This document shows positions 1 through 64,000 of a stretch of DNA of 64,000 nt, in pieces. A program made the translations under genes and the position numbers. The stretch's first letter is position 1; the number at the start of each line of letters is the position of its first letter. This stretch comes from Beggiatoa leptomitoformis (GTDB lineage Bacteria; Pseudomonadota; Gammaproteobacteria; Beggiatoales; Beggiatoaceae): assembly GCF_001305575.3 (NCBI RefSeq), contig NZ_CP012373.2, positions 3,420,261-3,484,260 on the forward strand. Reading direction: 5' to 3'. Below the pieces are notes generated by a model, which did no database searches, was not told the DNA's origin, and saw only the letters and a list, made by a program, of their open reading frames with translations.

Positions 1-29
1 TATACCCAGATATCGCCAAGGATAAAACA

Positions 30-778
30 ATGAGTCGTCGCTATGCCTTAACCGATGAACAATGGTCAAAACTAGAACCGCTACTCCCTGGACGTAAAGG
101 ACATGTCGGGATGACGGCTAAAGATAACCGCTTGTTTATTGATGCTGTTCTATTCCGTTATCGCAGTGGCATTCCTTGGCGCGACCTCCCCGAACGCTTT
201 GGTGATTTCCGTGTCGTCCATACCCGCTTCAGTCGTTGGTCTAAAAAAGGTGTCTGGGAACGTGTTTTCAAGATACTAAGTGCCGATGCCGATAATGAAT
301 ATGCCATGATAGACAGCACAATAGTTAGAGCGCATCAACATAGTAGTGGTGGTGGTGCAGATGAAGCCATTGGACGTAGCGCAGGGGGTTTAAGTACCAA
401 GATTAACTCCGTTGTTGACGCACTGGGCAATCCGACCCTTTTTTTTTGACTGCGGGACAGGCAAGCGACCTTGAAGGGGCTGATGCTCTTATTCCTCAGA
501 TAAAGGCAAACGCTTTATTGGCTGATAAGGCTTATGATGCTGATGAACGGGTTAGAGATGTTTTAAAACAGAAAAGCATAGAACCTGTGATTCCGTTCAG
601 GAAAAATCGTTTAAATCCACCTGATTATGATAAAGCTCTTTATAAGGCACGTTATTTAATCGAGCATTTCTTTGGTAAATTAAAGCAATATCGTGCAATA
701 GCTACACGATATGATAAACGCGCTAGGAATTTCTTAAGTGGGGTTTATTTGGCTTCTACCTTGATTCTTTTGGCTTGA
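30..778 (+). CDS. IS5-family transposase, two frames joined by -1 frameshift
   Basis: The first frame (30-449, 139 aa) begins MSRRYALTDEQW, carries the DUF4096-type N-terminal region and the first catalytic Asp (MIDSTIVRAHQ). It stops just after a run of nine T. The second frame (446-778, 110 aa) lies in -1 and continues as LTAGQASDLEGAD, then DKAYDAD (second Asp) and the C-terminal part with YLIEHFFGKLKQYR (catalytic Glu). Slippage on the T run would yield one DDE transposase of about 249 aa. Both frames are free of other stops, so this copy may be active, but its left end cannot be checked. Confidence 0.92.
439..447 (+). other. T9 slippage site for transposase -1 frameshift
   Basis: Nine consecutive T residues sit exactly where the first transposase frame ends in TGA and the -1 frame takes over. 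The same run is kept in copy 2 (A9 at 61618-61626 on the plus strand). Many IS427-group elements join their two frames at such a slippery run. Whether it is ribosomal or transcriptional slippage cannot be told from sequence. Confidence 0.75.
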
Positions 779-810
779 ACCTTTAACCCTTCTTATTTGA
801 TGACAGGCTC

Positions 811-898
811 TAGGTGACATATTTAATTTTTCTGCGACTTCTTCCTGTGTCCAACCTTTTAAAGTTCTAAAAAGTTTAATCCTTTCATTTACTTTCAT
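811..898 (-). pseudogene. XRE/Cro-type HTH regulator, truncated by IS insertion
   Basis: On the minus strand an ATG at 898-896, preceded by an AAGGGA ribosome site, starts a frame reading MKVNERIKLFRTLKGWTQEE and then VAEKLNMSP. This is the first half of a classic Cro/C1-type helix-turn-helix (R-x-x-K-G-W-T-Q-E-E-V-A). At 811 the frame runs straight into the terminal repeat of the insertion sequence, so the rest of the DNA-binding domain and any C-terminal part are lost or lie beyond the element outside the window. It is a clear insertional disruption, too short for routine gene calling. Confidence 0.72.
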
Positions 899-1023
899 AA
901 TAATCCCTTTTTTCTGGGTTAAAAATCAGTTAAACGGTTGTAACTTCTATTATTTTTTGTGGATACTGTGAAAACAGTGGATTACCTTAATCAGGCGTTT
1001 TTTCACTTGGTTAGGAGGTCGTT

Positions 1024-1875
1024 ATGAAGTTATTACGTGGGATAGTAACAACCGCATTGTTGGTAGGAATGCACAATGTTTACTCGGCTGATTATAGCTT
1101 AGATGCCAGTACAATGGCAGTGGGAGCAACAGCAGAGGAGAATTTAGTTGTTAAAGAGGGGTGTATTAACCTCGAAGAAAAATGTGATGTAGCTCAAAAA
1201 GCTAAATGGTTCAGTGCGCCATTAACTAAAGTAGGTTCATTAGATATTGGCGGTTCACTACAAGGTGATTTTGAAATTAACCTAACAATTAACATTAATA
1301 ATGGTAGTAAAGGCATTGTTTTACTAACACCCGACAACAAAAGTATTGAGTACAATATAAGCTGGTATGGTGGTTCTGGTGGGGGGTTTAGCACACCTTC
1401 ACTATTACCAAAAGGAATTGGTGAGGGCGGAAGTAGTAGATATGGGATAAACGGTTGGAATAGTATGCCTAGCTTCAATAATATTTCATTTACTGTGCGT
1501 CAGGGCGTGGCTAAGGTTTATATCAATGGTGGTGAATCACTTCTTGACCCAATTACATTTGACAAAAACACTGTATTTAGCCGTGTGTTGATTAAAGGGA
1601 TTAGTTCTAGTGACCGTCTCTCCGAAGTCAAAGTACGTGGCTTACAATCAGCCTCCTTTTGTTCTGGAGGAGGGTCAACTACTACACCCACCACAACCGA
1701 CAGTTGCGCTGCCAACTACAACGCAGGCACAGGTAAATTGACCATTCCTTGCGTTGCTGTTCCCGTATCATTACCTTTTGGCGGTACACAAACACTCAAC
1801 TACAGCGTCGATATGCAACAACGCACAAACACTTTTGCCTTTGATTTAGATTTAAACTCACTAAAACAACGTTAA
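1024..1875 (+). CDS. Secreted protein of unknown function with C-terminal Cys module
   Basis: The 283-aa product starts at an ATG preceded by a strong TAGGAGG site. Residues 1-22 form a signal peptide (MKLLRGIVTTALLVGMHNVYSA). The middle is glycine- and serine-rich with predicted beta strands (around residues 95-150). A CSGGGSTTTPTTT linker leads to a final module with CAANYNAGTGKLTIPCVAV, a paired-cysteine strand motif. No enzyme motif is visible. It most resembles an exported structural or adhesion-type protein, but function is unknown. It stands alone between the broken HTH gene and a convergent ureG. Confidence 0.75.
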   Translation: MKLLRGIVTTALLVGMHNVYSADYSLDASTMAVGATAEENLVVKEGCINLEEKCDVAQKAKWFSAPLTKVGSLDIGGSLQGDFEINLTININNGSKGIVLLTPDNKSIEYNISWYGGSGGGFSTPSLLPKGIGEGGSSRYGINGWNSMPSFNNISFTVRQGVAKVYINGGESLLDPITFDKNTVFSRVLIKGISSSDRLSEVKVRGLQSASFCSGGGSTTTPTTTDSCAANYNAGTGKLTIPCVAVPVSLPFGGTQTLNYSVDMQQRTNTFAFDLDLNSLKQR

Positions 1876-1946
1876 ATATCAATAAAACACAGTTACTAAT
1901 ATAAGTAACCTACACACTTTCATCCTAAGTTTGGATAATCTAAATA

Positions 1947-1988
1947 GTGCGTTACGGTGCGAAAAAATGCACCTGACGCACCCTACGC
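1947..1988. repeat. Palindromic intergenic repeat / possible bidirectional terminator
   Basis: GTGCGT (1947-1952) pairs with ACGCAC (1976-1981), and GGTGC (1956-1960) with GCACC (1969-1973), around an A-rich loop. The sequence continues CCTACG, resembling the widespread short repeat that ends in ACGCACCCTAC. It sits between two convergent genes, the secreted-protein gene and ureG, so it could end transcription from both sides. The rest of 1876-2077 shows nothing else recognisable. Confidence 0.5.
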
Positions 1989-2077
1989 TTGCTTGATACA
2001 GTAAGCCAGTATAAATAGATAAAATAAAAGGTTATAAATCGGGTCATAATCTTGGCGATTTAATCTTAAAATTTGCT

Positions 2078-2686
2078 TTATGTGTTTTTTATTCCGCCAG
2101 TAGTTTCAATAAACGCAATAATCTCCGCTAATCCTTCCCCTGTTTTTAAATTGGAAAAAACAAACGGTTTTGTGTCGCGCATTTTGCGTGCGTCGCGTTC
2201 CATCACGTCTAAAGACGCGCCAACGTAAGGGGCAAGGTCAATTTTATTAATTACTAATAAATCAGATTTAGTAATACCAGGCCCGCCTTTACGGGGAATT
2301 TTATCACCCGCAGCGACATCAATCACATAAAGCGTTAAATCTGATAATTCAGGGCTAAATGTCGCGCTTAAATTATCGCCACCGCTTTCAATAAAAATAA
2401 TTTGTAAATTTGGAAATGTACGGCTGAGTTGTTCAACAGCCACCAAATTCATTGATGCATCTTCACGAATTGCTGTGTGTGGACAACCACCTGTTTCTAC
2501 ACCAATAATTCGTTCAACAGGTAAGGCTTGGCTACGCATTAAAAACTGTGCATCTTCTTTGGTGTAAATATCGTTGGTAACGACAGCTATTTCATAGCGG
2601 TCACGCAAATTTTTACACAATGCGTCAACCAGCGCGGTTTTACCCGACCCAACAGGGCCACCGATACCAACTCGTAAACTAGACAT
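2078..2686 (-). CDS. ureG: Urease accessory GTPase UreG
   Basis: UreG is a SIMIBI-class GTPase that drives nickel delivery into urease with UreD, UreF and UreE. The P-loop is GGPVGSGKT near the N-terminus, followed by the Walker-B/metal region ESGGDN, the switch segment [17 protein letters not shown] with its CPH nickel-binding motif, and the guanine-specificity motif [11 protein letters not shown] place the start at 2686 (202 aa, family length). The frame stays open to an ATG at 2752, which would add 22 residues ending in HKK. No ribosome site clearly decides. No urease structural or other accessory gene is in the window. It follows the MerR gene by about 27 bp if the longer start is used, so it may be cotranscribed with pheT-ihfA-merR. 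Confidence 0.93.
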
Positions 2687-2779
2687 GATTTTTTTATGCG
2701 GACGTTGAGAAAAAAACGAAGGGGAGGGGGCGGCGGTGTGTTGCCATCCCATTGAATTAACAGGATGACAACAAACTAA

Positions 2780-3136
2780 CTAGCTTTGTAGAAGGTATAA
2801 AACTTCTTCAAGTTCAGCCCGTAATTGCTGAATAATGTGCTGACCTTGTTGCAAGTTATTTTCTGGACTATCGCCCAATAATCGCTGTTTCGCGCCACCA
2901 ATAGTAAAACCTTCTTCATACAACAAGTTGCGGATTTGACGAATCAAAACAACATCTTGTCGCTGATAATAACGTCGGTTACCGCGACGTTTAATCGGTT
3001 TTAATTGGGGGAATTCCTGTTCCCAGTAACGCAAAACATGCGGTTTGACAGCGCATAAATCACTGACCTCACCGATAGTGAAATAGCGTTTACCGGGAAT
3101 GACAGGAAGTTCGTTATTGTTCGATGGTTCCAGCAT
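2780..3136 (-). CDS. MerR-family regulator downstream of ihfA
   Basis: This 118-aa protein has a MerR N-terminal winged helix ([20 protein letters not shown], then [20 protein letters not shown]) followed by a short helical tail (residues about 80-118). It lacks the metal-binding cysteines of CueR or ZntR types. A MerR gene of this kind directly after ihfA is common in gammaproteobacteria, where its target is usually unknown. It overlaps the ihfA 3' end by 23 bp, which implies translational coupling. Confidence 0.88.
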
Positions 3137-3416
3137 ACTCTTCTACTCGTGCACGAAGTTTTTGCCCTGGTCTAAAGGTTACCACACGACGTGCGCTAAT
3201 TGGAATCTCTTCCCCTGTTTTAGGGTTACGTCCGGGACGTTGGTTTTTATTGCGTAAATCAAAGTTACCAAATCCAGACAATTTGACTTGTTCACCTTTT
3301 TCTAAGGCGGTGCGAATTTCTTCGAAAAACAAATCAACCATTTCTTTGGCTTCGCGCTTGTTTAAACCCATTTCGTCAAACAATCTTTCTGCCATTGCTG
3401 CTTTTGTTAATGCCAT
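3114..3416 (-). CDS. ihfA: Integration host factor subunit alpha
   Basis: IHF-alpha pairs with IHF-beta to bend DNA at specific sites in the nucleoid. The 100-aa product has the HU/IHF fold: N-terminal helices ([20 protein letters not shown]), the saddle segment [10 protein letters not shown] and the DNA-intercalating arm with [15 protein letters not shown] choose ATG 3416 over the GTG at 3419; AAGGAAG lies just upstream. It sits 5 bp after pheT and overlaps merR, the standard pheT-ihfA order. The partner ihfB is also in this window at 9376-9654. Confidence 0.96.
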
Positions 3417-3421
3417 CACTG

Positions 3422-5812
3422 TTACTTCCTTAATTGTGCGTCTAACTGATGTTCTAGTGAACTCAGTATTTGTTCTAGGGTTTTGTCGATTTCCGACTCT
3501 GTTAGATTGCGGGAAATTTCTTGAAAAATCAAGCCTATTGCCAAACTTTTTTTGCCTTCTTCGATGCCTTTCCCCTGATAAACATCGAAAAGAGTCGTTT
3601 CTGCGAGGAAATTAGGCGCAGATTGGCGGACACAATCTAAAACTTTATCAGCAGTTATAGTATTTTGTACCACAACAGCTAGGTCACGGCGCACGGAGGG
3701 ATATTTAGAAACGTCTGTGTAGCTAGGTGTTTCTGCATGACTCAGTGCGGCGAGTTGCAATTCAAATAAATAAACGGGTTGGGTGAAGTCTAATTGTTGT
3801 TGTAATTGCGGATGTAATGCACCGATAATGCCAATTAATGTATTATCTTGATAAATTTCCGCTGTTTGTCCGGGGTGTAATGCGGGGTGTAAGCCTGCGA
3901 TAAAACGATAGGGTTTACGGCTGACTGCGAGTAAGTTTTCTACGTGGGCTTTTACATCAAAAAAGTCGGTATTGATGGCAGATAAGCCCCATTGCTCAGG
4001 ATAGCGGCTGCCTGTAACGATGCCTGCTATCATGCGTTCTTGTTGTAAACCGTCAGCACTGGGTACGAATCGTAATCCTGTTTCAAAGAGACGCACGCGC
4101 GCTTGTTGGCGGGTCAGGTTGTATTGTGCGGTTTGTAATAGCCCTGTCCAGAGTGTAGTGCGCATGACGGACATATCGATAGCCGTTGGATTATCTTGGC
4201 GTTTGGCAATGGGATTGGCTAATGTAAGCCCTGCATGGTCGGGTGTGAGTTGTTTTTGTAAATCAGCATCGACAAAGCTGTAGGTAATTGCTTCGTAGTA
4301 GCCTTGTTGTATCAGCACGTCGCGCAGTTGTTGCAGGGCAACGGGGGGAACGGCTTGCATCACAAAATTACCTTGTGGAGGACGGGCAGGTATGTTGTGA
4401 TAGCCGTAAACACGAGCAATTTCTTCAATAATATCAACTTCTATTGTAATATCAAAGCGGTAGCTAGGTGGTGTTATTTGCCATATATCGCCTTGTTGTA
4501 CAACGTGCATGTTAAGTCGTTGCAGAATGTCGTTAATTTCTTGGGAGGTAAAAGAGTGACCCAAGAGGGATTGAATGCGTTGTAGGCGCACGGTCACAAC
4601 GGCAGGGCTGGGAATTTGGGCGGTGTCGGTGACTTCAGTGATTGCGCCTGCTTGTCCCCCTGCAATATCGAGTAGTAGGGCTGTTGCGCGTTCTAGGGCG
4701 ATGCGTTGTAGTTGTGGGTCAACCCCGCGTTCGAAACGGTGTGAGGAGTCAGTGTGCAAGCCGTAACGTCTGGCACAACCAGCGAGTTGACGCGGGGCAA
4801 AGAAAGCACTTTCAAAGAAGATGTCGATGGTGTCATCGACGACACCCGAACCTGCGCCACCCATTACGCCTGCAATGGCTAAGGGTTGTTGTTCATCGGC
4901 AATGACTAAGGTTTGTTCGTCGAGTTGAATGATTTGTTCATTTAACAAGGTGAGTTTTTCGCCTTGTTTGGCTAGTCGCACCACGATGCTGCCGTTTAAT
5001 TTGGCTAAATCAAACGCGTGCATGGGTTGTCCCAGTTCTAATAAAACGTAATTAGTGATGTCAACAATGGGGTTAATACTGCGAATACCACCCCGCCGTA
5101 GGCGTTCTTGCATCCAGAGCGGGGTTGTGGCTTTGGGATTTATACCCCGCACAACGCGCCCCAGATAACGCGGACAACCGTTGTTGTTTTCTATGCGCAC
5201 AGGGAATGTGTCGGCAATGGTTGCGGGAATCGCGAGCATTTTGGGTGCGGTGAGTGTTGTGCTGGTGAGGGCCTTAACTTCACGCGCAATTCCTTGAATG
5301 CTTAAGCAGTCGCCACGGTTAGGCGTTAGTTCAATAATGATGCTGGTATCATCTAAGCCTAAGTAGGTACGCACAGATTCGCCAATGGGTGCATCTGTAG
5401 GAAGCGGCATTAATCCTTCTGATGTTTCAGCAAGTCCTAATTCTTTGGCTGAACATAGCATTCCGTGCGATTCAACACCACGTAATTTGCTTTTTTTGAT
5501 GCGTATATCGTTGGGTAACACTGCTCCGATGAGCGCGACAGGGACTTTCATGTCTGCCTGTACGTTGCTTGCTCCGCAAACGATGTTTAAAGGGGTTTCT
5601 TGACCTACGTTGATTTGGCAGACTTTTAATTTTTCTGCATCAGGATGGCGTTCAACGGTTAAGACTTGACCAACAACAACATTATCAAATGCAGGTGCGA
5701 CAGCTTCTGTGTCGTCGACTTCTAAGCCTGCCATTGTTAAGCAGTTAATGAGTTCTTCTGTTGTCATTTGGGGATTAACCCAAGTACGTAACCATTGTTC
5801 GCTGAATTTCAT
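3422..5812 (-). CDS. pheT: Phenylalanine--tRNA ligase beta subunit
   Basis: This is the large subunit of the alpha2-beta2 PheRS that charges tRNA-Phe. Its 796 aa match the bacterial norm. In order: N-terminal EMAP/tRNA-binding OB fold (residues about 40-150, [21 protein letters not shown]), B3/4 editing domain (about 210-390, with [12 protein letters not shown] and MHAFDLAKL), B5 domain (about 400-475), catalytic-like core, and a C-terminal anticodon-binding ferredoxin fold ([12 protein letters not shown]). pheS does not precede it; pheS is at 14451-15449. The 150 bp upstream contain only a small hairpin, so pheT probably has its own promoter. Confidence 0.97.
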
Positions 5813-5922
5813 AGGTAAACCTTATTGTTGCTATTTTGTGGGGCATTGTAGGCGTTAAGCTATTGGGTAATTTATCTAAATTAAAACTTAATCATTCAGA
5901 TAATTAGTGTCATCAAAACGTT

Positions 5923-5940
5923 GCACAAATAGGTTTGTGC
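5923..5940. repeat. Short hairpin repeat
   Basis: GCACAAA (5923-5929) and TTTGTGC (5934-5940) form a perfect 7-bp stem with loop TAGG, followed by CTACA. A related hairpin, GTGCGAATTTGTTTGCAC then CTAC, lies at 25539-25556. It sits between the Sel1 gene and pheT. No U-tract follows on either side. Confidence 0.4.
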
Positions 5941-5962
5941 CTACAGTCAATTCTTTAGGTGA

Positions 5963-6967
5963 TTAATTGGGTTGTTCTACGCTGTCTGGCTGCGTGGTGA
6001 TTGGCATGGCAATGTCTGGCACAGGGACTATTGGGGTTTCTTCAACCGTTGATTTTCCGGGCATGAGATGGTTTTTTATCCATTCGCTGGTGAGACGTTC
6101 GCCTTCTGCACTTTGTTCAGGGGTTAGTTCTTTTAATAGTTTGTTTGCGGAGGTTTCCGCTTGCTTATTGCCATATAAGGTTGCGACTAGAAACCAGTGA
6201 TAGGCAAGTGCAGGATTTTTTTCTGTGCCTTTACCATCACGATACATGGTTGCAAGCAGGGCTTGTGAGGCGGCGTAACCTTTTTCAGCGGCTAAGGTTA
6301 TCCATTTTAGAGCCTCAGCATAGTCTTGTTTAACGCCAACGCCTTCGTAGTACATCACCCCTAATTTAGCTTGTGCATCAAATAAACCTTGTTCCGCCGA
6401 TTTTTTTAGCCATTCACTAGCAAGTATTTGATTACTTGGTGTACCAATACCGTCACGATACATCATGCCGAGTTTGTATTGTGCATCAGCACGCCCTGTT
6501 TCTGCCATTTTAAATGTTTTGCGAAAGTCATCGGTATAGCTAACACGTAAATATCGTTCTACTTTAGCGCGCATGTTTGTCGCTTTTGGATGTCCATTGG
6601 CTTCTGCTTTGCGTAACCAATAGAGGGCATGGCTTGGATTTTGGACTGTGCCAATGCCGTCCGCATACATAATTCCAATTTTATATTGGGCTTCTTTTAG
6701 CCCACGTTGTGCGGCTTCTTCATAAAATAAGGCCGCTTTTTTCAGATCAACGCTTGTCCCTTTGCCTGTTTCATATAAGCGTCCTAATTCCCAAAGTGCA
6801 TTATCGTTGCCTTGACGGATGGCTTCTCCAAAGGCTTTTACGGCGTTATTAAAATCGGATTTTTGGAGATATTCTTGTCCACGGGCATAATAATCTACGG
6901 GTTCTTCTGACCAAGTAGGCAAAGCGGAGATAACAAGCAGTAAACCAATAGTTAAACGCAATAACAT
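5963..6967 (-). CDS. Exported Sel1-like repeat protein
   Basis: The 334-aa product begins with a signal peptide (MLLRLTIGLLLVISALPTWS, cleavage near residue 20). It then carries a TPR-like start and about six Sel1 repeats of around 36 residues, with hallmarks such as A-x-x-x-L-G-x-M-Y-x-x-G-x-G (for example YKLGMMYRDGIGTPSNQILA and AKLGVMYYEGVGVKQDYAEA). Sel1 solenoids mediate protein-protein contacts, often in envelope or stress-signalling pathways; the partner is unknown. A Pro/Thr-rich tail ends it. It begins 15 bp after pyrF and is probably in the same transcript. Confidence 0.87.
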   Translation of the reverse strand: MLLRLTIGLLLVISALPTWSEEPVDYYARGQEYLQKSDFNNAVKAFGEAIRQGNDNALWELGRLYETGKGTSVDLKKAALFYEEAAQRGLKEAQYKIGIMYADGIGTVQNPSHALYWLRKAEANGHPKATNMRAKVERYLRVSYTDDFRKTFKMAETGRADAQYKLGMMYRDGIGTPSNQILASEWLKKSAEQGLFDAQAKLGVMYYEGVGVKQDYAEALKWITLAAEKGYAASQALLATMYRDGKGTEKNPALAYHWFLVATLYGNKQAETSANKLLKELTPEQSAEGERLTSEWIKNHLMPGKSTVEETPIVPVPDIAMPITTQPDSVEQPN

Positions 6968-6982
6968 GAAGCAACTCCTGTC

Positions 6983-7684
6983 TTAAACGGTGAGTGATTG
7001 TGAAATAGCGTGCAAAGCCTGTAATGGGTCTGGGGCGCGTGTAATTGGGCGACCAATGACTAAATAGTTTGCACCTTGTTGTAAGGCTTCTTGTGGGGTC
7101 ATTGTGCGTTTTTGGTCGTCTTGTTGGCTTTGTTGTGGACGAATACCCGGTGTAACCAATTGTAGCGGGGTACTAATCGATTGACGAATTAAACTAATTT
7201 CATGTGGCGAGCAAACCAAGCCATCTAATCCATTGGCTTCTGTCAAACGAGCAAGGCGTAACACATTATCGGTTAATGAGCCGTGTAAGCCCATGCCATA
7301 TAAATCCGCCGTTTCTAAACTGGTGAGTATGCTTACAGCAATCAGGAGTGGACGTTGTGGATAACCTGCTAAGGCTTCACGCGCAGCAATAAGCATGTCG
7401 CGACCACCTAACGCATGAACATTTACCATCCATACCCCTAACTCAGCCGCCGCTTTGACAGCACCCGCAACGGTGTTGGGAATGTCATGAAATTTTAAAT
7501 CTAAAAAGACATCAAACCCTTGATTTACCAATTTTTCAACCAGATGAGGTCCTGCGTGGGTAAATAATTCCATACCAACTTTTAAACGGCATCCACTGGC
7601 TTTTAGTTGTTCGGCTAATGCGAGTGCAGGCTTTGCATCAGGATAATCTAGGGCAATAATTAATGACGTAGCATTATTCACCAT
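6983..7684 (-). CDS. pyrF: Orotidine 5'-phosphate decarboxylase
   Basis: PyrF converts OMP to UMP, the last step of de novo pyrimidine synthesis. The 233-aa TIM-barrel protein shows IIALDYPD (catalytic Asp), [10 protein letters not shown] and the active-site signature [13 protein letters not shown] with its Asp-Lys-Asp network, and ends with VTPGIRP and YLVIGRPIT phosphate-binding segments. ATG 7684 is favoured because AAGGAA lies directly upstream. It overlaps the end of lapB by 11 bp; lapB-pyrF is the usual gammaproteobacterial order. Confidence 0.97.
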
Positions 7685-8849
7685 CAATTCCTTGTATCGG
7701 TTTTATCGTGTTCCATTGTTTACAGCTTGGACATTGCCAATGCAGCGTTTTTCCACGAAAACCACAGTGACTACATTGATAAATAGAGCGATTTTTTAAT
7801 AATTGTGTGGTCATATCCTTCAGTAATAATAAATGTTCGTGCGTGATACTACTGGAGTTAGACAGGGCTAAATCGAGTAAAAAATCTAAACCACGAATTG
7901 AAGGACGTTTGTGTAATTGTTTTACAATAAAATCAGCGGCTTCCTGCTCACCTTGTTGTGCTTTTAAAATTTTAGCTAATTCCAATATAGGAGTCATTCC
8001 CGCGTCCGTATTTAAAACCGACTGTAAATAGGCAATAAAAGCGGTAGGTCGTCCTAAGTGTTGGTAGCAGGTTTGCAATGGTTCAATAATTTCTGATAAA
8101 TAATCATTATCTTGTTGCCCAACTCGTTGAAAAGCATTAATTGCCTGTTGCCATTGTGCCTGTGTAAGTGCTAGTTCACCTTCTAATAAACTCGCTCGCA
8201 CACATAACGGGTCACATTGTAAGGCTAACTGTAATGTTTCCTGCGCTTGGGTATATAGCTGTTGTTGAAGTAAAATTTCTGCTTGTTCGCAGTGGTAATG
8301 GGCAATCACCGTATTTAAACACTCGTCTGACACACTTGCGAGTGCTTCTGCGGTTGTGATGGCTTTTCCCCATTCATGTTCTTGTTGATAAATATCTAAT
8401 AATTGGTGATAGGCATAATCACGATGTTCTTCAGACTCAATTAATTTTTCAAATAATGCTTCTGCACGGTCTAATAATCCTGCACGACGATAATCATAGG
8501 CTAATTCTAATACGGCAAGATTGCGCTGAGCGGCATCTAAAGAAGGACGCGCAATCAAGTTTTCATGTACCCGAATAGCACGGTTGACCTCTCCGCGTCG
8601 ACGGAATAATGCGCCTAGGGCTAAATGAGTTTCAACGGTATCGCTATCTACATCGATAAGTTTAATAAAAACATCGATAGCTTTATCAGGCTGTTCATTA
8701 AGGAGATAATTCAAACCTCGGAAATAATCGGAGGAAAAACGTAATAAATTTACACTATCGCCACTACGTGCTTGACGATGATGTTTTCTCGCGGCTAACC
8801 AACCCGAAGCAGCAGCAACAGGTAATAACAACCATAAAAGTTCTAACAT
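7674..8849 (-). CDS. lapB: Lipopolysaccharide assembly protein LapB (YciM)
   Basis: LapB is an inner-membrane-anchored TPR protein that controls LpxC turnover through FtsH and so balances LPS synthesis. The sequence shows one N-terminal membrane helix ([19 protein letters not shown]), a TPR array (residues about 45-330) and a C-terminal rubredoxin-like zinc knuckle ([10 protein letters not shown], then WQCPSCKQW). Length (391 aa from ATG 8849) matches E. coli LapB. An in-frame GTG at 8858 is an alternative start. The customary upstream lapA is not found between this gene and ihfB. Confidence 0.94.
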
Positions 8850-9375
8850 GGCAAGCACGCACCCAAACGGCCTTGACTATATCGTTGCTTGTCAGAAACA
8901 ACCAACGTTGTTTTTTTATATAAAACACTAACGATGCTTAGGAAGACTAAACAAATGAACCCTATCGTTACACTCTCACGCGTTGTTTTTGCCAGACAAC
9001 AAGAAAAAAAAACGAGTGGGGAAAAAAAAGTGACTCGCCGTATGCTGTTGCGCAGATTTCCGTTCCGCATGAATTTGTTTCAAACCCCAAAAATAAAAAC
9101 CGTCATAATTGATAGCAATAGATTAACACAAGTAATATATAGGTAGATTGTCAACCTGACAGGGCAACACTTGCATGTTCCCGTATTAGAAAGGATTAAA
9201 TACCTGCCTATCTATGCAGAGGGTTTACACAACAATCTCGTAAACGCTATTTATTGTATAGACAGGCAAGTCAATCTCAAGATTTGCGCTACACGATAGT
9301 GTGGGGTTTAGCTAATAACCCCACCGATAGAATAGCGAGTATTACGTTGAATAAATAAAAACCTAATTTGGATTA
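8850..9375. other. Non-coding stretch between ihfB and lapB
   Basis: About 520 bp without a convincing gene. A 75-codon open frame on the minus strand (9070-8843) is rich in homopolymer-encoded residues and overlaps lapB. It does not resemble LapA, which usually lies here. The stretch holds a hairpin at 9301-9324 and an imperfect long inverted pair (TGCCTATCTATGCA near 9212, TGTATAGACAGGCA near 9256). The likely lapB promoter must be in this stretch, but I cannot place it with confidence. Confidence 0.5.
9301..9324 (-). terminator. Hairpin downstream of ihfB
   Basis: GTGGGGTT (9301-9308) and AACCCCAC (9317-9324) form a perfect 8-bp stem with an 8-nt loop, about 50 bp past the ihfB stop. There is no run of U after it, so it could end or slow transcription or protect the mRNA end. 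The terminator call is tentative. Confidence 0.42.
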
Positions 9376-9654
9376 CTATACATTTACCCGGTCACGCAAC
9401 TCTTTACCAGGTTTAAAGTGCGGTACATGTTTCGCGGGTAAGGAAACAGCATCGCCTGTCTTAGGGTTGCGACCAACACGGGGTGGACGGAAATGTAAAG
9501 AAAAGCTACCAAAGCCACGAATTTCAATACGTTCCCCATTCGCTAAGGCTTGTGCCATGTGTTCTAACAGTGTTTTCACTGCTAAATCAATGTCTTTATG
9601 TGCTAGTTGCGTTTGCTTTTGCGCAATCGCCTCAATCAGTTCGGACTTTGTCAT
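9376..9654 (-). CDS. ihfB: Integration host factor subunit beta
   Basis: This 92-aa HU/IHF-fold protein forms the heterodimer with IhfA. It shows [14 protein letters not shown], the core strand [16 protein letters not shown] and the DNA arm [15 protein letters not shown]. The position directly downstream of rpsA is the conserved gammaproteobacterial arrangement. The 110-bp gap from rpsA contains a long-loop hairpin (9708-9741), so ihfB may be expressed both by read-through and separately. Confidence 0.96.
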
Positions 9655-9707
9655 TATGTGTACCCTGAATAAAAGCAGTTGATATTAACTATGTTGTTAT
9701 TATTAGA

Positions 9708-9741
9708 CGTTTAAACCTCTCGTAACGCAGAAATTTAAACG
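9708..9741 (-). other. Hairpin between rpsA and ihfB
   Basis: CGTTTAAA (9708-9715) pairs perfectly with TTTAAACG (9734-9741) across an 18-nt loop, 24 bp past the rpsA stop. It could attenuate read-through from the highly expressed rpsA into ihfB. The AT-rich stem makes this weak evidence. Confidence 0.35.
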
Positions 9742-9764
9742 CCCACCTCTGTAAAACGACTAAC

Positions 9765-11435
9765 TTACTCTTTATCCATTTGCTCTTTTAATAGGTCGCC
9801 TAATGTCGCACCTAATGAAGGTTGTGAACGACCATAATCATTAATCGCAGCAGACTCTTCGTCAGTTTCTTTCGCCTTGATGGATAAAGAAATAACCCGT
9901 TTTTTGCGATCCACGCCGATAAACTTAGCTTCGATGTCCTCACCCTCTTTTAAGAGCATACGGGCATCTTCAACTCGATCGCGGGTTAATTCAGACGCAC
10001 GCAGATAGCCTTCAACGCCATCTTGCAACTGAATCATCGCACCTTTCGGGTCAACTTCCTTGACAACACCTTTCACCAAACTTCCCTTTGGATATTCAGC
10101 AACGAAATGAGAGAAGGGGTCTTTTTCTAACTGTTTGATACCAAGAGAGATACGCTCACGCTCGGGGTCAACTGCTAAAACAACCGCTTCAATTTCATCC
10201 CCTTTCTTGTAACGGCGTACTGCTTCTTCACCCGTTTCGTTCCAAGAAATATCAGAAAGGTGGACTAAGCCATCGATACCGCCATCTAAACCAACGAAAA
10301 TACCAAAGTCGGTGATAGATTTAATAGTACCAACCACTCGGTCATTCTTATTATGGGTCGCGGCAAAACCATCCCAAGGGTTAACTTGGCATTGTTTGAT
10401 ACCCAAAGAAATACGACGACGTTCTTCATCGATGTCTAATACCATGACTTCGACTTCATCACCGACTTGGACGATTTTGGAAGGATGTACGTTTTTATTC
10501 GTCCAATCCATTTCAGAAACGTGTACCAAGCCTTCTACGCCAGATTCAATTTCAACAAAGCAACCGTAATCAGTTAAATTGGTGACTTTACCGAATAAGC
10601 GAGTGCTTTCAGGATAACGACGGGCAATATCGACCCATGGGTCTTCACCCAATTGTTTGAGTCCGAGAGAAACACGGACACGCTCACGGTCAAATTTCAG
10701 GACTTTAACTTCTACTTCGTCACCAACATTGACCACTTCGTTAGGATGTTTAACACGTTTCCATGACATATCAGTGATATGTAGCAACCCGTCAACACCA
10801 CCTAAGTCCACAAACGCACCGTAATCGGTGAGGTTTTTCACCACACCCCGTAAACTCATGCCTTCCTGCATGGTTTCTAATAAGGCTTCGCGTTCTTGAC
10901 TGTTTTCCTTTTCAACCACAGCACGACGTGAAACAACCACGTTATTACGACGACGGTCTAACTTGATAACCTTGAATTCTAAAGGTTTGCCTTCCAAGTA
11001 GCTGGTATCGCGCACAGGACGCACGTCCACCAAAGAACCCGGTAAAAAGGCGCGAATATCATTGATATTAACAGTAAAGCCACCTTTAACCTTATCAGTA
11101 ATAATACCTGTAATAGTTGCGGTGTTTTCAAAGGCATCTTCCAAATCTTTCCAAGAAGCGGCGCGTTTAGCTTTCTCACGGGATAAGCGTGTTTCACCAA
11201 AACCATCTTCCACAGCATCAAGGGCGACATCCACAACATCGCCAACTGCAACTTCTAATTCATTATTACTATTGTAAAACTCTTTAATGGGAATCACGCC
11301 CTCAGATTTCAGTCCTGCATTCACAATGACTACGTCTGAACGGATTTCTACCACTGTTCCCGTGACGATACTGCCGGGTAACATATTTTGTTTTACTTGA
11401 CTTTCCGCAAATAACTCAGCAAAGCTTTCGCTCAT
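9765..11435 (-). CDS. rpsA: 30S ribosomal protein S1
   Basis: S1 binds mRNA leaders on the 30S subunit and is needed to start translation on structured messages. The product is 556 aa when started at ATG 11435 ([13 protein letters not shown]), which has AGGGGT seven bases upstream and matches E. coli length (557). Six S1 OB-fold domains follow one another, with repeated signatures such as [40 protein letters not shown] and [20 protein letters not shown]. An in-frame extension to 11489 is not supported. It lies between cmk and ihfB as is typical. Confidence 0.97.
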
Positions 11436-11457
11436 TACAAACCCCTGACCCTTGATA

Positions 11458-11485
11458 ATTATATCTAGGGTATAAATAGTTACAG
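11458..11485 (-). promoter_or_regulatory. Candidate rpsA promoter
   Basis: On the minus strand a perfect TATAAT (11463-11458) is preceded, with a 16-bp spacer, by CTGTAA (11485-11480) as a weak -35. It lies 22 bp upstream of the chosen rpsA start and in the gap after cmk, the expected place for a strong sigma-70 promoter for S1. Confidence 0.5.
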
Positions 11486-11541
11486 CCACATAGTTGTGGT
11501 ATGTGGGTTAATTAAAAGAGACCACAATTGCCAATAATGGG

Positions 11542-12243
11542 TTAAGCAATCATGAGTTTTTTAGTATTGGCAGACACCAACTGTAAAATTTGTGCTACTA
11601 CTTTTTCAATTGACACACCCGTTGTATCAATGAGTTGCGCATCCTGTGCAGGGACTAATGGGGCAGTAGCACGACTGCGATCCCGCTCATCCCGATCCGC
11701 GATTTCTACAATAAGGTCGACAAGTTTAGCATCCATTCCCTTGCCTTTCAACTGTTTATAGCGTCGTTCTGCACGTTCTTCAACACTTGCCGTTAAAAAA
11801 ATTTTTACACCCGCATCAGGAAAAACAACCGTTCCCATATCACGCCCATCAGCAACCAGACCGGGCGCGCGACGAAATGCACGTTGGCGATTAAGAAGTG
11901 CGAGCCGTACACCTGCGAGCGATGCGATTTTAGAAGCCGCAGAACCTGTTGCTTCTGTTCGTAATTCTACACTAACATCTTGCCCTTCTAGCAGCGTGTG
12001 CGTATCACTCAAATCTGGTTGAGCGGTAAATTGCACCTCTAATTGTCCTGCTAATCGCACTAAACCGACTTCATCTTCTAAAGCCACATGATGTTTTAAT
12101 GCAGCTAAGGCTAATACTCGATACATTGCACCACTGTCTAAGGTATGCCAGCCCAAATAGCGGGCAACCCGTAACATAATCGTTCCCTTGCCTGAACCCC
12201 CCGGACCATCAATGGTAATAACAGGGGTGAACTGATATGTCAT
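11542..12243 (-). CDS. cmk: Cytidylate kinase
   Basis: Cmk phosphorylates CMP and dCMP with ATP. The 233-aa P-loop kinase has [13 protein letters not shown] (Walker A), the CMP-binding [21 protein letters not shown] and the lid region RYKQLKGKG, with [13 protein letters not shown]. It sits between aroA (3 bp upstream) and rpsA, the widespread aroA-cmk-rpsA order. Confidence 0.96.
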
Positions 12244-12246
12244 TCG

Positions 12247-13563
12247 TTACGCCTCTTGTACTTGAACACCCGCCGCTTGTGCGAGTTGAATAAAGGTCGG
12301 GAAGGATGTGGCAACATTGGCACAATCTTCAATTTCAATGGGTGCTTTTGCGCGTAATGCGGCAATCGTAAACGACATTGCAATACGATGGTCACCATGA
12401 CTATCTATTGTTCCACCTTGCAATTGTCCGCCTTGAATCACAATCCCATCGGCTGTTGGTTGTGCGGTTATGCCTAATTTAAGCAAACCGTCTGCCATAA
12501 CTTGAATTCTATCACTTTCTTTTACGCGCAATTCTTCTGCCCCCGTGAGAACGGTTTCCCCTTCTGCACAGGCGGCTGCTATAAAGATAGCTGGAAATTC
12601 ATCAATTGCGAGAGGAACTTGTTCAATGGGAATGAGAATCCCCTTTAATGGGCTGGCTTGTACGCGAATATCTGCGACAGGTTCGCCACCGATTTCACGT
12701 TCATTTAACAAGCTAATTTTTGCACCCATGAGCCGTAAAATATTAATAACCCCAATCCGAGTTGGGTTAATTCCAACGTGTTCAAGCGTAATATCCGAAC
12801 CTATCGCAATGCTTGCACCAACCATAAAAAATGCAGCAGAAGAAATATCCGCAGGTACTTCAATATCCGTCCCGCGTAGCCGTCCACCGCCTTGTAAACA
12901 AACTTTATTATCCACTTGTTGAATGGGATAACCAAAGCCGCGCAACATCCGCTCGGTATGATCACGAGTGGGTGCAGGTTCGGTTATGCACGTGATACCT
13001 TGTGCATATAAACCTGCGAGCAATAGACAAGATTTTACTTGCGCACTGGCAATAGGCATTGTGTAATCAATGCCATGTAAACCTTGTCCCGCGTGGATTT
13101 TTAACGGTGGCGTGCCATTATCTGCGGTCTCAATATTTGCGCCCATCTGTGCGAGAGGTACAGTAACCCGTTTCATTGGACGACGTGATAAAGATGGGTC
13201 GCCCGTCATCTCTACAGAAAAGGCTTGCCCCGCTAAAAGACCTGACATTAAGCGCATTGATGTCCCTGAATTACCCAAATACAACGCTTGTTGTGGTGCT
13301 TGTAAGCCCTGCAAACCAACCCCTTCAATTGTTACTGCGTATGGACTTGGACGGGTGATATTAACCCCCATTGCCTGAAAAGCGGCGAGTGTTGCTAGGG
13401 TATCTTCCCCTTCTAAAAAACCACTCACATGAGTTGTGCCTTCCGCTAATGCGCCCAGCATAATTGAACGGTGAGAAATAGACTTATCTCCCGGAACACG
13501 GTGTTGACCATGTAATTGTCCGCCCGGTTGCACAATAAAACGTTTCGAATGGGTCATTGTCAT
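12247..13563 (-). CDS. aroA: 3-phosphoshikimate 1-carboxyvinyltransferase (EPSP synthase)
   Basis: AroA joins PEP to shikimate-3-phosphate in the aromatic amino acid pathway. The 438-aa product shows VPGDKSISHRSIMLGALAEG (substrate-binding Lys and Arg), LGNSGTSMRLMSGLLAG and late motifs RVKESDRIQ and GDHRIAMSF. Two ATG codons open the frame (13563 and 13557). NSGTSMRL rather than NAGTAMRP, and an Ala in the KSCLLLAGLYA segment, suggest a class II-like enzyme. It lies directly after tyrA and just before cmk. Confidence 0.96.
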   Translation of the reverse strand: MTMTHSKRFIVQPGGQLHGQHRVPGDKSISHRSIMLGALAEGTTHVSGFLEGEDTLATLAAFQAMGVNITRPSPYAVTIEGVGLQGLQAPQQALYLGNSGTSMRLMSGLLAGQAFSVEMTGDPSLSRRPMKRVTVPLAQMGANIETADNGTPPLKIHAGQGLHGIDYTMPIASAQVKSCLLLAGLYAQGITCITEPAPTRDHTERMLRGFGYPIQQVDNKVCLQGGGRLRGTDIEVPADISSAAFFMVGASIAIGSDITLEHVGINPTRIGVINILRLMGAKISLLNEREIGGEPVADIRVQASPLKGILIPIEQVPLAIDEFPAIFIAAACAEGETVLTGAEELRVKESDRIQVMADGLLKLGITAQPTADGIVIQGGQLQGGTIDSHGDHRIAMSFTIAALRAKAPIEIEDCANVATSFPTFIQLAQAAGVQVQEA

Positions 13564-13586
13564 AGTATCAAGTTGTTAGTGAGGGA

Positions 13587-14447
13587 CTAACCAGAAAATT
13601 TATCGCGTGCAGTTTTAGCACGACTAAAAATTGAGAGAATATGCGCACTATCGCCTTGTTCAATCGCGTCAGCTAATTCTGCTAAATCCGCATTAAAATG
13701 AGCAAGCACGTGCAAAATTGCGGTACGGTTGGCTAGACAGATGTCATGCCACATTTTTGGGTCACTTGATGCAATGCGCGTAAAATCCCGAAACCCGCCA
13801 GCGGCAAAACGGAATATTTCACGACGGTCTTCCATTTGCGCCAGTGTATCCACCAAACTATACGCTAAAACATGTGGCAAATGGCTGGTTGCCGCTAAGA
13901 CTTCATCATGATGCTCAACACTCATGCTAACGACCTCAGCCCCCGTGTGTTGCCACAATTGAGTTATTAATGCCGTTGCTTGCGGGTCAGTTTCAGCTAA
14001 AGGGGTGAGGATGACACGACGATTCTCAAAAAGACTGGCAAACGAAGCGGCGACACCACTTTTTTCTGTCCCTGCGATTGGATGTCCCGGCACAAAACGG
14101 CAAATATGTTCACCTAATTCCTGATAAGCATCCGCAACAACACTGGCTTTAGCACTGCCAACATCAGTAATAATTGTATGTGGTGCAAGAATGGGACGAA
14201 TTGTTGCAAAAACGGAGGCAATGTGTCCTAGTGGAACAGCAACCACGACTACATCCGCATCCTGCACAGCCGTTGCTAAATCAGTCGTGTAATGGTCCAC
14301 CACGCCTAAACGCAGAGCTTCTTGTAAATTATCCAGTTGTCGTCCACAACCAACGATTTCAGCACAAACACGCGCCCGCTTTAAAGCCCGCGCGAATGAA
14401 CCACCAATAAGACCGACACCGATAATTGTAAGGCGTTGAATAAGCAT
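13587..14447 (-). CDS. tyrA: Prephenate dehydrogenase
   Basis: This enzyme oxidatively decarboxylates prephenate (or dehydrogenates arogenate) towards tyrosine. The 286-aa product has the Rossmann start LTIIGVGLIGGSFARAL, the segments VVVAVPLGH and TDVGSAKASVV, the substrate loop FVPGHPIAGTEKSG and the helical dimer domain (SHLPHVLAYSL, FRDFTRIASSDP). There is no fused chorismate mutase or ACT domain. It follows pheS by 3 bp and precedes aroA, so it is operonic. Confidence 0.94.
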   Translation of the reverse strand: MLIQRLTIIGVGLIGGSFARALKRARVCAEIVGCGRQLDNLQEALRLGVVDHYTTDLATAVQDADVVVVAVPLGHIASVFATIRPILAPHTIITDVGSAKASVVADAYQELGEHICRFVPGHPIAGTEKSGVAASFASLFENRRVILTPLAETDPQATALITQLWQHTGAEVVSMSVEHHDEVLAATSHLPHVLAYSLVDTLAQMEDRREIFRFAAGGFRDFTRIASSDPKMWHDICLANRTAILHVLAHFNADLAELADAIEQGDSAHILSIFSRAKTARDKFSG

Positions 14448-14450
14448 TAT

Positions 14451-15491
<1,041 letters not shown>

Positions 15492-15514
15492 TCAGTGTGC
15501 CATACGTATTATTA

Positions 15515-15542
15515 CTAATACAAGAGACAGTCGAAAATTCAA
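15515..15542 (-). promoter_or_regulatory. Candidate pheS promoter
   Basis: On the minus strand TTGAAT (15542-15537), a 16-bp spacer and TATTAG (15520-15515) lie 66 bp before the pheS start. It is a modest sigma-70 match. No pheM-like leader peptide or attenuator is visible in the short leader. Confidence 0.33.
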
Positions 15543-16098
15543 GCACAATAAAGTCAAGCATTTTCGCAATTTTTTCGCGATGGTCAAGTTATTTTAGAAA
15601 AACGGAATGCTAAACACGTGAGGTTAATAAAATATAAAGGAGTTGTCACGTGCAATATTTTGTTAATCAACAAGAAATTACAATATATCCTTGAGACAAT
15701 CATTTTTTTTACTGACCATCACACTCTATTCTCACCCGTTTAGTACTCTCAAACTTACTAAGAAAAAGACGATATGGTAATGTTTTTATTGTCCCGCCAG
15801 ATTTATAAAGACAAACTGATAAAGAATAAAGCATAGAATGCTTTTCGCTCCTCCACCATTCGCTAGAAGTTTTATATAAATGCTTATCATGCGGGATTTG
15901 AAAGAAACATAATTAAGTGGCTATTTCTTATTACAATCATCGTTATGTCATTAGAACCGTTCTCAATATGTTTACGCTCATATTATCTATGTTTGAACGT
16001 ATTATTGTCATTTAATATTGAGAACGTATCCGTTATTCATCTTTACCTAATATACGGTTGCAAGAAGTTTGAAGCCTATGGATATTTATCCCTAATTT
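15543..16098. other. AT-rich intergenic region, no gene seen
   Basis: About 555 bp between the pheS promoter region and the end of the giant glycosyltransferase gene. A 92-codon plus-strand frame (15945-16223) runs antisense into that gene and has no recognisable sequence or ribosome site. No tRNA, terminator with U-tract or repeat is evident. Confidence 0.45.
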
Positions 16099-19000
16099 CT
16101 ATTGTCCTTCATAAACTTGCCAATAATGTTCAGCGATGGCTTGCCAATCATATTGCTCAACAAATTGTCTGCCCGCCGCACCCAGTCGCTGACGTAAAGG
16201 CGTATCCGTCATCAAGCGGATAATGGCTTCAACAAACGCATTTATCTCATCTTCAATCAATGCCGTTTGCCCATTAATAACAGGAATACCCTCAGCCCCT
16301 TTTGCTGTTGCAATAACAGGAATGCTACTTGCAAAATACTCTAATATTTTCATGCGAGTACCACCACCATCTTGTAAAGGAACAATCGCAATATCCGCCG
16401 CTTTTAAATAAGGCGCAACATGCTCAACAACATCAGTAAAATATAAATCAGGGTGGTTTTTATGCTTAGGTGGATATTTCCCCACAGCTAAACATTTTGG
16501 ATAATAACCACGTTGATTTAATGCAGGTAATATAACAGTATCTATCAATTCTACGGCTTGGCGATTGGGTGGATATGCGTAAATACCATGAAAGACTAAA
16601 ACCATATCATCCGCACTGATACCATAACGTTGACGTATGGTTTCAGCAGAAGGAAATGGATGTGTAAACATTTTTAAATCAACACCATGAGGGATAAGTG
16701 TTAATTTGGCAATATTCACACCTGCTTGAACTAAACGCTCTAAATCTGCCTGTGACACGACAATAACGTTATCCGCAGCACGACATAGACGAATTTCAGT
16801 CTCCGCCATAAATTGTTCTGTCGCTTTAGATACATTATAAGTCTTAGCAATTCTTGCAAATTCTACATTGTGTTCAACAATACTGGTTTGCCCTCTAAAT
16901 AATAAATGCGCCCAACGACAAGCCGATAAATAAGCAGGAAATTCAGCTTGATAAACATTAATTTTTTTCTGTAATGCAACGTATAGCACCCGTAAACGGA
17001 AATTATTATCTAATAAGGGGAAAAACAAAAATGCGTCATCTAGCGGAATGCCATATTTTTGATGCAGCGTTTGCCGTAAGTTGGTTTCAGGAATTGCCCA
17101 TAAACGCCGTAACAAGCGCGGATAAAGTTCCTCTTGCATAATACCATTATGAAATATATAAAATTTTTCCCGTTCGGCGGTGATGAGATACACCTCGTCA
17201 TAATGATAGGATAAGGCGCGCGCGGTATGATAAATCTTGGCTGCCGCACCGTGGTCAACAGGGAAAACATCGTGGCGGGTAATAATTGCCAAATGTTTTT
17301 GTTTACGATTGGTTATGCGATTGACTAAGGGAGTGAAAAAACGTTTTACAACAGCGCGGTAAGCGGTTTTTACACTTTGTCCGATATGGGTTAAACGGCT
17401 TTTTAATCGACGTTGTTCAGCAATATTTTGCCAAATCGTGACTTGTTGCGCGGTTGCTGCTTGTAAATGTTGTAAATTATCGATGTCTGCTTTTAAGCGG
17501 TTACATTCTGCCCAGCCTTGTTCTTTTGCCTCTGTGATTTGCGCAGAAAGTTGTTGTTCAGCCGATAATTTTTCTTTTGTTTTATTCAGTTCTTCTTGCA
17601 ACAGTTGTGCATCTTGTTCATGGTTGAAGCGTTTTGCTAATGCCATGAAAAAATGGCTACGTTTTGCTAATTTGTGAGGGTTTAAGCAGAAATTAACCAA
17701 CGGTTGCGTGGTTTTTTCCCAGTTAAATTGTTCTAAAATCAAGCGTTGTGCATTAGCACTTTTTTGTGCAAGATTTTCTTTGCCTGTCACAATGCGTGCA
17801 ACAACGGTTGTTAATGCGTCATTGTCATCCGAAGGAATCACCCAACCTGCATCATATTCGCGGATTAAGTCGGCAACTTCTAAAAAATCATTGCAGATAA
17901 CGGGTAAACCACAACGTAAATAATCAATGACACGGAAAGAAAAACTTAATTCTCGTTCACAGTTTTTTGTGCCTAATTCAATACCAATATCCGCTTGTAA
18001 ATAAAACTGTTCCATTTCGTTATAAGGCATTAAATCTGATTTGTGCAGAATATGCTGATAACGGTCTTCATCTGGCAATTTTAGGCTAACAGCCTCTCCC
18101 CCTGCGAGGGGATATTTACCGACAACTAAGTGTAATTTTCCACGCGCGTGTGCGTCTAAGGTCTGCATAATCATCAGCATCCATGCTGATGGGTCGCGCC
18201 AAGGCCAAATCACGCCACCATAAACAAATGTGGGTTGATGTTCTGGCGGTTGAATAGGACGTTGTGGCAGTTGCGGGCTGGCAGAAATAGGGATTAAATC
18301 TAAAGGGTTATCTTTACAACTAATCCCGCTCATGAGTAACCAGCTAAGATGAAAGCCTTTTTGTCGTTTGGTGCAGCATAAAAAGTGGTCGGCACGGCTT
18401 AATGTATAAATATAATCAATGAGTTCTAGTTCTACATTGTGCTGGTCTTGAAATTCAGCTTCTAATAGGCGTGGCGCGAGTAAATCCAATACGATAGGGA
18501 TTTCAAAATTATCAGGTAATTGGCGCATTATTTCCCAATAACCGACAATTAAAACAGCGGGTTGATATGTTTTAATTAAGCTGTGTAAATGTGCATAGTC
18601 TTGATAGGGAACAAGTGTTACTAACGCATTTTCTGGCACTGTGCGGATGGTGTTGGCTTGGGTGGCGTAAATGACTTCGAAGCCTTGTTGGCGTAAACCC
18701 ATGGCTAAGCCCCATGCACGGATGCCGTTACCCGTCACGGATTCGCCCGCAACGGGAAACATGCCATGTGTAATGAGAAATACTTTACGATTTTGGGTTG
18801 AGGGAATGGCAGTAGATAGCGTGGTTGGTGTTAAATCGGACATGGGATGAGTCGTGGCTTGGTGAGCAGGTTTTTGTAATAAAACTTCTAGGGTTGAGCA
18901 AGTAAAATCAATCTGTTGCCCATTGGGTAGTTGTTGTATCAGTTGTTGTTTTACATCAGCATCAATTGGGGTTGTCCCAACATTATTGCATAAACGTAGC

Positions 19001-20076
19001 ACTAACGCGGATTGTTGAAAAAAGGTGAGGTAATCTGCGTAGGTGTAACGATTAATATGTGGATTATCATAAATTTGATAAACAAATTCTGTTGCAAATT
19101 TTTCGCCCCATTGTTTGGCTAATTTGTCGAATAATTCATCTTTTGTAAAACGTAAGTGTTCATAAGGACGCAAGATATGGGCGTAGGAGTCGGGGTCGGT
19201 AAAGCGCATCCAGTGTCTATTGTATGTAAACCATAGGTGATGCCCAATAGCGGAAGACCATAAAGGACCAAAATATCCATAAATCATCCCATTGGGTTTT
19301 AATAATCGCGTCATTTCGCGTAAGGCAGTCGGAAAATCGTGAATATGTTCAAACGCGGCGATATTAAAAATTAAGTCAAAACTGGCATCTTCAAATGGTA
19401 GTGCGCGAATATCGCCGTGACAGAGAACAATTTTATCAGTAATATTTTGTTTTTCAGCTTTATTTTTCCAATACCAGTTATTAATGCCTACACCTTGTTT
19501 CATGCCTGCTAATTGCAGTTGATATAGAACATTGGCATTATCCGCGCCGATTTCTAGGATAGTTTTGTCGCGCACATCGGTTGCTGCGAGTAGTCCATCT
19601 AGGGCAATTTTTTGATAGTCAAATAATTCACCATCTAAAAAAGCGGTGCCGAGCGGGTCAAATAGTTGGGTTAAGGAAATGGTTTTTTGGGTATCTGCTT
19701 GATGTGTTGTAACAGGTGATTCTGCAAAAAGACTGAAGAAAAATTGATTCGCAGGGGTTAATAAGTGGGTGACAATGGGTTGTGAAAAGTCTGTCGGTAA
19801 CCAGTCATTAAACTTTTGATTTTCTAGTAAAACAACATCTACAGGGGTGTTTGCTAACAGGGTCTGCAAGGCTTGCGCTGTTGGGCAATAGCAGTATTGA
19901 ATGGTTGTTTGTGGTGTAGTGCTGTGTGTATTACTCGCCCAAATCACTTGAAAACCATGTTGTGCGATTTGTTGGGCTAATTGCCACGCATATACCGTTT
20001 TTTCCAAGGGTATTGTTGGGTCAGGAATAGCATAACGGGTGAGCAGTAAAATGGTGCGAGGCTTACGAGTCGTCAT
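16099..20076 (-). CDS. Multidomain glycosyltransferase/methyltransferase fusion
   Basis: This 1325-aa protein joins several enzymes. Residues 1-120 resemble a lone N-terminal glycosyltransferase half-domain. Residues about 165-400 are a class I SAM methyltransferase (ILEIGADNANVLYQLQLAGM, then HGDIRALPFEDASFDLIFNI and YGYFGPLWSS). Residues 430-815 are a glycosyltransferase (LITHGMFPVAGESVTGNGIR to FRVIDYLRCGLPVICND). Residues about 845-915 form a coiled coil. Residues about 945-1325 are a GT4-type transferase (NVIVVSQADLERL, LIPHGVD, GGGTRMKILEYFASSIPVI). No signal peptide or membrane helix is visible. It probably assembles and methylates a cell-surface glycan. It stands apart from the polysaccharide cluster at 45-61 kb; upstream is tilS. 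Confidence 0.88.
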   Translation of the reverse strand: MTTRKPRTILLLTRYAIPDPTIPLEKTVYAWQLAQQIAQHGFQVIWASNTHSTTPQTTIQYCYCPTAQALQTLLANTPVDVVLLENQKFNDWLPTDFSQPIVTHLLTPANQFFFSLFAESPVTTHQADTQKTISLTQLFDPLGTAFLDGELFDYQKIALDGLLAATDVRDKTILEIGADNANVLYQLQLAGMKQGVGINNWYWKNKAEKQNITDKIVLCHGDIRALPFEDASFDLIFNIAAFEHIHDFPTALREMTRLLKPNGMIYGYFGPLWSSAIGHHLWFTYNRHWMRFTDPDSYAHILRPYEHLRFTKDELFDKLAKQWGEKFATEFVYQIYDNPHINRYTYADYLTFFQQSALVLRLCNNVGTTPIDADVKQQLIQQLPNGQQIDFTCSTLEVLLQKPAHQATTHPMSDLTPTTLSTAIPSTQNRKVFLITHGMFPVAGESVTGNGIRAWGLAMGLRQQGFEVIYATQANTIRTVPENALVTLVPYQDYAHLHSLIKTYQPAVLIVGYWEIMRQLPDNFEIPIVLDLLAPRLLEAEFQDQHNVELELIDYIYTLSRADHFLCCTKRQKGFHLSWLLMSGISCKDNPLDLIPISASPQLPQRPIQPPEHQPTFVYGGVIWPWRDPSAWMLMIMQTLDAHARGKLHLVVGKYPLAGGEAVSLKLPDEDRYQHILHKSDLMPYNEMEQFYLQADIGIELGTKNCERELSFSFRVIDYLRCGLPVICNDFLEVADLIREYDAGWVIPSDDNDALTTVVARIVTGKENLAQKSANAQRLILEQFNWEKTTQPLVNFCLNPHKLAKRSHFFMALAKRFNHEQDAQLLQEELNKTKEKLSAEQQLSAQITEAKEQGWAECNRLKADIDNLQHLQAATAQQVTIWQNIAEQRRLKSRLTHIGQSVKTAYRAVVKRFFTPLVNRITNRKQKHLAIITRHDVFPVDHGAAAKIYHTARALSYHYDEVYLITAEREKFYIFHNGIMQEELYPRLLRRLWAIPETNLRQTLHQKYGIPLDDAFLFFPLLDNNFRLRVLYVALQKKINVYQAEFPAYLSACRWAHLLFRGQTSIVEHNVEFARIAKTYNVSKATEQFMAETEIRLCRAADNVIVVSQADLERLVQAGVNIAKLTLIPHGVDLKMFTHPFPSAETIRQRYGISADDMVLVFHGIYAYPPNRQAVELIDTVILPALNQRGYYPKCLAVGKYPPKHKNHPDLYFTDVVEHVAPYLKAADIAIVPLQDGGGTRMKILEYFASSIPVIATAKGAEGIPVINGQTALIEDEINAFVEAIIRLMTDTPLRQRLGAAGRQFVEQYDWQAIAEHYWQVYEGQ

Positions 20077-20195
20077 TGGATTGGTAATTTACCGATGATG
20101 GGAAATAAACAAGCATAACATGAAGGTATCTATTCGGGCGAATAGGATAAAAATGGGGTTCGCTATTTAGTAACGAGTCCCCCTTAACAACGCGG

Positions 20196-21500
20196 CTATT
20201 GCCACGCAATATTCCAGCCCTTTTCCCCCGTTTGTGCTTGAAATCCATCACATACAGCAATCATTGGAATAGCGGCCAGTGTTTCTCCTACATAAATGAG
20301 GGGGAAAAATGGGCGTAGCCATGCGGGAATATGTTCGGCTTGTAGCAATGTTTTTACTTCGCGGTGTAAACCACGTAGATAACAGCTTTCTCCACCTTGA
20401 CGTAACCGAATGGTTAATGCAGCGGTTTGTTTAATGCCTTGTCCTAATGTTGCGGTTGCCGTTAATTTGCCTAAGGGAAGCGATAATGTTGTTGGCGGTT
20501 GCCAAATGGCTTGATAAGCCGTTGGAACGGGGGGGAGTGGTGATAAAGCGTATAAAACCGCTTGATAACGACGAATTTCTACACCTTGCCAGCGAATGAG
20601 TGGTTGTGCGTCCGTTTTAGCCGTTAGTAATTTATCGGTAATTTGGGCAAGCTGTGCCGTGCTAGGTAGTGAAAAATCAAGCTGTTGTAACCAATAACGT
20701 AATACATTGCGTTGTCTAGCAGGGGATAGTTGGATAAGTGATGGTATTGTTAATTGATTTTTTTCATGTCTTTTGCAGGTTTGTAAATCTTGTATGGCTA
20801 GTTCTTGTAAAAGTGCGTCGGCTTCAGCTTGATGTTGCGCAACACGGCAAAGTGTTTGATTAATGCTAGTCCAGCGTTGTTGTAATCGGGGGATGATGTC
20901 GTGGCGGAGAAAATTGCGCGTAAAGCGGGTATCGTCATTAGAACTGTCATTAACCCATGTCAGTTTTTGTTGTTTAGCCCATTGTTCTAATGTTGCCCGT
21001 GTCACATCCAATAATGGACGATATAAGTAACCTTGTGCAAAATGACTCTGCATGGGCATTGCGGCAAGCCCTGTTGTGCCTGCACCGCGCAGGAGTTGGA
21101 GCAAAACTGTTTCAGCTTGGTCGTCTGCGTGTTGGGCTGTCAGTAGGACTTCATCTGTAGAAAGGATGTCGGTAAAAGCACGATACCGCGCCTCACGCGC
21201 GCAGGCTTCCAGACTTTCACCAGCGGGTACTTGAACGTTGACGTAACGCACAACGCATTCAATGGCAAGGGTTTGACAAACTGATTGGCAGTGTTGTACC
21301 CAATCAGTGGCTGCGGGGTTTAAGCCGTGATGAATGTGTATGGCGCGGATGGTGACTTGAGGAAATTCTGTGCGTAAGCAGGCAAGGGCTTGTAATAACA
21401 CGCTGGAATCTAAGCCGCCACTATAAGCCACCCACCAGCAAGGGACAGCGCGATAGGTCTGTAAACGGGCAGAGAGTCGCGCTAAAAATGGGTCTGTCAT
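20196..21500 (-). CDS. tilS: tRNA(Ile)-lysidine synthase
   Basis: TilS attaches lysine to C34 of the CAU-anticodon tRNA-Ile so that it reads AUA. The 434-aa product has the N-terminal PP-loop VAYSGGLDSSVLLQAL, then HIHHGLNP, AREARYRAF, TAQHADDQAETVLLQLLRG and the middle and C-terminal tRNA-binding domains (GGESCYLRGLHREVKTLLQ typical of the C-domain). ATG 21500 gives the family length; an upstream extension to 21617 would overlap yhbY and is rejected. The start is 14 bp after yhbY. Confidence 0.95.
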   Translation of the reverse strand: MTDPFLARLSARLQTYRAVPCWWVAYSGGLDSSVLLQALACLRTEFPQVTIRAIHIHHGLNPAATDWVQHCQSVCQTLAIECVVRYVNVQVPAGESLEACAREARYRAFTDILSTDEVLLTAQHADDQAETVLLQLLRGAGTTGLAAMPMQSHFAQGYLYRPLLDVTRATLEQWAKQQKLTWVNDSSNDDTRFTRNFLRHDIIPRLQQRWTSINQTLCRVAQHQAEADALLQELAIQDLQTCKRHEKNQLTIPSLIQLSPARQRNVLRYWLQQLDFSLPSTAQLAQITDKLLTAKTDAQPLIRWQGVEIRRYQAVLYALSPLPPVPTAYQAIWQPPTTLSLPLGKLTATATLGQGIKQTAALTIRLRQGGESCYLRGLHREVKTLLQAEHIPAWLRPFFPLIYVGETLAAIPMIAVCDGFQAQTGEKGWNIAWQ

Positions 21501-21514
21501 TGAAAAAAATGCGC

Positions 21515-21814
21515 TTAGGCTTTTTTGGGTAATACAATGCGTGCAGGTTGTGCAGGACGGTATAAAACACTTATGCGTCCAATGAGTTGGACAGTTTCCG
21601 CTCCGCTGGCTTCGCAAAGGGCTTGTGTGACTTCGCGTCGTGCTTCGCGGTCGTCACTGGCTATGCTAACTTTGATAAGTTCGTGGAAATTTAAGGCGTT
21701 ATCTAATTCAGCCAGTAAGCTGTCGGTGATGCCTTTATTGCCAATCATAACAACAGGTTTTAAAGCGTGGGCAAGACTGCGTAAGTAACGGGTTTGATGT
21801 GTGGTTAAAGACAT
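21515..21814 (-). CDS. yhbY: Ribosome assembly RNA-binding protein YhbY
   Basis: This 99-aa CRM-domain protein binds the pre-50S subunit. It shows the family signature LKPVVMIGNKGITDSLLAEL (GNKG loop), then HELIKVSIASDDREARREV and the final strand QLIGRISVLYRP. It precedes tilS by 14 bp, probably as one transcript linking ribosome and tRNA maturation. The usual divergent neighbours rlmE-ftsH are absent here. Confidence 0.93.
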   Translation of the reverse strand: MSLTTHQTRYLRSLAHALKPVVMIGNKGITDSLLAELDNALNFHELIKVSIASDDREARREVTQALCEASGAETVQLIGRISVLYRPAQPARIVLPKKA

Positions 21815-22100
21815 TATTCAGCATATTCCTAAAACAGCAAAAAGTGCGAGAGTATTGGGGATTTGAGGGGAAAACACAATAGGTTTTAGTGTATTCAGTT
21901 GATTCTATCATCAATGAGGAATAATTTTTACTTAACCTTTTTGTCTGCGCGATGGTTTGCATCAGAATGTTAAGGATTAACAGTATTGTCAATGCGGTTT
22001 GTTATGTCACGTTCAAGTTTAACGATTCTGATGTTGGGCAATGATTGTGTTTACCCATTATTATTTAGCATAGGCTACGTTTTTTTGTCTTTATAACGCG

Positions 22101-22248
22101 GTTAATCCTGAAAATCCTGATTTAATATGAGTTCAGCGATAACTTGTCTGAATCAGGATTCACAGAATTATCAAAATTTTCAGGATGAAATTGTTGGCAT
22201 GTTTTTAATTCTGCGAATTTTGTTAATCCTGAAAATCCTGATTCAGAC
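22101..22248. repeat. Nested inverted/direct intergenic repeat
   Basis: GTTAATCCTGAAAATCCTGA occurs at 22101-22120 and again at 22222-22241. A perfect 15-bp inverted pair, GTCTGAATCAGGATT (22146-22160) and AATCCTGATTCAGAC (22234-22248), encloses a second pair, CAGAATTA and TAATTCTG (22206-22213). The block fills much of the 446-bp gap between yhbY and a methyltransferase gene. It looks like a non-coding mobile-type repeat. A faint relative (GATTCTGATTCAGACAG) lies near 33850. Confidence 0.6.
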
Positions 22249-22260
22249 CGATATTCGAGT

Positions 22261-23031
22261 TTAACCACAAATTGCTAAACACCGTGATTCTATGGGTTGT
22301 TGGCAGATATAGACGTGATAGAGCGAAAAGTTAGGGCTGATACCAAAGACGCGCTGTTCTACTGTTGTAAAACAGTGGGTGAGTAGCGTGTGAATTTCTT
22401 GCCATGTATTAATGTGTTCGTGACGCATGAGTACGCCGTAATCCAGTTTGTATTTTAGGCGAAATTCAATCCCCGTCGATATCATCCATGCTAATTTCCA
22501 TAAAAATCCACCTTCTGCGGGAATGGCTACTCGTAACACGCCATCGGGTTTTAATAATAAACCGCTACGCGCAATTACCAATGGTAAATTTTCTAAATGT
22601 TCAAATGTTGCAATGGAAATAATACGGTTATAAGACTGGGTAACTTCGTTTATATCAGAGAAAAAATGTTGTATTTGTGGGCATAGTGGTGAGTTTGCAT
22701 ATAACGCTGTATAGGGTTCTACGATGTCATACGCGGTGTGGTTTTTTTCGTAGGGTAAATGATTAAGTGTCCCTGCACCAATTTCTAAGGTGGTGTAAGG
22801 GGTTGTATAGGTTTCGCAATCTTTGGCAATGTGTTGGTGCATCCATTGTTCAAAACGATGCGCAAAACGGCTGGCTTGGCTGTTACCTTCGCGGTTGCTT
22901 TTATAATGTTGGTGGTAAATGGCTTGATACGCGCTGGGTAAGGGGGGGCGTTGTTTAGGAAAGCGGGCAAGTAGTGATTCAATGGCTTGCATAGCATTTA
23001 TACGGGGAATTGGCAAAAGTTGACCGTGCAT
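22261..23031 (-). CDS. Class I SAM-dependent methyltransferase
   Basis: The 256-aa product (from ATG 23031) carries the SAM motif I as TTLEIGAGTLNHLPY, an acidic loop YDIVEPY, motif IV-like IISIATFEHLENLP and the post-motif LLLKPDGVLRVAIP. The acceptor is unknown; the fold and ending resemble methyltransferases of glycan and lipid clusters. An open extension to 23148 would overlap the cardiolipin synthase gene by 70 bp and has no ribosome site, so I did not use it. It lies 47 bp after that gene, in the same direction. Confidence 0.85.
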   Translation of the reverse strand: MHGQLLPIPRINAMQAIESLLARFPKQRPPLPSAYQAIYHQHYKSNREGNSQASRFAHRFEQWMHQHIAKDCETYTTPYTTLEIGAGTLNHLPYEKNHTAYDIVEPYTALYANSPLCPQIQHFFSDINEVTQSYNRIISIATFEHLENLPLVIARSGLLLKPDGVLRVAIPAEGGFLWKLAWMISTGIEFRLKYKLDYGVLMRHEHINTWQEIHTLLTHCFTTVEQRVFGISPNFSLYHVYICQQPIESRCLAICG

Positions 23032-23078
23032 TGTACGCAGTTTTTTGGTGGTAACGATAATAAAATCATGTTGGTTTT

Positions 23079-24527
23079 TTATAATAATGGGCTGAGTAGT
23101 TGGGTTGCATTTTCTATAAAACGATGTAATAAAGGGCGTTTTTTCCATGCGTTGGGGTCAAAAAAATAGGCGTATTTTAAATAATTAGTCTGCATAGTTT
23201 TAACTTGTTGCGTAAAATTTTCGTCATAGACAAATAAGGTGATTTCAAAATTAAGCCAGAAGCTGCGCATATCCATATTTACGGAACCAATCAAGCTAAA
23301 TTCGCCATCTACGCTGATAGTTTTTGAGTGTAATAATCCGCCATAATAGCCCGCAATTTTTACACCTGCCGCCATTAGTTCATCAAAATGGGCGCGACTG
23401 GCAAGGCGAACAAGTAGGGAATCACCATGCGAAGGTACAAGAATTGTCACCATAACGCCACGATGTGCCGCCGTGCAAAGTGCTGTTTGCATGGCTTCAT
23501 CGGGAACAAAATAGGGGGTTGTGATGATTAATTCTTTACGGGCGGTGTAGATGGTGGTGAGTAACATGCCATGAATGATAGCGGGTGCAAGCCCAGGCCC
23601 TGAGGGAATCACTTGTACGATTGAACCTTGTTGGTGGCTGGTATCAGGTAGTGGTTCGGCAATGCTGGTTTTAAGGCTAATATCGGTTTCCATTTCCCAA
23701 TCCCCTGCAAAAATCGCATTCAGGGCTTTTGCCGCCGCGCCTGTGACACGAACCATTGCATCTATCCATCGTCCAATCTCTTCATCTTTTTTAAAAAAAC
23801 GTGGGTCTGCTAGGTTCATACTGCCTGTGTAGGCTATTTCGTTGTCAATCACTAAAATTTTTCGGTGGTTGCGTAAATCTAGGCGCACAAAAAGGCTACG
23901 AATAACATTGACAGGTAACGCAACTTCTATTTCTACGCCTGCGGTTTGTAATTTTTTTGCCCAAAAACTGTCGATAAAATCATAACTGCCAACCGCATCA
24001 ACCAGTAAACGACAGCGGACACCCCGTTGTACGGCTTGAATGAGGGCTTGTAAGATGTTGTCGACCATACCGCCTGTTTGGCAAATGTAAAAAACGAGGT
24101 GGCAACTTTCTTTTGCTTGGTCAATATCAGCAATCATGAGACGAAAAGTATCTTCTGTCTTATCTAACAGTTGTAGCTGATTACCTGCTAGTGCAGGCAT
24201 TCCAATGGTTGCAATCGCCTGACGGTGCAAGGCTTCGCAGGCGGGGTTAAGCAGTGGAAAATTGAGTTGATATTGCGCGTCTAAGGATTTGAGCCATTCA
24301 TGATAGGGTTTTTGAAGGCGTGAGGCTCTTTCTGCCCGTCGCTTTCCTAAACGGTTTTCACCCACGAGTAGATAGATTCCCGCCCCAAAAAATGGCAGAA
24401 GAAGAATAACCGTGAGCCACGCGAGCGACACGCCAACTGCATGACGTTGCATGATAACGCGAATGGATAAACTAATGACAATTAGCCAATGAAGAATCGC
24501 TAAGTAGGTGGTATCAATGCCTAGCAT
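23079..24527 (-). CDS. cls: Cardiolipin synthase
   Basis: Cls transfers a phosphatidyl group to phosphatidylglycerol to make cardiolipin in the inner membrane. The 482-aa protein has two N-terminal membrane helices (residues about 8-25 and 33-55). Two phospholipase-D HKD motifs follow: HRKILVIDNEIAYTGSMN (His 221) and HSKTISVDGEFSLIGSVN (His 400). This two-helix, two-HKD layout is ClsA-like. It follows an EEP hydrolase gene by 22 bp and precedes a methyltransferase gene. Confidence 0.95.
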   Translation of the reverse strand: MLGIDTTYLAILHWLIVISLSIRVIMQRHAVGVSLAWLTVILLLPFFGAGIYLLVGENRLGKRRAERASRLQKPYHEWLKSLDAQYQLNFPLLNPACEALHRQAIATIGMPALAGNQLQLLDKTEDTFRLMIADIDQAKESCHLVFYICQTGGMVDNILQALIQAVQRGVRCRLLVDAVGSYDFIDSFWAKKLQTAGVEIEVALPVNVIRSLFVRLDLRNHRKILVIDNEIAYTGSMNLADPRFFKKDEEIGRWIDAMVRVTGAAAKALNAIFAGDWEMETDISLKTSIAEPLPDTSHQQGSIVQVIPSGPGLAPAIIHGMLLTTIYTARKELIITTPYFVPDEAMQTALCTAAHRGVMVTILVPSHGDSLLVRLASRAHFDELMAAGVKIAGYYGGLLHSKTISVDGEFSLIGSVNMDMRSFWLNFEITLFVYDENFTQQVKTMQTNYLKYAYFFDPNAWKKRPLLHRFIENATQLLSPLL

Positions 24528-24549
24528 GAACTGGGTTTTAAGTGCCTGT

Positions 24550-25371
24550 TTAATGTGTGCAGGTGTTTGCTGTCACAGTTAATTCAACAAATAAGGGTTT
24601 ATGGTCGGAAGAGCGGATATTGTTAAGAACACCTGCACTGGCGCGGTTTTCTCCAAAGCCACGATAAAAAATATGGTCTAGTGGGGAGCGTAGAAAATGT
24701 TTGATATGTTTGCGTTTATCTGGTGCAAACATCACGGGTTGTAATTGTAACCGAGTAGCAAGGTTTGCGAGTGCGGTTAAACGGTTAGGATTCCAAGTAT
24801 TGAAATCACCAAGAAATAAAATCGCGCCATGATGGTGGATGAGAATTTTTTCGACGGCTTGCAATTGTGCGCAAAATTTTTGGTTATTCACAAAGTTAAT
24901 GCCATGAATATTAATAGTTAATAATGTTTCATCTGTGTTAGGCAGAGAATATTCCGTTAAGAGTGATACTTTAGGTGTACGGCTCATCGGTTCGTGTGTA
25001 TCGCTAAAAATAGAGCGGGTATGAAGCGGTTTTATTTTAGAGGCGGTGAGTACACCTGAATAAGTGTTAGTTTTTCTGTCAATTAAGTTTGGGGCAAATG
25101 TCCAGCCCATCATTGCCATCGTCAGTAAATGACGGATAGTCTCGTTTAAACGAACTTCTTGTAAAAAAAGCATATCAGGTTGATATTCTTCTAATATATT
25201 TTTAAAGTCATCTATCCAATGGTGTCTATGACTGCGTTTAGCAATATTCCAGTTAAGAATCCGTAACGGACTGCTTGTTAATTGTGATAAAGAAAAATGG
25301 TTGTCAGTTAAAATAATTTGTGGTGAGGGAATAAAACGATAAGTTTTTGTTAATGAGATTAAATCTAGCAT
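24550..25371 (-). CDS. Endonuclease/exonuclease/phosphatase-family protein
   Basis: This 273-aa protein has the EEP fold signatures: RILNWNIAKR (metal-binding Asn), MLFLQEVRL (metal-binding Glu), NIHGINF, LGDFNTWN (active-site Asp and Asn) and the C-terminal SSDHKPLFVEL (catalytic Asp-His). It could be a DNase, a phosphodiesterase or a phospholipase-like enzyme. Neighbouring cls is a reason to consider a lipid role, but sequence alone does not decide. It has no signal peptide. It leads the EEP-cls-methyltransferase unit. Confidence 0.88.
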   Translation of the reverse strand: MLDLISLTKTYRFIPSPQIILTDNHFSLSQLTSSPLRILNWNIAKRSHRHHWIDDFKNILEEYQPDMLFLQEVRLNETIRHLLTMAMMGWTFAPNLIDRKTNTYSGVLTASKIKPLHTRSIFSDTHEPMSRTPKVSLLTEYSLPNTDETLLTINIHGINFVNNQKFCAQLQAVEKILIHHHGAILFLGDFNTWNPNRLTALANLATRLQLQPVMFAPDKRKHIKHFLRSPLDHIFYRGFGENRASAGVLNNIRSSDHKPLFVELTVTANTCTH

Positions 25372-25538
25372 AGTGATGTGTTTACAGTGTTTTCGCTATC
25401 GTTGAAGTGTAGTAGAGAATGATTGCGCGACGAACAAATTTATACTGCCTACCACGGTCTTTTTAAAAGGATATTTTATTAGTCATCCATACGATGCTGT
25501 TTACATAGAACATCAGGATTTACGTCATTAGTTGGTAA

Positions 25539-25556
25539 GTGCGAATTTGTTTGCAC
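25539..25556. repeat. Short hairpin repeat upstream of mgtE
   Basis: GTGCGAA (25539-25545) and TTTGCAC (25550-25556) pair with one G-T wobble around TTTG and are followed by CTACA, as at 5923-5940. It lies in the divergent gap between the EEP gene and mgtE. The rest of the 214-bp gap shows no clear promoter or M-box-like riboswitch. Confidence 0.35.
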
Positions 25557-25591
25557 CTACAATACCCATTGCAAGTTAGGATTCATTGTTC

Positions 25592-27043
25592 ATGCCTACT
25601 CATAATAACGAACTGCGCCATCAACGCAATCTCCATGATACTTTACTACAAGTCAATCACTTATTAGAAAAACAAAAGTTAGTTAATGCGTTGGTGCGTA
25701 AGCAAGATACACCGCGTCATGAGTTAGTCCAATCATTGGTTGCTAAACAACATCTTGTTGAGTTAAAACATAAGTTAGAACAACTACATCCTGCCGACCT
25801 TGCCTTTGTTTTGGAGAGTTTACCGTTAGATGACCGTTTAAAAGTCTGGGAACTGATTCCTGTCGAAAAATATGGCGCGATTCTTTTGGAGTCCGCTGAA
25901 GCGGTACGAGACAGTCTGATTGCAAACATGGAACGCCATCAGATTATTCATGTTGCCGAACATTTAGACTCTGATGAAATTGCCGATTTAATGCCTGCAT
26001 TACCAAAAGATACGGTCTTTGAAATTCTGACACAATTGGATAGTCAAAACCGCGAGCAAGTGCAATCGGTCATGCGTTTTCCTGAAGGAACAGCAGGGGC
26101 ATTAATGGATTTTGACATGATTACGGTGCGTGAGGATGTTAATTTAGATACGGTATTACGGTATTTACGCCGTTTGGGGAAAATTCCTCATCAAACCGAC
26201 CAACTTTTTGTTGTTGATAGAAATAGTATTATCAAAGGGGTTTTACCACTCACTGAATTACTAATCCACGCACCCGATGATTCAGTTCATGATGTAATGC
26301 GCAACGAATTTATTTCTTTTTATACAGATGATTCAGCACATGAAATTTCTCAAGCCTTTGAGCGTTATGATTTAATTTCCGCACCTGTGATTAACTCACA
26401 TAATCAATTGGTTGGTTGTTTAGGCGTTGATGTTGTCGTGGATTTTATAGATGCAACCTTGCAACGTGAACGTTTAAATCAAGCAGGTTTAGAAGAGGAA
26501 GAAGACCTATTTGCACCCGTTTGGAAAAGCGGACGAAATCGCTGGGCGTGGTTAGCATTAAATTTAATGACCGCCTTTATTGCTTCCCGCATCATTGGTA
26601 TGTTTGAAGACACGATAGAAAAATTGGTCGCGTTGGCAACCTTGATGCCGATTGTTGCGAGTATTGGCGGAAATACGGGCAATCAAACCGTTGCACTGGT
26701 GATTCGCGGATTAGCCTTAAAAAAAATTAATGCAGATAACTTTTTGCACTTCTTTTTTAAAGAAATTACTATCAGTTTAATGAATGGCATACTATGGGGA
26801 AGTGTGGTAGGTGTTTTCGCACTGTTACTTTATCAAGACATACGCTTAGCACTTGTGATGATGGCTGCAATGATTTTAAACTTACTGATTGCCGCATTAG
26901 CGGGGGTTTTTATTCCCGTCGGTTTGAGCAAATGCGGACGTGACCCTGTGATGGGCAGTAGTGTGATGCTAACCGCACTCACCGATAGTATGGGATTTTT
27001 TATTTTTCTGGGGCTAGCAACGATTTTTTTGCTTCCTCACTAA
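25592..27043 (+). CDS. mgtE: Magnesium transporter MgtE
   Basis: MgtE is a dimeric Mg2+ channel gated by its cytosolic domains. The 483-aa product (ATG 25592) has the N-domain (residues about 30-130: LHPADLAFVLESLPLDDRLK), paired CBS domains (about 135-255, including PEGTAGALMDFDMITVRED) and a C-terminal pore of five helices (about 310-480) with ASIGGNTGNQTVALVIRGLA and a closing GRDPVMGSSVMLTALTDSMG. All are family hallmarks. AGGATT precedes the start. Confidence 0.96.
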   Translation: MPTHNNELRHQRNLHDTLLQVNHLLEKQKLVNALVRKQDTPRHELVQSLVAKQHLVELKHKLEQLHPADLAFVLESLPLDDRLKVWELIPVEKYGAILLESAEAVRDSLIANMERHQIIHVAEHLDSDEIADLMPALPKDTVFEILTQLDSQNREQVQSVMRFPEGTAGALMDFDMITVREDVNLDTVLRYLRRLGKIPHQTDQLFVVDRNSIIKGVLPLTELLIHAPDDSVHDVMRNEFISFYTDDSAHEISQAFERYDLISAPVINSHNQLVGCLGVDVVVDFIDATLQRERLNQAGLEEEEDLFAPVWKSGRNRWAWLALNLMTAFIASRIIGMFEDTIEKLVALATLMPIVASIGGNTGNQTVALVIRGLALKKINADNFLHFFFKEITISLMNGILWGSVVGVFALLLYQDIRLALVMMAAMILNLLIAALAGVFIPVGLSKCGRDPVMGSSVMLTALTDSMGFFIFLGLATIFLLPH

Positions 27044-27090
27044 ATACACCATTTTTAGTTCTTGAGTACCCTTTACCTTTGAGGAATGAC

Positions 27091-27366
27091 ATGATGTATA
27101 AATTACTTGCAATGATAACCCTGACACTTTTTTTAACGGCATGTGGTTCGCCTATCAACCAAGCAAACTATGATAAAGTGACAGATGACATGCTTTACAG
27201 CGAAGTCGTTAAACTATTGGGTGAACCTACCCATAAAAACAGTAGTGGTATGAACGTTGGAAGTATTGATTTATCAGGAACAGATGCGGAATGGCAAGAA
27301 GGCGGTTTAACGATTAACATCGTGTTTGTGAATGATAAAGTCAAAATAAAGCGGATTAAAAAATAA
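27091..27366 (+). CDS. Small lipoprotein, BamE/SmpA-like fold
   Basis: The 91-aa product starts at ATG 27091 after a GAGGA site. MMYKLLAMITLTLFLTACGS is a lipoprotein signal with lipobox LTAC (lipidated Cys 18). The mature part (NYDKVTDDMLYSEVVKLLGE, then PTHKNSS and a final two-strand segment) has the pattern of SmpA/BamE-like small lipoproteins: a helix pair with L-G-E-P followed by beta strands. It is not adjacent to the usual bamE neighbours, so it is probably a paralogous family member of unknown role. It lies 47 bp after mgtE. Confidence 0.82.
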   Translation: MMYKLLAMITLTLFLTACGSPINQANYDKVTDDMLYSEVVKLLGEPTHKNSSGMNVGSIDLSGTDAEWQEGGLTINIVFVNDKVKIKRIKK

Positions 27367-27405
27367 TAGGCTTTATTAAGCGGACTTTAATACATAAAAA
27401 CCAAT

Positions 27406-27436
27406 GATTTGACAACTTTTATCTTGTTGTCAAATC
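27406..27436 (+). terminator. Perfect 11-bp hairpin after the lipoprotein gene
   Basis: GATTTGACAAC (27406-27416) and GTTGTCAAATC (27426-27436) are exact inverted repeats with a 9-nt loop, 40 bp past the lipoprotein stop. It is followed by TATCAGG, not a U-run. It could be a Rho-independent-like end or a protein-binding palindrome for the next gene. Confidence 0.4.
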
Positions 27437-27534
27437 TATCAGGATGAGGCAAAAAATGGGCTATTAATTATCGTTTTCCCTTAGCAATATTCCGTCCGTA
27501 AGACCTCATCTCTCTTTCTCAATATTAAAAACGA

Positions 27535-28944
27535 ATGCTTATTCATCCCTTACTTTGCAATACCTTACCGCCTGCCCCGTGTACACTACTGATTATCGGT
27601 TCTTTAGATACCACGCTCCACGAGTATTTAGTTATGCGGGGCTATCATCTTATTCAACAAATGGATTTTACACCCCCTGCTGTTCCTGTTGCACGGGTGT
27701 ATTGTTTAGAAATAGGTTTGATAAAAGACCCGCTAGATGATTTTAATCAACTCTATTCTGCTTTACCCGCACAAACAGCCGTCTATTTATGGGGTACAGT
27801 TTGCATTCAACGCCAGATAAATCAGCTAATTGAGCAATTACCAACCCTATCTTTTTTATTATGGCAAATACAACGCTGTGGATTTAAACTACTGGCACAA
27901 AAAGACCTTACCACAGAAATAAGTGATTTCTCCCTTAATCCTCAGCATTATGCGTATATTGCCATAGAATTACAAAAAACGACCCCACCCCGTTGGCAAA
28001 TAAATCAGGTGAGTGAAAAAGATAGTCCTGCCATCAGACAATTGTTTAATCAAGTATTTACGCCAAAAATCATGAGCGAGGCATTATGGACGTGGAAATA
28101 TGCCGCAGGGCGCGGGATTGGCATGGCTGCTTGGACAGGTACGGAAATGGTGGCGCATTACGGCGGAATTTTACGGCGGATTTTGTATTTTGGTAACGTT
28201 AAAACCGCTGTACAGATTGCAGATGTGATGGTGCTATCCACAGAACGCGGCGTATTAACGAAAAAAGGCGCGTTTTTTTTAACGGCCGCTAGTTTTCCTG
28301 AATATTTTGTTGGTTATGGTGCGATAGCATGGCTAGGCTACGGCTTTCCTAGTGAACGACATTTACGTCTTGCCCAGCATTTAGACTTATACGCGCCTGT
28401 TGGTCGCATGGTGGAATTAACATGGCAAAGTGAACAAACACCACCAAAATTATTCAGTCGTATTCAACATCTTAATCTTGAAACAGCCGAAGCGGTTATT
28501 ACACAACTTTGGAAAAACATGGCGAACAGTTTACACACCGCATTATTAGGCGTGCGTGACTGGGATTATTTGCAATATCGTTATTTACAACATCCACATA
28601 ATACTTATGAATTACTGCTTGTTACACATCGTTTAACAGGTAAACCATTGGGTTTAGCCGTTATTTTTATTGAAGGTGATATTTGTCGCCTGATGGATTT
28701 TATTGGCTCTCCGCAACAATTGCAGACGACCATCGCCCAAGTGCGGCGTGTAGCGGGACGGCGAGGGCTAACCCATGTAAGCACATGGATTACTGAAAAT
28801 TTTTCCACTATGTTTCCCTTAATAGACGCGCAACAAAAACCCCTAGATATTCAAATTCCGCATAGTATTTGGTGTCAAGGAATTGCCCCTGATGTGGTTA
28901 AAAATCATTGGTGGTTAATGGCAGGGGATACCGATTTTTTATAA
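27535..28944 (+). CDS. GNAT-like acyltransferase-fold protein
   Basis: This 469-aa protein is not a named family to me. Residues 1-155 resemble a degenerate regulatory or methyltransferase-like domain. From about 160 it shows features of double-GNAT acyltransferases: SEKDSPAIRQLFNQVF, then LWTWKYAAGRG, TEMVAHYGGILRRI, a central ADVMVLSTERG and a later repeat half (RDWDYLQYRYLQHP, GLAVIFIEGDICRLMDFIG). Such proteins occur near surface-glycan genes. No signal peptide. It lies 91 bp upstream of arsM. Confidence 0.65.
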   Translation: MLIHPLLCNTLPPAPCTLLIIGSLDTTLHEYLVMRGYHLIQQMDFTPPAVPVARVYCLEIGLIKDPLDDFNQLYSALPAQTAVYLWGTVCIQRQINQLIEQLPTLSFLLWQIQRCGFKLLAQKDLTTEISDFSLNPQHYAYIAIELQKTTPPRWQINQVSEKDSPAIRQLFNQVFTPKIMSEALWTWKYAAGRGIGMAAWTGTEMVAHYGGILRRILYFGNVKTAVQIADVMVLSTERGVLTKKGAFFLTAASFPEYFVGYGAIAWLGYGFPSERHLRLAQHLDLYAPVGRMVELTWQSEQTPPKLFSRIQHLNLETAEAVITQLWKNMANSLHTALLGVRDWDYLQYRYLQHPHNTYELLLVTHRLTGKPLGLAVIFIEGDICRLMDFIGSPQQLQTTIAQVRRVAGRRGLTHVSTWITENFSTMFPLIDAQQKPLDIQIPHSIWCQGIAPDVVKNHWWLMAGDTDFL

Positions 28945-28952
28945 ATAGATGC

Positions 28953-28987
28953 TTGATTAATCCATGTATATAACTATATATGGGATT
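28953..28987 (+). promoter_or_regulatory. Candidate arsM promoter with overlapping palindrome
   Basis: TTGATT (28953-28958), a 16-bp spacer and TATATA (28975-28980) form a plausible promoter 40 bp before arsM. An imperfect palindrome from AATCC (28959) to GGGATT (28982-28987) spans the spacer and the -10 box. That is where an ArsR-type repressor would bind, but no arsR gene is in the window. Confidence 0.38.
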
Positions 28988-29020
28988 ACGCATATATTCA
29001 CAGATAGAGGATGGGTTATC

Positions 29021-29839
29021 ATGCAAGAAATTAATATTAAAGAAATGGTTAAAGAACGTTATGGCAATATTGCGAAAACACAGGGCAGTTGCTGTGGCGG
29101 GGGCAAATCAGCTACTACGGTGCAATTGATGAGTCAAGCAATTGGTTATACAGCCGTTGATTTAATTAATTTACCTGATGGTGCTAATTTAGGTTTAGGT
29201 TGTGGCAATCCGACAGCATTGGCTTCGCTCAAAGTAGGTGAGGTCGTGTTAGATTTAGGGTCTGGCGCGGGCATTGATTGCTTTCTAGCAGCTCGAGCAG
29301 TGGGTGAAACAGGGCGCGTGATTGGGATAGACATGACCCCCGAAATGCTGGCTAAAGCGCGTCATTATGCTGAACAAGGGGGGTATCACAACGTAGAATT
29401 TCGTCAGGGTGATATTGAAGCTTTACCTGTTGAAAATGATAGTATTGATGTAATTATTTCTAACTGTGTTATTAATTTAGCAACAGATAAAGCGCAAGTG
29501 TTTAAAGAGGCTTTACGGGTGCTAAAAATAGGTGGACGTTTATTAGTTTCAGATTTAGTGCTACTCAAGCCCTTGTCGGCTGACTTGCGCAAATCTGCAT
29601 CGGCTTATGCAGGGTGTATTGCAGGGGCGATGTTAAAAAATGAATATTTACAAATTATGCAACAAGCGGGATTTAACGATGTTTCCATTGTTGAAGAAAC
29701 GGCTTACCCATTAGAATTATTATCCGATGAGTCGGCTTATCAAGGATTAGTGAGTGAATTTACCGAGTTTGACCCTGCGATTATTGCCGAGGCAGCCAGT
29801 GCGGTAGTTAGCGTTAAAGTAGAAGCGGTGAAAGTTTAA
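29021..29839 (+). CDS. arsM: Arsenite S-adenosylmethionine methyltransferase
   Basis: ArsM methylates As(III), ending in volatile or less toxic species. The 272-aa product starts at ATG 29021 ([18 protein letters not shown]). It shows the Cys pair GSCCGG (24-25), [13 protein letters not shown] (Cys 61), SAM motif [27 protein letters not shown] and the As-binding cysteines SNCVINL (Cys 149) and AGCIAGA (Cys 199). The last two are 50 residues apart, as in characterised algal ArsM. An upstream in-frame extension to 28964 is unlikely. It appears to have its own promoter and is not part of a visible ars operon. Confidence 0.93.
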
Positions 29840-29868
29840 GCAGGCTAACGCAAAAAGATTTAATACTT

Positions 29869-29894
29869 AATGGGATGCACTGAGTCATCCCATT
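29869..29894. terminator. Bidirectional terminator between arsM and ppk1
   Basis: AATGGGATG (29869-29877) and CATCCCATT (29886-29894) form a perfect 9-bp stem with an 8-nt loop. AT-rich flanks extend the pairing (AGATTTAAT on the left, ATTTAATCTT on the right). On the minus strand a TCTTTTT run follows, and the plus side is T-rich. It separates two convergent genes. Confidence 0.65.
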
Positions 29895-29922
29895 TATTTA
29901 ATCTTAGCGTTACAAAATAACC

Positions 29923-32112
29923 TTATGATTTTTCAGCTAAACTTAATAATAAGGTTTGTTGCGCGGATATAGGTGTTTCCCCTTCAACAGGTTTTAACCA
30001 GTTATAACTCCCTTCACTGTCTAACACCCATGCTTGCGTATTATCCGCTAAATAGAGTTTTAAGCCTTGTTCAATAACCCGTGCTTTTAACACAGGGTTT
30101 TCAATTGGGAAACATTCTTCTACTCGTTTTAACAAATTGCGATCCATCCAGTCCGCGCTTGCGCAAAACACCTCAGGATTGCCATTATTATGAAAATAGA
30201 AACAACGGGTATGCTCTAAAAAACGTCCAACAACGGAACGGACATGAATATTTTCTGAAATGCCCGCCACACCGGGGCGTAAACAACAAATACCACGCAC
30301 AATCAGTTCAATCTTTACCCCTGCGATAGACGCACGATATAACGCTCGAATAATTGCTTCTTCAGTTAGTGCGTTGACTTTAACAATAATATGGGCGGGT
30401 TTACCTTGTGTCGCATTTTCTGCTTCCCGCGCAATGCGCTCTATCATGCCACTGTGCAACGTAAACGGAGCTTGCAACATCTTCCGCATTTTGGCACTGC
30501 GTCCTAATGAGGTTAGTTGCATAAAAATTTTATGCACGTCTTCGCCTATATCTTCATCACACGTAAATAAACCATAATCGGTATAAATCCGCGCGGTTTT
30601 TGCGTGATAATTTCCCGTTCCTAAATGCACATAGCGACGTAGTTTTTTCCCTTCGCGCCGAATAATCATCATGATTTTTGCGTGTGTTTTAAACCCAACA
30701 ACGCCATACACCACATGCGCACCCGCTTCTTGCAGACGATTCGCCAAACGAATATTGGCCTCCTCATCAAATCGCGCCCGCAACTCCACAACCACCGTGA
30801 CTTCTTTACCTGCTTTAGCCGCATCAACCAGTGCATCAACCAAAACAGAATCAGGGCCTGTGCGATACAGTGTTTGTTTAATCGCTAATACTTGCGGGTC
30901 AGCCGCTGCCTGACGTACAAAATCAATAACGGGTGTAAAGGATTGAAAGGGATGATGTAATAAAATATCCCCCTCACGAATGGTTGAAAATAGATTGCGT
31001 CCTACATTCGCGGGTAAACCCGGTGTAAAGCTAGGATATTTCAGCTCAGGACGGTCTAACATATCAGGGATAGCAATAAGTCGACCTAAATTGACAGGGC
31101 CATTAACTTGGAAAAGTTCTTTTTGTCCTAATTCAAATTTTTTCAGGAGATAGTTGACGATTTTTTCAGGGCAATTATCCGCAACTTCTAAGCGTACACT
31201 GTCACCATATCGCCGTCCGGGAAGTTCACCTTCTAACGCACGGAGCAAGTCGTCGACTTCTTCTTCATCTACAAATAAATCACTATTGCGTGTGAGGCGG
31301 AATTGATAACAACCCAATACCTCCATACCGGGGAATAAATCAGCAACATGCGCGTGAATAATTGAAGAAAGAAAAACAAAGTCTTGCGGATGTTGCGCAA
31401 TGTCTGCGGGGATTTCAATTAAACGAGGCAATGCACGCGGTGCTTGTACCACCGCCATATTAATATCGCGTCCAAATGCGTCTTTCCCCTTTAGGGAAAC
31501 GATAAAATTTAAACTTTTATTTAAAATGCGTGGAAAGGGATGCGCAGGGTCTAAGCCAATTGGGCTTAAAATCGGGAGTAATTCATTATTAAAAAAATCT
31601 CTAATCCATCCATTTTGTGCATCATTCCATTGGTCACGCTTGAGAAAATAAATATTCTCCTTTTCCAGACTGGGAATGATTTCATTATTCAGTAACCGAT
31701 ATTGTTCATCGACAAAATCATGCGCAGCAACGCTAATGCGGTTAAGAATTTCTTGCGGTGACAAATTATCTGCACCACTTTGTACAGAACCAAATTGAAC
31801 CTGCTCTTTTAAACCAGCAACACGAACTTCGTAAAACTCATCCAAATTAGAGCTGGCAATACATAAAAAACGTAACCGTTCTAACAACGGTTTACTGGTG
31901 TCTTTTGCTTGCGCGAGTACACGCCGATGAAAGGCAAGCAGACTTAATTCACGGTTAATGTATAAATCAGGGCGATTGAGATCAATTTCTTCCATGTTAC
32001 CCGCACTTGTTGGAGTAGGTTGCTCTGCTTTTTTCGTTGCACTTCTACGGGCATAAACCCGCGCGCGTGGGTCTTCGTCTAAACCACCACCATCTTTTGT
32101 TCTTGTATTCAT
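29923..32112 (-). CDS. ppk1: Polyphosphate kinase 1
   Basis: PPK1 polymerises the gamma-phosphate of ATP into inorganic polyphosphate at the inner membrane. The 729-aa product has a charged N-terminal extension (residues 1-45, with RARVYARRSATKKA), the N-domain NRELSLLAFHRRVL, the H-domain, and the C1/C2 PLD-like catalytic domains: SFTPVIDFVRQAA, KQTLYRTGPDS, ELRARFDEEANI, YVHLGTGNYHAKTARIY (phosphorylated His) and RGICCLRPGV. It is monocistronic by appearance. Polyphosphate storage is common in large sulfur bacteria. Confidence 0.96.
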   Translation of the reverse strand: MNTRTKDGGGLDEDPRARVYARRSATKKAEQPTPTSAGNMEEIDLNRPDLYINRELSLLAFHRRVLAQAKDTSKPLLERLRFLCIASSNLDEFYEVRVAGLKEQVQFGSVQSGADNLSPQEILNRISVAAHDFVDEQYRLLNNEIIPSLEKENIYFLKRDQWNDAQNGWIRDFFNNELLPILSPIGLDPAHPFPRILNKSLNFIVSLKGKDAFGRDINMAVVQAPRALPRLIEIPADIAQHPQDFVFLSSIIHAHVADLFPGMEVLGCYQFRLTRNSDLFVDEEEVDDLLRALEGELPGRRYGDSVRLEVADNCPEKIVNYLLKKFELGQKELFQVNGPVNLGRLIAIPDMLDRPELKYPSFTPGLPANVGRNLFSTIREGDILLHHPFQSFTPVIDFVRQAAADPQVLAIKQTLYRTGPDSVLVDALVDAAKAGKEVTVVVELRARFDEEANIRLANRLQEAGAHVVYGVVGFKTHAKIMMIIRREGKKLRRYVHLGTGNYHAKTARIYTDYGLFTCDEDIGEDVHKIFMQLTSLGRSAKMRKMLQAPFTLHSGMIERIAREAENATQGKPAHIIVKVNALTEEAIIRALYRASIAGVKIELIVRGICCLRPGVAGISENIHVRSVVGRFLEHTRCFYFHNNGNPEVFCASADWMDRNLLKRVEECFPIENPVLKARVIEQGLKLYLADNTQAWVLDSEGSYNWLKPVEGETPISAQQTLLLSLAEKS

Positions 32113-32316
32113 AATAACAGTCGCTTTTATCGTTATTTAAGGTCTTTAGGGTATCAGATGTTATTTTCGCTAAGATGACAGTTTACGCATTATTATGGAT
32201 GTTGATGCGTGATTACGGCACAGAAGCGTATTATCAGATGTCTTTAACAATAATACTCTTTTAGCATCTTTTTGGAATATGCCCTTTCTGCCAAACAACC
32301 CATTAAACTTACGACA

Positions 32317-32335
32317 GGGGCGAATTTATCGCCCC
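32317..32335 (-). terminator. GC-rich hairpin after argA
   Basis: GGGGCGA (32317-32323) and TCGCCCC (32329-32335) form a perfect 7-bp stem with loop ATTTA, ten bases past the argA stop. Only a weak T-rich stretch follows on the minus strand. Its GCGAATTT core resembles the hairpin at 25539-25556. Confidence 0.5.
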
Positions 32336-32344
32336 GATGGCTGT

Positions 32345-33661
32345 TTATAGTGCTTTAATAAATACTTTAGAATTGCGTTGATAATTGTATAACGCCCGTC
32401 TGGCAACGGGGAGCGCGTCAATATTAGCAGGCACAAACCCACGTTCTTGAAACCAATGTGCCGTATGCGTAGTCAACACAAAAATCCGCCGTATGCCTAA
32501 ACGGCGAGCCTCACGTTCAGCATACGCGAGTAACATATCGCCTCGGTCTGACCCCTGATAAATAGGACGAACCGCAACACAAGCCAACTCGGCAATATCT
32601 TCTTCAACAAAGGGATAAAGCGCGGCACACGCGATAATCATTCCATCACGCTCTTGCAAAGTGAAATGGTTAATTTCCATTTCTAACTTTTCCCGTGAGC
32701 GTCGCACCAAAATACCCGCCTCTTCTAATGGGCGAATCAGTTCAATCAATCCCGCAACGTCATCAACAGTCGCTTTACGGAAATGCTCAAACGGGTCGGT
32801 ACTAATGAGCGTTCCGATGCCATCACGACTAAATAACTCCATCAATAACGCACCATCCACATCATCAGAAACCAAATGCACCCGATGCACGCCTTTTTGA
32901 CAAGCCCGAATCGCATTCGCAAGTTGTCGCTTCACATGTTCCGACAAGGTACTGGTGGTTAAAAACCGTTGCGCTTCTAATAAAGTAAACTGTTGAACTA
33001 ACGAACCTTCATGGTCAAAAATCCCTTCTGCTTCTGTTAAACAAACCCATTTGTGCGCCCGCAAACCAATAGCAACCTCGGTGGCGACATCCTCCGTTAA
33101 TAAATTAAAGGCCTCGCCTGTGGGGGAATATCCCATGGGTGGAATTAATACAATACACCCCTCATCTAAGCGTCGAGTAATCGCCTCTGTGTCAATCCGA
33201 CGCACTTCGCCCGTATAAATGTAATCCACCCCATCACGCACCCCAACAGGACGTGCTGTAATAAAATTGCCCGACGCGGTTCTGATTCGCACATCAGCGG
33301 TTGGGGAATTCGTCAACCCCATAGACAAATAACTTTCAATAACGCTACTCACCTCACCACACGCGGCTTTCACACAACTCAAGGTTATTTCATCAGTAAT
33401 GCGCAAACCGTTTGCATAATTTGGTTTTTGTCCACGAATTGCCAACTCCTCATCAATTTGCGTTCGCACGCCATGCACAAGCACAATACGAATGCCTAAA
33501 CTATTTAATAACGCAATATCATGAATGAGATGTCCAAAGTAAGGACTTTGTACTGCCTCACCCACAAAACTAATAACAACGGTTTTTCCCCGATGCGCAT
33601 GAATATAAGGGGATGCCTGCCGAAACCATTCGACGAACTGCTGAGAATATTCAGATGACAT
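32345..33661 (-). CDS. argA: Amino-acid N-acetyltransferase (N-acetylglutamate synthase)
   Basis: ArgA makes N-acetylglutamate from glutamate and acetyl-CoA, the first step of arginine synthesis, and is feedback-inhibited by arginine. The 438-aa product has an N-terminal amino-acid-kinase-like domain (residues about 1-290: KTVVISFVGEAV, RIVLVHGVRTQIDE, LIPPMGYSPTGEAFNLLTED) and a C-terminal GNAT domain (about 295-438: ACVAVRPIYQGSDRGDMLLA, with the CoA loop, and THTAHWFQERGF). This fusion is the classic gammaproteobacterial ArgA. Confidence 0.96.
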   Translation of the reverse strand: MSSEYSQQFVEWFRQASPYIHAHRGKTVVISFVGEAVQSPYFGHLIHDIALLNSLGIRIVLVHGVRTQIDEELAIRGQKPNYANGLRITDEITLSCVKAACGEVSSVIESYLSMGLTNSPTADVRIRTASGNFITARPVGVRDGVDYIYTGEVRRIDTEAITRRLDEGCIVLIPPMGYSPTGEAFNLLTEDVATEVAIGLRAHKWVCLTEAEGIFDHEGSLVQQFTLLEAQRFLTTSTLSEHVKRQLANAIRACQKGVHRVHLVSDDVDGALLMELFSRDGIGTLISTDPFEHFRKATVDDVAGLIELIRPLEEAGILVRRSREKLEMEINHFTLQERDGMIIACAALYPFVEEDIAELACVAVRPIYQGSDRGDMLLAYAEREARRLGIRRIFVLTTHTAHWFQERGFVPANIDALPVARRALYNYQRNSKVFIKAL

Positions 33662-33930
33662 ATAGATAAATAATGTATTAAGAGAGGCGATGGAAAAGGT
33701 AAAAAAGTATAGGGCAAATGAGGGAATTATGTTATGGGCGAGAAGGGAAACAAATGCGGGACAACAACCTTTTTTAAAAACCTATCCGAGCCAGAACTCA
33801 CTGCATTATCAACATTGTAAGACAAGAAAATTAAGGCTTTCACATGAGCGGATTCTGATTCAGACAGATTTTTAGACGTAATGGTATCGGTATCACTTTT
33901 GCGTACAGTCCATTACTCGACCTAATATAT

Positions 33931-34899
33931 TTACGCATTTTCCACAGAAAACGCTAATACCTGCTGAATTTGCTGCGCACCTACTTTTAACATCAACAAT
34001 CTATCCAAACCAATGGCAACCCCAGCACAATCGGGTAATCCCGAATGCAACGCCGTTAAGAAATTTTCATCAATCGGATATTGAGGCAACTGTAAATCTG
34101 CACGACGTTGCAAATCCTCAATAAAACGGCGACGCTGCTCTATCGGGTCTGCCAACTCATGAAAACCATTCGCCAATTCCATCCCCTGAAAATACACCTC
34201 AAAACGTTCTGCTAACTGTGGATTATCAAGACATTTACGTGCTAAAGCCGCTTGTGTAGCAGGAAAATATTGCACAACCGTTGGGCAAGTTTTCCCAATG
34301 TGCGGTTCAACTTGGACACTCATCAAAAACTGCAAACAACTATCCCTATCTAACGGCTGAGTTGTCACCAATCCCGCCGCAACCGTTGCATACTGCAATG
34401 CTTCTAACGGCGTATGTAACGGATGTAACCCCGTATATTGCTGGAAAACATCACAATAATTAACAATCTCTACAGGAGAACACGCCAAAACCGTTTGTAA
34501 TAACGCACTGACTTCATCAATCAACGCAGACAAAGAAAAATGCGGACGATACCACTCTAACAAACTAAACTCAGGATTATGCTTTTTACCTGCCTCGCCA
34601 TCCCGAAAAACCTTACAAATTTGAAAAATTGCACCGCTACCGCTGGCTAATAAACGTTTCATCGGCAATTCTGGCGACGTTTGCAAAAACAACTGTAACG
34701 GCTTATCTCCATGATAATACGTATGAAAAGGCGCAATCATCGGCTCTGGCACACTGGCGGATGATAAAATGGGCGTTTCCACCTCCCACACATCCCGCGC
34801 CTGAAAAAAAGCCCGTATTGTTTGATAAAACTGACTACGCGAGCGCAAAACCGCCAGCGTTGCAGAAGGTTGCCAAGGGAGCGAGGGAACTGTTTTCAT
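33931..34899 (-). CDS. epmA: EF-P-lysine ligase EpmA (GenX/PoxA)
   Basis: EpmA attaches beta-lysine to elongation factor P so that it rescues ribosomes stalled at polyproline. The 322-aa protein is a class II lysyl-tRNA-synthetase core without the anticodon domain: VETPILSSASVPEP, LQTSPELPMKRLLASG, QICKVFRDGEAGKKHNPEFS (motif 2), GMELANGFHEL and the final motif GVAIGLDRLLML. Neither efp nor epmB is in the window. The DUF1841 gene lies upstream at 34946-35365, 46 bp away. Confidence 0.95.
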   Translation of the reverse strand: MKTVPSLPWQPSATLAVLRSRSQFYQTIRAFFQARDVWEVETPILSSASVPEPMIAPFHTYYHGDKPLQLFLQTSPELPMKRLLASGSGAIFQICKVFRDGEAGKKHNPEFSLLEWYRPHFSLSALIDEVSALLQTVLACSPVEIVNYCDVFQQYTGLHPLHTPLEALQYATVAAGLVTTQPLDRDSCLQFLMSVQVEPHIGKTCPTVVQYFPATQAALARKCLDNPQLAERFEVYFQGMELANGFHELADPIEQRRRFIEDLQRRADLQLPQYPIDENFLTALHSGLPDCAGVAIGLDRLLMLKVGAQQIQQVLAFSVENA

Positions 34900-34945
34900 A
34901 ACTGTCTTGATTCACCATCAAAAAAACTTTTCAATTAACTATCTG

Positions 34946-35365
34946 TTATAACAATCGTTTTAACTGCGCAAGATAAGCTTGCTCATCAGGCAAGGTATTA
35001 TTCCGTTGCGCGAGCCACAAGGTTTCTGCCAAACATTCCAATATCTTATGTTCAAGCTCATGCACATCGCGTGCTTTTGCACGCAAGGCTTGATAAACCG
35101 TGCGAATCCCAGCAGGGCGGTCGGTACTCAGTTGCTCACGAATCGCGATATGCAATCCTAAATGCAAAAACGGATTTGTTTCGCCCATTTCTGGTAAAAA
35201 ATCTTTATCAACAACATCAGGTTGTAACATTTGTTGGTATTCAGGATGCATTAATAACACATCTAAAATCATACTTTCTAATGGTTCTAGTGGTGTTTTT
35301 GCAAGGTGTTTTCGCCATACTTCTATAAAAAAACGGCGGGTGGTATCGCGTTTGTCGGCAAACAT
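34946..35365 (-). CDS. DUF1841 family protein
   Basis: The 139-aa product matches the DUF1841 pattern: F-x-x-x-R-D-x-x-R-x-F-x-x-x-W-x-K (MFADKRDTTRRFFIEVWRKH), then PLEPLESMILDVLLMHPEYQ, ETNPFLHLGLHIAIREQLST and RDVHELEHKILECLAETLW. Conserved His residues in LHLGLHIAIREQ and VHELEH suggest metal binding, but the family has no assigned function. It is soluble and probably cotranscribed with epmA. Confidence 0.88.
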   Translation of the reverse strand: MFADKRDTTRRFFIEVWRKHLAKTPLEPLESMILDVLLMHPEYQQMLQPDVVDKDFLPEMGETNPFLHLGLHIAIREQLSTDRPAGIRTVYQALRAKARDVHELEHKILECLAETLWLAQRNNTLPDEQAYLAQLKRLL

Positions 35366-35453
35366 AGGGAATTAGACGGGGTATGTGTGAATTAAGAAGA
35401 TTATACGGGATTTTTTGTTTGTGTGATGAATTGGGAAACCGCATTAAGCAAGC

Positions 35454-35480
35454 GGTGCATAAACAGATGTGTTATGCACC
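35454..35480 (-). terminator. Hairpin after the four-helix membrane protein gene
   Basis: GGTGCATAA (35454-35462) and TTATGCACC (35472-35480) form a perfect 9-bp stem with a 9-nt loop, about 40 bp beyond the end of the CHAT-associated unit. No U-run follows; a transcript-end or stability role is a guess. Confidence 0.42.
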
Positions 35481-35521
35481 AGAAATATTAGGATAATAAA
35501 ATGGTTAGGCTTTTTTATAAA

Positions 35522-36502
35522 TTAATCAACCGCAGATTCAACGGGTGTGACTTTGTTATTACTACCTCGCCATAAATAATGGGTTAATGCTAATCCTGCT
35601 TGTTTTTCTGCTTCGGGGTCTTTAGGCATTTCCAAACGTAGGGCTTCGTAGAGCAGATGACGATGTACATCAAAAGTAGCTTCGATAAGTTGTCCGTAAA
35701 TATCAGCCGCTTTTAGGGCTAGTAAATAACCTGAACAGATTAAAAACAATGCGATTGATGGAGCAAACCAGCTCCAAATTGTCCAGATAAAAAATAATAT
35801 TCCCCATGCAACTAATTGAATCGCCTCGTCAAGTGCATCGCGGGTGGCAGACAGTTCTTTTTGTGTTGATTCGGGAAGCACTAACCAAAGGCGAGACCAG
35901 CAGATAATTGAATCTAACCCATACTTTTTATAAGAGCGTTGTTCATAACCGCGTAAAATATTACCTAAACGAGTGGGCATTGGAGGGGTTATATCTGATG
36001 TTGATGCAATTTCCCCTTTTAACTTGGTATATATCAATGATTCTTTGCTAGTTAATGGCTGTTTTTGCAACACTTTAGCATCAAGTTCAGACCAACGATT
36101 TAATCGTTGCTGATATTGATTTTCATAAAACTGAATTTTTTTAACATAAAACCAATGCAATCCATAATCAGACCAATTGTAGCCTTCTAATAAACGCAAT
36201 AGCTCAAATTGTAAGGCTTTTACAATTGCACTTGATAATACAATCAATGTAGTTAAGATTAAAATTAAAACTATCATTTCAGATTCTTGCATGGTACGCA
36301 AAAAGTCCCAAACACCAAGCCAATCTTTTGTTATATATCTTTCTTTATCTGCTAATACTTTGTTAAAACGCAGTTTATCAATGGCTTCCCAATTAATAAT
36401 GCTGAATAACCAAAGAAAAAAACCACCTAACCAAAAAAAGAGGCTCGTTTTTAAAGGCGTGCTTAACCAGCCTTGAAACACACCACTGAGTTTAGCAAAC
36501 AT
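35522..36502 (-). CDS. Four-helix membrane protein in CHAT protease unit
   Basis: The 326-aa protein has membrane helices at about residues 20-37, 75-97, 228-245 and 247-264, separated by a cytosolic loop of about 130 residues. The loop contains MPTRLGNILRGYEQRSYKKY, then GLDSIICWSRLWLVLPE. That TRLGN-x-L-R...YGLD...WSRLW-x-LP pattern recalls a poorly described membrane family also seen in actinobacteria (from memory, not searched). It is the last gene of three, 9 bp after the zinc-ribbon gene. It could be the membrane-acting output or a substrate of the CHAT protease. No gasdermin-like pattern is seen. Confidence 0.75.
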   Translation of the reverse strand: MFAKLSGVFQGWLSTPLKTSLFFWLGGFFLWLFSIINWEAIDKLRFNKVLADKERYITKDWLGVWDFLRTMQESEMIVLILILTTLIVLSSAIVKALQFELLRLLEGYNWSDYGLHWFYVKKIQFYENQYQQRLNRWSELDAKVLQKQPLTSKESLIYTKLKGEIASTSDITPPMPTRLGNILRGYEQRSYKKYGLDSIICWSRLWLVLPESTQKELSATRDALDEAIQLVAWGILFFIWTIWSWFAPSIALFLICSGYLLALKAADIYGQLIEATFDVHRHLLYEALRLEMPKDPEAEKQAGLALTHYLWRGSNNKVTPVESAVD

Positions 36503-36511
36503 TAGTATATC

Positions 36512-36895
36512 CTATTGTTTTGTCATGAGTAATTCGCAGGTTTGACAAGTAGGTGGATTTGATAAAACTCTTGGAAATCGTTGGATATGATTGTTTGGGC
36601 ATTTATATACTGTTAATGGCATTTCAGATAAATCAGGGTCACCCGCTAATGGTGAATAACTTTTATCATTATTTGTAGGTAGTGGAACTCTCTTTTCCAT
36701 CCATTTTCGTGTTTCCTCATATTGACGCAACAAACTTCTTAGTGGTCGTTTAATTGACTCGCCTGATTCGGCACGTGCGAATAATGATTCTAGTTCTTTT
36801 TCAACAGATTCGGCTTTTTTACCTAATAATTTTGGTAATTCAGCTAAAATGTTTTTAGCTTCAGTGATTAGTTTGTTTTCTTCGTCTGAACTCAT
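36512..36895 (-). CDS. Small zinc-ribbon protein in CHAT protease unit
   Basis: From ATG 36895 the product is 127 aa. Residues 1-70 are helical and strongly charged (ITEAKNILAELPKLLGKKAE). Residues 92-127 form a zinc-knuckle-like end with Cys 99, His 103, Cys 117 and Cys 120 (YKCPNNHIQRF, then PPTCQTCELL). The start lies five bases past the CHAT stop, so translation is likely coupled; a longer frame to 37006 would overlap the CHAT gene and is rejected. It may be a scaffold or a protease substrate; no known family recognised. Confidence 0.72.
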   Translation of the reverse strand: MSSDEENKLITEAKNILAELPKLLGKKAESVEKELESLFARAESGESIKRPLRSLLRQYEETRKWMEKRVPLPTNNDKSYSPLAGDPDLSEMPLTVYKCPNNHIQRFPRVLSNPPTCQTCELLMTKQ

Positions 36896-36899
36896 GAGA

Positions 36900-39473
36900 T
36901 TAAATACCTGTGTAACTAAATGCTGCCCAATAATAAGGATGTCTAAAGATTTGCTCGGTGTCTGCTGAAAAACCGATAGCATCTTCCATTTTTTCAATCG
37001 TTTCATCTGAAAGATGGTTGTTTTCTATAAAAGCAAGTTTCTCGGTATTTGTGCTGTTCCGCACCCAAATCTGTGCCAATCGCAAGGCTTTTGCAGGATT
37101 ATCAGGATATTCATTAAACCAACGGTGATAAAACTGTGCCATCAATAACATGGTGCTTAAATCTGCCACTGACCACAGGGACGCTACCACTCCCGCCACG
37201 CCCGCTTGCAATAAACTGGTGGGTAAACTTACCACTTCCTCAACTTGTTTTACGCCTATCATCCCTGTTTCACAAGCGGACAAACTGACTAAACGGGCAT
37301 TGAGTTGTGCGTTTAAGAAATCCTGCACGGTTAGCATTTCATTATGTGCCATTAACAACCCTGTTTTTAATGGGTCTTCTGGTTTTGCACCGCCATGACA
37401 AGAAAAATGTAACACGGAATAACCATTATTCAGCACATTTTTAACAGCTTCTTGGGTTGCTTTTTCATGAGCAAAAATATCAGCTTGTGCAAAATACTGT
37501 TGAATTGCCTGTATTTCTACCGTACAACTGGGCAAAGCATTGGCTTTAACGGGACGCGGTTCATTAATCGCTAATAATTTCTGTGCGGGGATTTGTGCGC
37601 GTTTGCGAGCAGTTTGTAAAGAAAGCGCATTCGGTGCATAGCTAATCGTGTAATCATCTAACACATAACGGCGTTTACTATCAGTTGTTACATAAGCAGC
37701 CGCGTGAAGCGGTAATAAATTTAATAATCCGATGGGAATTAGCGTGGTTTGTGAATTTGGGGGAGTATTTTGCAAAATCGGTTGCATGACGGCTTGACAA
37801 AGCCATTCTGTCATCGTTTCTATGGCTTTAAACCAAGTTTCACCACGTTCATCATAAGCATTAAAATAGCCATTTATTTTTTCTAACAAAGTCGCCTCTT
37901 TTAATTCAGGCAAAGCAGTCGCTTGAATTTGTCCCTGAAAAACGTTTAAGGCATAACCGCCTTTTTTTGTAAAGAAAATATAAATTAATGCTTGTTGCTT
38001 AGAAACTTGCTTAACGGTGTTTATATCGGTTGCAATTAATAAAAAGCTTTCATGTCCTTGTAACTGGCGAATGTCCGCTAGCAATGCGTTAAATTGCTTT
38101 TCTGCGGTTTGCCATTCAGATTGTGCTTTTTCGCGGAGATTTTCAGGCGCGTTTTGGTAAAAGCGTTGTGCATTATTGACGACTTGCAAAGAATCTTGAT
38201 AACGCGCGTATAATTCAGGGCTATCTTGTTGTAATTGGGCTAAATCAGCATTAGAACGGGCTAACGCACTGCTTAATAAACGTGCAACCCCTTGTTCTAA
38301 GGCTTCAACTGCACCTTCAAGTTGTTTTGTTCGAATCCGTGCATACGCGACTCTTACCGCAATGCCTTGTGTATCTTTCAAAAAGGCTTCTTGATGTTCA
38401 CGCAACAATTGTTTTTCGACTAACAAATTGCTGTTTTTTTGGACAACAGGATAAGCTTCTTCAATTAAATTCCAATTTTCATATTTGTATCCCCAATTCA
38501 ACAGATTACGTGCTGCTCCCGCCCGTTCCTCAAGCGAGTATTCTTCGCCTAATTTAATAGCTTCGCGACATTTATTTATCCCATTATCTAAATCTTGTGA
38601 TTCCCCTGAAGCGTCATAGCGATTTATATATGCTGTTGCTAAACCATTTAAAAACTTGGGGTAGTTAGACGAATTACGAGGAGTTTTTTCAACCGACTCT
38701 TCATAAGCCTTTAATCCTTCAATTAAATCACTTGGGGTCTTTAAGCGTTCATAGTGATCTGTAAGACAATTACCCAGCGTATGGTGTAAAAGTGGTAACT
38801 CTAAATTTGGGGGTAGAGATTCTTTAAGCTCTATCGCTTGCGCATAGTGTTCAATGGCTTCGCTAGAATATTTAACCATATCTTTTTCAAAGCACTTGAG
38901 CCTATCTTCTCCAAAAAATTTTGAACCCTTTGAACAAAAATTCTTTGCAGAAATAGCTAAATTATTTTTTAAACCACTCAATAATGCAAAAGAATCACAA
39001 TGATTCGGAATTTTAGCAATAAGTTGCTGATAAATTTCAAAGCATTTATTATAAGATTCTTTTGAACTTAAACGTGCGGCATACTCTTGAACTGCAATAC
39101 CTAAACTATTTAACCGTTCAATGAGGGCAGGAGAATCAGATTTGGTTCGATCAACAGTAAATTTCAGCTTTTCAATAGCATCATCTAAATCAGTGATTTG
39201 ACCTTCTTTCCAAAACTTTTCTAAGTATTTAACCCCTTCATTATGAATATAATAGAGTGTAGTTCGTGAAGTATTTTTTAACATATCCTCATATCGATTC
39301 CAAATCAGCTCCGGCTTATCTGGTTTATATTTTTCGATATGAACCTTAATAATTTTTCTAATTTCCGCTTTATTAGTAATTAATTCAGGAAATATCTGCA
39401 AAACCTGATTTAATTCCTTACCATTAGAAACCTGAAGAAACGCATTTACTGCCTCAATCAATCGCTCATCCAT
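36900..39473 (-). CDS. TPR-CHAT caspase-like protease
   Basis: CHAT proteins are clan CD cysteine peptidases related to caspases and separase. In this 857-aa protein residues 1-480 form degenerate TPR helices. The C-terminal CHAT domain (about 560-857) carries the catalytic His in LHFSCHGGAKPEDPL (His 693) and Cys in VSLSACETGMIG (Cys 734), plus SLLQAGVAGVVASLWSV and the closing HPYYWAAFSYTG. There is no signal peptide, so it acts in the cytoplasm. It heads a unit with a zinc-ribbon protein and a membrane protein. TPR-CHAT proteases take part in phage defence in other systems (Craspase, bacterial gasdermin loci); no gRAMP or CRISPR array is here. Confidence 0.9.
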   Translation of the reverse strand: MDERLIEAVNAFLQVSNGKELNQVLQIFPELITNKAEIRKIIKVHIEKYKPDKPELIWNRYEDMLKNTSRTTLYYIHNEGVKYLEKFWKEGQITDLDDAIEKLKFTVDRTKSDSPALIERLNSLGIAVQEYAARLSSKESYNKCFEIYQQLIAKIPNHCDSFALLSGLKNNLAISAKNFCSKGSKFFGEDRLKCFEKDMVKYSSEAIEHYAQAIELKESLPPNLELPLLHHTLGNCLTDHYERLKTPSDLIEGLKAYEESVEKTPRNSSNYPKFLNGLATAYINRYDASGESQDLDNGINKCREAIKLGEEYSLEERAGAARNLLNWGYKYENWNLIEEAYPVVQKNSNLLVEKQLLREHQEAFLKDTQGIAVRVAYARIRTKQLEGAVEALEQGVARLLSSALARSNADLAQLQQDSPELYARYQDSLQVVNNAQRFYQNAPENLREKAQSEWQTAEKQFNALLADIRQLQGHESFLLIATDINTVKQVSKQQALIYIFFTKKGGYALNVFQGQIQATALPELKEATLLEKINGYFNAYDERGETWFKAIETMTEWLCQAVMQPILQNTPPNSQTTLIPIGLLNLLPLHAAAYVTTDSKRRYVLDDYTISYAPNALSLQTARKRAQIPAQKLLAINEPRPVKANALPSCTVEIQAIQQYFAQADIFAHEKATQEAVKNVLNNGYSVLHFSCHGGAKPEDPLKTGLLMAHNEMLTVQDFLNAQLNARLVSLSACETGMIGVKQVEEVVSLPTSLLQAGVAGVVASLWSVADLSTMLLMAQFYHRWFNEYPDNPAKALRLAQIWVRNSTNTEKLAFIENNHLSDETIEKMEDAIGFSADTEQIFRHPYYWAAFSYTGI

Positions 39474-39668
39474 TCCCCATTCTCCCCAAAAAAATCATCG
39501 TTTGGATATTAGAGCATTCTAATTAATGAATATCAATAATTTTTCTAAAAATTAAAGCCTTATATCTAGCAAACATCAAGATTGTTGCATTTATCTACAC
39601 ACTATTTAGCACTATCAAATTCTGTACTGATAAAATATGCTCTTCTACCACACTACTGTGTAATATTC

Positions 39669-40337
39669 GTGAATATTTTATTATTAGATACCGCAACTGA
39701 AGCCTGTTCTTGTGCCTTGTCTGTACAAGGTAATCTTACGCAACGCTTTACCCTAGACCCACGCAAACATGCCGAACTTATTTTGCCTATGGCAGATGAT
39801 TTGTTGCAGACCGCAGGATTAACGCCTAGCGACTTGGATGCGGTCGCGTTTGGTTGTGGACCGGGTAGTTTTACAGGGTTACGCATTGCGTGTGGTGTTG
39901 CACAAGGGATTGCATTTGCTGCGACTATTCCTGTTATTCCTGTGTCCAATTTGGCTATTTTGGCACAAATGGCTTATGCAGAATGGGGGGAAAAACAGGT
40001 ATTAACCGCTATTGATGCGCGTTTACAAGAGGTTTATTGGGGAATTTATCAGTTGGATGCGGCGGGGGTTATGGTTTTGCAGGGTGAGGAGTGTGTTTGT
40101 CCCGCACAACAAGTGCCTGTTCCAATAAGTAATGGTTGGTTTGGTATGGGGTCGGGTTGGCAAGCCTATGCAGATGTGTTGTCACAGCGTCTGGCTGGCG
40201 CGCTTACAAGGTATAAAGGGGATGTTTATCCCACTGCTGGTGCGATGTTACCGCTGGCATTGCAGGCATTAGCACAGGGAAAAACCGTGAGTGCCGCAGA
40301 GGCGATGCCTGTTTATTTACGCAATAAAGTCGTTTGA
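39669..40337 (+). CDS. tsaB: tRNA threonylcarbamoyladenosine protein TsaB
   Basis: TsaB partners TsaD and TsaE in making t6A37 on ANN-decoding tRNAs. The ASKHA-fold product shows MNILLLDTATEACSCALSVQ at the start, RKHAELILPMADDLL, and the signature GCGPGSFTGLRIACGVAQGI, then AIDARLQEVYWGIY. I choose GTG 39669 (222 aa) because it matches the family N-terminus; the frame is open to an ATG at 39582 but that extension is not TsaB-like. It is flanked by two unrelated CHAT genes. The gap 39474-39668 shows nothing recognisable. Confidence 0.92.
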   Translation: MNILLLDTATEACSCALSVQGNLTQRFTLDPRKHAELILPMADDLLQTAGLTPSDLDAVAFGCGPGSFTGLRIACGVAQGIAFAATIPVIPVSNLAILAQMAYAEWGEKQVLTAIDARLQEVYWGIYQLDAAGVMVLQGEECVCPAQQVPVPISNGWFGMGSGWQAYADVLSQRLAGALTRYKGDVYPTAGAMLPLALQALAQGKTVSAAEAMPVYLRNKVV

Positions 40338-40413
40338 GTGGTTTTAACTATCAGGCTGAATTAGGATTTATCGTATGAATCTGTGTCAATCCTAACGCAG
40401 CGTAGCGATTAGT

Positions 40414-43400
40414 TTATAGCCAGTTCCCCATTAAAATGAAGGGCGACCAGTAAAAAGGGTGTTGATAACGGCGGTCTTTCATGAGTGCAAGTTGTGCTTG
40501 TTGTAAAGATTCGGCTTTGTTTAGGTGGTTTTTTGCCCGTAATTGGTAGAGTTTTCCCATTAATTGCCCTGTGCTTTCGTCGTCAACTTGCCATAAGGTT
40601 GCAATCACGCTTTTCGCGCCGCGTATTTGCGCGAGTGTGCCAAAGCCTTCAATCTCTTTTCCATCGGCTTTTTTATTGCCCATTGCGGTATTACAGGCGG
40701 ATAAGGTAAGTAAATCTAAGGGGCTAAAGTCGTAACCAATCCGAATTTGAGCAAGCGTTAATTTATCGCCATTGCCGAGTAGTAAGTAGGAATTGCTATC
40801 ACCGCCGATGGGTTCAAATACGAAATGGCTGGCAATGTGCAAAATGGGTACGCCTAAGTCTAGGATATCGTTGAGTGATTGGGCATTAAACGCGTTATTG
40901 AGTTTAATTTCACCGTGTAAGACGGATTGAATACTTTGTAGTTCTTTTTCTACGGCAGGGAGTGCGTTAAATCCGTCCATTGCTTGGCTGACACCAAAGC
41001 CTGCAAAATTGCTGTCTGCTGCGGGCTTGCTTTCTAAATTGCTTTTTGCCGCTTCGGTATAGAGAACCACGGCGTAGTTTTCTGCAATATAGTTTTTACC
41101 ATCATGTAGTGCGGCGATGGGGATGTAACGCAATACGCCATCTAACGATACCATAAGCGTTTTAGCGTCGGCTTGTTGTAAATCGGCTGCTATGGGTTTG
41201 ATTATAATATTATATAATTCTTGTGCTTGTGGAATCGGTGAGCGGGTGATTGTTTGTAGGCTGGTGCGAAAGGTTTCGAGTTTGTTGCGTAAAATAGCTT
41301 CATTAATCACGGTTTGGCGGACTAGTTGTGTCTCGGGCGTTGTGAGAATAATGTAGAGTTTATCTGGTGTGATGAGATAATGGATTAATACAGCACCATG
41401 TCCTAAATTGCGCAGGGTATTTTGTAGCGGTTTTAGTTTGCTTAAGTTTCGTTCACCAACTTCCATCGCACGGTCTGAGCCTGTTTCTTTCAGTTGTGTT
41501 TTTAGTTCTTTTAAATAACGTTGAAAGGCTTGTTCTGCAACTTTTGTGTCTTGGAGCAATACGGCATAACGTGCGTCTTCTTCTGGCGTTAAAGTCGATA
41601 GGCGTTTTTTCTGTTTTAGCTGTTCGCGTTCTTTTGCCAAACTCACTAATTGCTTGTTAATGTCATCATAACGGGTTGCCCATTGTTGTTCTATGGAATT
41701 GTAAGGATTTGCACCCATCCGTTGGGTATTACTAAAATCAGCATATTCATCTGCTTTTAATAAGCCTAAAATTTCTTGTGCTTCAACCGTGCGTCCTTGT
41801 GCCAGTAGAAAATCAGCAACTTGTTGATAAACTGTTTTTTTATCTTCAATAAAGGTGGTTTGTAACGATTTGTCTAGCTGTTTAACGTTACTGCGTAATT
41901 GTTGAATAGTATCAATGGCTTTTTTACCCCAGAAAATAGCATCATCGTTTTGTGCTTGTTTTGCTAATAGATGGCTGTAATGATTTTGTACTTTCCATAA
42001 TAATTCTGGTTCAGAACTCGCTAGGGGTAGGGCGCGTTCGAATAAAGCCTTTGCTTCAGGTAAATTGCCTAATTCTTGGTTTAATTCAGCCAAGCCATTC
42101 AAACTTTGCGCAATATCAGGGTGTTCCGCGCCTAATGTTTTTTCTCGAATCGCTAATGCCCGTTCATAATAAGATTTGGCGTTGGCATAGTCGCCCATGC
42201 TGTAATAAAGCCAGCCGATATTGTTCAAACTGAGGGCAACACGTGGGTGGTCTTTGCCCAAAACCGTTTCCCAAATGTTTAATGAGCGTTCATAGTAGCG
42301 TTTTGCTTGCTCATAATCGCCTGTGTTGTAATACACCAGTGCGATATTATTTAAGCTTAATGCAACATCGGTATTTTTTTCGCCAAAAACCTTTTCCCAA
42401 ATGGCTAATGCTTTTTCATACATTGGTTTAGCTTGCGCATAATCACCAATATTGTAATACAGCAAACCCAGATTGTTATAGGCTAAGGCAACATCTGCAT
42501 GTTCTTGTCCGTAAACGTTTTCAACGATTTGTAATGACCGTTCATACATTTTTTTCGATTGGGCATAATCACCCGTGCTGTAATACAACAAAGCTAAATT
42601 ATTTAAGCTCTGTGCAACATCAGGATGTTCTTTTCCATAAACTTTTTCTCGAATAGCCAATGCCCGCTCATACAGTTTTTTAGCTTGTCCATAATCGCCC
42701 ATACCATAATATAATAAGGCTAAATTATTTAAACTTAAGGCAATATCAGGATGCTCAGGATTCAGTTGTTGTTCACGAATGGCTAGCGCACGTTCATATA
42801 AGGCTTTAGACCGTGGATAATCACCCATATCATAATAAAGTAAGGCTAAATTATTTAAACTGAGTGAAACATAAAGATGATTTGGATTTAATAACTTTTC
42901 CCGTGTCGCTAATGCCTCTTCATACAATGGTTTAGCTTCTTGATAGCGTCCCATATTGTAGTATAACAATGCTAAGTTATTTAAACTCACAGTGGTTTCA
43001 ATACTTTCACGTCCATAGGTAGCTTCACGCAGTTGTACAGATTGTTTGTGCATTTGCTCTGCTTCTTTATAGCGTCCTGTTTGTCTGTATAATTCTGCCA
43101 AATTATTTAAACTTTCTAAGGTATAGGGATTATTATCGCCATATAATTTTTTTCTAATCGTTAAGGCTTTTTCATACAAGGGTCTAGCTTGAGAAAACTC
43201 GCCTGTTTTGCGATATAACTCGGCTAATTCATTCGCCGTGTTGGCGACATTAGCGTGTTCTGCCCCTAAATTTGTTTCCTGAATAGATAAAACCAATTGA
43301 TATAATGGCTTTGCAAGTGAAAACTCATTCATATCACGATACAAAATAGCCAAGTTTTCCGCGCTCAGGGCAACATAATCATGTGTATTACCAAACATTT

Positions 43401-44058
43401 TTTGGCGAATACTTAAGGCTTTTTCATATAAAGGGCGCGCTTTTACATAATTTCCCTGATTGTAATACAATAATGCTAAGTTATTCATACTCGTTGTTGT
43501 TTCTAATGTCTCATCCCCTAACAATTTTTCCCTTATCGCTAATGCACGTTGATGCAAGGGTTCTGCCGCTGCATAATGTCCCGCTAACCGATAGGCTTCC
43601 GCTAACATATTGAGTGTAGAAGCAATATCAGCATGTTCTTGCCCATAAAGCGATTCTTGCGCGTTTAATAAGGTTTGATAACGATTAATGGTTTTTTCTG
43701 TATCTGTCTGCATACTTGCAATGTATGCTAGCCAATCCAAGGCATTAATCATTTGTTCTTGATTTTTAACCGATGTTGTCAGCTCAAGCAGTTGCTGAAA
43801 ATCTGTTTCAGCCGCTGCATACTGTTCCAGTTTAAAGTGAACTTCCCCTTGATGTGCAAGAAAATTAATATGTTCAGTAACATTTGTAGCGCAATCGGTC
43901 GTTAGCAAGATATTCAAATGCCTTAAGGCCTGCTGCCATTCACTACGTTCTTTTAAAGCCAAAACAGCATTAAATCGCCGTTCACAAGCAGGGGACAAAT
44001 CAGCCGCCTGCCCCAACACAGTGGAAAATAAGAGGAAAAATAATAAAGCAATACGCAT
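40414..44058 (-). CDS. Exported TPR-CHAT protein
   Basis: The 1214-aa product begins with a signal peptide (MRIALLFFLLFSTVLGQAA), so it is predicted periplasmic or surface-exposed. Residues about 140-685 are 13 kinesin-light-chain-like TPRs of 42 residues, several nearly identical (HPDIALSLNNLALLYYGMGD is typical). A charged helical linker follows (about 750-890), then a CHAT domain with catalytic His 1078 (HIASHF) and Cys 1122 (LTLSACNTAMG), SVIATLWQVDD and HPFYWSPFILMG. TPR-CHAT proteins of this exported kind are frequent in filamentous sulfur bacteria and cyanobacteria; targets are unknown. It is monocistronic. Confidence 0.9.
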   Translation of the reverse strand: MRIALLFFLLFSTVLGQAADLSPACERRFNAVLALKERSEWQQALRHLNILLTTDCATNVTEHINFLAHQGEVHFKLEQYAAAETDFQQLLELTTSVKNQEQMINALDWLAYIASMQTDTEKTINRYQTLLNAQESLYGQEHADIASTLNMLAEAYRLAGHYAAAEPLHQRALAIREKLLGDETLETTTSMNNLALLYYNQGNYVKARPLYEKALSIRQKMFGNTHDYVALSAENLAILYRDMNEFSLAKPLYQLVLSIQETNLGAEHANVANTANELAELYRKTGEFSQARPLYEKALTIRKKLYGDNNPYTLESLNNLAELYRQTGRYKEAEQMHKQSVQLREATYGRESIETTVSLNNLALLYYNMGRYQEAKPLYEEALATREKLLNPNHLYVSLSLNNLALLYYDMGDYPRSKALYERALAIREQQLNPEHPDIALSLNNLALLYYGMGDYGQAKKLYERALAIREKVYGKEHPDVAQSLNNLALLYYSTGDYAQSKKMYERSLQIVENVYGQEHADVALAYNNLGLLYYNIGDYAQAKPMYEKALAIWEKVFGEKNTDVALSLNNIALVYYNTGDYEQAKRYYERSLNIWETVLGKDHPRVALSLNNIGWLYYSMGDYANAKSYYERALAIREKTLGAEHPDIAQSLNGLAELNQELGNLPEAKALFERALPLASSEPELLWKVQNHYSHLLAKQAQNDDAIFWGKKAIDTIQQLRSNVKQLDKSLQTTFIEDKKTVYQQVADFLLAQGRTVEAQEILGLLKADEYADFSNTQRMGANPYNSIEQQWATRYDDINKQLVSLAKEREQLKQKKRLSTLTPEEDARYAVLLQDTKVAEQAFQRYLKELKTQLKETGSDRAMEVGERNLSKLKPLQNTLRNLGHGAVLIHYLITPDKLYIILTTPETQLVRQTVINEAILRNKLETFRTSLQTITRSPIPQAQELYNIIIKPIAADLQQADAKTLMVSLDGVLRYIPIAALHDGKNYIAENYAVVLYTEAAKSNLESKPAADSNFAGFGVSQAMDGFNALPAVEKELQSIQSVLHGEIKLNNAFNAQSLNDILDLGVPILHIASHFVFEPIGGDSNSYLLLGNGDKLTLAQIRIGYDFSPLDLLTLSACNTAMGNKKADGKEIEGFGTLAQIRGAKSVIATLWQVDDESTGQLMGKLYQLRAKNHLNKAESLQQAQLALMKDRRYQHPFYWSPFILMGNWL
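42004..43641 (-). repeat. Tandem 126-bp TPR-coding repeats
   Basis: Thirteen consecutive 42-codon units lie within the exported CHAT gene. The middle units (about repeats 6-12) are the most alike, sharing the core LNNLALLYY-x-x-GDY-x-x-(A/S)K. DNA similarity invites gain or loss of units by recombination. Confidence 0.8.
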
Positions 44059-44213
44059 GATTTTCTCTCAACTATCGAATTTGTTAAGTTTTTTGCGAAA
44101 GCAAATTTAATTTGTCACAAACGCTTAATAATATTAACAAGATATTAGTACTTGTCTGCACAACATTATTTACACAATACCCTTAAACCTTTAAGTAGAT
44201 ATAATCTTTAACG

Positions 44214-44537
44214 ACAATATGTTAGATTAAGAATACTGCATTCTCTTTAAAACGCTATAGATGACGAGTAATAACTTGGGTAGTGCTAAAAGTAGTGATA
44301 TTAAAATGGTGAAACAGAAAAGATAGAAGAGTCCCTAAAATGCTAACTTGCCCAAGCTGTAAAGCGACACATATCGTGAAATATGGAAAAACCCGCACAG
44401 GGACACAAAACTACAAATGTCGCGAATGCGGACGGAGATTTGTAGAACAGCCTGGCAAGAAATACATAAGCCAAGAGACTTGGGCACAGGTAGATAAGCT
44501 ATTAAAAGAGAATTTTTTATGATTTAACAATATGTTA
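44214..44537. repeat. 11-bp direct repeats flanking an IS1-like fragment
   Basis: ACAATATGTTA occurs at 44214-44224 and at 44527-44537, enclosing 302 bp that hold the InsA-like frame. The copy at 44527 is part of a short palindrome (TTAACA-ATA-TGTTAA). IS1 elements make target duplications of about this size, but I see no terminal inverted repeats inside. Confidence 0.35.
44340..44522 (+). pseudogene. IS1-type InsA N-terminal fragment
   Basis: This 60-codon frame encodes a zinc finger of the InsA type: LTCPSCKATHIVKYGKTRTG, then KCRECGRRFVEQPGKKYISQ, and stops soon after the start of the helix-turn-helix region (ETWAQVDKLLKENF). Full InsA is about 90 aa and is followed by InsB, which is absent. 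It is the remnant of an insertion at the entry to the polysaccharide cluster. An 11-bp direct repeat flanks the segment. Confidence 0.68.
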
Positions 44538-44719
44538 AGACAGCATGTCAGTCGTTTAGTGAGGAAAATCTTATCTTTCTCCAAGAAGATAGAAAATCAC
44601 ATCGGAGCTACTACTTTTTTCATTAACGATTACAACAAATCACTACTTCTTTAGTACTACCCAATATTAGTATGCACTACGTAACAGAAAGTATGTGCAA
44701 TGAAACAAGTAACAATGAG

Positions 44720-45221
44720 ATGAAATTTACACAAACCCCACTTGCTGGCGCGTACCTGATTGAACCTGAACTGAAGATTGATGAACGAGTTTTTTTTGCT
44801 CGCGCATGGTGTGAACAAGAATTTACCGCACAAGGACTAAATCCGCGACTTGTACAATGTAATATTTCGTTTAACCACAAAAAAGGTACATTGCGCGGTA
44901 TGCACTACCAAGCAAAACCGCATGAAGAGGTTTGTACTACAGGGCAATTTATGATGTGATTGTGGATATTCGCCCTGATTAGCCAACATTTAAAAGCTTT
45001 TGCGGTAGAATTAACGGCAAATAATCATAAAATGCTGTATATTCCCGTGGGTTTCGCGCGTGGATTCCAAACATTTAGTGGATAATACCGAAGTGTTTTA
45101 TCAAATGTCTGCTTTTTATCATGTTGAGAGTACGCGGGGGATTCGGTGGGATTCTCCTCTCGTAGGTATTCAATGGTTGATTGAAAACCCTATTATTTCT
45201 GAGAGAGATGGAGGTTTTTAG
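44720..45221 (+). pseudogene. rfbC: dTDP-4-dehydrorhamnose 3,5-epimerase, frameshifted
   Basis: RfbC epimerises the 4-keto sugar on the way to dTDP-L-rhamnose. The first frame (from ATG 44720) reads MKFTQTPLAGAYLIEPELKI and NISFNHKKGTLRGMHYQAKP with the substrate-binding His, then breaks near 44925. Further pieces in other frames are recognisable: YDVIVDIRPD, MLYIPVGFARGFQT, DNTEVFYQMSAFYHVESTRG and IRWDSPLVGIQW, ending at TAG 45221. At least three frameshifts are needed, so the gene is inactive. The pieces stay in order, which points to recent decay. Confidence 0.85.
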
Positions 45222-45270
45222 GGTGGTTAAACGAACTGTATTAGATATAACAAATAAAAGTTTAATTTTT

Positions 45271-45590
45271 ATGAAAAAATATCACTAACTGGTGCAGCAG
45301 GATTTATTGGGCGACAATGTATTGTCCCATCATTGAATAAAGGGTATGAGGTTCATGCCGTTTACTCACAGATTAACCCTTGTTTACATCATGAGCATCT
45401 TTATTGGCATCAAGCCAATCTGCTAGAGGATGCGCAATTAAAAAGCCTGATTGCAACCGTAAAACCAAGTCACTTATTACATTTTGCGTGGTATGCAGTT
45501 CCCGGTAAATACTGGACAGCAAAAGAAAACTTTGAATGGTTACAAGCCAGCATAGCGTTATTACGCTTTGATAATTATTTTACACGTTAG
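45271..45590 (+). pseudogene. NAD-dependent epimerase/dehydratase, N-terminal fragment
   Basis: ATGAAAAAAT at 45271 needs one extra A to read MKKISLTGAAGFIGRQCIVP, a Rossmann NAD-binding start. Then come VHAVYSQINP, ANLLEDAQLKSLI and HLLHFAWYAVPGKYWTAKEN. The frame stops at 45590 after about 107 codons of an expected 300. A one-base deletion in the A run and loss of the C-terminal two thirds leave it inactive. The HFAWY-x-x-PGKYW pattern is typical of sugar-nucleotide epimerases in O-antigen clusters. Confidence 0.78.
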
Positions 45591-45686
45591 TGTTACATGC
45601 ACTAATTGATTCAAAATGAATATTACATCAATGAATCTGAAAAAATCATCGGTGTTTTTATAATCTTACGTTCCTAACTGACAACA

Positions 45687-47204
45687 TTGACCTCTCTAAA
45701 ACTCAACATTATTGCAAATTATGTAGGCAACTTCTGGGCAACGTTAATGTCTTTGGCGTTTGTTCCTGTCTATATTCATTTTTTAGGCATAGAAGCCTAT
45801 GGCTTAATTGGTTTTTTTACGACATTAATAGCCATGTTTGCCTTACTTGATATGGGATTAAGCGCAACACTTAACAGAGAAATTGCAAAGCTATCTGTTC
45901 AAACAGAAAGCGCACAGAAAACACGCGATTTAGTATTGACAATAACAACTATTTACTGGTTAATCGGCATTGTTATTGGCTGTATTATTGCGTTATCAGC
46001 CAGTTTTATTTCAACCCATTGGTTAAAATCAGTTTCATTAAATACTCAAACGATTGAACATGCAATTATGATGATGGCGTTTATTGTGTTATTTCAATGG
46101 ATGCAAGGGATTTATGCTAGTGGTTTGATTGGGTTGCAAAAATCAGTTTTTTTAAATGGTGTTGTAATTATTGTTGCAACCTTAAGAGGGGGAGGTGCTG
46201 TTCTAGTTTTATGGCTCATCTCTCCGACATTACAAGCTTTTTTTGCATGGCAGCTAATTGTTACTGTATTACATACACTGATATTAGCAACAGGATTATG
46301 GCGTTATTTGCCTGTTGCACAATCAGCACGCTTTCAATTCAGTATTCTTAAAGATATTTGGCGATTCATGGTTGGTATGAATGCAATTACCTTAGTTTCA
46401 CTGGTTTTAACGCAACTGGATAAGATTATTTTAAGTAAAATCTTAACATTAGAGGCATTTGGTTATTATAGTTTAGCAAGTATGATTGCTGCATCACTGT
46501 ATCGTGCTATCTCACCCATTGCCGCAGCCGTTTTTCCACGGTTTAATCAGTTAATTACGATTAATAAAGAGTTAGAACTAAAACGCCTTTATCATAAAAG
46601 TAGTCAGTTAATTGCAACGATTATTTTTCCGCTAGCCATAGGCATTGCTTTCTTTTCTTATGAAATTTTATGGTTGTGGACACATAACCAACAAATGGCT
46701 GAACAATCTTATCTCTTAGTGAGTTTGTTAATTATTGGCGCAATGTTCAATGGTATGATGAATATACCTTACATGTTGCAACTTGCTTATGGGTGGACAA
46801 CATTTTCTTTTTATATGAATTTTTTGGCAATATTAGTGTTAACCCCTGCTTTATTAATAGGTGTTCCATACTATGGTGCGTTAGGTGCTGCCGCTATTTG
46901 GCTCAGTATCAATGTAGGATATGTACTTGTTGGTATACAGTTTATGCATAAACGATTATTACCGACCGAAAAATGGCAATGGTATATTTATGATATGTTA
47001 ATCCCATTATCAACGGCTTGTATTGTTACTAGCATTGCTAAGTTTTTTAATTACACAGGAACATCTATTTTTTTACAGTTATTAGCATTAATCAGCATTT
47101 TTAGTTTAGTTTTTTTCTGTGTTATTATGTCAACTTCTTATATTAGAAGTGATTTATTTAAAATTTTAAATAAGCTACGTTTTAGACTTTTAGTAAAAAA
47201 TTAA
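45687..47204 (+). CDS. Polysaccharide flippase (Wzx/MATE-like)
   Basis: The 505-aa integral membrane protein has about 12-14 helices and the Wzx/RfbX pattern: N-terminal YVGNFWATLMSLAFVPVYIH, LLDMGLSATLNREIAKLS and the mid-protein LDKIILSKILTLEAFGYYSL. It should move lipid-linked glycan units across the inner membrane. The start is a TTG at 45687 with no clear ribosome site. It is the first intact gene of the plus-strand polysaccharide cluster, 96 bp after a broken epimerase. No polymerase (Wzy) is recognised nearby. Confidence 0.88.
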   Translation: MTSLKLNIIANYVGNFWATLMSLAFVPVYIHFLGIEAYGLIGFFTTLIAMFALLDMGLSATLNREIAKLSVQTESAQKTRDLVLTITTIYWLIGIVIGCIIALSASFISTHWLKSVSLNTQTIEHAIMMMAFIVLFQWMQGIYASGLIGLQKSVFLNGVVIIVATLRGGGAVLVLWLISPTLQAFFAWQLIVTVLHTLILATGLWRYLPVAQSARFQFSILKDIWRFMVGMNAITLVSLVLTQLDKIILSKILTLEAFGYYSLASMIAASLYRAISPIAAAVFPRFNQLITINKELELKRLYHKSSQLIATIIFPLAIGIAFFSYEILWLWTHNQQMAEQSYLLVSLLIIGAMFNGMMNIPYMLQLAYGWTTFSFYMNFLAILVLTPALLIGVPYYGALGAAAIWLSINVGYVLVGIQFMHKRLLPTEKWQWYIYDMLIPLSTACIVTSIAKFFNYTGTSIFLQLLALISIFSLVFFCVIMSTSYIRSDLFKILNKLRFRLLVKN

Positions 47205-47241
47205 TTTTTATTCTTATTCAACTACTAATTAGGATTTAATT

Positions 47242-47922
47242 TTGGATAAAGTCTATTTAAATAGTGGGAATAAGTCCCTCTTAGCATTAATAGAAAGTTA
47301 TAATAACCTCCGCATTTTAGATATTGGGTGTGGGGCTGGTGATAATGCTCGCTTATTAAAATCCTATGCACCATCATGCCAAATAGATGGTATTACTATC
47401 TCAGCACAAGAAGCGACGCTTGCAAGTTCTGTCATGAATCAATGCTGGGTAAAAGATGTAGAAGTAGATAGTCTTGATTATTTAAGTCCTAATAGCTACG
47501 ACTGTATAATTTTTTCCCACATTCTTGAGCATTTTCGTTCTCCAGATGTGCAGCTAGAGCGGTTTTGTCAGTTTCTAACAGAAAATGGTAGCATTCTCAT
47601 TGCATTGCCTAATATCGTTGCATTAAGACAACGCTGGCAAATACTAAAAGGTAAGTTTGAATATCAAGCAATGGGGGTTACGGATGATACACACTTACGT
47701 TTTTTTACGTATGAAACGGCTGATAAATACTTACTTCGCCGCCATCCGCCATTAACGCTCGTGTATAAAGGTGTAACAGGAGCTATTCCACTCTGGTTGT
47801 TGAGACGATATCTATTACCAACATCAATCAGTGTTTGGTTAGATAAACAAGGGTGCTATTTATTTCCTAATTTGTTTGGTAATCAAATTTTATTAAAATT
47901 GATTAAAGTGCGTAAAACTTAA
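47242..47922 (+). CDS. SAM-dependent methyltransferase (class I)
   Basis: This 226-aa protein starts at a TTG preceded by AGGA. It has motif [17 protein letters not shown], the acidic loop [12 protein letters not shown], motif [22 protein letters not shown] and the post-motif [15 protein letters not shown]. The C-terminal WLLRRYLLP segment is amphipathic. It resembles methionine-biosynthesis-W-like and glycan methyltransferases; the acceptor is unknown. It lies 37 bp after the flippase gene. Confidence 0.87.
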
Positions 47923-47950
47923 ATTAGCCTTAGTGAAAAAATAACTTCCA

Positions 47951-48910
47951 ATGAACACTATAAAAACTCGAAAACGAATTCTAATCACAGGTGGTGCAGG
48001 TTTCTTAGGTTCACATTTATGTGAACGCTTATTAAATGAGGGAAACGATGTTTTATGTGTCGATAACTTCTTCACAGGTTCGAAAGATAATATCTTACAT
48101 TTATTAGATAATCCTCACTTTGAATTGATGCGCCATGATGTCACTTTCCCGCTCTATGTCGAAGTTGATGAAATTTATAACCTCGCCTGTCCTGCCTCAC
48201 CCATTCATTATCAATTTGACCCCGTTCAAACCACAAAAACCAGTGTACATGGTGCTATCAATATGCTGGGCTTGGCAAAAAGGGTAAAAGCAAAGATATT
48301 TCAAGCCTCTACCAGCGAAGTTTATGGCGACCCACTTGTTCATCCGCAAAAAGAAGACTATTGGGGACATGTAAATCCCGTTGGGATTCGCTCTTGTTAT
48401 GATGAAGGCAAGCGGTGTGCGGAAACGCTGTTTTTTGATTATTATCGTCAGCATCAATTAAAAATAAAAGTGGCACGTATTTTTAATACTTATGGTCCAC
48501 GTATGCACCCAAATGATGGGCGTGTTGTTTCTAATTTCATTGTACAAGCGTTGCAGAATCAGCCTATTACTGTTTATGGTCAAGGGCAACAAACGCGTTC
48601 ATTTTGTTATGCGGATGACTTAATTGATGGTTTTATTCGCTTAATGAATAGTGCTGATGAGATAACAGGTCCTATTAATTTGGGGAATCCGGGGGAGTTT
48701 ACGATTTTAGAGTTAGCGGAGAAAGTGATTGCTTTGACAGGTTCAGCTTCGCAAATTGTCTTTAAACCCTTGCCTAGTGATGACCCCTTGCAGCGTCAAC
48801 CAGATATTGGTTTAGCAACAGAAAAATTAGGGTGGAAACCAAGCATTTCATTACAAGAGGGTTTGGTTAAAACCATTCAATATTTTGATAACTTATTGAA
48901 ACGGTCATAA
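47951..48910 (+). CDS. UDP-glucuronate decarboxylase (UDP-xylose synthase)
   Basis: This extended short-chain dehydrogenase converts UDP-glucuronate to UDP-xylose (UXS family). Its 319 aa show [17 protein letters not shown] (NAD site), [12 protein letters not shown], the UXS-specific [30 protein letters not shown] with [13 protein letters not shown] (catalytic Tyr-x3-Lys) and [16 protein letters not shown]. It would supply xylose (or a relative) for the polysaccharide. It is 28 bp after the methyltransferase gene and 4 bp before an FkbM gene. Confidence 0.95.
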
Positions 48911-48914
48911 ATAG

Positions 48915-49688
48915 ATGTTTTATTTTTTTAATCGCTTGTTAATTACTTTTGTGGAAAAAACTAACTTCTCCAAGTGGTTATTTCGTTTTTTCACACGAAT
49001 TCTACCCGCACCTATTGCAACAGTTCGGGGTGTGCCTATTCAAATTGTTATTCCATTAAATCATGTAGGTGTGTATGACCAGTTTAAACAATGGGAATCA
49101 CGCGAACCTGAAACCTTAGATTGGATTGACCAATTTACAGCAGATTGTGTATTTTTTGACGTAGGTTCTAGTTTTGGGACAGAATCGTTATATGCTGCTT
49201 TAAAAGCTAACGCACCGAAAAAAATTGTGAGTTTTGATGTTGATTTAGATGCGAGTTTCTTACTGGCTTATAATCTAGCACTTAATAAAATTACTCGGGT
49301 TGACCAGTATTTTTTGGGCTTATCTGCACAAACTGAATTTATTCGAGTGTCTTCCCCGACCAATTTTGCTTGTGTTGCTAACCGCCCTAAATACGATAGA
49401 ATTCATGTCAATGCGCCCGCGATGGCATTGGACGAATTTATCAGTACGACACAACTGATTCCCGATTATGTAAAAATTGATGTGGATGGTGCAGAATTGG
49501 CCGTTCTTTCGGGAATGCGTCAGGTTTTGCAAAATCCACAACTTAAATCAGTTTTGATTGAAGTCAGTGGTGAAACAGAAGAACCTGTTAGTGATACTTT
49601 TATAAAGGCAGGATTTAAAAAGACTTTTGTGGCAGAATCGAGCTTATCAGGCATCAAAACACTTAATCTCATTTTTACCCGTCAATAA
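48915..49688 (+). CDS. FkbM-family methyltransferase
   Basis: The 257-aa product has a hydrophobic N-terminal stretch, then FFDVGSSFGTESLYAAL (motif I), IVSFDVDLDASF, and the FkbM signature MALDEFI with PDYVKIDVDGAELAVLSGMR and VLIEVSGE. The family methylates sugar hydroxyls. Here it probably O-methylates a glycan residue. It follows uxs by 4 bp and overlaps the next gene by one base (TAATG), so translation is coupled. Confidence 0.9.
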   Translation: MFYFFNRLLITFVEKTNFSKWLFRFFTRILPAPIATVRGVPIQIVIPLNHVGVYDQFKQWESREPETLDWIDQFTADCVFFDVGSSFGTESLYAALKANAPKKIVSFDVDLDASFLLAYNLALNKITRVDQYFLGLSAQTEFIRVSSPTNFACVANRPKYDRIHVNAPAMALDEFISTTQLIPDYVKIDVDGAELAVLSGMRQVLQNPQLKSVLIEVSGETEEPVSDTFIKAGFKKTFVAESSLSGIKTLNLIFTRQ

Positions 49689-50887
49689 TGTCAAAACCGC
49701 AAACTGTTTTACTCATCACACTTTATCCTTATCATGGCGGTGTTTTAACCATGACAGAACAAGTGATTAGTTTTTTAAAGGAAGCGGGGTTATCTGTTAC
49801 ACTGGCGTATTACACTTCTTATAATCTCGCGCCTGATTTATCCGTTCCTTCATGGCAATTATTGCAAAAAAAACCGCAATATCGTCAAACGACGGTGTTA
49901 GGGGATGTGCCTGCTTATGAAATAGGGGTGTATCTTCCTGAATTAGAATATACGCGTTATTTACCATCAGCGATTTGGTTGGATGTGATTCAACAGTATG
50001 ATTATATTGTTGTTGTTTCTGGTAATATTTTGCCTGCAAATCCCGCCGTTGCGCTCAATAAACCTTGCCTTGCATGGATTGCTACGCCTTATCTGGCCGA
50101 TAAACAGGACAGGGCAAAACGTTATGCGTGGTATCGTCGTTGGTTAGATACATGGCTAGATACGCCTTGGTGTTTGACTTTAGAAAAACAGGTGTTACAA
50201 AAGGCAAAAACATTAGTTTTAAGTCATTATACAGCAAAGCAAATTCAGGAAATTCAGCCTGAAGCACAATTAACTCGTATGCCAATGCCGATTGATGCGA
50301 GCCTATTTTTTCCCGATTCGCATCATCCTTTACAAGGGCGAATTGGCTTTTCAGGGCGATTTGATGACCCTCGCAAAAATATCGCGTTATTATTTGCCGC
50401 ATTTAAGTTGTGTCGTGAGCAGGGTTTAGATATCACGTTAGCCTTAATAGGGGCAAAGGTTGATAAGCAAGCAAAATTGCAACAAGAAGCGGAAGCTTTA
50501 GGGATTGCACCTTACATTGAATTTTTAGATGAACGCCCTCGCCATGAGTTAGGCGAGTTTTATCGTTCATTAGATATATTTGTGATGCCTTCGCATCAAG
50601 AAGGTTTAGGAATTGCTGCTTTAGAAGCAATGGCTTGTGGTTGTCCCATTATTTCGACAACATGTGGTGGGCCTGAGGAATTTGTAAAAACGGGAAAAAA
50701 TGGATTTTTAGTAGATTTTGACCCACAAAACATGGCGCGGGCTATTCGTATTCTTTTGGAGAATCAGTTACTTTATGATTCAATGCGCTACTATGCATTA
50801 AAAACAATACAAGATAATTATAGTGAAGTATCAGTAAAACAGATATTTTGGGACGCATTTACCCAAACATTTACTGAACAACAATAA
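49688..50887 (+). CDS. GT4-family glycosyltransferase
   Basis: This 399-aa GT-B protein has an acceptor N-domain (ITLYPYHGGVLTMTEQVISF) and a donor C-domain with IGFSGRFDDPRKNIALLFAA, then MPSHQEGLGIAALEAMACGC, the E-x7-E nucleotide-sugar site, and PIISTTCGGPEEFV. It transfers an activated sugar to the growing glycan; donor and linkage cannot be told. Start is the ATG overlapping the FkbM stop. Confidence 0.93.
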   Translation: MSKPQTVLLITLYPYHGGVLTMTEQVISFLKEAGLSVTLAYYTSYNLAPDLSVPSWQLLQKKPQYRQTTVLGDVPAYEIGVYLPELEYTRYLPSAIWLDVIQQYDYIVVVSGNILPANPAVALNKPCLAWIATPYLADKQDRAKRYAWYRRWLDTWLDTPWCLTLEKQVLQKAKTLVLSHYTAKQIQEIQPEAQLTRMPMPIDASLFFPDSHHPLQGRIGFSGRFDDPRKNIALLFAAFKLCREQGLDITLALIGAKVDKQAKLQQEAEALGIAPYIEFLDERPRHELGEFYRSLDIFVMPSHQEGLGIAALEAMACGCPIISTTCGGPEEFVKTGKNGFLVDFDPQNMARAIRILLENQLLYDSMRYYALKTIQDNYSEVSVKQIFWDAFTQTFTEQQ

Positions 50888-50906
50888 TATAGCATAGGAT
50901 AATTGC

Positions 50907-51926
50907 ATGAAAACGATGTTAATTACAGGTGGTGCAGGGTTTATTGGGGTTAATGCAGCATTTATATTTGCACAAAAAGGCTGGAAAGTTACCATTTTAG
51001 ATAATCTTTCTCGTAAAGGCACGCCGAATAATTTAGCTTGGCTTAAACAACAAGTTGCAATTGATTTTAAACAAGTTGATGTTCGTGATTATCCTGCGTT
51101 AGTCAGTGTTTTTCAGCAACAATCTTATGATGTGGTGTTACATCTGGCGGCACAAGTTGCAGTCACTACTTCGGTTACAAATCCGCGTGAAGACTTTGAA
51201 ATTAACGCATTAGGAACTTTTAATGTATTAGAGGCGGTTCGCCAACACGCACCGAATGCGTTCGTACTCTATGCTTCTACCAATAAAGTTTTTGGCAAAA
51301 TGGAGCATTTAGGCACAGTTGAGCGTAATGGACGTTATGAATATGCTAACCTGCCGCATGGGGTTGATGAAACACAGTTATTAGATTTTCATTCTCCTTA
51401 TGGCTGTTCTAAAGGTGCGGCCGACCAGTATATGATTGACTATTCTCGCATTTATGGGATAAAAACGACGGTGTTTCGTCAATCTTGTATTTATGGGCAA
51501 CGTCAGTTTGGGGTAGAAGACCAAGGTTGGGTGGCATGGTTTATCATCGCCTCTGTGTTAAATAAACCCATTACGATTTATGGTGATGGTAAACAGATAC
51601 GGGACGTTTTGCATGTCGATGATTTAGTCAGCGCGTATGAAAGCGCGATTAATGCGCCTGATAAAGCCTGTGGGCAAGCCTTTAATGTCGGTGGTGGTGT
51701 AAATAATACGATGTCATTGTTGGAATTAATTGCATTGCTTGAACAAGGGTTAGGCAAAAAAATTCCGTTGACTTTTGATGCGTGGCGACCGGGCGACCAG
51801 CCTGTTTTTGTCTGTAATTTAAATAAAATTCAAACCACATTAGGCTGGACACCGCAAATCAGCACCACACAAGGGGTGAATAAGCTCATCCAGTGGGTGC
51901 GGGATAATGTGAATTTATTTGAATAG
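50907..51926 (+). CDS. NAD-dependent epimerase, CDP-paratose 2-epimerase-like
   Basis: This 339-aa extended SDR starts [20 protein letters not shown] and carries LDNLSRKGTPNNLAWL, HLAAQVAVTTSVTNPREDFE, LYASTNKVFG and SPYGCSKGAADQYM (catalytic Tyr-x3-Lys). The STNKVFG and NLSR-x-GT-x-NNL patterns match CDP-paratose 2-epimerases (RfbE/TyvE), which make CDP-tyvelose, rather than GalE. The CDP-paratose pathway genes are not in the window, so the real substrate may differ. Confidence 0.85.
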   Translation: MKTMLITGGAGFIGVNAAFIFAQKGWKVTILDNLSRKGTPNNLAWLKQQVAIDFKQVDVRDYPALVSVFQQQSYDVVLHLAAQVAVTTSVTNPREDFEINALGTFNVLEAVRQHAPNAFVLYASTNKVFGKMEHLGTVERNGRYEYANLPHGVDETQLLDFHSPYGCSKGAADQYMIDYSRIYGIKTTVFRQSCIYGQRQFGVEDQGWVAWFIIASVLNKPITIYGDGKQIRDVLHVDDLVSAYESAINAPDKACGQAFNVGGGVNNTMSLLELIALLEQGLGKKIPLTFDAWRPGDQPVFVCNLNKIQTTLGWTPQISTTQGVNKLIQWVRDNVNLFE

Positions 51927-52128
51927 AACGCCAGTTTCTATGCCATGAAATGATGCTAGTCGTTATGCATTGATAAATTTTGTCAATATATAATTAATTG
52001 GAGTATTTTCAAAGAAAATACGACTTTTACAGGAAAGTTACCACTAATAGATTGATTTCACGGTGCGTAAATTGGTATAGAGATAAATTCGTCGGATAAT
52101 CGATAATATAGTTTATGGGAAGTTAAGC

Positions 52129-52935
52129 ATGACTGATAATGTGGATTACTATCATTTTTATAGTACAGATAACCAAGAACGTATGCATCTTTACTCAACA
52201 AATAAAGATGTAACACAACATTGTTTATACCCTGTTCTTACAGAATTTATTGAAAAATTCAATTTAAGAACAGCTAAGATTTTGGAGGTTGGATCAGGTG
52301 TAGGATTATTTCAACATGTTGTAAAAGATTATCATGGCGTTGATGTGGCAGAATCTCTAAGCCAGTTTTATGAAAATCGAATGAGTTATAGCGTTATTAA
52401 AGATAATTGCTCTTACCCTTTTCCAGATCATACCTTTGATGCAATATTCACATTTAATGTATTAGAGCATATTCCCTCTCTAACGTTTGCATTAGAAGAG
52501 TTATTACGTGTTACTAAGCCTAATGGATACTTATTAATCCAAGCCGCTTGGCAAGTGCGTCCATGGGCATCAGAAGGGCTAGATGTAAGACCTTACTCCG
52601 ATTTAACGCTACGTCAGAAATTGTCTAAGGCAACAATTAAAATTAGAGAGTCCGTACTTTGGCGTTCTTTGTTCATCTTCCCTAAAAGATTGTTGAGAAC
52701 AATACGATTTCTTATGCAACGTAAAAACTCAACAATGTGGCAATTAGACTATAAAAAGCTTTCGCCAAATTACGATGTGTTTTGGCAAGCCGATAGTGAT
52801 GCTTGTAACCATATAGATATACATGCCCTCATAATTTGGTTTATGAGCAAAAACTGCTCAGTTATTACGTATCCCTCTTTAAAGTCAGCGTTTTTTGCAA
52901 GAACAGGGTATTTTATTGTAAAGAAGAATGGGTGA
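52129..52935 (+). CDS. SAM-dependent methyltransferase (class I)
   Basis: The 268-aa product starts at an ATG with GGAAG about 10 bases upstream. It has motif I ILEVGSGVGLFQHVV, a short VDVAESLSQFY loop, and FDAIFTFNVLEHIPSLTFAL with LLRVTKPNGYLLIQA. A basic tail with KRLLRTIRFL follows. It likely acts on the glycan or its lipid carrier; substrate unknown. A 202-bp gap before it suggests a possible separate promoter, but none is clear. Confidence 0.85.
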   Translation: MTDNVDYYHFYSTDNQERMHLYSTNKDVTQHCLYPVLTEFIEKFNLRTAKILEVGSGVGLFQHVVKDYHGVDVAESLSQFYENRMSYSVIKDNCSYPFPDHTFDAIFTFNVLEHIPSLTFALEELLRVTKPNGYLLIQAAWQVRPWASEGLDVRPYSDLTLRQKLSKATIKIRESVLWRSLFIFPKRLLRTIRFLMQRKNSTMWQLDYKKLSPNYDVFWQADSDACNHIDIHALIIWFMSKNCSVITYPSLKSAFFARTGYFIVKKNG

Positions 52936-52992
52936 TGCGTTTGCTCAATGATTTTCAATAAAAATGATTAACTTCTCATATTCAATCCATTA

Positions 52993-54180
52993 ATGACCAA
53001 AAAATATAAACTTGCCTTATTACCCTATCATCCTGTGCCTTATCAAGTGCCGTTTTATCGCGCATTACATGCTTATCCAGATATCGATGAAACCGTTTTA
53101 TATTTAGCAAAACGGGGAATAGAGGAAAAGTATGAACAAGAATGGAACACGGTGATTAAGTGGGATATTCCTTTATTAGAAGGCTATCACTATAAATTTA
53201 TGTGGAATATGACGTTTAATGATCAAAAAGCGATTATTGAACGGATAAATCCAGGTTTGCTATTAGAAATTGGACGTAAAAAATACGATGCGATTTTGAT
53301 AACAGGCTACAATTTTATCAGTGTTTACATTGCATTATTAGCCGCCAAAATTTCTGGAACAAAAGTTATTTTGCGTGCTGAGGCAACGCTGGGTAATCCT
53401 TCTACCTCTTTTCGGCGCAAAATTAAAAAATACTTGCTTTCGTGGTTATTAGCACGTTGTGATGCAGTAATGTACAGTTGCGAAGCAAATCGCCAATATT
53501 TTAAATACTTTGGCGCGACAGATAATAAATTATTCCCGCTCTTAAGCTCTGTCGATAATACCTACTTACAAGCAGCACAACCGCAAGCAGTACAACAAGC
53601 GCGACAATTACGCCAAGAACAAGGAATAGCACAAGATGCTAGTGTCTTTCTCTTTGTCGGACGTTTTACAGAACGAAAAAGACCACAAGATATTATTACC
53701 GCTTTTGCACAAGCAAATTTGTCCAATTCATGGTTAATTTTTGTCGGAGATGGACCTTTACGAGCTGAATTAACCCAACAAGCTGAACAGTTGGGGGTAA
53801 AAAATATCATTTTTACAGGCTTCAAAAATTCCAGTGAAATTCCTGCATATCTCGCTCTCGCTGATGTTTTTGTTCTACCTTCACAATATGACCCAACGCC
53901 AAAAGCCTTAAATGAAGCCTTAGTCTTTGGTTTACCTGCATTAGTCTCTCAAGGTATTGGAACTGCTACTGATTTAGTCAAAGATGCACAAAATGGTTTT
54001 ATCTTCGAAATTGGTAATACAGCACAATTAGCCAATTATATGAGTAAATTAGAAAAAAATAGCGAATTACGGATAACAATGCAAAAAGCCAGTTTAGTAG
54101 AAGTGGCAAAATGGACTCCTGAAGCTAATGCTCAAGGAGTAATGGATGCACTTAACTACTGCTTTAACGAGAAAAAATAA
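52993..54180 (+). CDS. GT4-family glycosyltransferase
   Basis: This 395-aa GT-B protein has a PF13439-like N-half (YHPVPYQVPFYRAL, ILITGYNFISVYIAL) and a Glycos_transf_1 C-half: FLFVGRFTERKRPQDIITAF, NSWLIFVGDGPLRAEL, then PSQYDPTPKALNEALVFGLP, where the E-x7-E is relaxed, and PALVSQGIGTATDLV. Substrates unknown. It is followed after 3 bp by a propeller-like protein gene, so these two are probably coupled. Confidence 0.92.
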   Translation: MTKKYKLALLPYHPVPYQVPFYRALHAYPDIDETVLYLAKRGIEEKYEQEWNTVIKWDIPLLEGYHYKFMWNMTFNDQKAIIERINPGLLLEIGRKKYDAILITGYNFISVYIALLAAKISGTKVILRAEATLGNPSTSFRRKIKKYLLSWLLARCDAVMYSCEANRQYFKYFGATDNKLFPLLSSVDNTYLQAAQPQAVQQARQLRQEQGIAQDASVFLFVGRFTERKRPQDIITAFAQANLSNSWLIFVGDGPLRAELTQQAEQLGVKNIIFTGFKNSSEIPAYLALADVFVLPSQYDPTPKALNEALVFGLPALVSQGIGTATDLVKDAQNGFIFEIGNTAQLANYMSKLEKNSELRITMQKASLVEVAKWTPEANAQGVMDALNYCFNEKK

Positions 54181-54183
54181 GTT

Positions 54184-55443
54184 ATGTCCATTTCTCCTAG
54201 CTTCGCAACCACAGGTCAACAACATCATTTTTTCGGCTATTATGACAAGTCACCATTAGACAAATCAGCGCGCCGTTTGCTCTGTTTACAGACGGATTTC
54301 ACTGATCGACTGCCCACTGCGGAAGACGTTGCGACAATTGGCTACTGGTCACTGACTGAGAAAACGTTCCATAAATTGGCGGAAACTCGCGCCTTTAACT
54401 GGCAACAAGGCTGTATGTTGCAATGGTTAGGGCCTGATTATGATAGATATATCATTTTTAATGATCGTGATGCAGAACACTTTATTTCTATTATTTTAGA
54501 TACCCAAACAGGCGAAAGAACAACTTTACCATCACCTATTTATAGTGTGCATCCTAATGGAAAAAGTGCAATAACTGTTGATTTTGAAAGGCTTTATTTC
54601 CCACGTCGTAGCTACGCCTACGCAGGTATCGAAAATGCTGCAAAAAATCAAAAAATGGTTGAAGGCGATGGAATTTTTTGGTTAGATTTTCAACAAAAAT
54701 CCTTACAACCCCTTATCAGTACGCAACAAATGTATGAGACAGAACACCTGTCTTCGATGGCATTTGGCGACCATTACCTAGAACATTTAATGTTCTGCCC
54801 TGATGGCGAACGCTTTTTATTTTTGCATCGCTGGGTGTTAGATGATGGTGGGATTTTTTCCCGTTTATATTCTGCACGAAAAGATGGGCGTGATATTCGT
54901 TTGTTGCTCAATAGTGGTAAAGTGACACACTTTAATTGGCTGGGTAATCAACAAGTTATTGCATGGGGGGGATTGCCTAACCCATTGAATAAACTCAGAC
55001 AACATCGTAGTTTAGTCAAATTACTGTTTAAACCATTATTACCGCTTTATCATCGTTTTATAAAAGGAAAACTCGCCAGAAAAATCAGCGGACAAGGTTA
55101 TATCCTGCTCAATGACGCGCTACAGACAAATGCTCATTTATTTGCAGAGCATTGTTTACAAGTAGATGGGCATCCCTCATGGAATCCGCAAAATCCCCAA
55201 TGGTTAGTGACAGATACTTATCAAGATGATGAATTTAATCAATGGCTTTACCTATACAATGTGCAAACAAAACAACTGATTATCGTCGATAAATTGCATA
55301 CACCGCCTGAGTTTGCAGATTCCCCAATGCGCTGTGATTTACACCCACGTTGGGATTTTACAGGGCGTTATATTTGTGTTGATTCACTCCATACAGGACA
55401 GCGACAAATGTATATTTATGATGTTGCCAACTTAATGAGTTAA
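54184..55443 (+). CDS. Propeller-like protein of unknown function in glycan cluster
   Basis: This 419-aa protein has no name I recognise. Its repeated strand pattern, HHFFGYYDKSPLDKSARRLL, SVHPNGKSAITVDFERLYFP, EHLMFCPDGERFLFLHRW, HPSWNPQNPQWLVTDTYQDD and LHPRWDFTGRYICVDS, fits a six-bladed TolB-like beta-propeller. There is no signal peptide, so it is cytosolic. It lies 3 bp after a GT4 gene and 3 bp before a CgeB-like gene. It may bind or process the glycan or scaffold the transferases; no catalytic motif can be claimed. Confidence 0.7.
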   Translation: MSISPSFATTGQQHHFFGYYDKSPLDKSARRLLCLQTDFTDRLPTAEDVATIGYWSLTEKTFHKLAETRAFNWQQGCMLQWLGPDYDRYIIFNDRDAEHFISIILDTQTGERTTLPSPIYSVHPNGKSAITVDFERLYFPRRSYAYAGIENAAKNQKMVEGDGIFWLDFQQKSLQPLISTQQMYETEHLSSMAFGDHYLEHLMFCPDGERFLFLHRWVLDDGGIFSRLYSARKDGRDIRLLLNSGKVTHFNWLGNQQVIAWGGLPNPLNKLRQHRSLVKLLFKPLLPLYHRFIKGKLARKISGQGYILLNDALQTNAHLFAEHCLQVDGHPSWNPQNPQWLVTDTYQDDEFNQWLYLYNVQTKQLIIVDKLHTPPEFADSPMRCDLHPRWDFTGRYICVDSLHTGQRQMYIYDVANLMS

Positions 55444-55446
55444 TTG

Positions 55447-56478
55447 ATGAAAATTCTTTTTATCTCTGACCGACTCAATACGGATGGACGTTCCTATCAA
55501 CGCAAATGTACGTTTGAGGAACTAGGATATACAGTGATTACTTATCCTGCTGTTCCTGTTGAAGATGTTAGAAAAAAACCATTATTCATAGACCGAGTTT
55601 TATGGAAATTAGGATTTCAACGAGATTTAACGCATTTAAATCAACAATTACCCATACTTGCCCAGCAACATCAGCCCGACATTATCTGGATTGAAAAAGG
55701 CAATACTGTCGCCCCTGCAACGTTACGTCGCCTAAAACAACGACTGCCACATAGCAAACTGGTTTCTTTTTCTGAAGATGATATGTTTGCCCGTCATAAC
55801 CGCTGTTGGTTTTATACGTGGGGGCTTAAAGAATATAACATTGTTTTTACAACTAAAAGCTATAATTGCCAACCAAACGAGCTACCTAGTTTGGGGGCTA
55901 AAAAAGTGGTTTTTATCGATAAATCTTATGATGCACAGACCCATTACCCGAGAATATTAAGTACCAAAGAACAACAAGACTTAGGGGGAGATGTTGGTTT
56001 TATTGGTTCTTATGAAAAAGAACGGGCAGAGAGTTTATTATTTTTAGCAAAAAACGGCATAAAAGTTCGTATTTGGGGAACAGGACACTGGCAAACGTTA
56101 CAAGGACAATCAGAAAGTTTATTGATTGAAAATAAACCATTATATGGTGAAAATTATTTAAAAGGGTTAGCGGCATTTAAAATTAATTTATGTTTTTTGC
56201 GAAAAGCTAATCGAGACTTACAAACCGATAGAACAATGGAAATCCCAGCTTGTGGCGGGTTTATGCTAGCAGAAAGAACAGAGGAACATTTACGTTTATT
56301 TGAGGAAGATAAAGAAGCTGTTTATTTCTCATCAGAATCAGAACTTTTAGAAAAAGTTCGTTATTACTTAAGCCATGAAACGGAACGACAAGCCATTGCA
56401 AGTGCTGCCCGTGTTCGCTGTATCAACAGCGGTTATAGCCATCATGAGCGATTAAAACAAATGCTTGCTTATTTATAA
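55447..56478 (+). CDS. CgeB-like glycosyltransferase
   Basis: The 343-aa product (ATG 55447) has a GT-B layout: MKILFISDRLNTDGRSYQRK, a central IIWIEKGNTVAPATL with FSEDDMF, and a C-half with GGDVGFIGSYEKERAESLLF, INLCFLRKANRDLQTDRTME and IPACGGFMLAERTEEHLRLF. The last matches the Glyco_trans_1_2 module of CgeB-type proteins (IPA-x-GG-x-x-L-x-E-R). It probably transfers a sugar in the same pathway as its neighbours. Confidence 0.87.
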   Translation: MKILFISDRLNTDGRSYQRKCTFEELGYTVITYPAVPVEDVRKKPLFIDRVLWKLGFQRDLTHLNQQLPILAQQHQPDIIWIEKGNTVAPATLRRLKQRLPHSKLVSFSEDDMFARHNRCWFYTWGLKEYNIVFTTKSYNCQPNELPSLGAKKVVFIDKSYDAQTHYPRILSTKEQQDLGGDVGFIGSYEKERAESLLFLAKNGIKVRIWGTGHWQTLQGQSESLLIENKPLYGENYLKGLAAFKINLCFLRKANRDLQTDRTMEIPACGGFMLAERTEEHLRLFEEDKEAVYFSSESELLEKVRYYLSHETERQAIASAARVRCINSGYSHHERLKQMLAYL

Positions 56479-56501
56479 ATTTACCAAGAAAGAGCCTAAG
56501 C

Positions 56502-57329
56502 GTGGAAACGAACAAACATTACTTACAACACTTAACACAAAAATTTGCATGGCTTTTTAAGCTCCGTCCTATGCCTTTAGCGACTTTTTTTGTGCGCTTA
56601 TTAGCCCCAGATGAACGTCGTAGAATTATTGAAACAGAACTCGGGTTAAAATTATATTTAGACCCTTTTTCGCATTTAGGGCATGAATTGGTTACAGTGG
56701 AACAATATGAACCTGAAACTGTTGCAATTTTTAAAGCAGAAATTCAAACAGGCAATATTGTTTTAGATATTGGAGCAAATGAAGGCTTTTTTTCTGCATT
56801 GGCAGGAAAATTAGTGGGTAATAATGGGCTATTGATTGCTATAGAGCCTCAATCTCGGTTACGTGATTTGATTGAAATTAACTTGCGATTAAATCAAGTT
56901 ACAAACTTTAAAATCTATAACAATGCGTTAGGGGGAGACCCTAATAGTACGATTGAAATGAAGCTATATCCTAGCTTGAATACAGGGGCTTCTAGTATCG
57001 TCCATCATTATCGATTTGCAAAAGAAACTGAATTAGTGAAATTTGTCGCTATTGAGACAATTTTTACAGAATCACAAATTCAACAGATTGATTTTGTAAA
57101 AGTAGATGTGGAAGGGTTTGAACATAAAGTGGTAGATGTATTATCGCCTTTTATTCAGCAAGGCAAGATTAAAAAATTGTTATTGGATTATCATGCCTCT
57201 TTATTGCGGGAACAAGGTATTAATCCCTTCGATATTCATCAGCATCTATTGAATAATGGGATGTTTGTAAAGCTTGGAAATCCTAAGGATTTATCCTCTT
57301 ATATTTTATATGAATATCGTGCTAGCTAA
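56502..57329 (+). CDS. FkbM-family methyltransferase
   Basis: The 275-aa product starts with GTG 56502. Motif I is NIVLDIGANEGFFSALAGKL, followed by LIAIEPQSRLRDLIEINL and the FkbM signature VAIETIF with QIDFVKVDVEGFEHKVVDVL and LLLDYHASLL. It is the second FkbM gene of the cluster, suggesting two different O-methyl positions. It is 23 bp after the CgeB-like gene. The 123 bp after it show nothing recognisable. Confidence 0.9.
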   Translation: METNKHYLQHLTQKFAWLFKLRPMPLATFFVRLLAPDERRRIIETELGLKLYLDPFSHLGHELVTVEQYEPETVAIFKAEIQTGNIVLDIGANEGFFSALAGKLVGNNGLLIAIEPQSRLRDLIEINLRLNQVTNFKIYNNALGGDPNSTIEMKLYPSLNTGASSIVHHYRFAKETELVKFVAIETIFTESQIQQIDFVKVDVEGFEHKVVDVLSPFIQQGKIKKLLLDYHASLLREQGINPFDIHQHLLNNGMFVKLGNPKDLSSYILYEYRAS

Positions 57330-57452
57330 TTTATGAAAATTAGCTCATTGTGGTTTTATCAAAATTGATAACAATATAATCGCAAAACCAGATGGTATTG
57401 GTATATCAATAAGTTACGCTTTTTGTAAACACACTTCAGTGGTACAATAATC

Positions 57453-58385
57453 ATGCTATCTCTTCCCCTCGAAGATAAAACTCCACCTGATTGGCAATTA
57501 CCTCAGGATAGTATTATAGAATCAATAAAAAAACCTCTAAGATTAGCTATATATCCTCATTATTTAAAAATGATGTCACCTATTTTACGGCAACGCTTTG
57601 CAAAATTTGATGAGCGTAACTTACCAATTGATCAATGGTTTTGGTGGCCAAGAGGGTTTGAATTTGAATTGCTACGTTATCGTTTGAATCAAATATTTAC
57701 CATAAATAGTAAATCTGTTCTTATTGCAGGTTGTGGACAAGGACGTGATGTGACTACATGGTTAAAATATAAGCCATCTCAAATAGTGGGAGTGGAGTAC
57801 TTCAATTATCGTCGTTCGTGGGATTTATTTACTGAGAAATATGCTGAACAAGTACCCATACAATTTATTCAGGGCGATTTAACAAATTTATCTGATATTC
57901 CTGATAACACATATGACATCATCGCCTCAGATGCTGTGTTTGAGCATTTGAAAGATTTACCAGCTGTTTTAAAAGAATTTTATCGAATCCTGAAGCCTAC
58001 AGGGGTTATGTACGCAACCTTTGGACCATTATGGTATAGCTGGGGCGGAGATCATTTTTCGGGTAAGGATAATACAGGGTTCAATCATCTTTTATTAAAG
58101 CAAGAGGATTATTTAACATATATCAATAATTATGAGCGTATTGGAGTTACTTATATAAAGAATTTTTTGCAAGAAAATATGTTTAGTTATTTAAAACCTT
58201 ATGAATATATCGACGCATTGCATAATCAAGGATTCTCAAAGCGGTGGTTAGGTTTTGCTATTTCACCACAAGCCGTTGATTTTTTTGTGACACATCCAAC
58301 AATTGCAGGTTCTTTAACTCAAAAAGCCTCAATATTGGATTTATTTGTTTGCGGGATTAGTGTTGTTTATCAAAAAAGACCATGA
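57453..58385 (+). CDS. SAM-dependent methyltransferase with FGPLW motif
   Basis: This 310-aa protein shows SVLIAGCGQGRDVTTWL (motif I), QFIQGDLTNLSDIPDNTYDI, IASDAVFEHLKDLPAVLKEF and GVMYATFGPLWYSWGGDHFS. The YATFGPLWYS segment parallels YGYFGPLWSS in the giant fusion protein at 16099-20076, so the two belong to one methyltransferase subfamily. Its last four bases (ATGA) overlap the next glycosyltransferase, implying coupled translation. Confidence 0.87.
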   Translation: MLSLPLEDKTPPDWQLPQDSIIESIKKPLRLAIYPHYLKMMSPILRQRFAKFDERNLPIDQWFWWPRGFEFELLRYRLNQIFTINSKSVLIAGCGQGRDVTTWLKYKPSQIVGVEYFNYRRSWDLFTEKYAEQVPIQFIQGDLTNLSDIPDNTYDIIASDAVFEHLKDLPAVLKEFYRILKPTGVMYATFGPLWYSWGGDHFSGKDNTGFNHLLLKQEDYLTYINNYERIGVTYIKNFLQENMFSYLKPYEYIDALHNQGFSKRWLGFAISPQAVDFFVTHPTIAGSLTQKASILDLFVCGISVVYQKRP

Positions 58386-59554
58386 AAGTCACAACCTCTT
58401 GTTATAACCGTTTTTGGATTTTTGATGAAGCTTATCAATTGCAACGTTTAGGCGTGTTGCATCGGTTGATTAATGATTATCCTAAATTCATGACCCGTCG
58501 CTGGCAGATTGCAGACGATAAGGTTACTTCTTTGTTACTAAACGGGATTTATGGGCGAGTAACGCGCAAAGTGTTTCCATGGGTTTCTTTTCAAACACGT
58601 AGCCAGATTACTCACTCCAGTATTCTATTCTTTGCAAAACGACTCCCACATTATTTGCCTTTAGATTCAGATATTTTTATTGGTTTAACAACGTATTCAT
58701 TAGAAACCATAGAGCGTGCAAAACAGCATGGCATCACAACCTTAGTGGAGCGTGGTAGTTTTCATCCTAAAACTGAGTTCGATTTGTTACGAGAGGAATG
58801 TCAACGGTGGGGCGGTAGCGTTGCGCACTTACAGAAGCATTATGATTGGGTAATTGCACGAGAAAATGCGGAGTATCAAGCGGCTGACCATATCATGGTG
58901 TTGAGTAATCCTGCTAAAAAAAGCATGATAGCCGAGGGTATTCCTGCTGAAAAAGTTTTTGTTAATCAATGTGGTGTTGATTTGCAACTGTTTCAGCCGG
59001 CTGAAAAACAAGATACGGTTTTTCGGGTTATTCAATGTGGTGGGATAGACCAGCGCAAAGGAGTGCCGTATTTATTGCAGGCTTTTAGCGAGTTAAAACT
59101 ACCCAATTCTGAATTATGGTTTATTGGGGGGGGGCTGGAAACCTCTAATTTACAATCTGTTATTCAAAAGTATCGGGCGGATAATATTGTTTTTAAAGGG
59201 GGTTTTCCACAGCAAGAATTAGCAAAATTATATACTCAGGGGTCTGTGCTTGTCCTTGCTTCAATTACCGATGGATTTGGGATGGTTGTCCCTCAGGCGA
59301 TGGCTTGCGGTTTGCCCGTTGTAGTCACAGAAAATGTGGGAGCGAGTGATTTAGTGACTGAGGGTGAAAATGGCTTTATTGTTCCGATTAGAAAGGTTGA
59401 AGCCTTAAAGGAAAAATTGCTTTATTTATATGAGCATCAACAGAGGGCTAAAGCGATGGGTTTGGCGGCTTATCAAGCTGTTAAGCAAGGGCAAACATGG
59501 GATGATTATGGCGAGCGGTTGGTGAGTTTTTTAAAGCGAGTACATCCTCAATAA
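58382..59554 (+). CDS. GT4-family glycosyltransferase
   Basis: The 390-aa GT-B protein begins MKVTTSCYNRFWIFDEAYQL and has LVERGSFHPKTEFDLL, HIMVLSNPAKKSMIAEGIPA, NQCGVDLQLFQP, then FRVIQCGGIDQRKGVPYLLQ and the donor site DGFGMVVPQAMACGLPVVVT (Gln replaces the second Glu of E-x7-E) with ENVGASDLVTEGENGF. Substrates unknown. It overlaps the methyltransferase upstream by 4 bp and is followed after 4 bp by a GT2 gene. Confidence 0.92.
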   Translation: MKVTTSCYNRFWIFDEAYQLQRLGVLHRLINDYPKFMTRRWQIADDKVTSLLLNGIYGRVTRKVFPWVSFQTRSQITHSSILFFAKRLPHYLPLDSDIFIGLTTYSLETIERAKQHGITTLVERGSFHPKTEFDLLREECQRWGGSVAHLQKHYDWVIARENAEYQAADHIMVLSNPAKKSMIAEGIPAEKVFVNQCGVDLQLFQPAEKQDTVFRVIQCGGIDQRKGVPYLLQAFSELKLPNSELWFIGGGLETSNLQSVIQKYRADNIVFKGGFPQQELAKLYTQGSVLVLASITDGFGMVVPQAMACGLPVVVTENVGASDLVTEGENGFIVPIRKVEALKEKLLYLYEHQQRAKAMGLAAYQAVKQGQTWDDYGERLVSFLKRVHPQ

Positions 59555-59558
59555 TCTT

Positions 59559-60509
59559 ATGTCAATCTTTTTATCAGGCAAAAAAATTTCAGCGTGCATG
59601 TTGGTCTATAACCATGCGCATCTGGTGGAAACCACTATCAAATCTATTTTAAATCAAAATATTCAAGGATTTGAGTTTATTATTAGTGATGATTGTTCAA
59701 CAGATACGACATGGGACGTTTTGCAGACATTAGCCACCCAATATCCACAAATTCGCTTAATTCGCACACCTTATAATATGGGTATGGCAGGCAATGCCAA
59801 CTTTGCGGCCTCTCATTGTCAACGAGAATATATTGCCCTTTTACATCATGATGATGAATATCGGACGGATTGCTTTCAACAATGGCTGATGATTATGGAG
59901 CAATATCCTGATACAGGTTTTGTATTCAATGATTGTGAACAACAAGGCAATCCACACTACTTTTCCCATGCATCTTGTCAGAAAAACTTCCGGCCTTGTA
60001 TGCAAGGTCGTCCTTTTTTCGAGCAGGAGTTATTGCAGGGTTTTTATGTGCCTATGCGGGGGACTGCGATGATACGGCGGCGTTGTTGGGAACAGTTGGG
60101 CGGAATGCGTGAGCAGTTTGGCTTGTTAGCGGACGTTGATTTGTGGATGCGTTTGGCTCGGCAATGGTCTGTCGCGTATGTTGCTGAACCTGTAATCAAT
60201 GTCCGTCATGAGCGGGTGAAGAATTATCCGACAGAGTATGCCCATTTTACATGGCGACGTTTGAAGTTAATGCATAGTATTCATGCCACGAATATTCAGG
60301 AGTATTACGGTAAAAATTATCGTTATACCGCGAAATGGTGGCGATTTCGCTATTTAGTCAGTTTAGAAAATAGTAAGTGGTTAGCTTATGCCGTTGTGCG
60401 TAAACGTTGGCAGATGTTGCGAGATGCACATGAAGTTGCCAGTCCTTATGAATTTTTTCCTGTTAAATGGTTACGTTTTATTCTCTCTCACTCGCTAGGG
60501 CATTTATGA
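59559..60509 (+). CDS. GT2-family glycosyltransferase
   Basis: This 316-aa GT-A enzyme has KISACMLVYNHAHLVETTIK, the UDP-binding ISDDCSTDTTWDVL, ANFAASHCQREYIALLHHDD (metal-binding DxD-like HDD) and a late LLADVDLWMRLARQW acceptor segment. It is a typical inverting rhamnosyl-, glucosyl- or galactosyl-type enzyme; the donor cannot be read. It overlaps the next methyltransferase by 4 bp (ATGA at 60506-60509). Confidence 0.93.
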   Translation: MSIFLSGKKISACMLVYNHAHLVETTIKSILNQNIQGFEFIISDDCSTDTTWDVLQTLATQYPQIRLIRTPYNMGMAGNANFAASHCQREYIALLHHDDEYRTDCFQQWLMIMEQYPDTGFVFNDCEQQGNPHYFSHASCQKNFRPCMQGRPFFEQELLQGFYVPMRGTAMIRRRCWEQLGGMREQFGLLADVDLWMRLARQWSVAYVAEPVINVRHERVKNYPTEYAHFTWRRLKLMHSIHATNIQEYYGKNYRYTAKWWRFRYLVSLENSKWLAYAVVRKRWQMLRDAHEVASPYEFFPVKWLRFILSHSLGHL

Positions 60510-61243
60510 AACCCAGTGTTACTAAACTACTAGATTATTATTATCCTTTTCAATCTGATGGTTATCGTTATTTAGATGGCACTTATCCGTTTTATCAATG
60601 GATACGGGAAAGTATTGATTTACCAAATGCAGTTGTTTTGAATGTGGGGGCAGGGCCTACGGCGAAGGAGAAAGAACGCCGATTAAAAGGCCAGGTAAAA
60701 CGATTGGTTGGGACTGATCCAGATGTAATTGTTTTGCAGAATAAAGATTTAGATGAGGCTTATGTGAATGATGGCATTCAACTGCCGTTTCCCGATGCGT
60801 CCTTTGATGCAATTTATTCTGATTGGGTTATTGAGCATGTGGAAAAACCAGATGAATTTTTAAAAGAAGTTTATCGGGTGTTAAAGCCAAATGGCGTGTA
60901 TTTATTTCGTACAGCAAATTGGTGGCATTATGTAACCTTGATTGCCGCGTTTACCCCACATTGGTTTCATAAATTAGTGGCAAATCGCGCGCGCGGAATG
61001 ACGCAGGAAAGTCATGACCCTTGGTTGACGTTTTATCGGATGAATACGCCTTCTGCAATTCGTCAAAAAACACAACAAGCGGGTTTTAAACAATGCGAAG
61101 TGCGTTTATTTGAGTCGCATCCCAGTTATTTGTTATTTAATCCGCTCGCATTTCGTGTCGGTGTGCTGTATGAGAGGTTAGTCAATAAATTTAATTGGTT
61201 GGCACGCTTTCGTCATACAATTTATGTAAAATTGATAAAATAG
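60506..61243 (+). CDS. SAM-dependent methyltransferase (class I)
   Basis: The 245-aa product starts at ATG 60506, inside the stop of the GT2 gene; a longer frame is not supported. Motifs are VVLNVGAGPTAKEKERRLKG, LVGTDPDVIVLQNKDLDEAY, FPDASFDAIYSDWVIEHVEK and LKPNGVYLFRTAN. NWWHYVTLIAAFTPHWFHKL is amphipathic, fitting an enzyme close to the membrane. It is the last gene of the cluster, directly before IS copy 2. Confidence 0.87.
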   Translation: MKPSVTKLLDYYYPFQSDGYRYLDGTYPFYQWIRESIDLPNAVVLNVGAGPTAKEKERRLKGQVKRLVGTDPDVIVLQNKDLDEAYVNDGIQLPFPDASFDAIYSDWVIEHVEKPDEFLKEVYRVLKPNGVYLFRTANWWHYVTLIAAFTPHWFHKLVANRARGMTQESHDPWLTFYRMNTPSAIRQKTQQAGFKQCEVRLFESHPSYLLFNPLAFRVGVLYERLVNKFNWLARFRHTIYVKLIK

Positions 61244-61254
61244 CGGTCGTGCTA

Positions 61255-62105
61255 GAGCCTGTCATCAAATAAGAAGGGTTAAAGGTTCAAGCTAAAAGAA
61301 TCAAGGTAGAAGCCAAATAAACCCCACTTAAGAAATTCCTAGCGCGTTTATCATATCGTGTAGCTATTGCACGATATTGCTTTAATTTACCAAAGAAATG
61401 CTCGATTAAATAACGTGCCTTATAAAGAGCTTTATCATAATCAGGTGGATTTAAACGATTTTTCCTGAACGGAATCACAGGTTCTATGCTTTTCTGTTTT
61501 AAAACATCTCTAACCCGTTCATCAGCATCATAAGCCTTATCAGCCAATAAAGCGTTTGCCTTTATCTGAGGAATAAGAGCATCAGCCCCTTCAAGGTCGC
61601 TTGCCTGTCCCGCAGTCAAAAAAAAAGGGTCGGATTGCCCAGTGCGTCAACAACGGAGTTAATCTTGGTACTTAAACCCCCTGCGCTACGTCCAATGGCT
61701 TCATCCGCGCCACCACCACTACTATGTTGATGCGCTCTAACTATAGTGCTGTCTATCATGGCATATTCGTTATCAGCATCGGCACTTAGTATCTTGAAAA
61801 CACGTTCCCAGACACCTTTCTGAGACCAACGACTGAAGCGGGTATGGACAACACGGAAATCACCAAAGCGTTCGGGAAGGTCGCGCCAAGGAATGCCACT
61901 GCGATAACGGAATAGAACAGCATCAATAAACAAGCGGTTATCTTTAGCCGTCATCCCGACATGTCCTTTACGCCCAGGGAGTAGCGGTTCTAGTTTTGAC
62001 CATTGTTCATCGGTTAAGGCATAGCGACGACTCATTGTTTTATCCTTGGCGATATCTGGGTATATACCTATAATATAACACTTTTTACTATTTGATGACA
62101 CGCTC
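61255..62105 (-). mobile_element. IS5-family (IS427-type) insertion sequence, copy 2, complete
   Basis: The 851-bp element is bounded by imperfect terminal repeats, GAGCCTGTCATCAAATA at 61255 and its partner GAGCGTGTCATCAAATA (minus strand) ending at 62105, with one mismatch. TA flanks both ends (61253-61254 and 62106-62107), fitting a 2-bp TA target duplication. It lies inverted relative to copy 1. Confidence 0.94.
61287..62035 (-). CDS. IS5-family transposase, two frames joined by -1 frameshift
   Basis: This is the second copy of the DDE transposase described at 30-778, with start ATG 62035. Frame one ends just past the nine-base T run (A9 on the plus strand, 61618-61626) and frame two, in -1, ends at 61287. 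Catalytic segments MIDSTIVRAHQ, DKAYDADERV and YLIEHFFGKLKQYR are all present. It differs from copy 1 by a few bases, including Gln in place of Lys in SRWSQKGVWERV. Being complete at both ends, it is the likelier active source. Confidence 0.92.
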
Positions 62106-62149
62106 TAAACATGTAAAAGAGAATTATCAGTTACAACCGCCCCTCCTGA

Positions 62150-62557
62150 CCGCATGGAAAATATAACTGGTTTCTCCTTGCGGAGACGATTATCGTCTTT
62201 GAACAAGGTCACGAAGGTAAAGATGTTGGCTAAGTAGTTGGGATAGAAATTCTATATCAACGCTTAATTCAAACAGAGACCGAAGTTAAAAATCTATTGC
62301 AACAAATAGAAACGTTAGACATGACAAAGCCATCAGCCATTACGCTCAGAGAAATGGATGTTGGTTATATCAGCCAGTCATTAATTGAACAAATAAAAGA
62401 CGAAAATCCCGCAAAAGCAAGAACGGTCTTATTGATGTTTCTGACAGGAATTGAAATTGAAAACGAAACAATCACAGTTTTTTTCAAGCCAGAATCACTT
62501 TTTGGTACAAGCGATTACAAACTGTTTTGTAGTATGTCTGGGGTAAATACTAACTAG
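62150..62557 (+). pseudogene. Decayed gene remnant beside IS copy 2
   Basis: One frame from 62150 reads through FEQGHEGKDVG, a TAA at 62231, then EILYQRLIQTETEVKNLLQQ, DMTKPSAITLREMDVGYISQ and LIEQIKDENPAKARTVLLMF to a stop at 62557. A coiled-coil stretch followed by a short strand domain recalls the C-terminus of serine recombinases, but this is weak. The in-frame stop and missing front mark it as a fragment. The following 180 bp hold another minus-strand shred (KSTDDIWKDNPELPISKINI) with stops. Confidence 0.4.
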
Positions 62558-62739
62558 CGCATGTTATTACTGAGCCGATATTAATTTTTGAGATTGGTAA
62601 CTCTGGGTTATCTTTCCAAATATCATCAGTTGATTTTCAACTGTTATTTTTCATCCATCCTTTTGTCATTCCATTAACAATATAAGTTGTTTCTTGTGCG
62701 GTGACTTTGCTTGCGCAGAATCAGGTATGCATCCAGAAC

Positions 62740-63771
62740 CTATTTAATATGTGCTAATAATCCACGTGCAATTGCTCTACCTAAATTTACAGGAACCGCA
62801 TTTCCTATTAATCTTGCAATATTATTAACACTGACCATTCTATCATCACTGATGAATTTATAATTTTCTGGGAATGTTTGTAATAAAGCGGCTTCTCGTA
62901 GAGATATTGCTCGATCTTGGGAAGGATGACCAAATCGTCCATCCCCTAAACGATTACATTGTGTTGTAATTGTTGGTGCTGGCTTGTCCCATTCCATTCG
63001 TCCATATACATGCAAATATCCCCTTCCAGAAGGTCGTTTGTGGCACTCAAGCATCAAATCGTCACTCCAATCGCGCCACGTTCCTCCAGGTTTAGAGGCT
63101 TTAATACGACGCAAATTAATATCCGTTAGATTGCTCGCTCTGTGAACAGCATCACATGCCGAAGCGCCACCCGCAACAATCGGTTCAAGATGAGCAATAG
63201 CTTGCCGAACAGTAGGATACTTTTCTGAAGGAAGTGGGTTTGGCAATTTTACTTCACCATATAAAGAACCAAACATGACGAGCCTCCGCCGTGTTTGAGG
63301 AACACCATATTGAGGGCAATACACCTTATAACAGGTAACATGATATCCTGATTCTTGTAGTTGCTCCACGAAATAATTATATATTTCATGGTGTTCTAAA
63401 TTTGGGACATTTTCCATTGTAATAAGGTTAGGACGGATATCTTTAGCGATGCGTGCGAAAGAACGCAACAGTCCCCATCTAGGGTCATCTTGCTTATTTT
63501 GTTCTTTATATCGGTGAGCAGAAAAAGGCTGACAGGGGGCACAACCTGCTAATATCTTTATATCTGTATCAGGTGGGTAAAACGCATCTATTTCGCTACT
63601 ACTTATATTAGCAATATCAGCGTTAATAAATTTGGCATGATTATTTGTTTCATAAGGAAATTGACAAGTAGGGTCTATATCCACACCAGCATGTACTGGA
63701 ATTTTTTCCAACAAAAACCCATGTGTTAATCCACCTGCTCCACAAAATAAATCAACGGCTGAAATTTTCAT
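62740..63771 (-). CDS. DNA (cytosine-5)-methyltransferase
   Basis: This 343-aa C5-MTase has motif I SAVDLFCGAGGLTHGF, motif IV GCAPCQPFS (catalytic Cys 80), motif VI ITMENVPNL, motif VIII QYGVPQTRRRLVMFGS, a short target-recognition region (about 190-250), then ISLREAALLQTFPENY (IX) and RLIGNAVPVNLGRAIA (X). The recognition site cannot be read from sequence. No vsr or restriction enzyme is recognised in the window. The gene upstream on the same strand (from 63858) is cut by the window edge and could be its partner. Confidence 0.94.
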   Translation of the reverse strand: MKISAVDLFCGAGGLTHGFLLEKIPVHAGVDIDPTCQFPYETNNHAKFINADIANISSSEIDAFYPPDTDIKILAGCAPCQPFSAHRYKEQNKQDDPRWGLLRSFARIAKDIRPNLITMENVPNLEHHEIYNYFVEQLQESGYHVTCYKVYCPQYGVPQTRRRLVMFGSLYGEVKLPNPLPSEKYPTVRQAIAHLEPIVAGGASACDAVHRASNLTDINLRRIKASKPGGTWRDWSDDLMLECHKRPSGRGYLHVYGRMEWDKPAPTITTQCNRLGDGRFGHPSQDRAISLREAALLQTFPENYKFISDDRMVSVNNIARLIGNAVPVNLGRAIARGLLAHIK

Positions 63772-63857
63772 AACTTTTTATTATCACAAGCTGAAATATA
63801 GAAAATACTACAAAGTAGTATCGTAGAATTTTCTGAAAAATATATAGTTATAGGAAA

Positions 63858-64000
63858 TTAATGATTAACTTGTTCTACCAATGAAATATCTAAATTTCCA
63901 AGAACAACAAAATTATCGCGGGCTACTGTTAACATGGAAGCCATAACATTAGTATCTGCTGTATGCTTAGCTTTTAGCTTCTTGATAGCTATATTAAATT
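63858..64000 (-). CDS. 3' end of a gene running off the window
   Basis: On the minus strand a frame open to the window edge ends at TAA (63860-63858): FNIAIKKLKAKHTADTNVMA, then SMLTVARDNFVVLGNLDISL and VEQVNH. About 47 residues are visible and carry no motif I recognise. It lies 86 bp upstream of the C5-methyltransferase and in the same direction, so it may belong to the same modification or restriction locus. Confidence 0.5.
   Translation of the reverse strand, partial: FNIAIKKLKAKHTADTNVMASMLTVARDNFVVLGNLDISLVEQVNH

Follow-up and report, generated by a model that had tools for sequence, protein, structure and literature searches.

In the window analysed here, a stretch of 64,000 nucleotides from the single-contig genome of Beggiatoa leptomitoformis (4,265,317 bases, with 10 CHAT domains), three genes lie head to tail on the minus strand in the order A, B, C, separated by gaps of 4 and 9 nucleotides. 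The first gene of the operon, A (36900..39473, minus strand), encodes an 857-residue peptidase of the caspase superfamily, of the TPR-CHAT type, recognized by Pfam CHAT; B (36512..36895, minus strand) encodes a two-domain protein of 127 residues, delineated from an AlphaFold model and family alignments; C (35522..36502, minus strand) encodes a 326-residue membrane protein, described by AlphaFold, by hydropathy and charge, and by a 74-member alignment. Four nucleotides separate the stop codon of A from the start codon of B (TAA TCTC ATG), and C starts 9 nucleotides past the stop of B, with a ribosome site of the AGGA type. B may also be read as a 164-residue protein from 37006, and its relatives align with the 127-residue start. 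Promoter and terminator scans at the trio gave results no better than shuffles.

Nearby open reading frames, assigned by reading and, for two of them, by Pfam, are ppk1-, argA-, epmA-, DUF1841- and tsaB-like, along with a second TPR-CHAT gene; the immediate neighbours of the trio (epmA-, DUF1841- and tsaB-like) resemble housekeeping genes. The second TPR-CHAT gene, located past the tsaB-like one and outside the trio (window 40414-44058, minus strand), encodes 1214 residues, with a signal-peptide-like start and TPR repeats of 126 nucleotides. A 1325-residue frame at 16099-20076 reads as a methyltransferase-glycosyltransferase. In a genome of the same genus, G005, the unit is absent, and the genes flanking the trio lie 2.8 Mb apart.

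The CHAT domain of A (PF12770) spans residues 555-854, with E=2.4e-56 and 191.7 bits against a cut-off of 24, while Pfam finds its TPR repeats only weakly and no STAND NTPase. Both catalytic residues, His693 and Cys734, were verified, which places A among the CHAT peptidases; this dyad and the coordinates of all three genes, as proposed in an earlier note on this DNA, hold on re-check. The nearest solved relatives, found by sequence in the PDB, are the TPR-CHAT/Csx29 chains of Craspase (E=2e-8), aligned over the CHAT region only.

The earlier note had also suggested that the three genes form a unit, whose recurrence should be scored across genomes. A search of public genomes for C returned 116 relatives, of which 80 loci were kept, from Cyanobacteria, Actinobacteria, Chloroflexi, Acidobacteria, Desulfobacterota and Gammaproteobacteria. 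In all, 87 C loci, cleared of known duplicates except for one remaining near-duplicate pair (L029/L117), were scored with local HMMs for B, C, CHAT and C14. They come from at least six phyla. B lies directly upstream of C in 79 of the 87; a peptidase, either CHAT or C14, is present on the fetched contig in 74 and within 1.2 kb of C in 64, and several of the loci devoid of peptidase end at contig edges. Among the 34 loci with full flanks (at least 9 kb on both sides), a peptidase is found in 30, and within 2 kb in 28. The trio thus recurs far beyond chance, in dozens of genomes belonging to at least six phyla.

The distances of C are correlated with those of B (r=0.59) and with those of CHAT (r=0.51), with none of 2000 permutations reaching values as high, shared ancestry contributing to both figures. 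Within the order of the window genome, whose relatives include Thioploca, Candidatus Thiomargarita and Candidatus Marithrix, B and C occur together in 8 genomes, B only in 1, a strong C only in 0 and neither in 33 (Fisher p=8e-8, or 3e-6 counting two weak C matches). In an even genome sample, C was found in 1 of 232 Gammaproteobacteria, namely the window genome itself, in 7 of 244 Cyanobacteria (centre included) and in 5 of 246 Actinobacteria (centre and divergent members included). All five evenly sampled cyanobacteria with an intact C besides the centre, three of them outside the pattern-found set and two inside, carry A-B-C; a sixth has a broken C beside CHAT. Hosts are often filamentous (Nostoc, Leptolyngbya, Streptomyces, Anaerolineae, Beggiatoaceae), and the unit is sometimes plasmid-borne; no relative of C was found in the viral contigs searched.

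Some C homologues, a minority made up mainly of divergent actinobacterial members, lack a nearby peptidase. This divergent group is mixed: L175, L176, L179, L183 and L186 adjoin CHAT, and several others do not. One Streptomyces genome (G278, L182-L186) holds about six divergent C paralogues, several without CHAT within about 6 kb. Long, SAF-like C-terminal extensions, recognized by eye, are found in two actinobacterial C homologues (L031 7620-9083 and L175 5352-7214), and in two other loci C is split over several frames, in apparent decay (L072 9843-10879 and L174 6119-6598). In two loci related to Beggiatoaceae (L038 10668-13022 and L036 8562-9110), A and B are separated by toxin-antitoxin-like pairs, also judged by eye. 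The inverted duplication with identical gene copies seen in L045 (1-20924) is probably an assembly artefact.

The partner peptidase, where found on the contig, is of the CHAT type in 64 loci and of the C14 type in 10. Among the CHAT partners covering the site the dyad is intact (His in 61 of 61, Cys in 63 of 63), as it is in all 10 C14 partners, and conservation of these residues indicates that the partner peptidase is probably active. According to Pfam, some C14 partners are joined to nSTAND1 (L055, L057, L103), others to NA-iREase1 and WD40 repeats (L028, L062), an NLR-like make-up that strengthens the case for a role in immunity or cell death. In a Lyngbya locus, a C14 peptidase is fused directly to the tail of B, and C follows. 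Along the C tree, the type of peptidase changed at least 4 times and the side on which its gene lies at least 7 times; the peptidase type is therefore interchangeable, and the link was kept or re-made repeatedly. A single run of genes in Thiomargarita nelsonii (L033 1383-12090) features tandem CHAT genes, a C14 caspase, an unknown protein and a ParA-like ATPase, followed by B and C.

B is modelled by AlphaFold (62-member alignment, mean pLDDT 87.1) as a helical domain (residues 2-69), a disordered, low-confidence linker (about 70-90) and a compact, zinc-ribbon-like tail (94-126), with zero transmembrane helices. The tail aligns, at low significance, with zinc-ribbon and desulforedoxin folds. 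The four putative ligands named in the earlier note, Cys99, His103, Cys117 and Cys120, were verified in the window protein, but across the family Cys99 and Cys117 alone are invariant; the other positions vary, and the set is complete (CPxC...CxxH) in some members and incomplete in many. To judge from the alignment, some members of the family probably bind zinc. Foldseek found no PDB match for B with E under 0.001, and sequence searches of the PDB returned stray zinc-finger and coiled-coil matches only. In one locus, from Elainella (L107 8407-9234), the helical domain is present three times, almost identical, before a single tail.

An alignment of 80 B proteins revealed a conserved linker motif, with consensus [K/R][G/S][Y/F]xxL[P/A]G, represented in the window by DKSYSPLAG (residues 77-85; 36641..36667, minus strand). 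Lysine or arginine occupies one fixed linker position in 51% of these proteins, against about 11% at most other upstream positions, and a basic residue lies at most 4 positions away in 57 of the 80, compared with 37 +/- 4 in shuffles; the rows are related and a few of them wrongly anchored, so that the contrast overstates independence, and under the anchoring used 23 of the 80 have no basic residue nearby. We regard the motif as a candidate site for cleavage by the peptidase or for its docking. According to PMC6426788, orthocaspases cleave behind positively charged residues, a preference with which a fixed basic residue in a disordered linker would agree. CHAT proteases are not uniformly basic-specific, as illustrated by the Csx29 cut in Csx30, which falls between residues 427 and 429 (PMC10028731), and since the motif extends C-terminally (YxxLPG), docking would fit as well as cleavage.

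For C, which the earlier note had described as a four-helix membrane protein, the AlphaFold model agrees: it is predicted to be all helical, with four hydrophobic helices (mean pLDDT 89.4, pTM 0.85), the transmembrane ones at about 15-35, 73-97, 225-245 and 247-272. Hydropathy and charge of the segments fit, as a prediction, a four-pass protein with both termini inside. The domain between the two pairs (98-210) is conserved, basic (on average 18.9 K+R against 12.3 D+E) and predicted cytosolic, with invariant G107, G180, E187 and W206 in the 74-member alignment. The second hydrophobic pair is joined by a tiny loop, and then comes a C-terminal helix ending in YLWRG, where Arg312 and Gly313, at the edge of the ordered model, are nearly invariant (R in 63 and G in 65 of 74). 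Of the motifs in C, the strongest reads [M/L]PT[R/K][L/V]GN[I/L]LR...E...YGL...W.RLWL.LP. PDB searches with C gave no Foldseek match with E under 0.001 and zero matches by sequence, and with VIA-align the best Z, 6.2, is of the size to be expected from helical bundles, and no fold was assigned. The PomA stator, similar in its four-helix topology, was discarded as a relative, its match being too weak (Z 5.1, rmsd 8.3, 128 aligned).

Pfam and NCBIfam gave weak stray matches only for 11 members each of B and C, and Pfam one stray match for 62 B members. With PADLOC 2023, the window A, B and C match no system model, and 74 C and 62 B members give stray single matches only. B and C thus have no convincing match to known Pfam, NCBIfam or PADLOC families, the statement for C on Pfam covering 11 members. 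On the two points that the earlier note had named as able to overturn its idea, rare co-occurrence of the genes and C proving to be a housekeeping transporter, the results favour the note: the genes do co-occur, and the same 11 members fall in no known Pfam or NCBIfam transporter family.

Several known systems resemble the trio in part. In Craspase (type III-E, with gRAMP/Cas7-11, the TPR-CHAT protein Csx29 and its substrate Csx30), a TPR-CHAT gene likewise lies beside a putative two-domain substrate with a flexible linker, but B is far smaller than Csx30 and C is a membrane protein. The trio also resembles those bacterial gasdermin loci that include a CHAT or caspase-like protease, in that the protease gene adjoins the gene of a putative membrane effector. 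Whereas gasdermins are soluble and of alpha/beta structure, the C model is all helical with four transmembrane helices and B is predicted to combine helices with a zinc ribbon, and identity with gasdermins was rejected. In keeping with the earlier note, which had found neither gRAMP, nor CRISPR array, nor gasdermin, no gRAMP-like protein is present among the neighbouring frames inspected, nor does a CRISPR-like repeat array occur at 34.9-44.2 kb of the window.

The literature searched by terms covers the caspase-based conflict systems EACC1, EACC2, CATRA and VMAP. CATRA, the caspase-dependent ternary conflict systems named in PMC8195603 with reference to Burroughs and Aravind 2020, appear to combine a caspase-type peptidase with a small protein in conserved loci; the difference seen here lies in their CATASP marker (PF20271), which none of 62 B proteins match, and B was accordingly dismissed as a CATASP. 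A PF20271 search of 8 genomes also gave no match, a weak result, as no positive control matched. EACC1 and EACC2 (PMC7159879, PMC8195603) share with the trio a constant caspase component, a membrane link and variable domains, but EACC1 has a single transmembrane helix (PMC7159879), whereas the trio has a separate four-helix protein and a zinc-ribbon protein, and does not belong to EACC1. Several C14 partners, consisting of a caspase with nSTAND1 and/or WD40, recall the STAND/NLR-like caspase-WD40 immune proteins, whereas the window peptidase is a TPR-CHAT protein without STAND; no description of the B-C pair was found within these systems. A search by chosen terms in Kaur 2020, Kaur 2021, the metacaspase survey PMC3501461 and the hypermutation paper returned no passage describing the trio.

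The unit is conserved, its catalytic residues are intact and B carries a conserved linker motif. The earlier note's claim of a three-gene defence or death unit with a new pairing is supported at the level of the genes; that A senses a cue, that B is cleaved and C gated, that the membrane is damaged and that defence is the purpose is what we infer. A would sense a cue via its N-terminal TPR region, the peptidases of its relatives via STAND-WD40 or other variable domains, and the cue would turn it into an active caspase-like protease. A would then act on B, most likely at the exposed linker motif, and the cut would part the helical domain from the zinc-ribbon tail. This would relieve or trigger C, a predicted inner-membrane protein of four helices with a basic cytosolic domain, which may permeabilise or depolarise the membrane, so that the cell would be arrested or killed, in the service of antiphage immunity or programmed death.

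We consider the odds on such a peptidase-triggered membrane effector module to be evenly balanced. In its favour are B-C adjacency, the nearby peptidase with its intact dyad, the re-made linkage, the NLR-like C14 partners, the Lyngbya fusion, the distance correlations and the complete trios of the even cyanobacterial sample; against it stand the housekeeping-like neighbours in the window, the few C loci without peptidase and, for the membrane step, a C protein lacking any fold match that would mark a pore. Chance neighbourhood without any functional unit, to which the abundance of CHAT genes in the window genome might lend some colour, is refuted by the fact that the trio recurs across at least six phyla, its linkage having been re-made several times, and retains practically no probability.

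The signal might also run in reverse, with C sensing membrane or envelope integrity and restraining A through B, so that an insult would free A to cleave cellular targets. This is unlikely, although C has a large conserved cytosolic domain with four invariant residues and the Lyngbya fusion implies that B can be peptidase-bound: it is the peptidase that carries the variable parts (TPR, STAND, WD40), which is what sensing by the peptidase would predict. A regulatory or developmental unit of multicellular bacteria, involved in stress or cell differentiation and not in defence or death, would suit the many filamentous hosts and the presence of C in a single sampled gammaproteobacterium; sporadic presence, plasmid carriage, absence from G005 and NLR-like partners fit a conflict system better, and make this quite unlikely. 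Very unlikely, in our judgement, is a direct cut by A in C at Arg312-Gly313, between the last helix and the disordered tail, with B a mere adaptor: the pair is nearly invariant and lies at the edge of the ordered model, but it ends a helix and may be structural, and as an exposed site the linker of B is more typical.

Returning to the peptidase-triggered effector, the recurrence of the trio suggests a protease-triggered cell-death or defence device with a new membrane part. CHAT and C14 caspase homologues are abundant in filamentous bacteria, few having known substrates, and two undescribed families travelling with them across at least six phyla point to both substrate and output. A bolder proposal, possible but rather doubtful, is that C represents a hitherto undescribed family of caspase-gated membrane channels or pores that has spread among multicellular bacteria and in which B, the small zinc-ribbon protein, would act as a proteolytic switch, plugged into either TPR-CHAT or NLR-like caspase sensors. 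If true, the trio would offer a testable bacterial route from NLR-like sensing through caspase activation to membrane damage, with a concrete candidate substrate motif, and a caspase-gated channel family would be a bacterial parallel to the caspase-gated membrane permeabilisation of animals.
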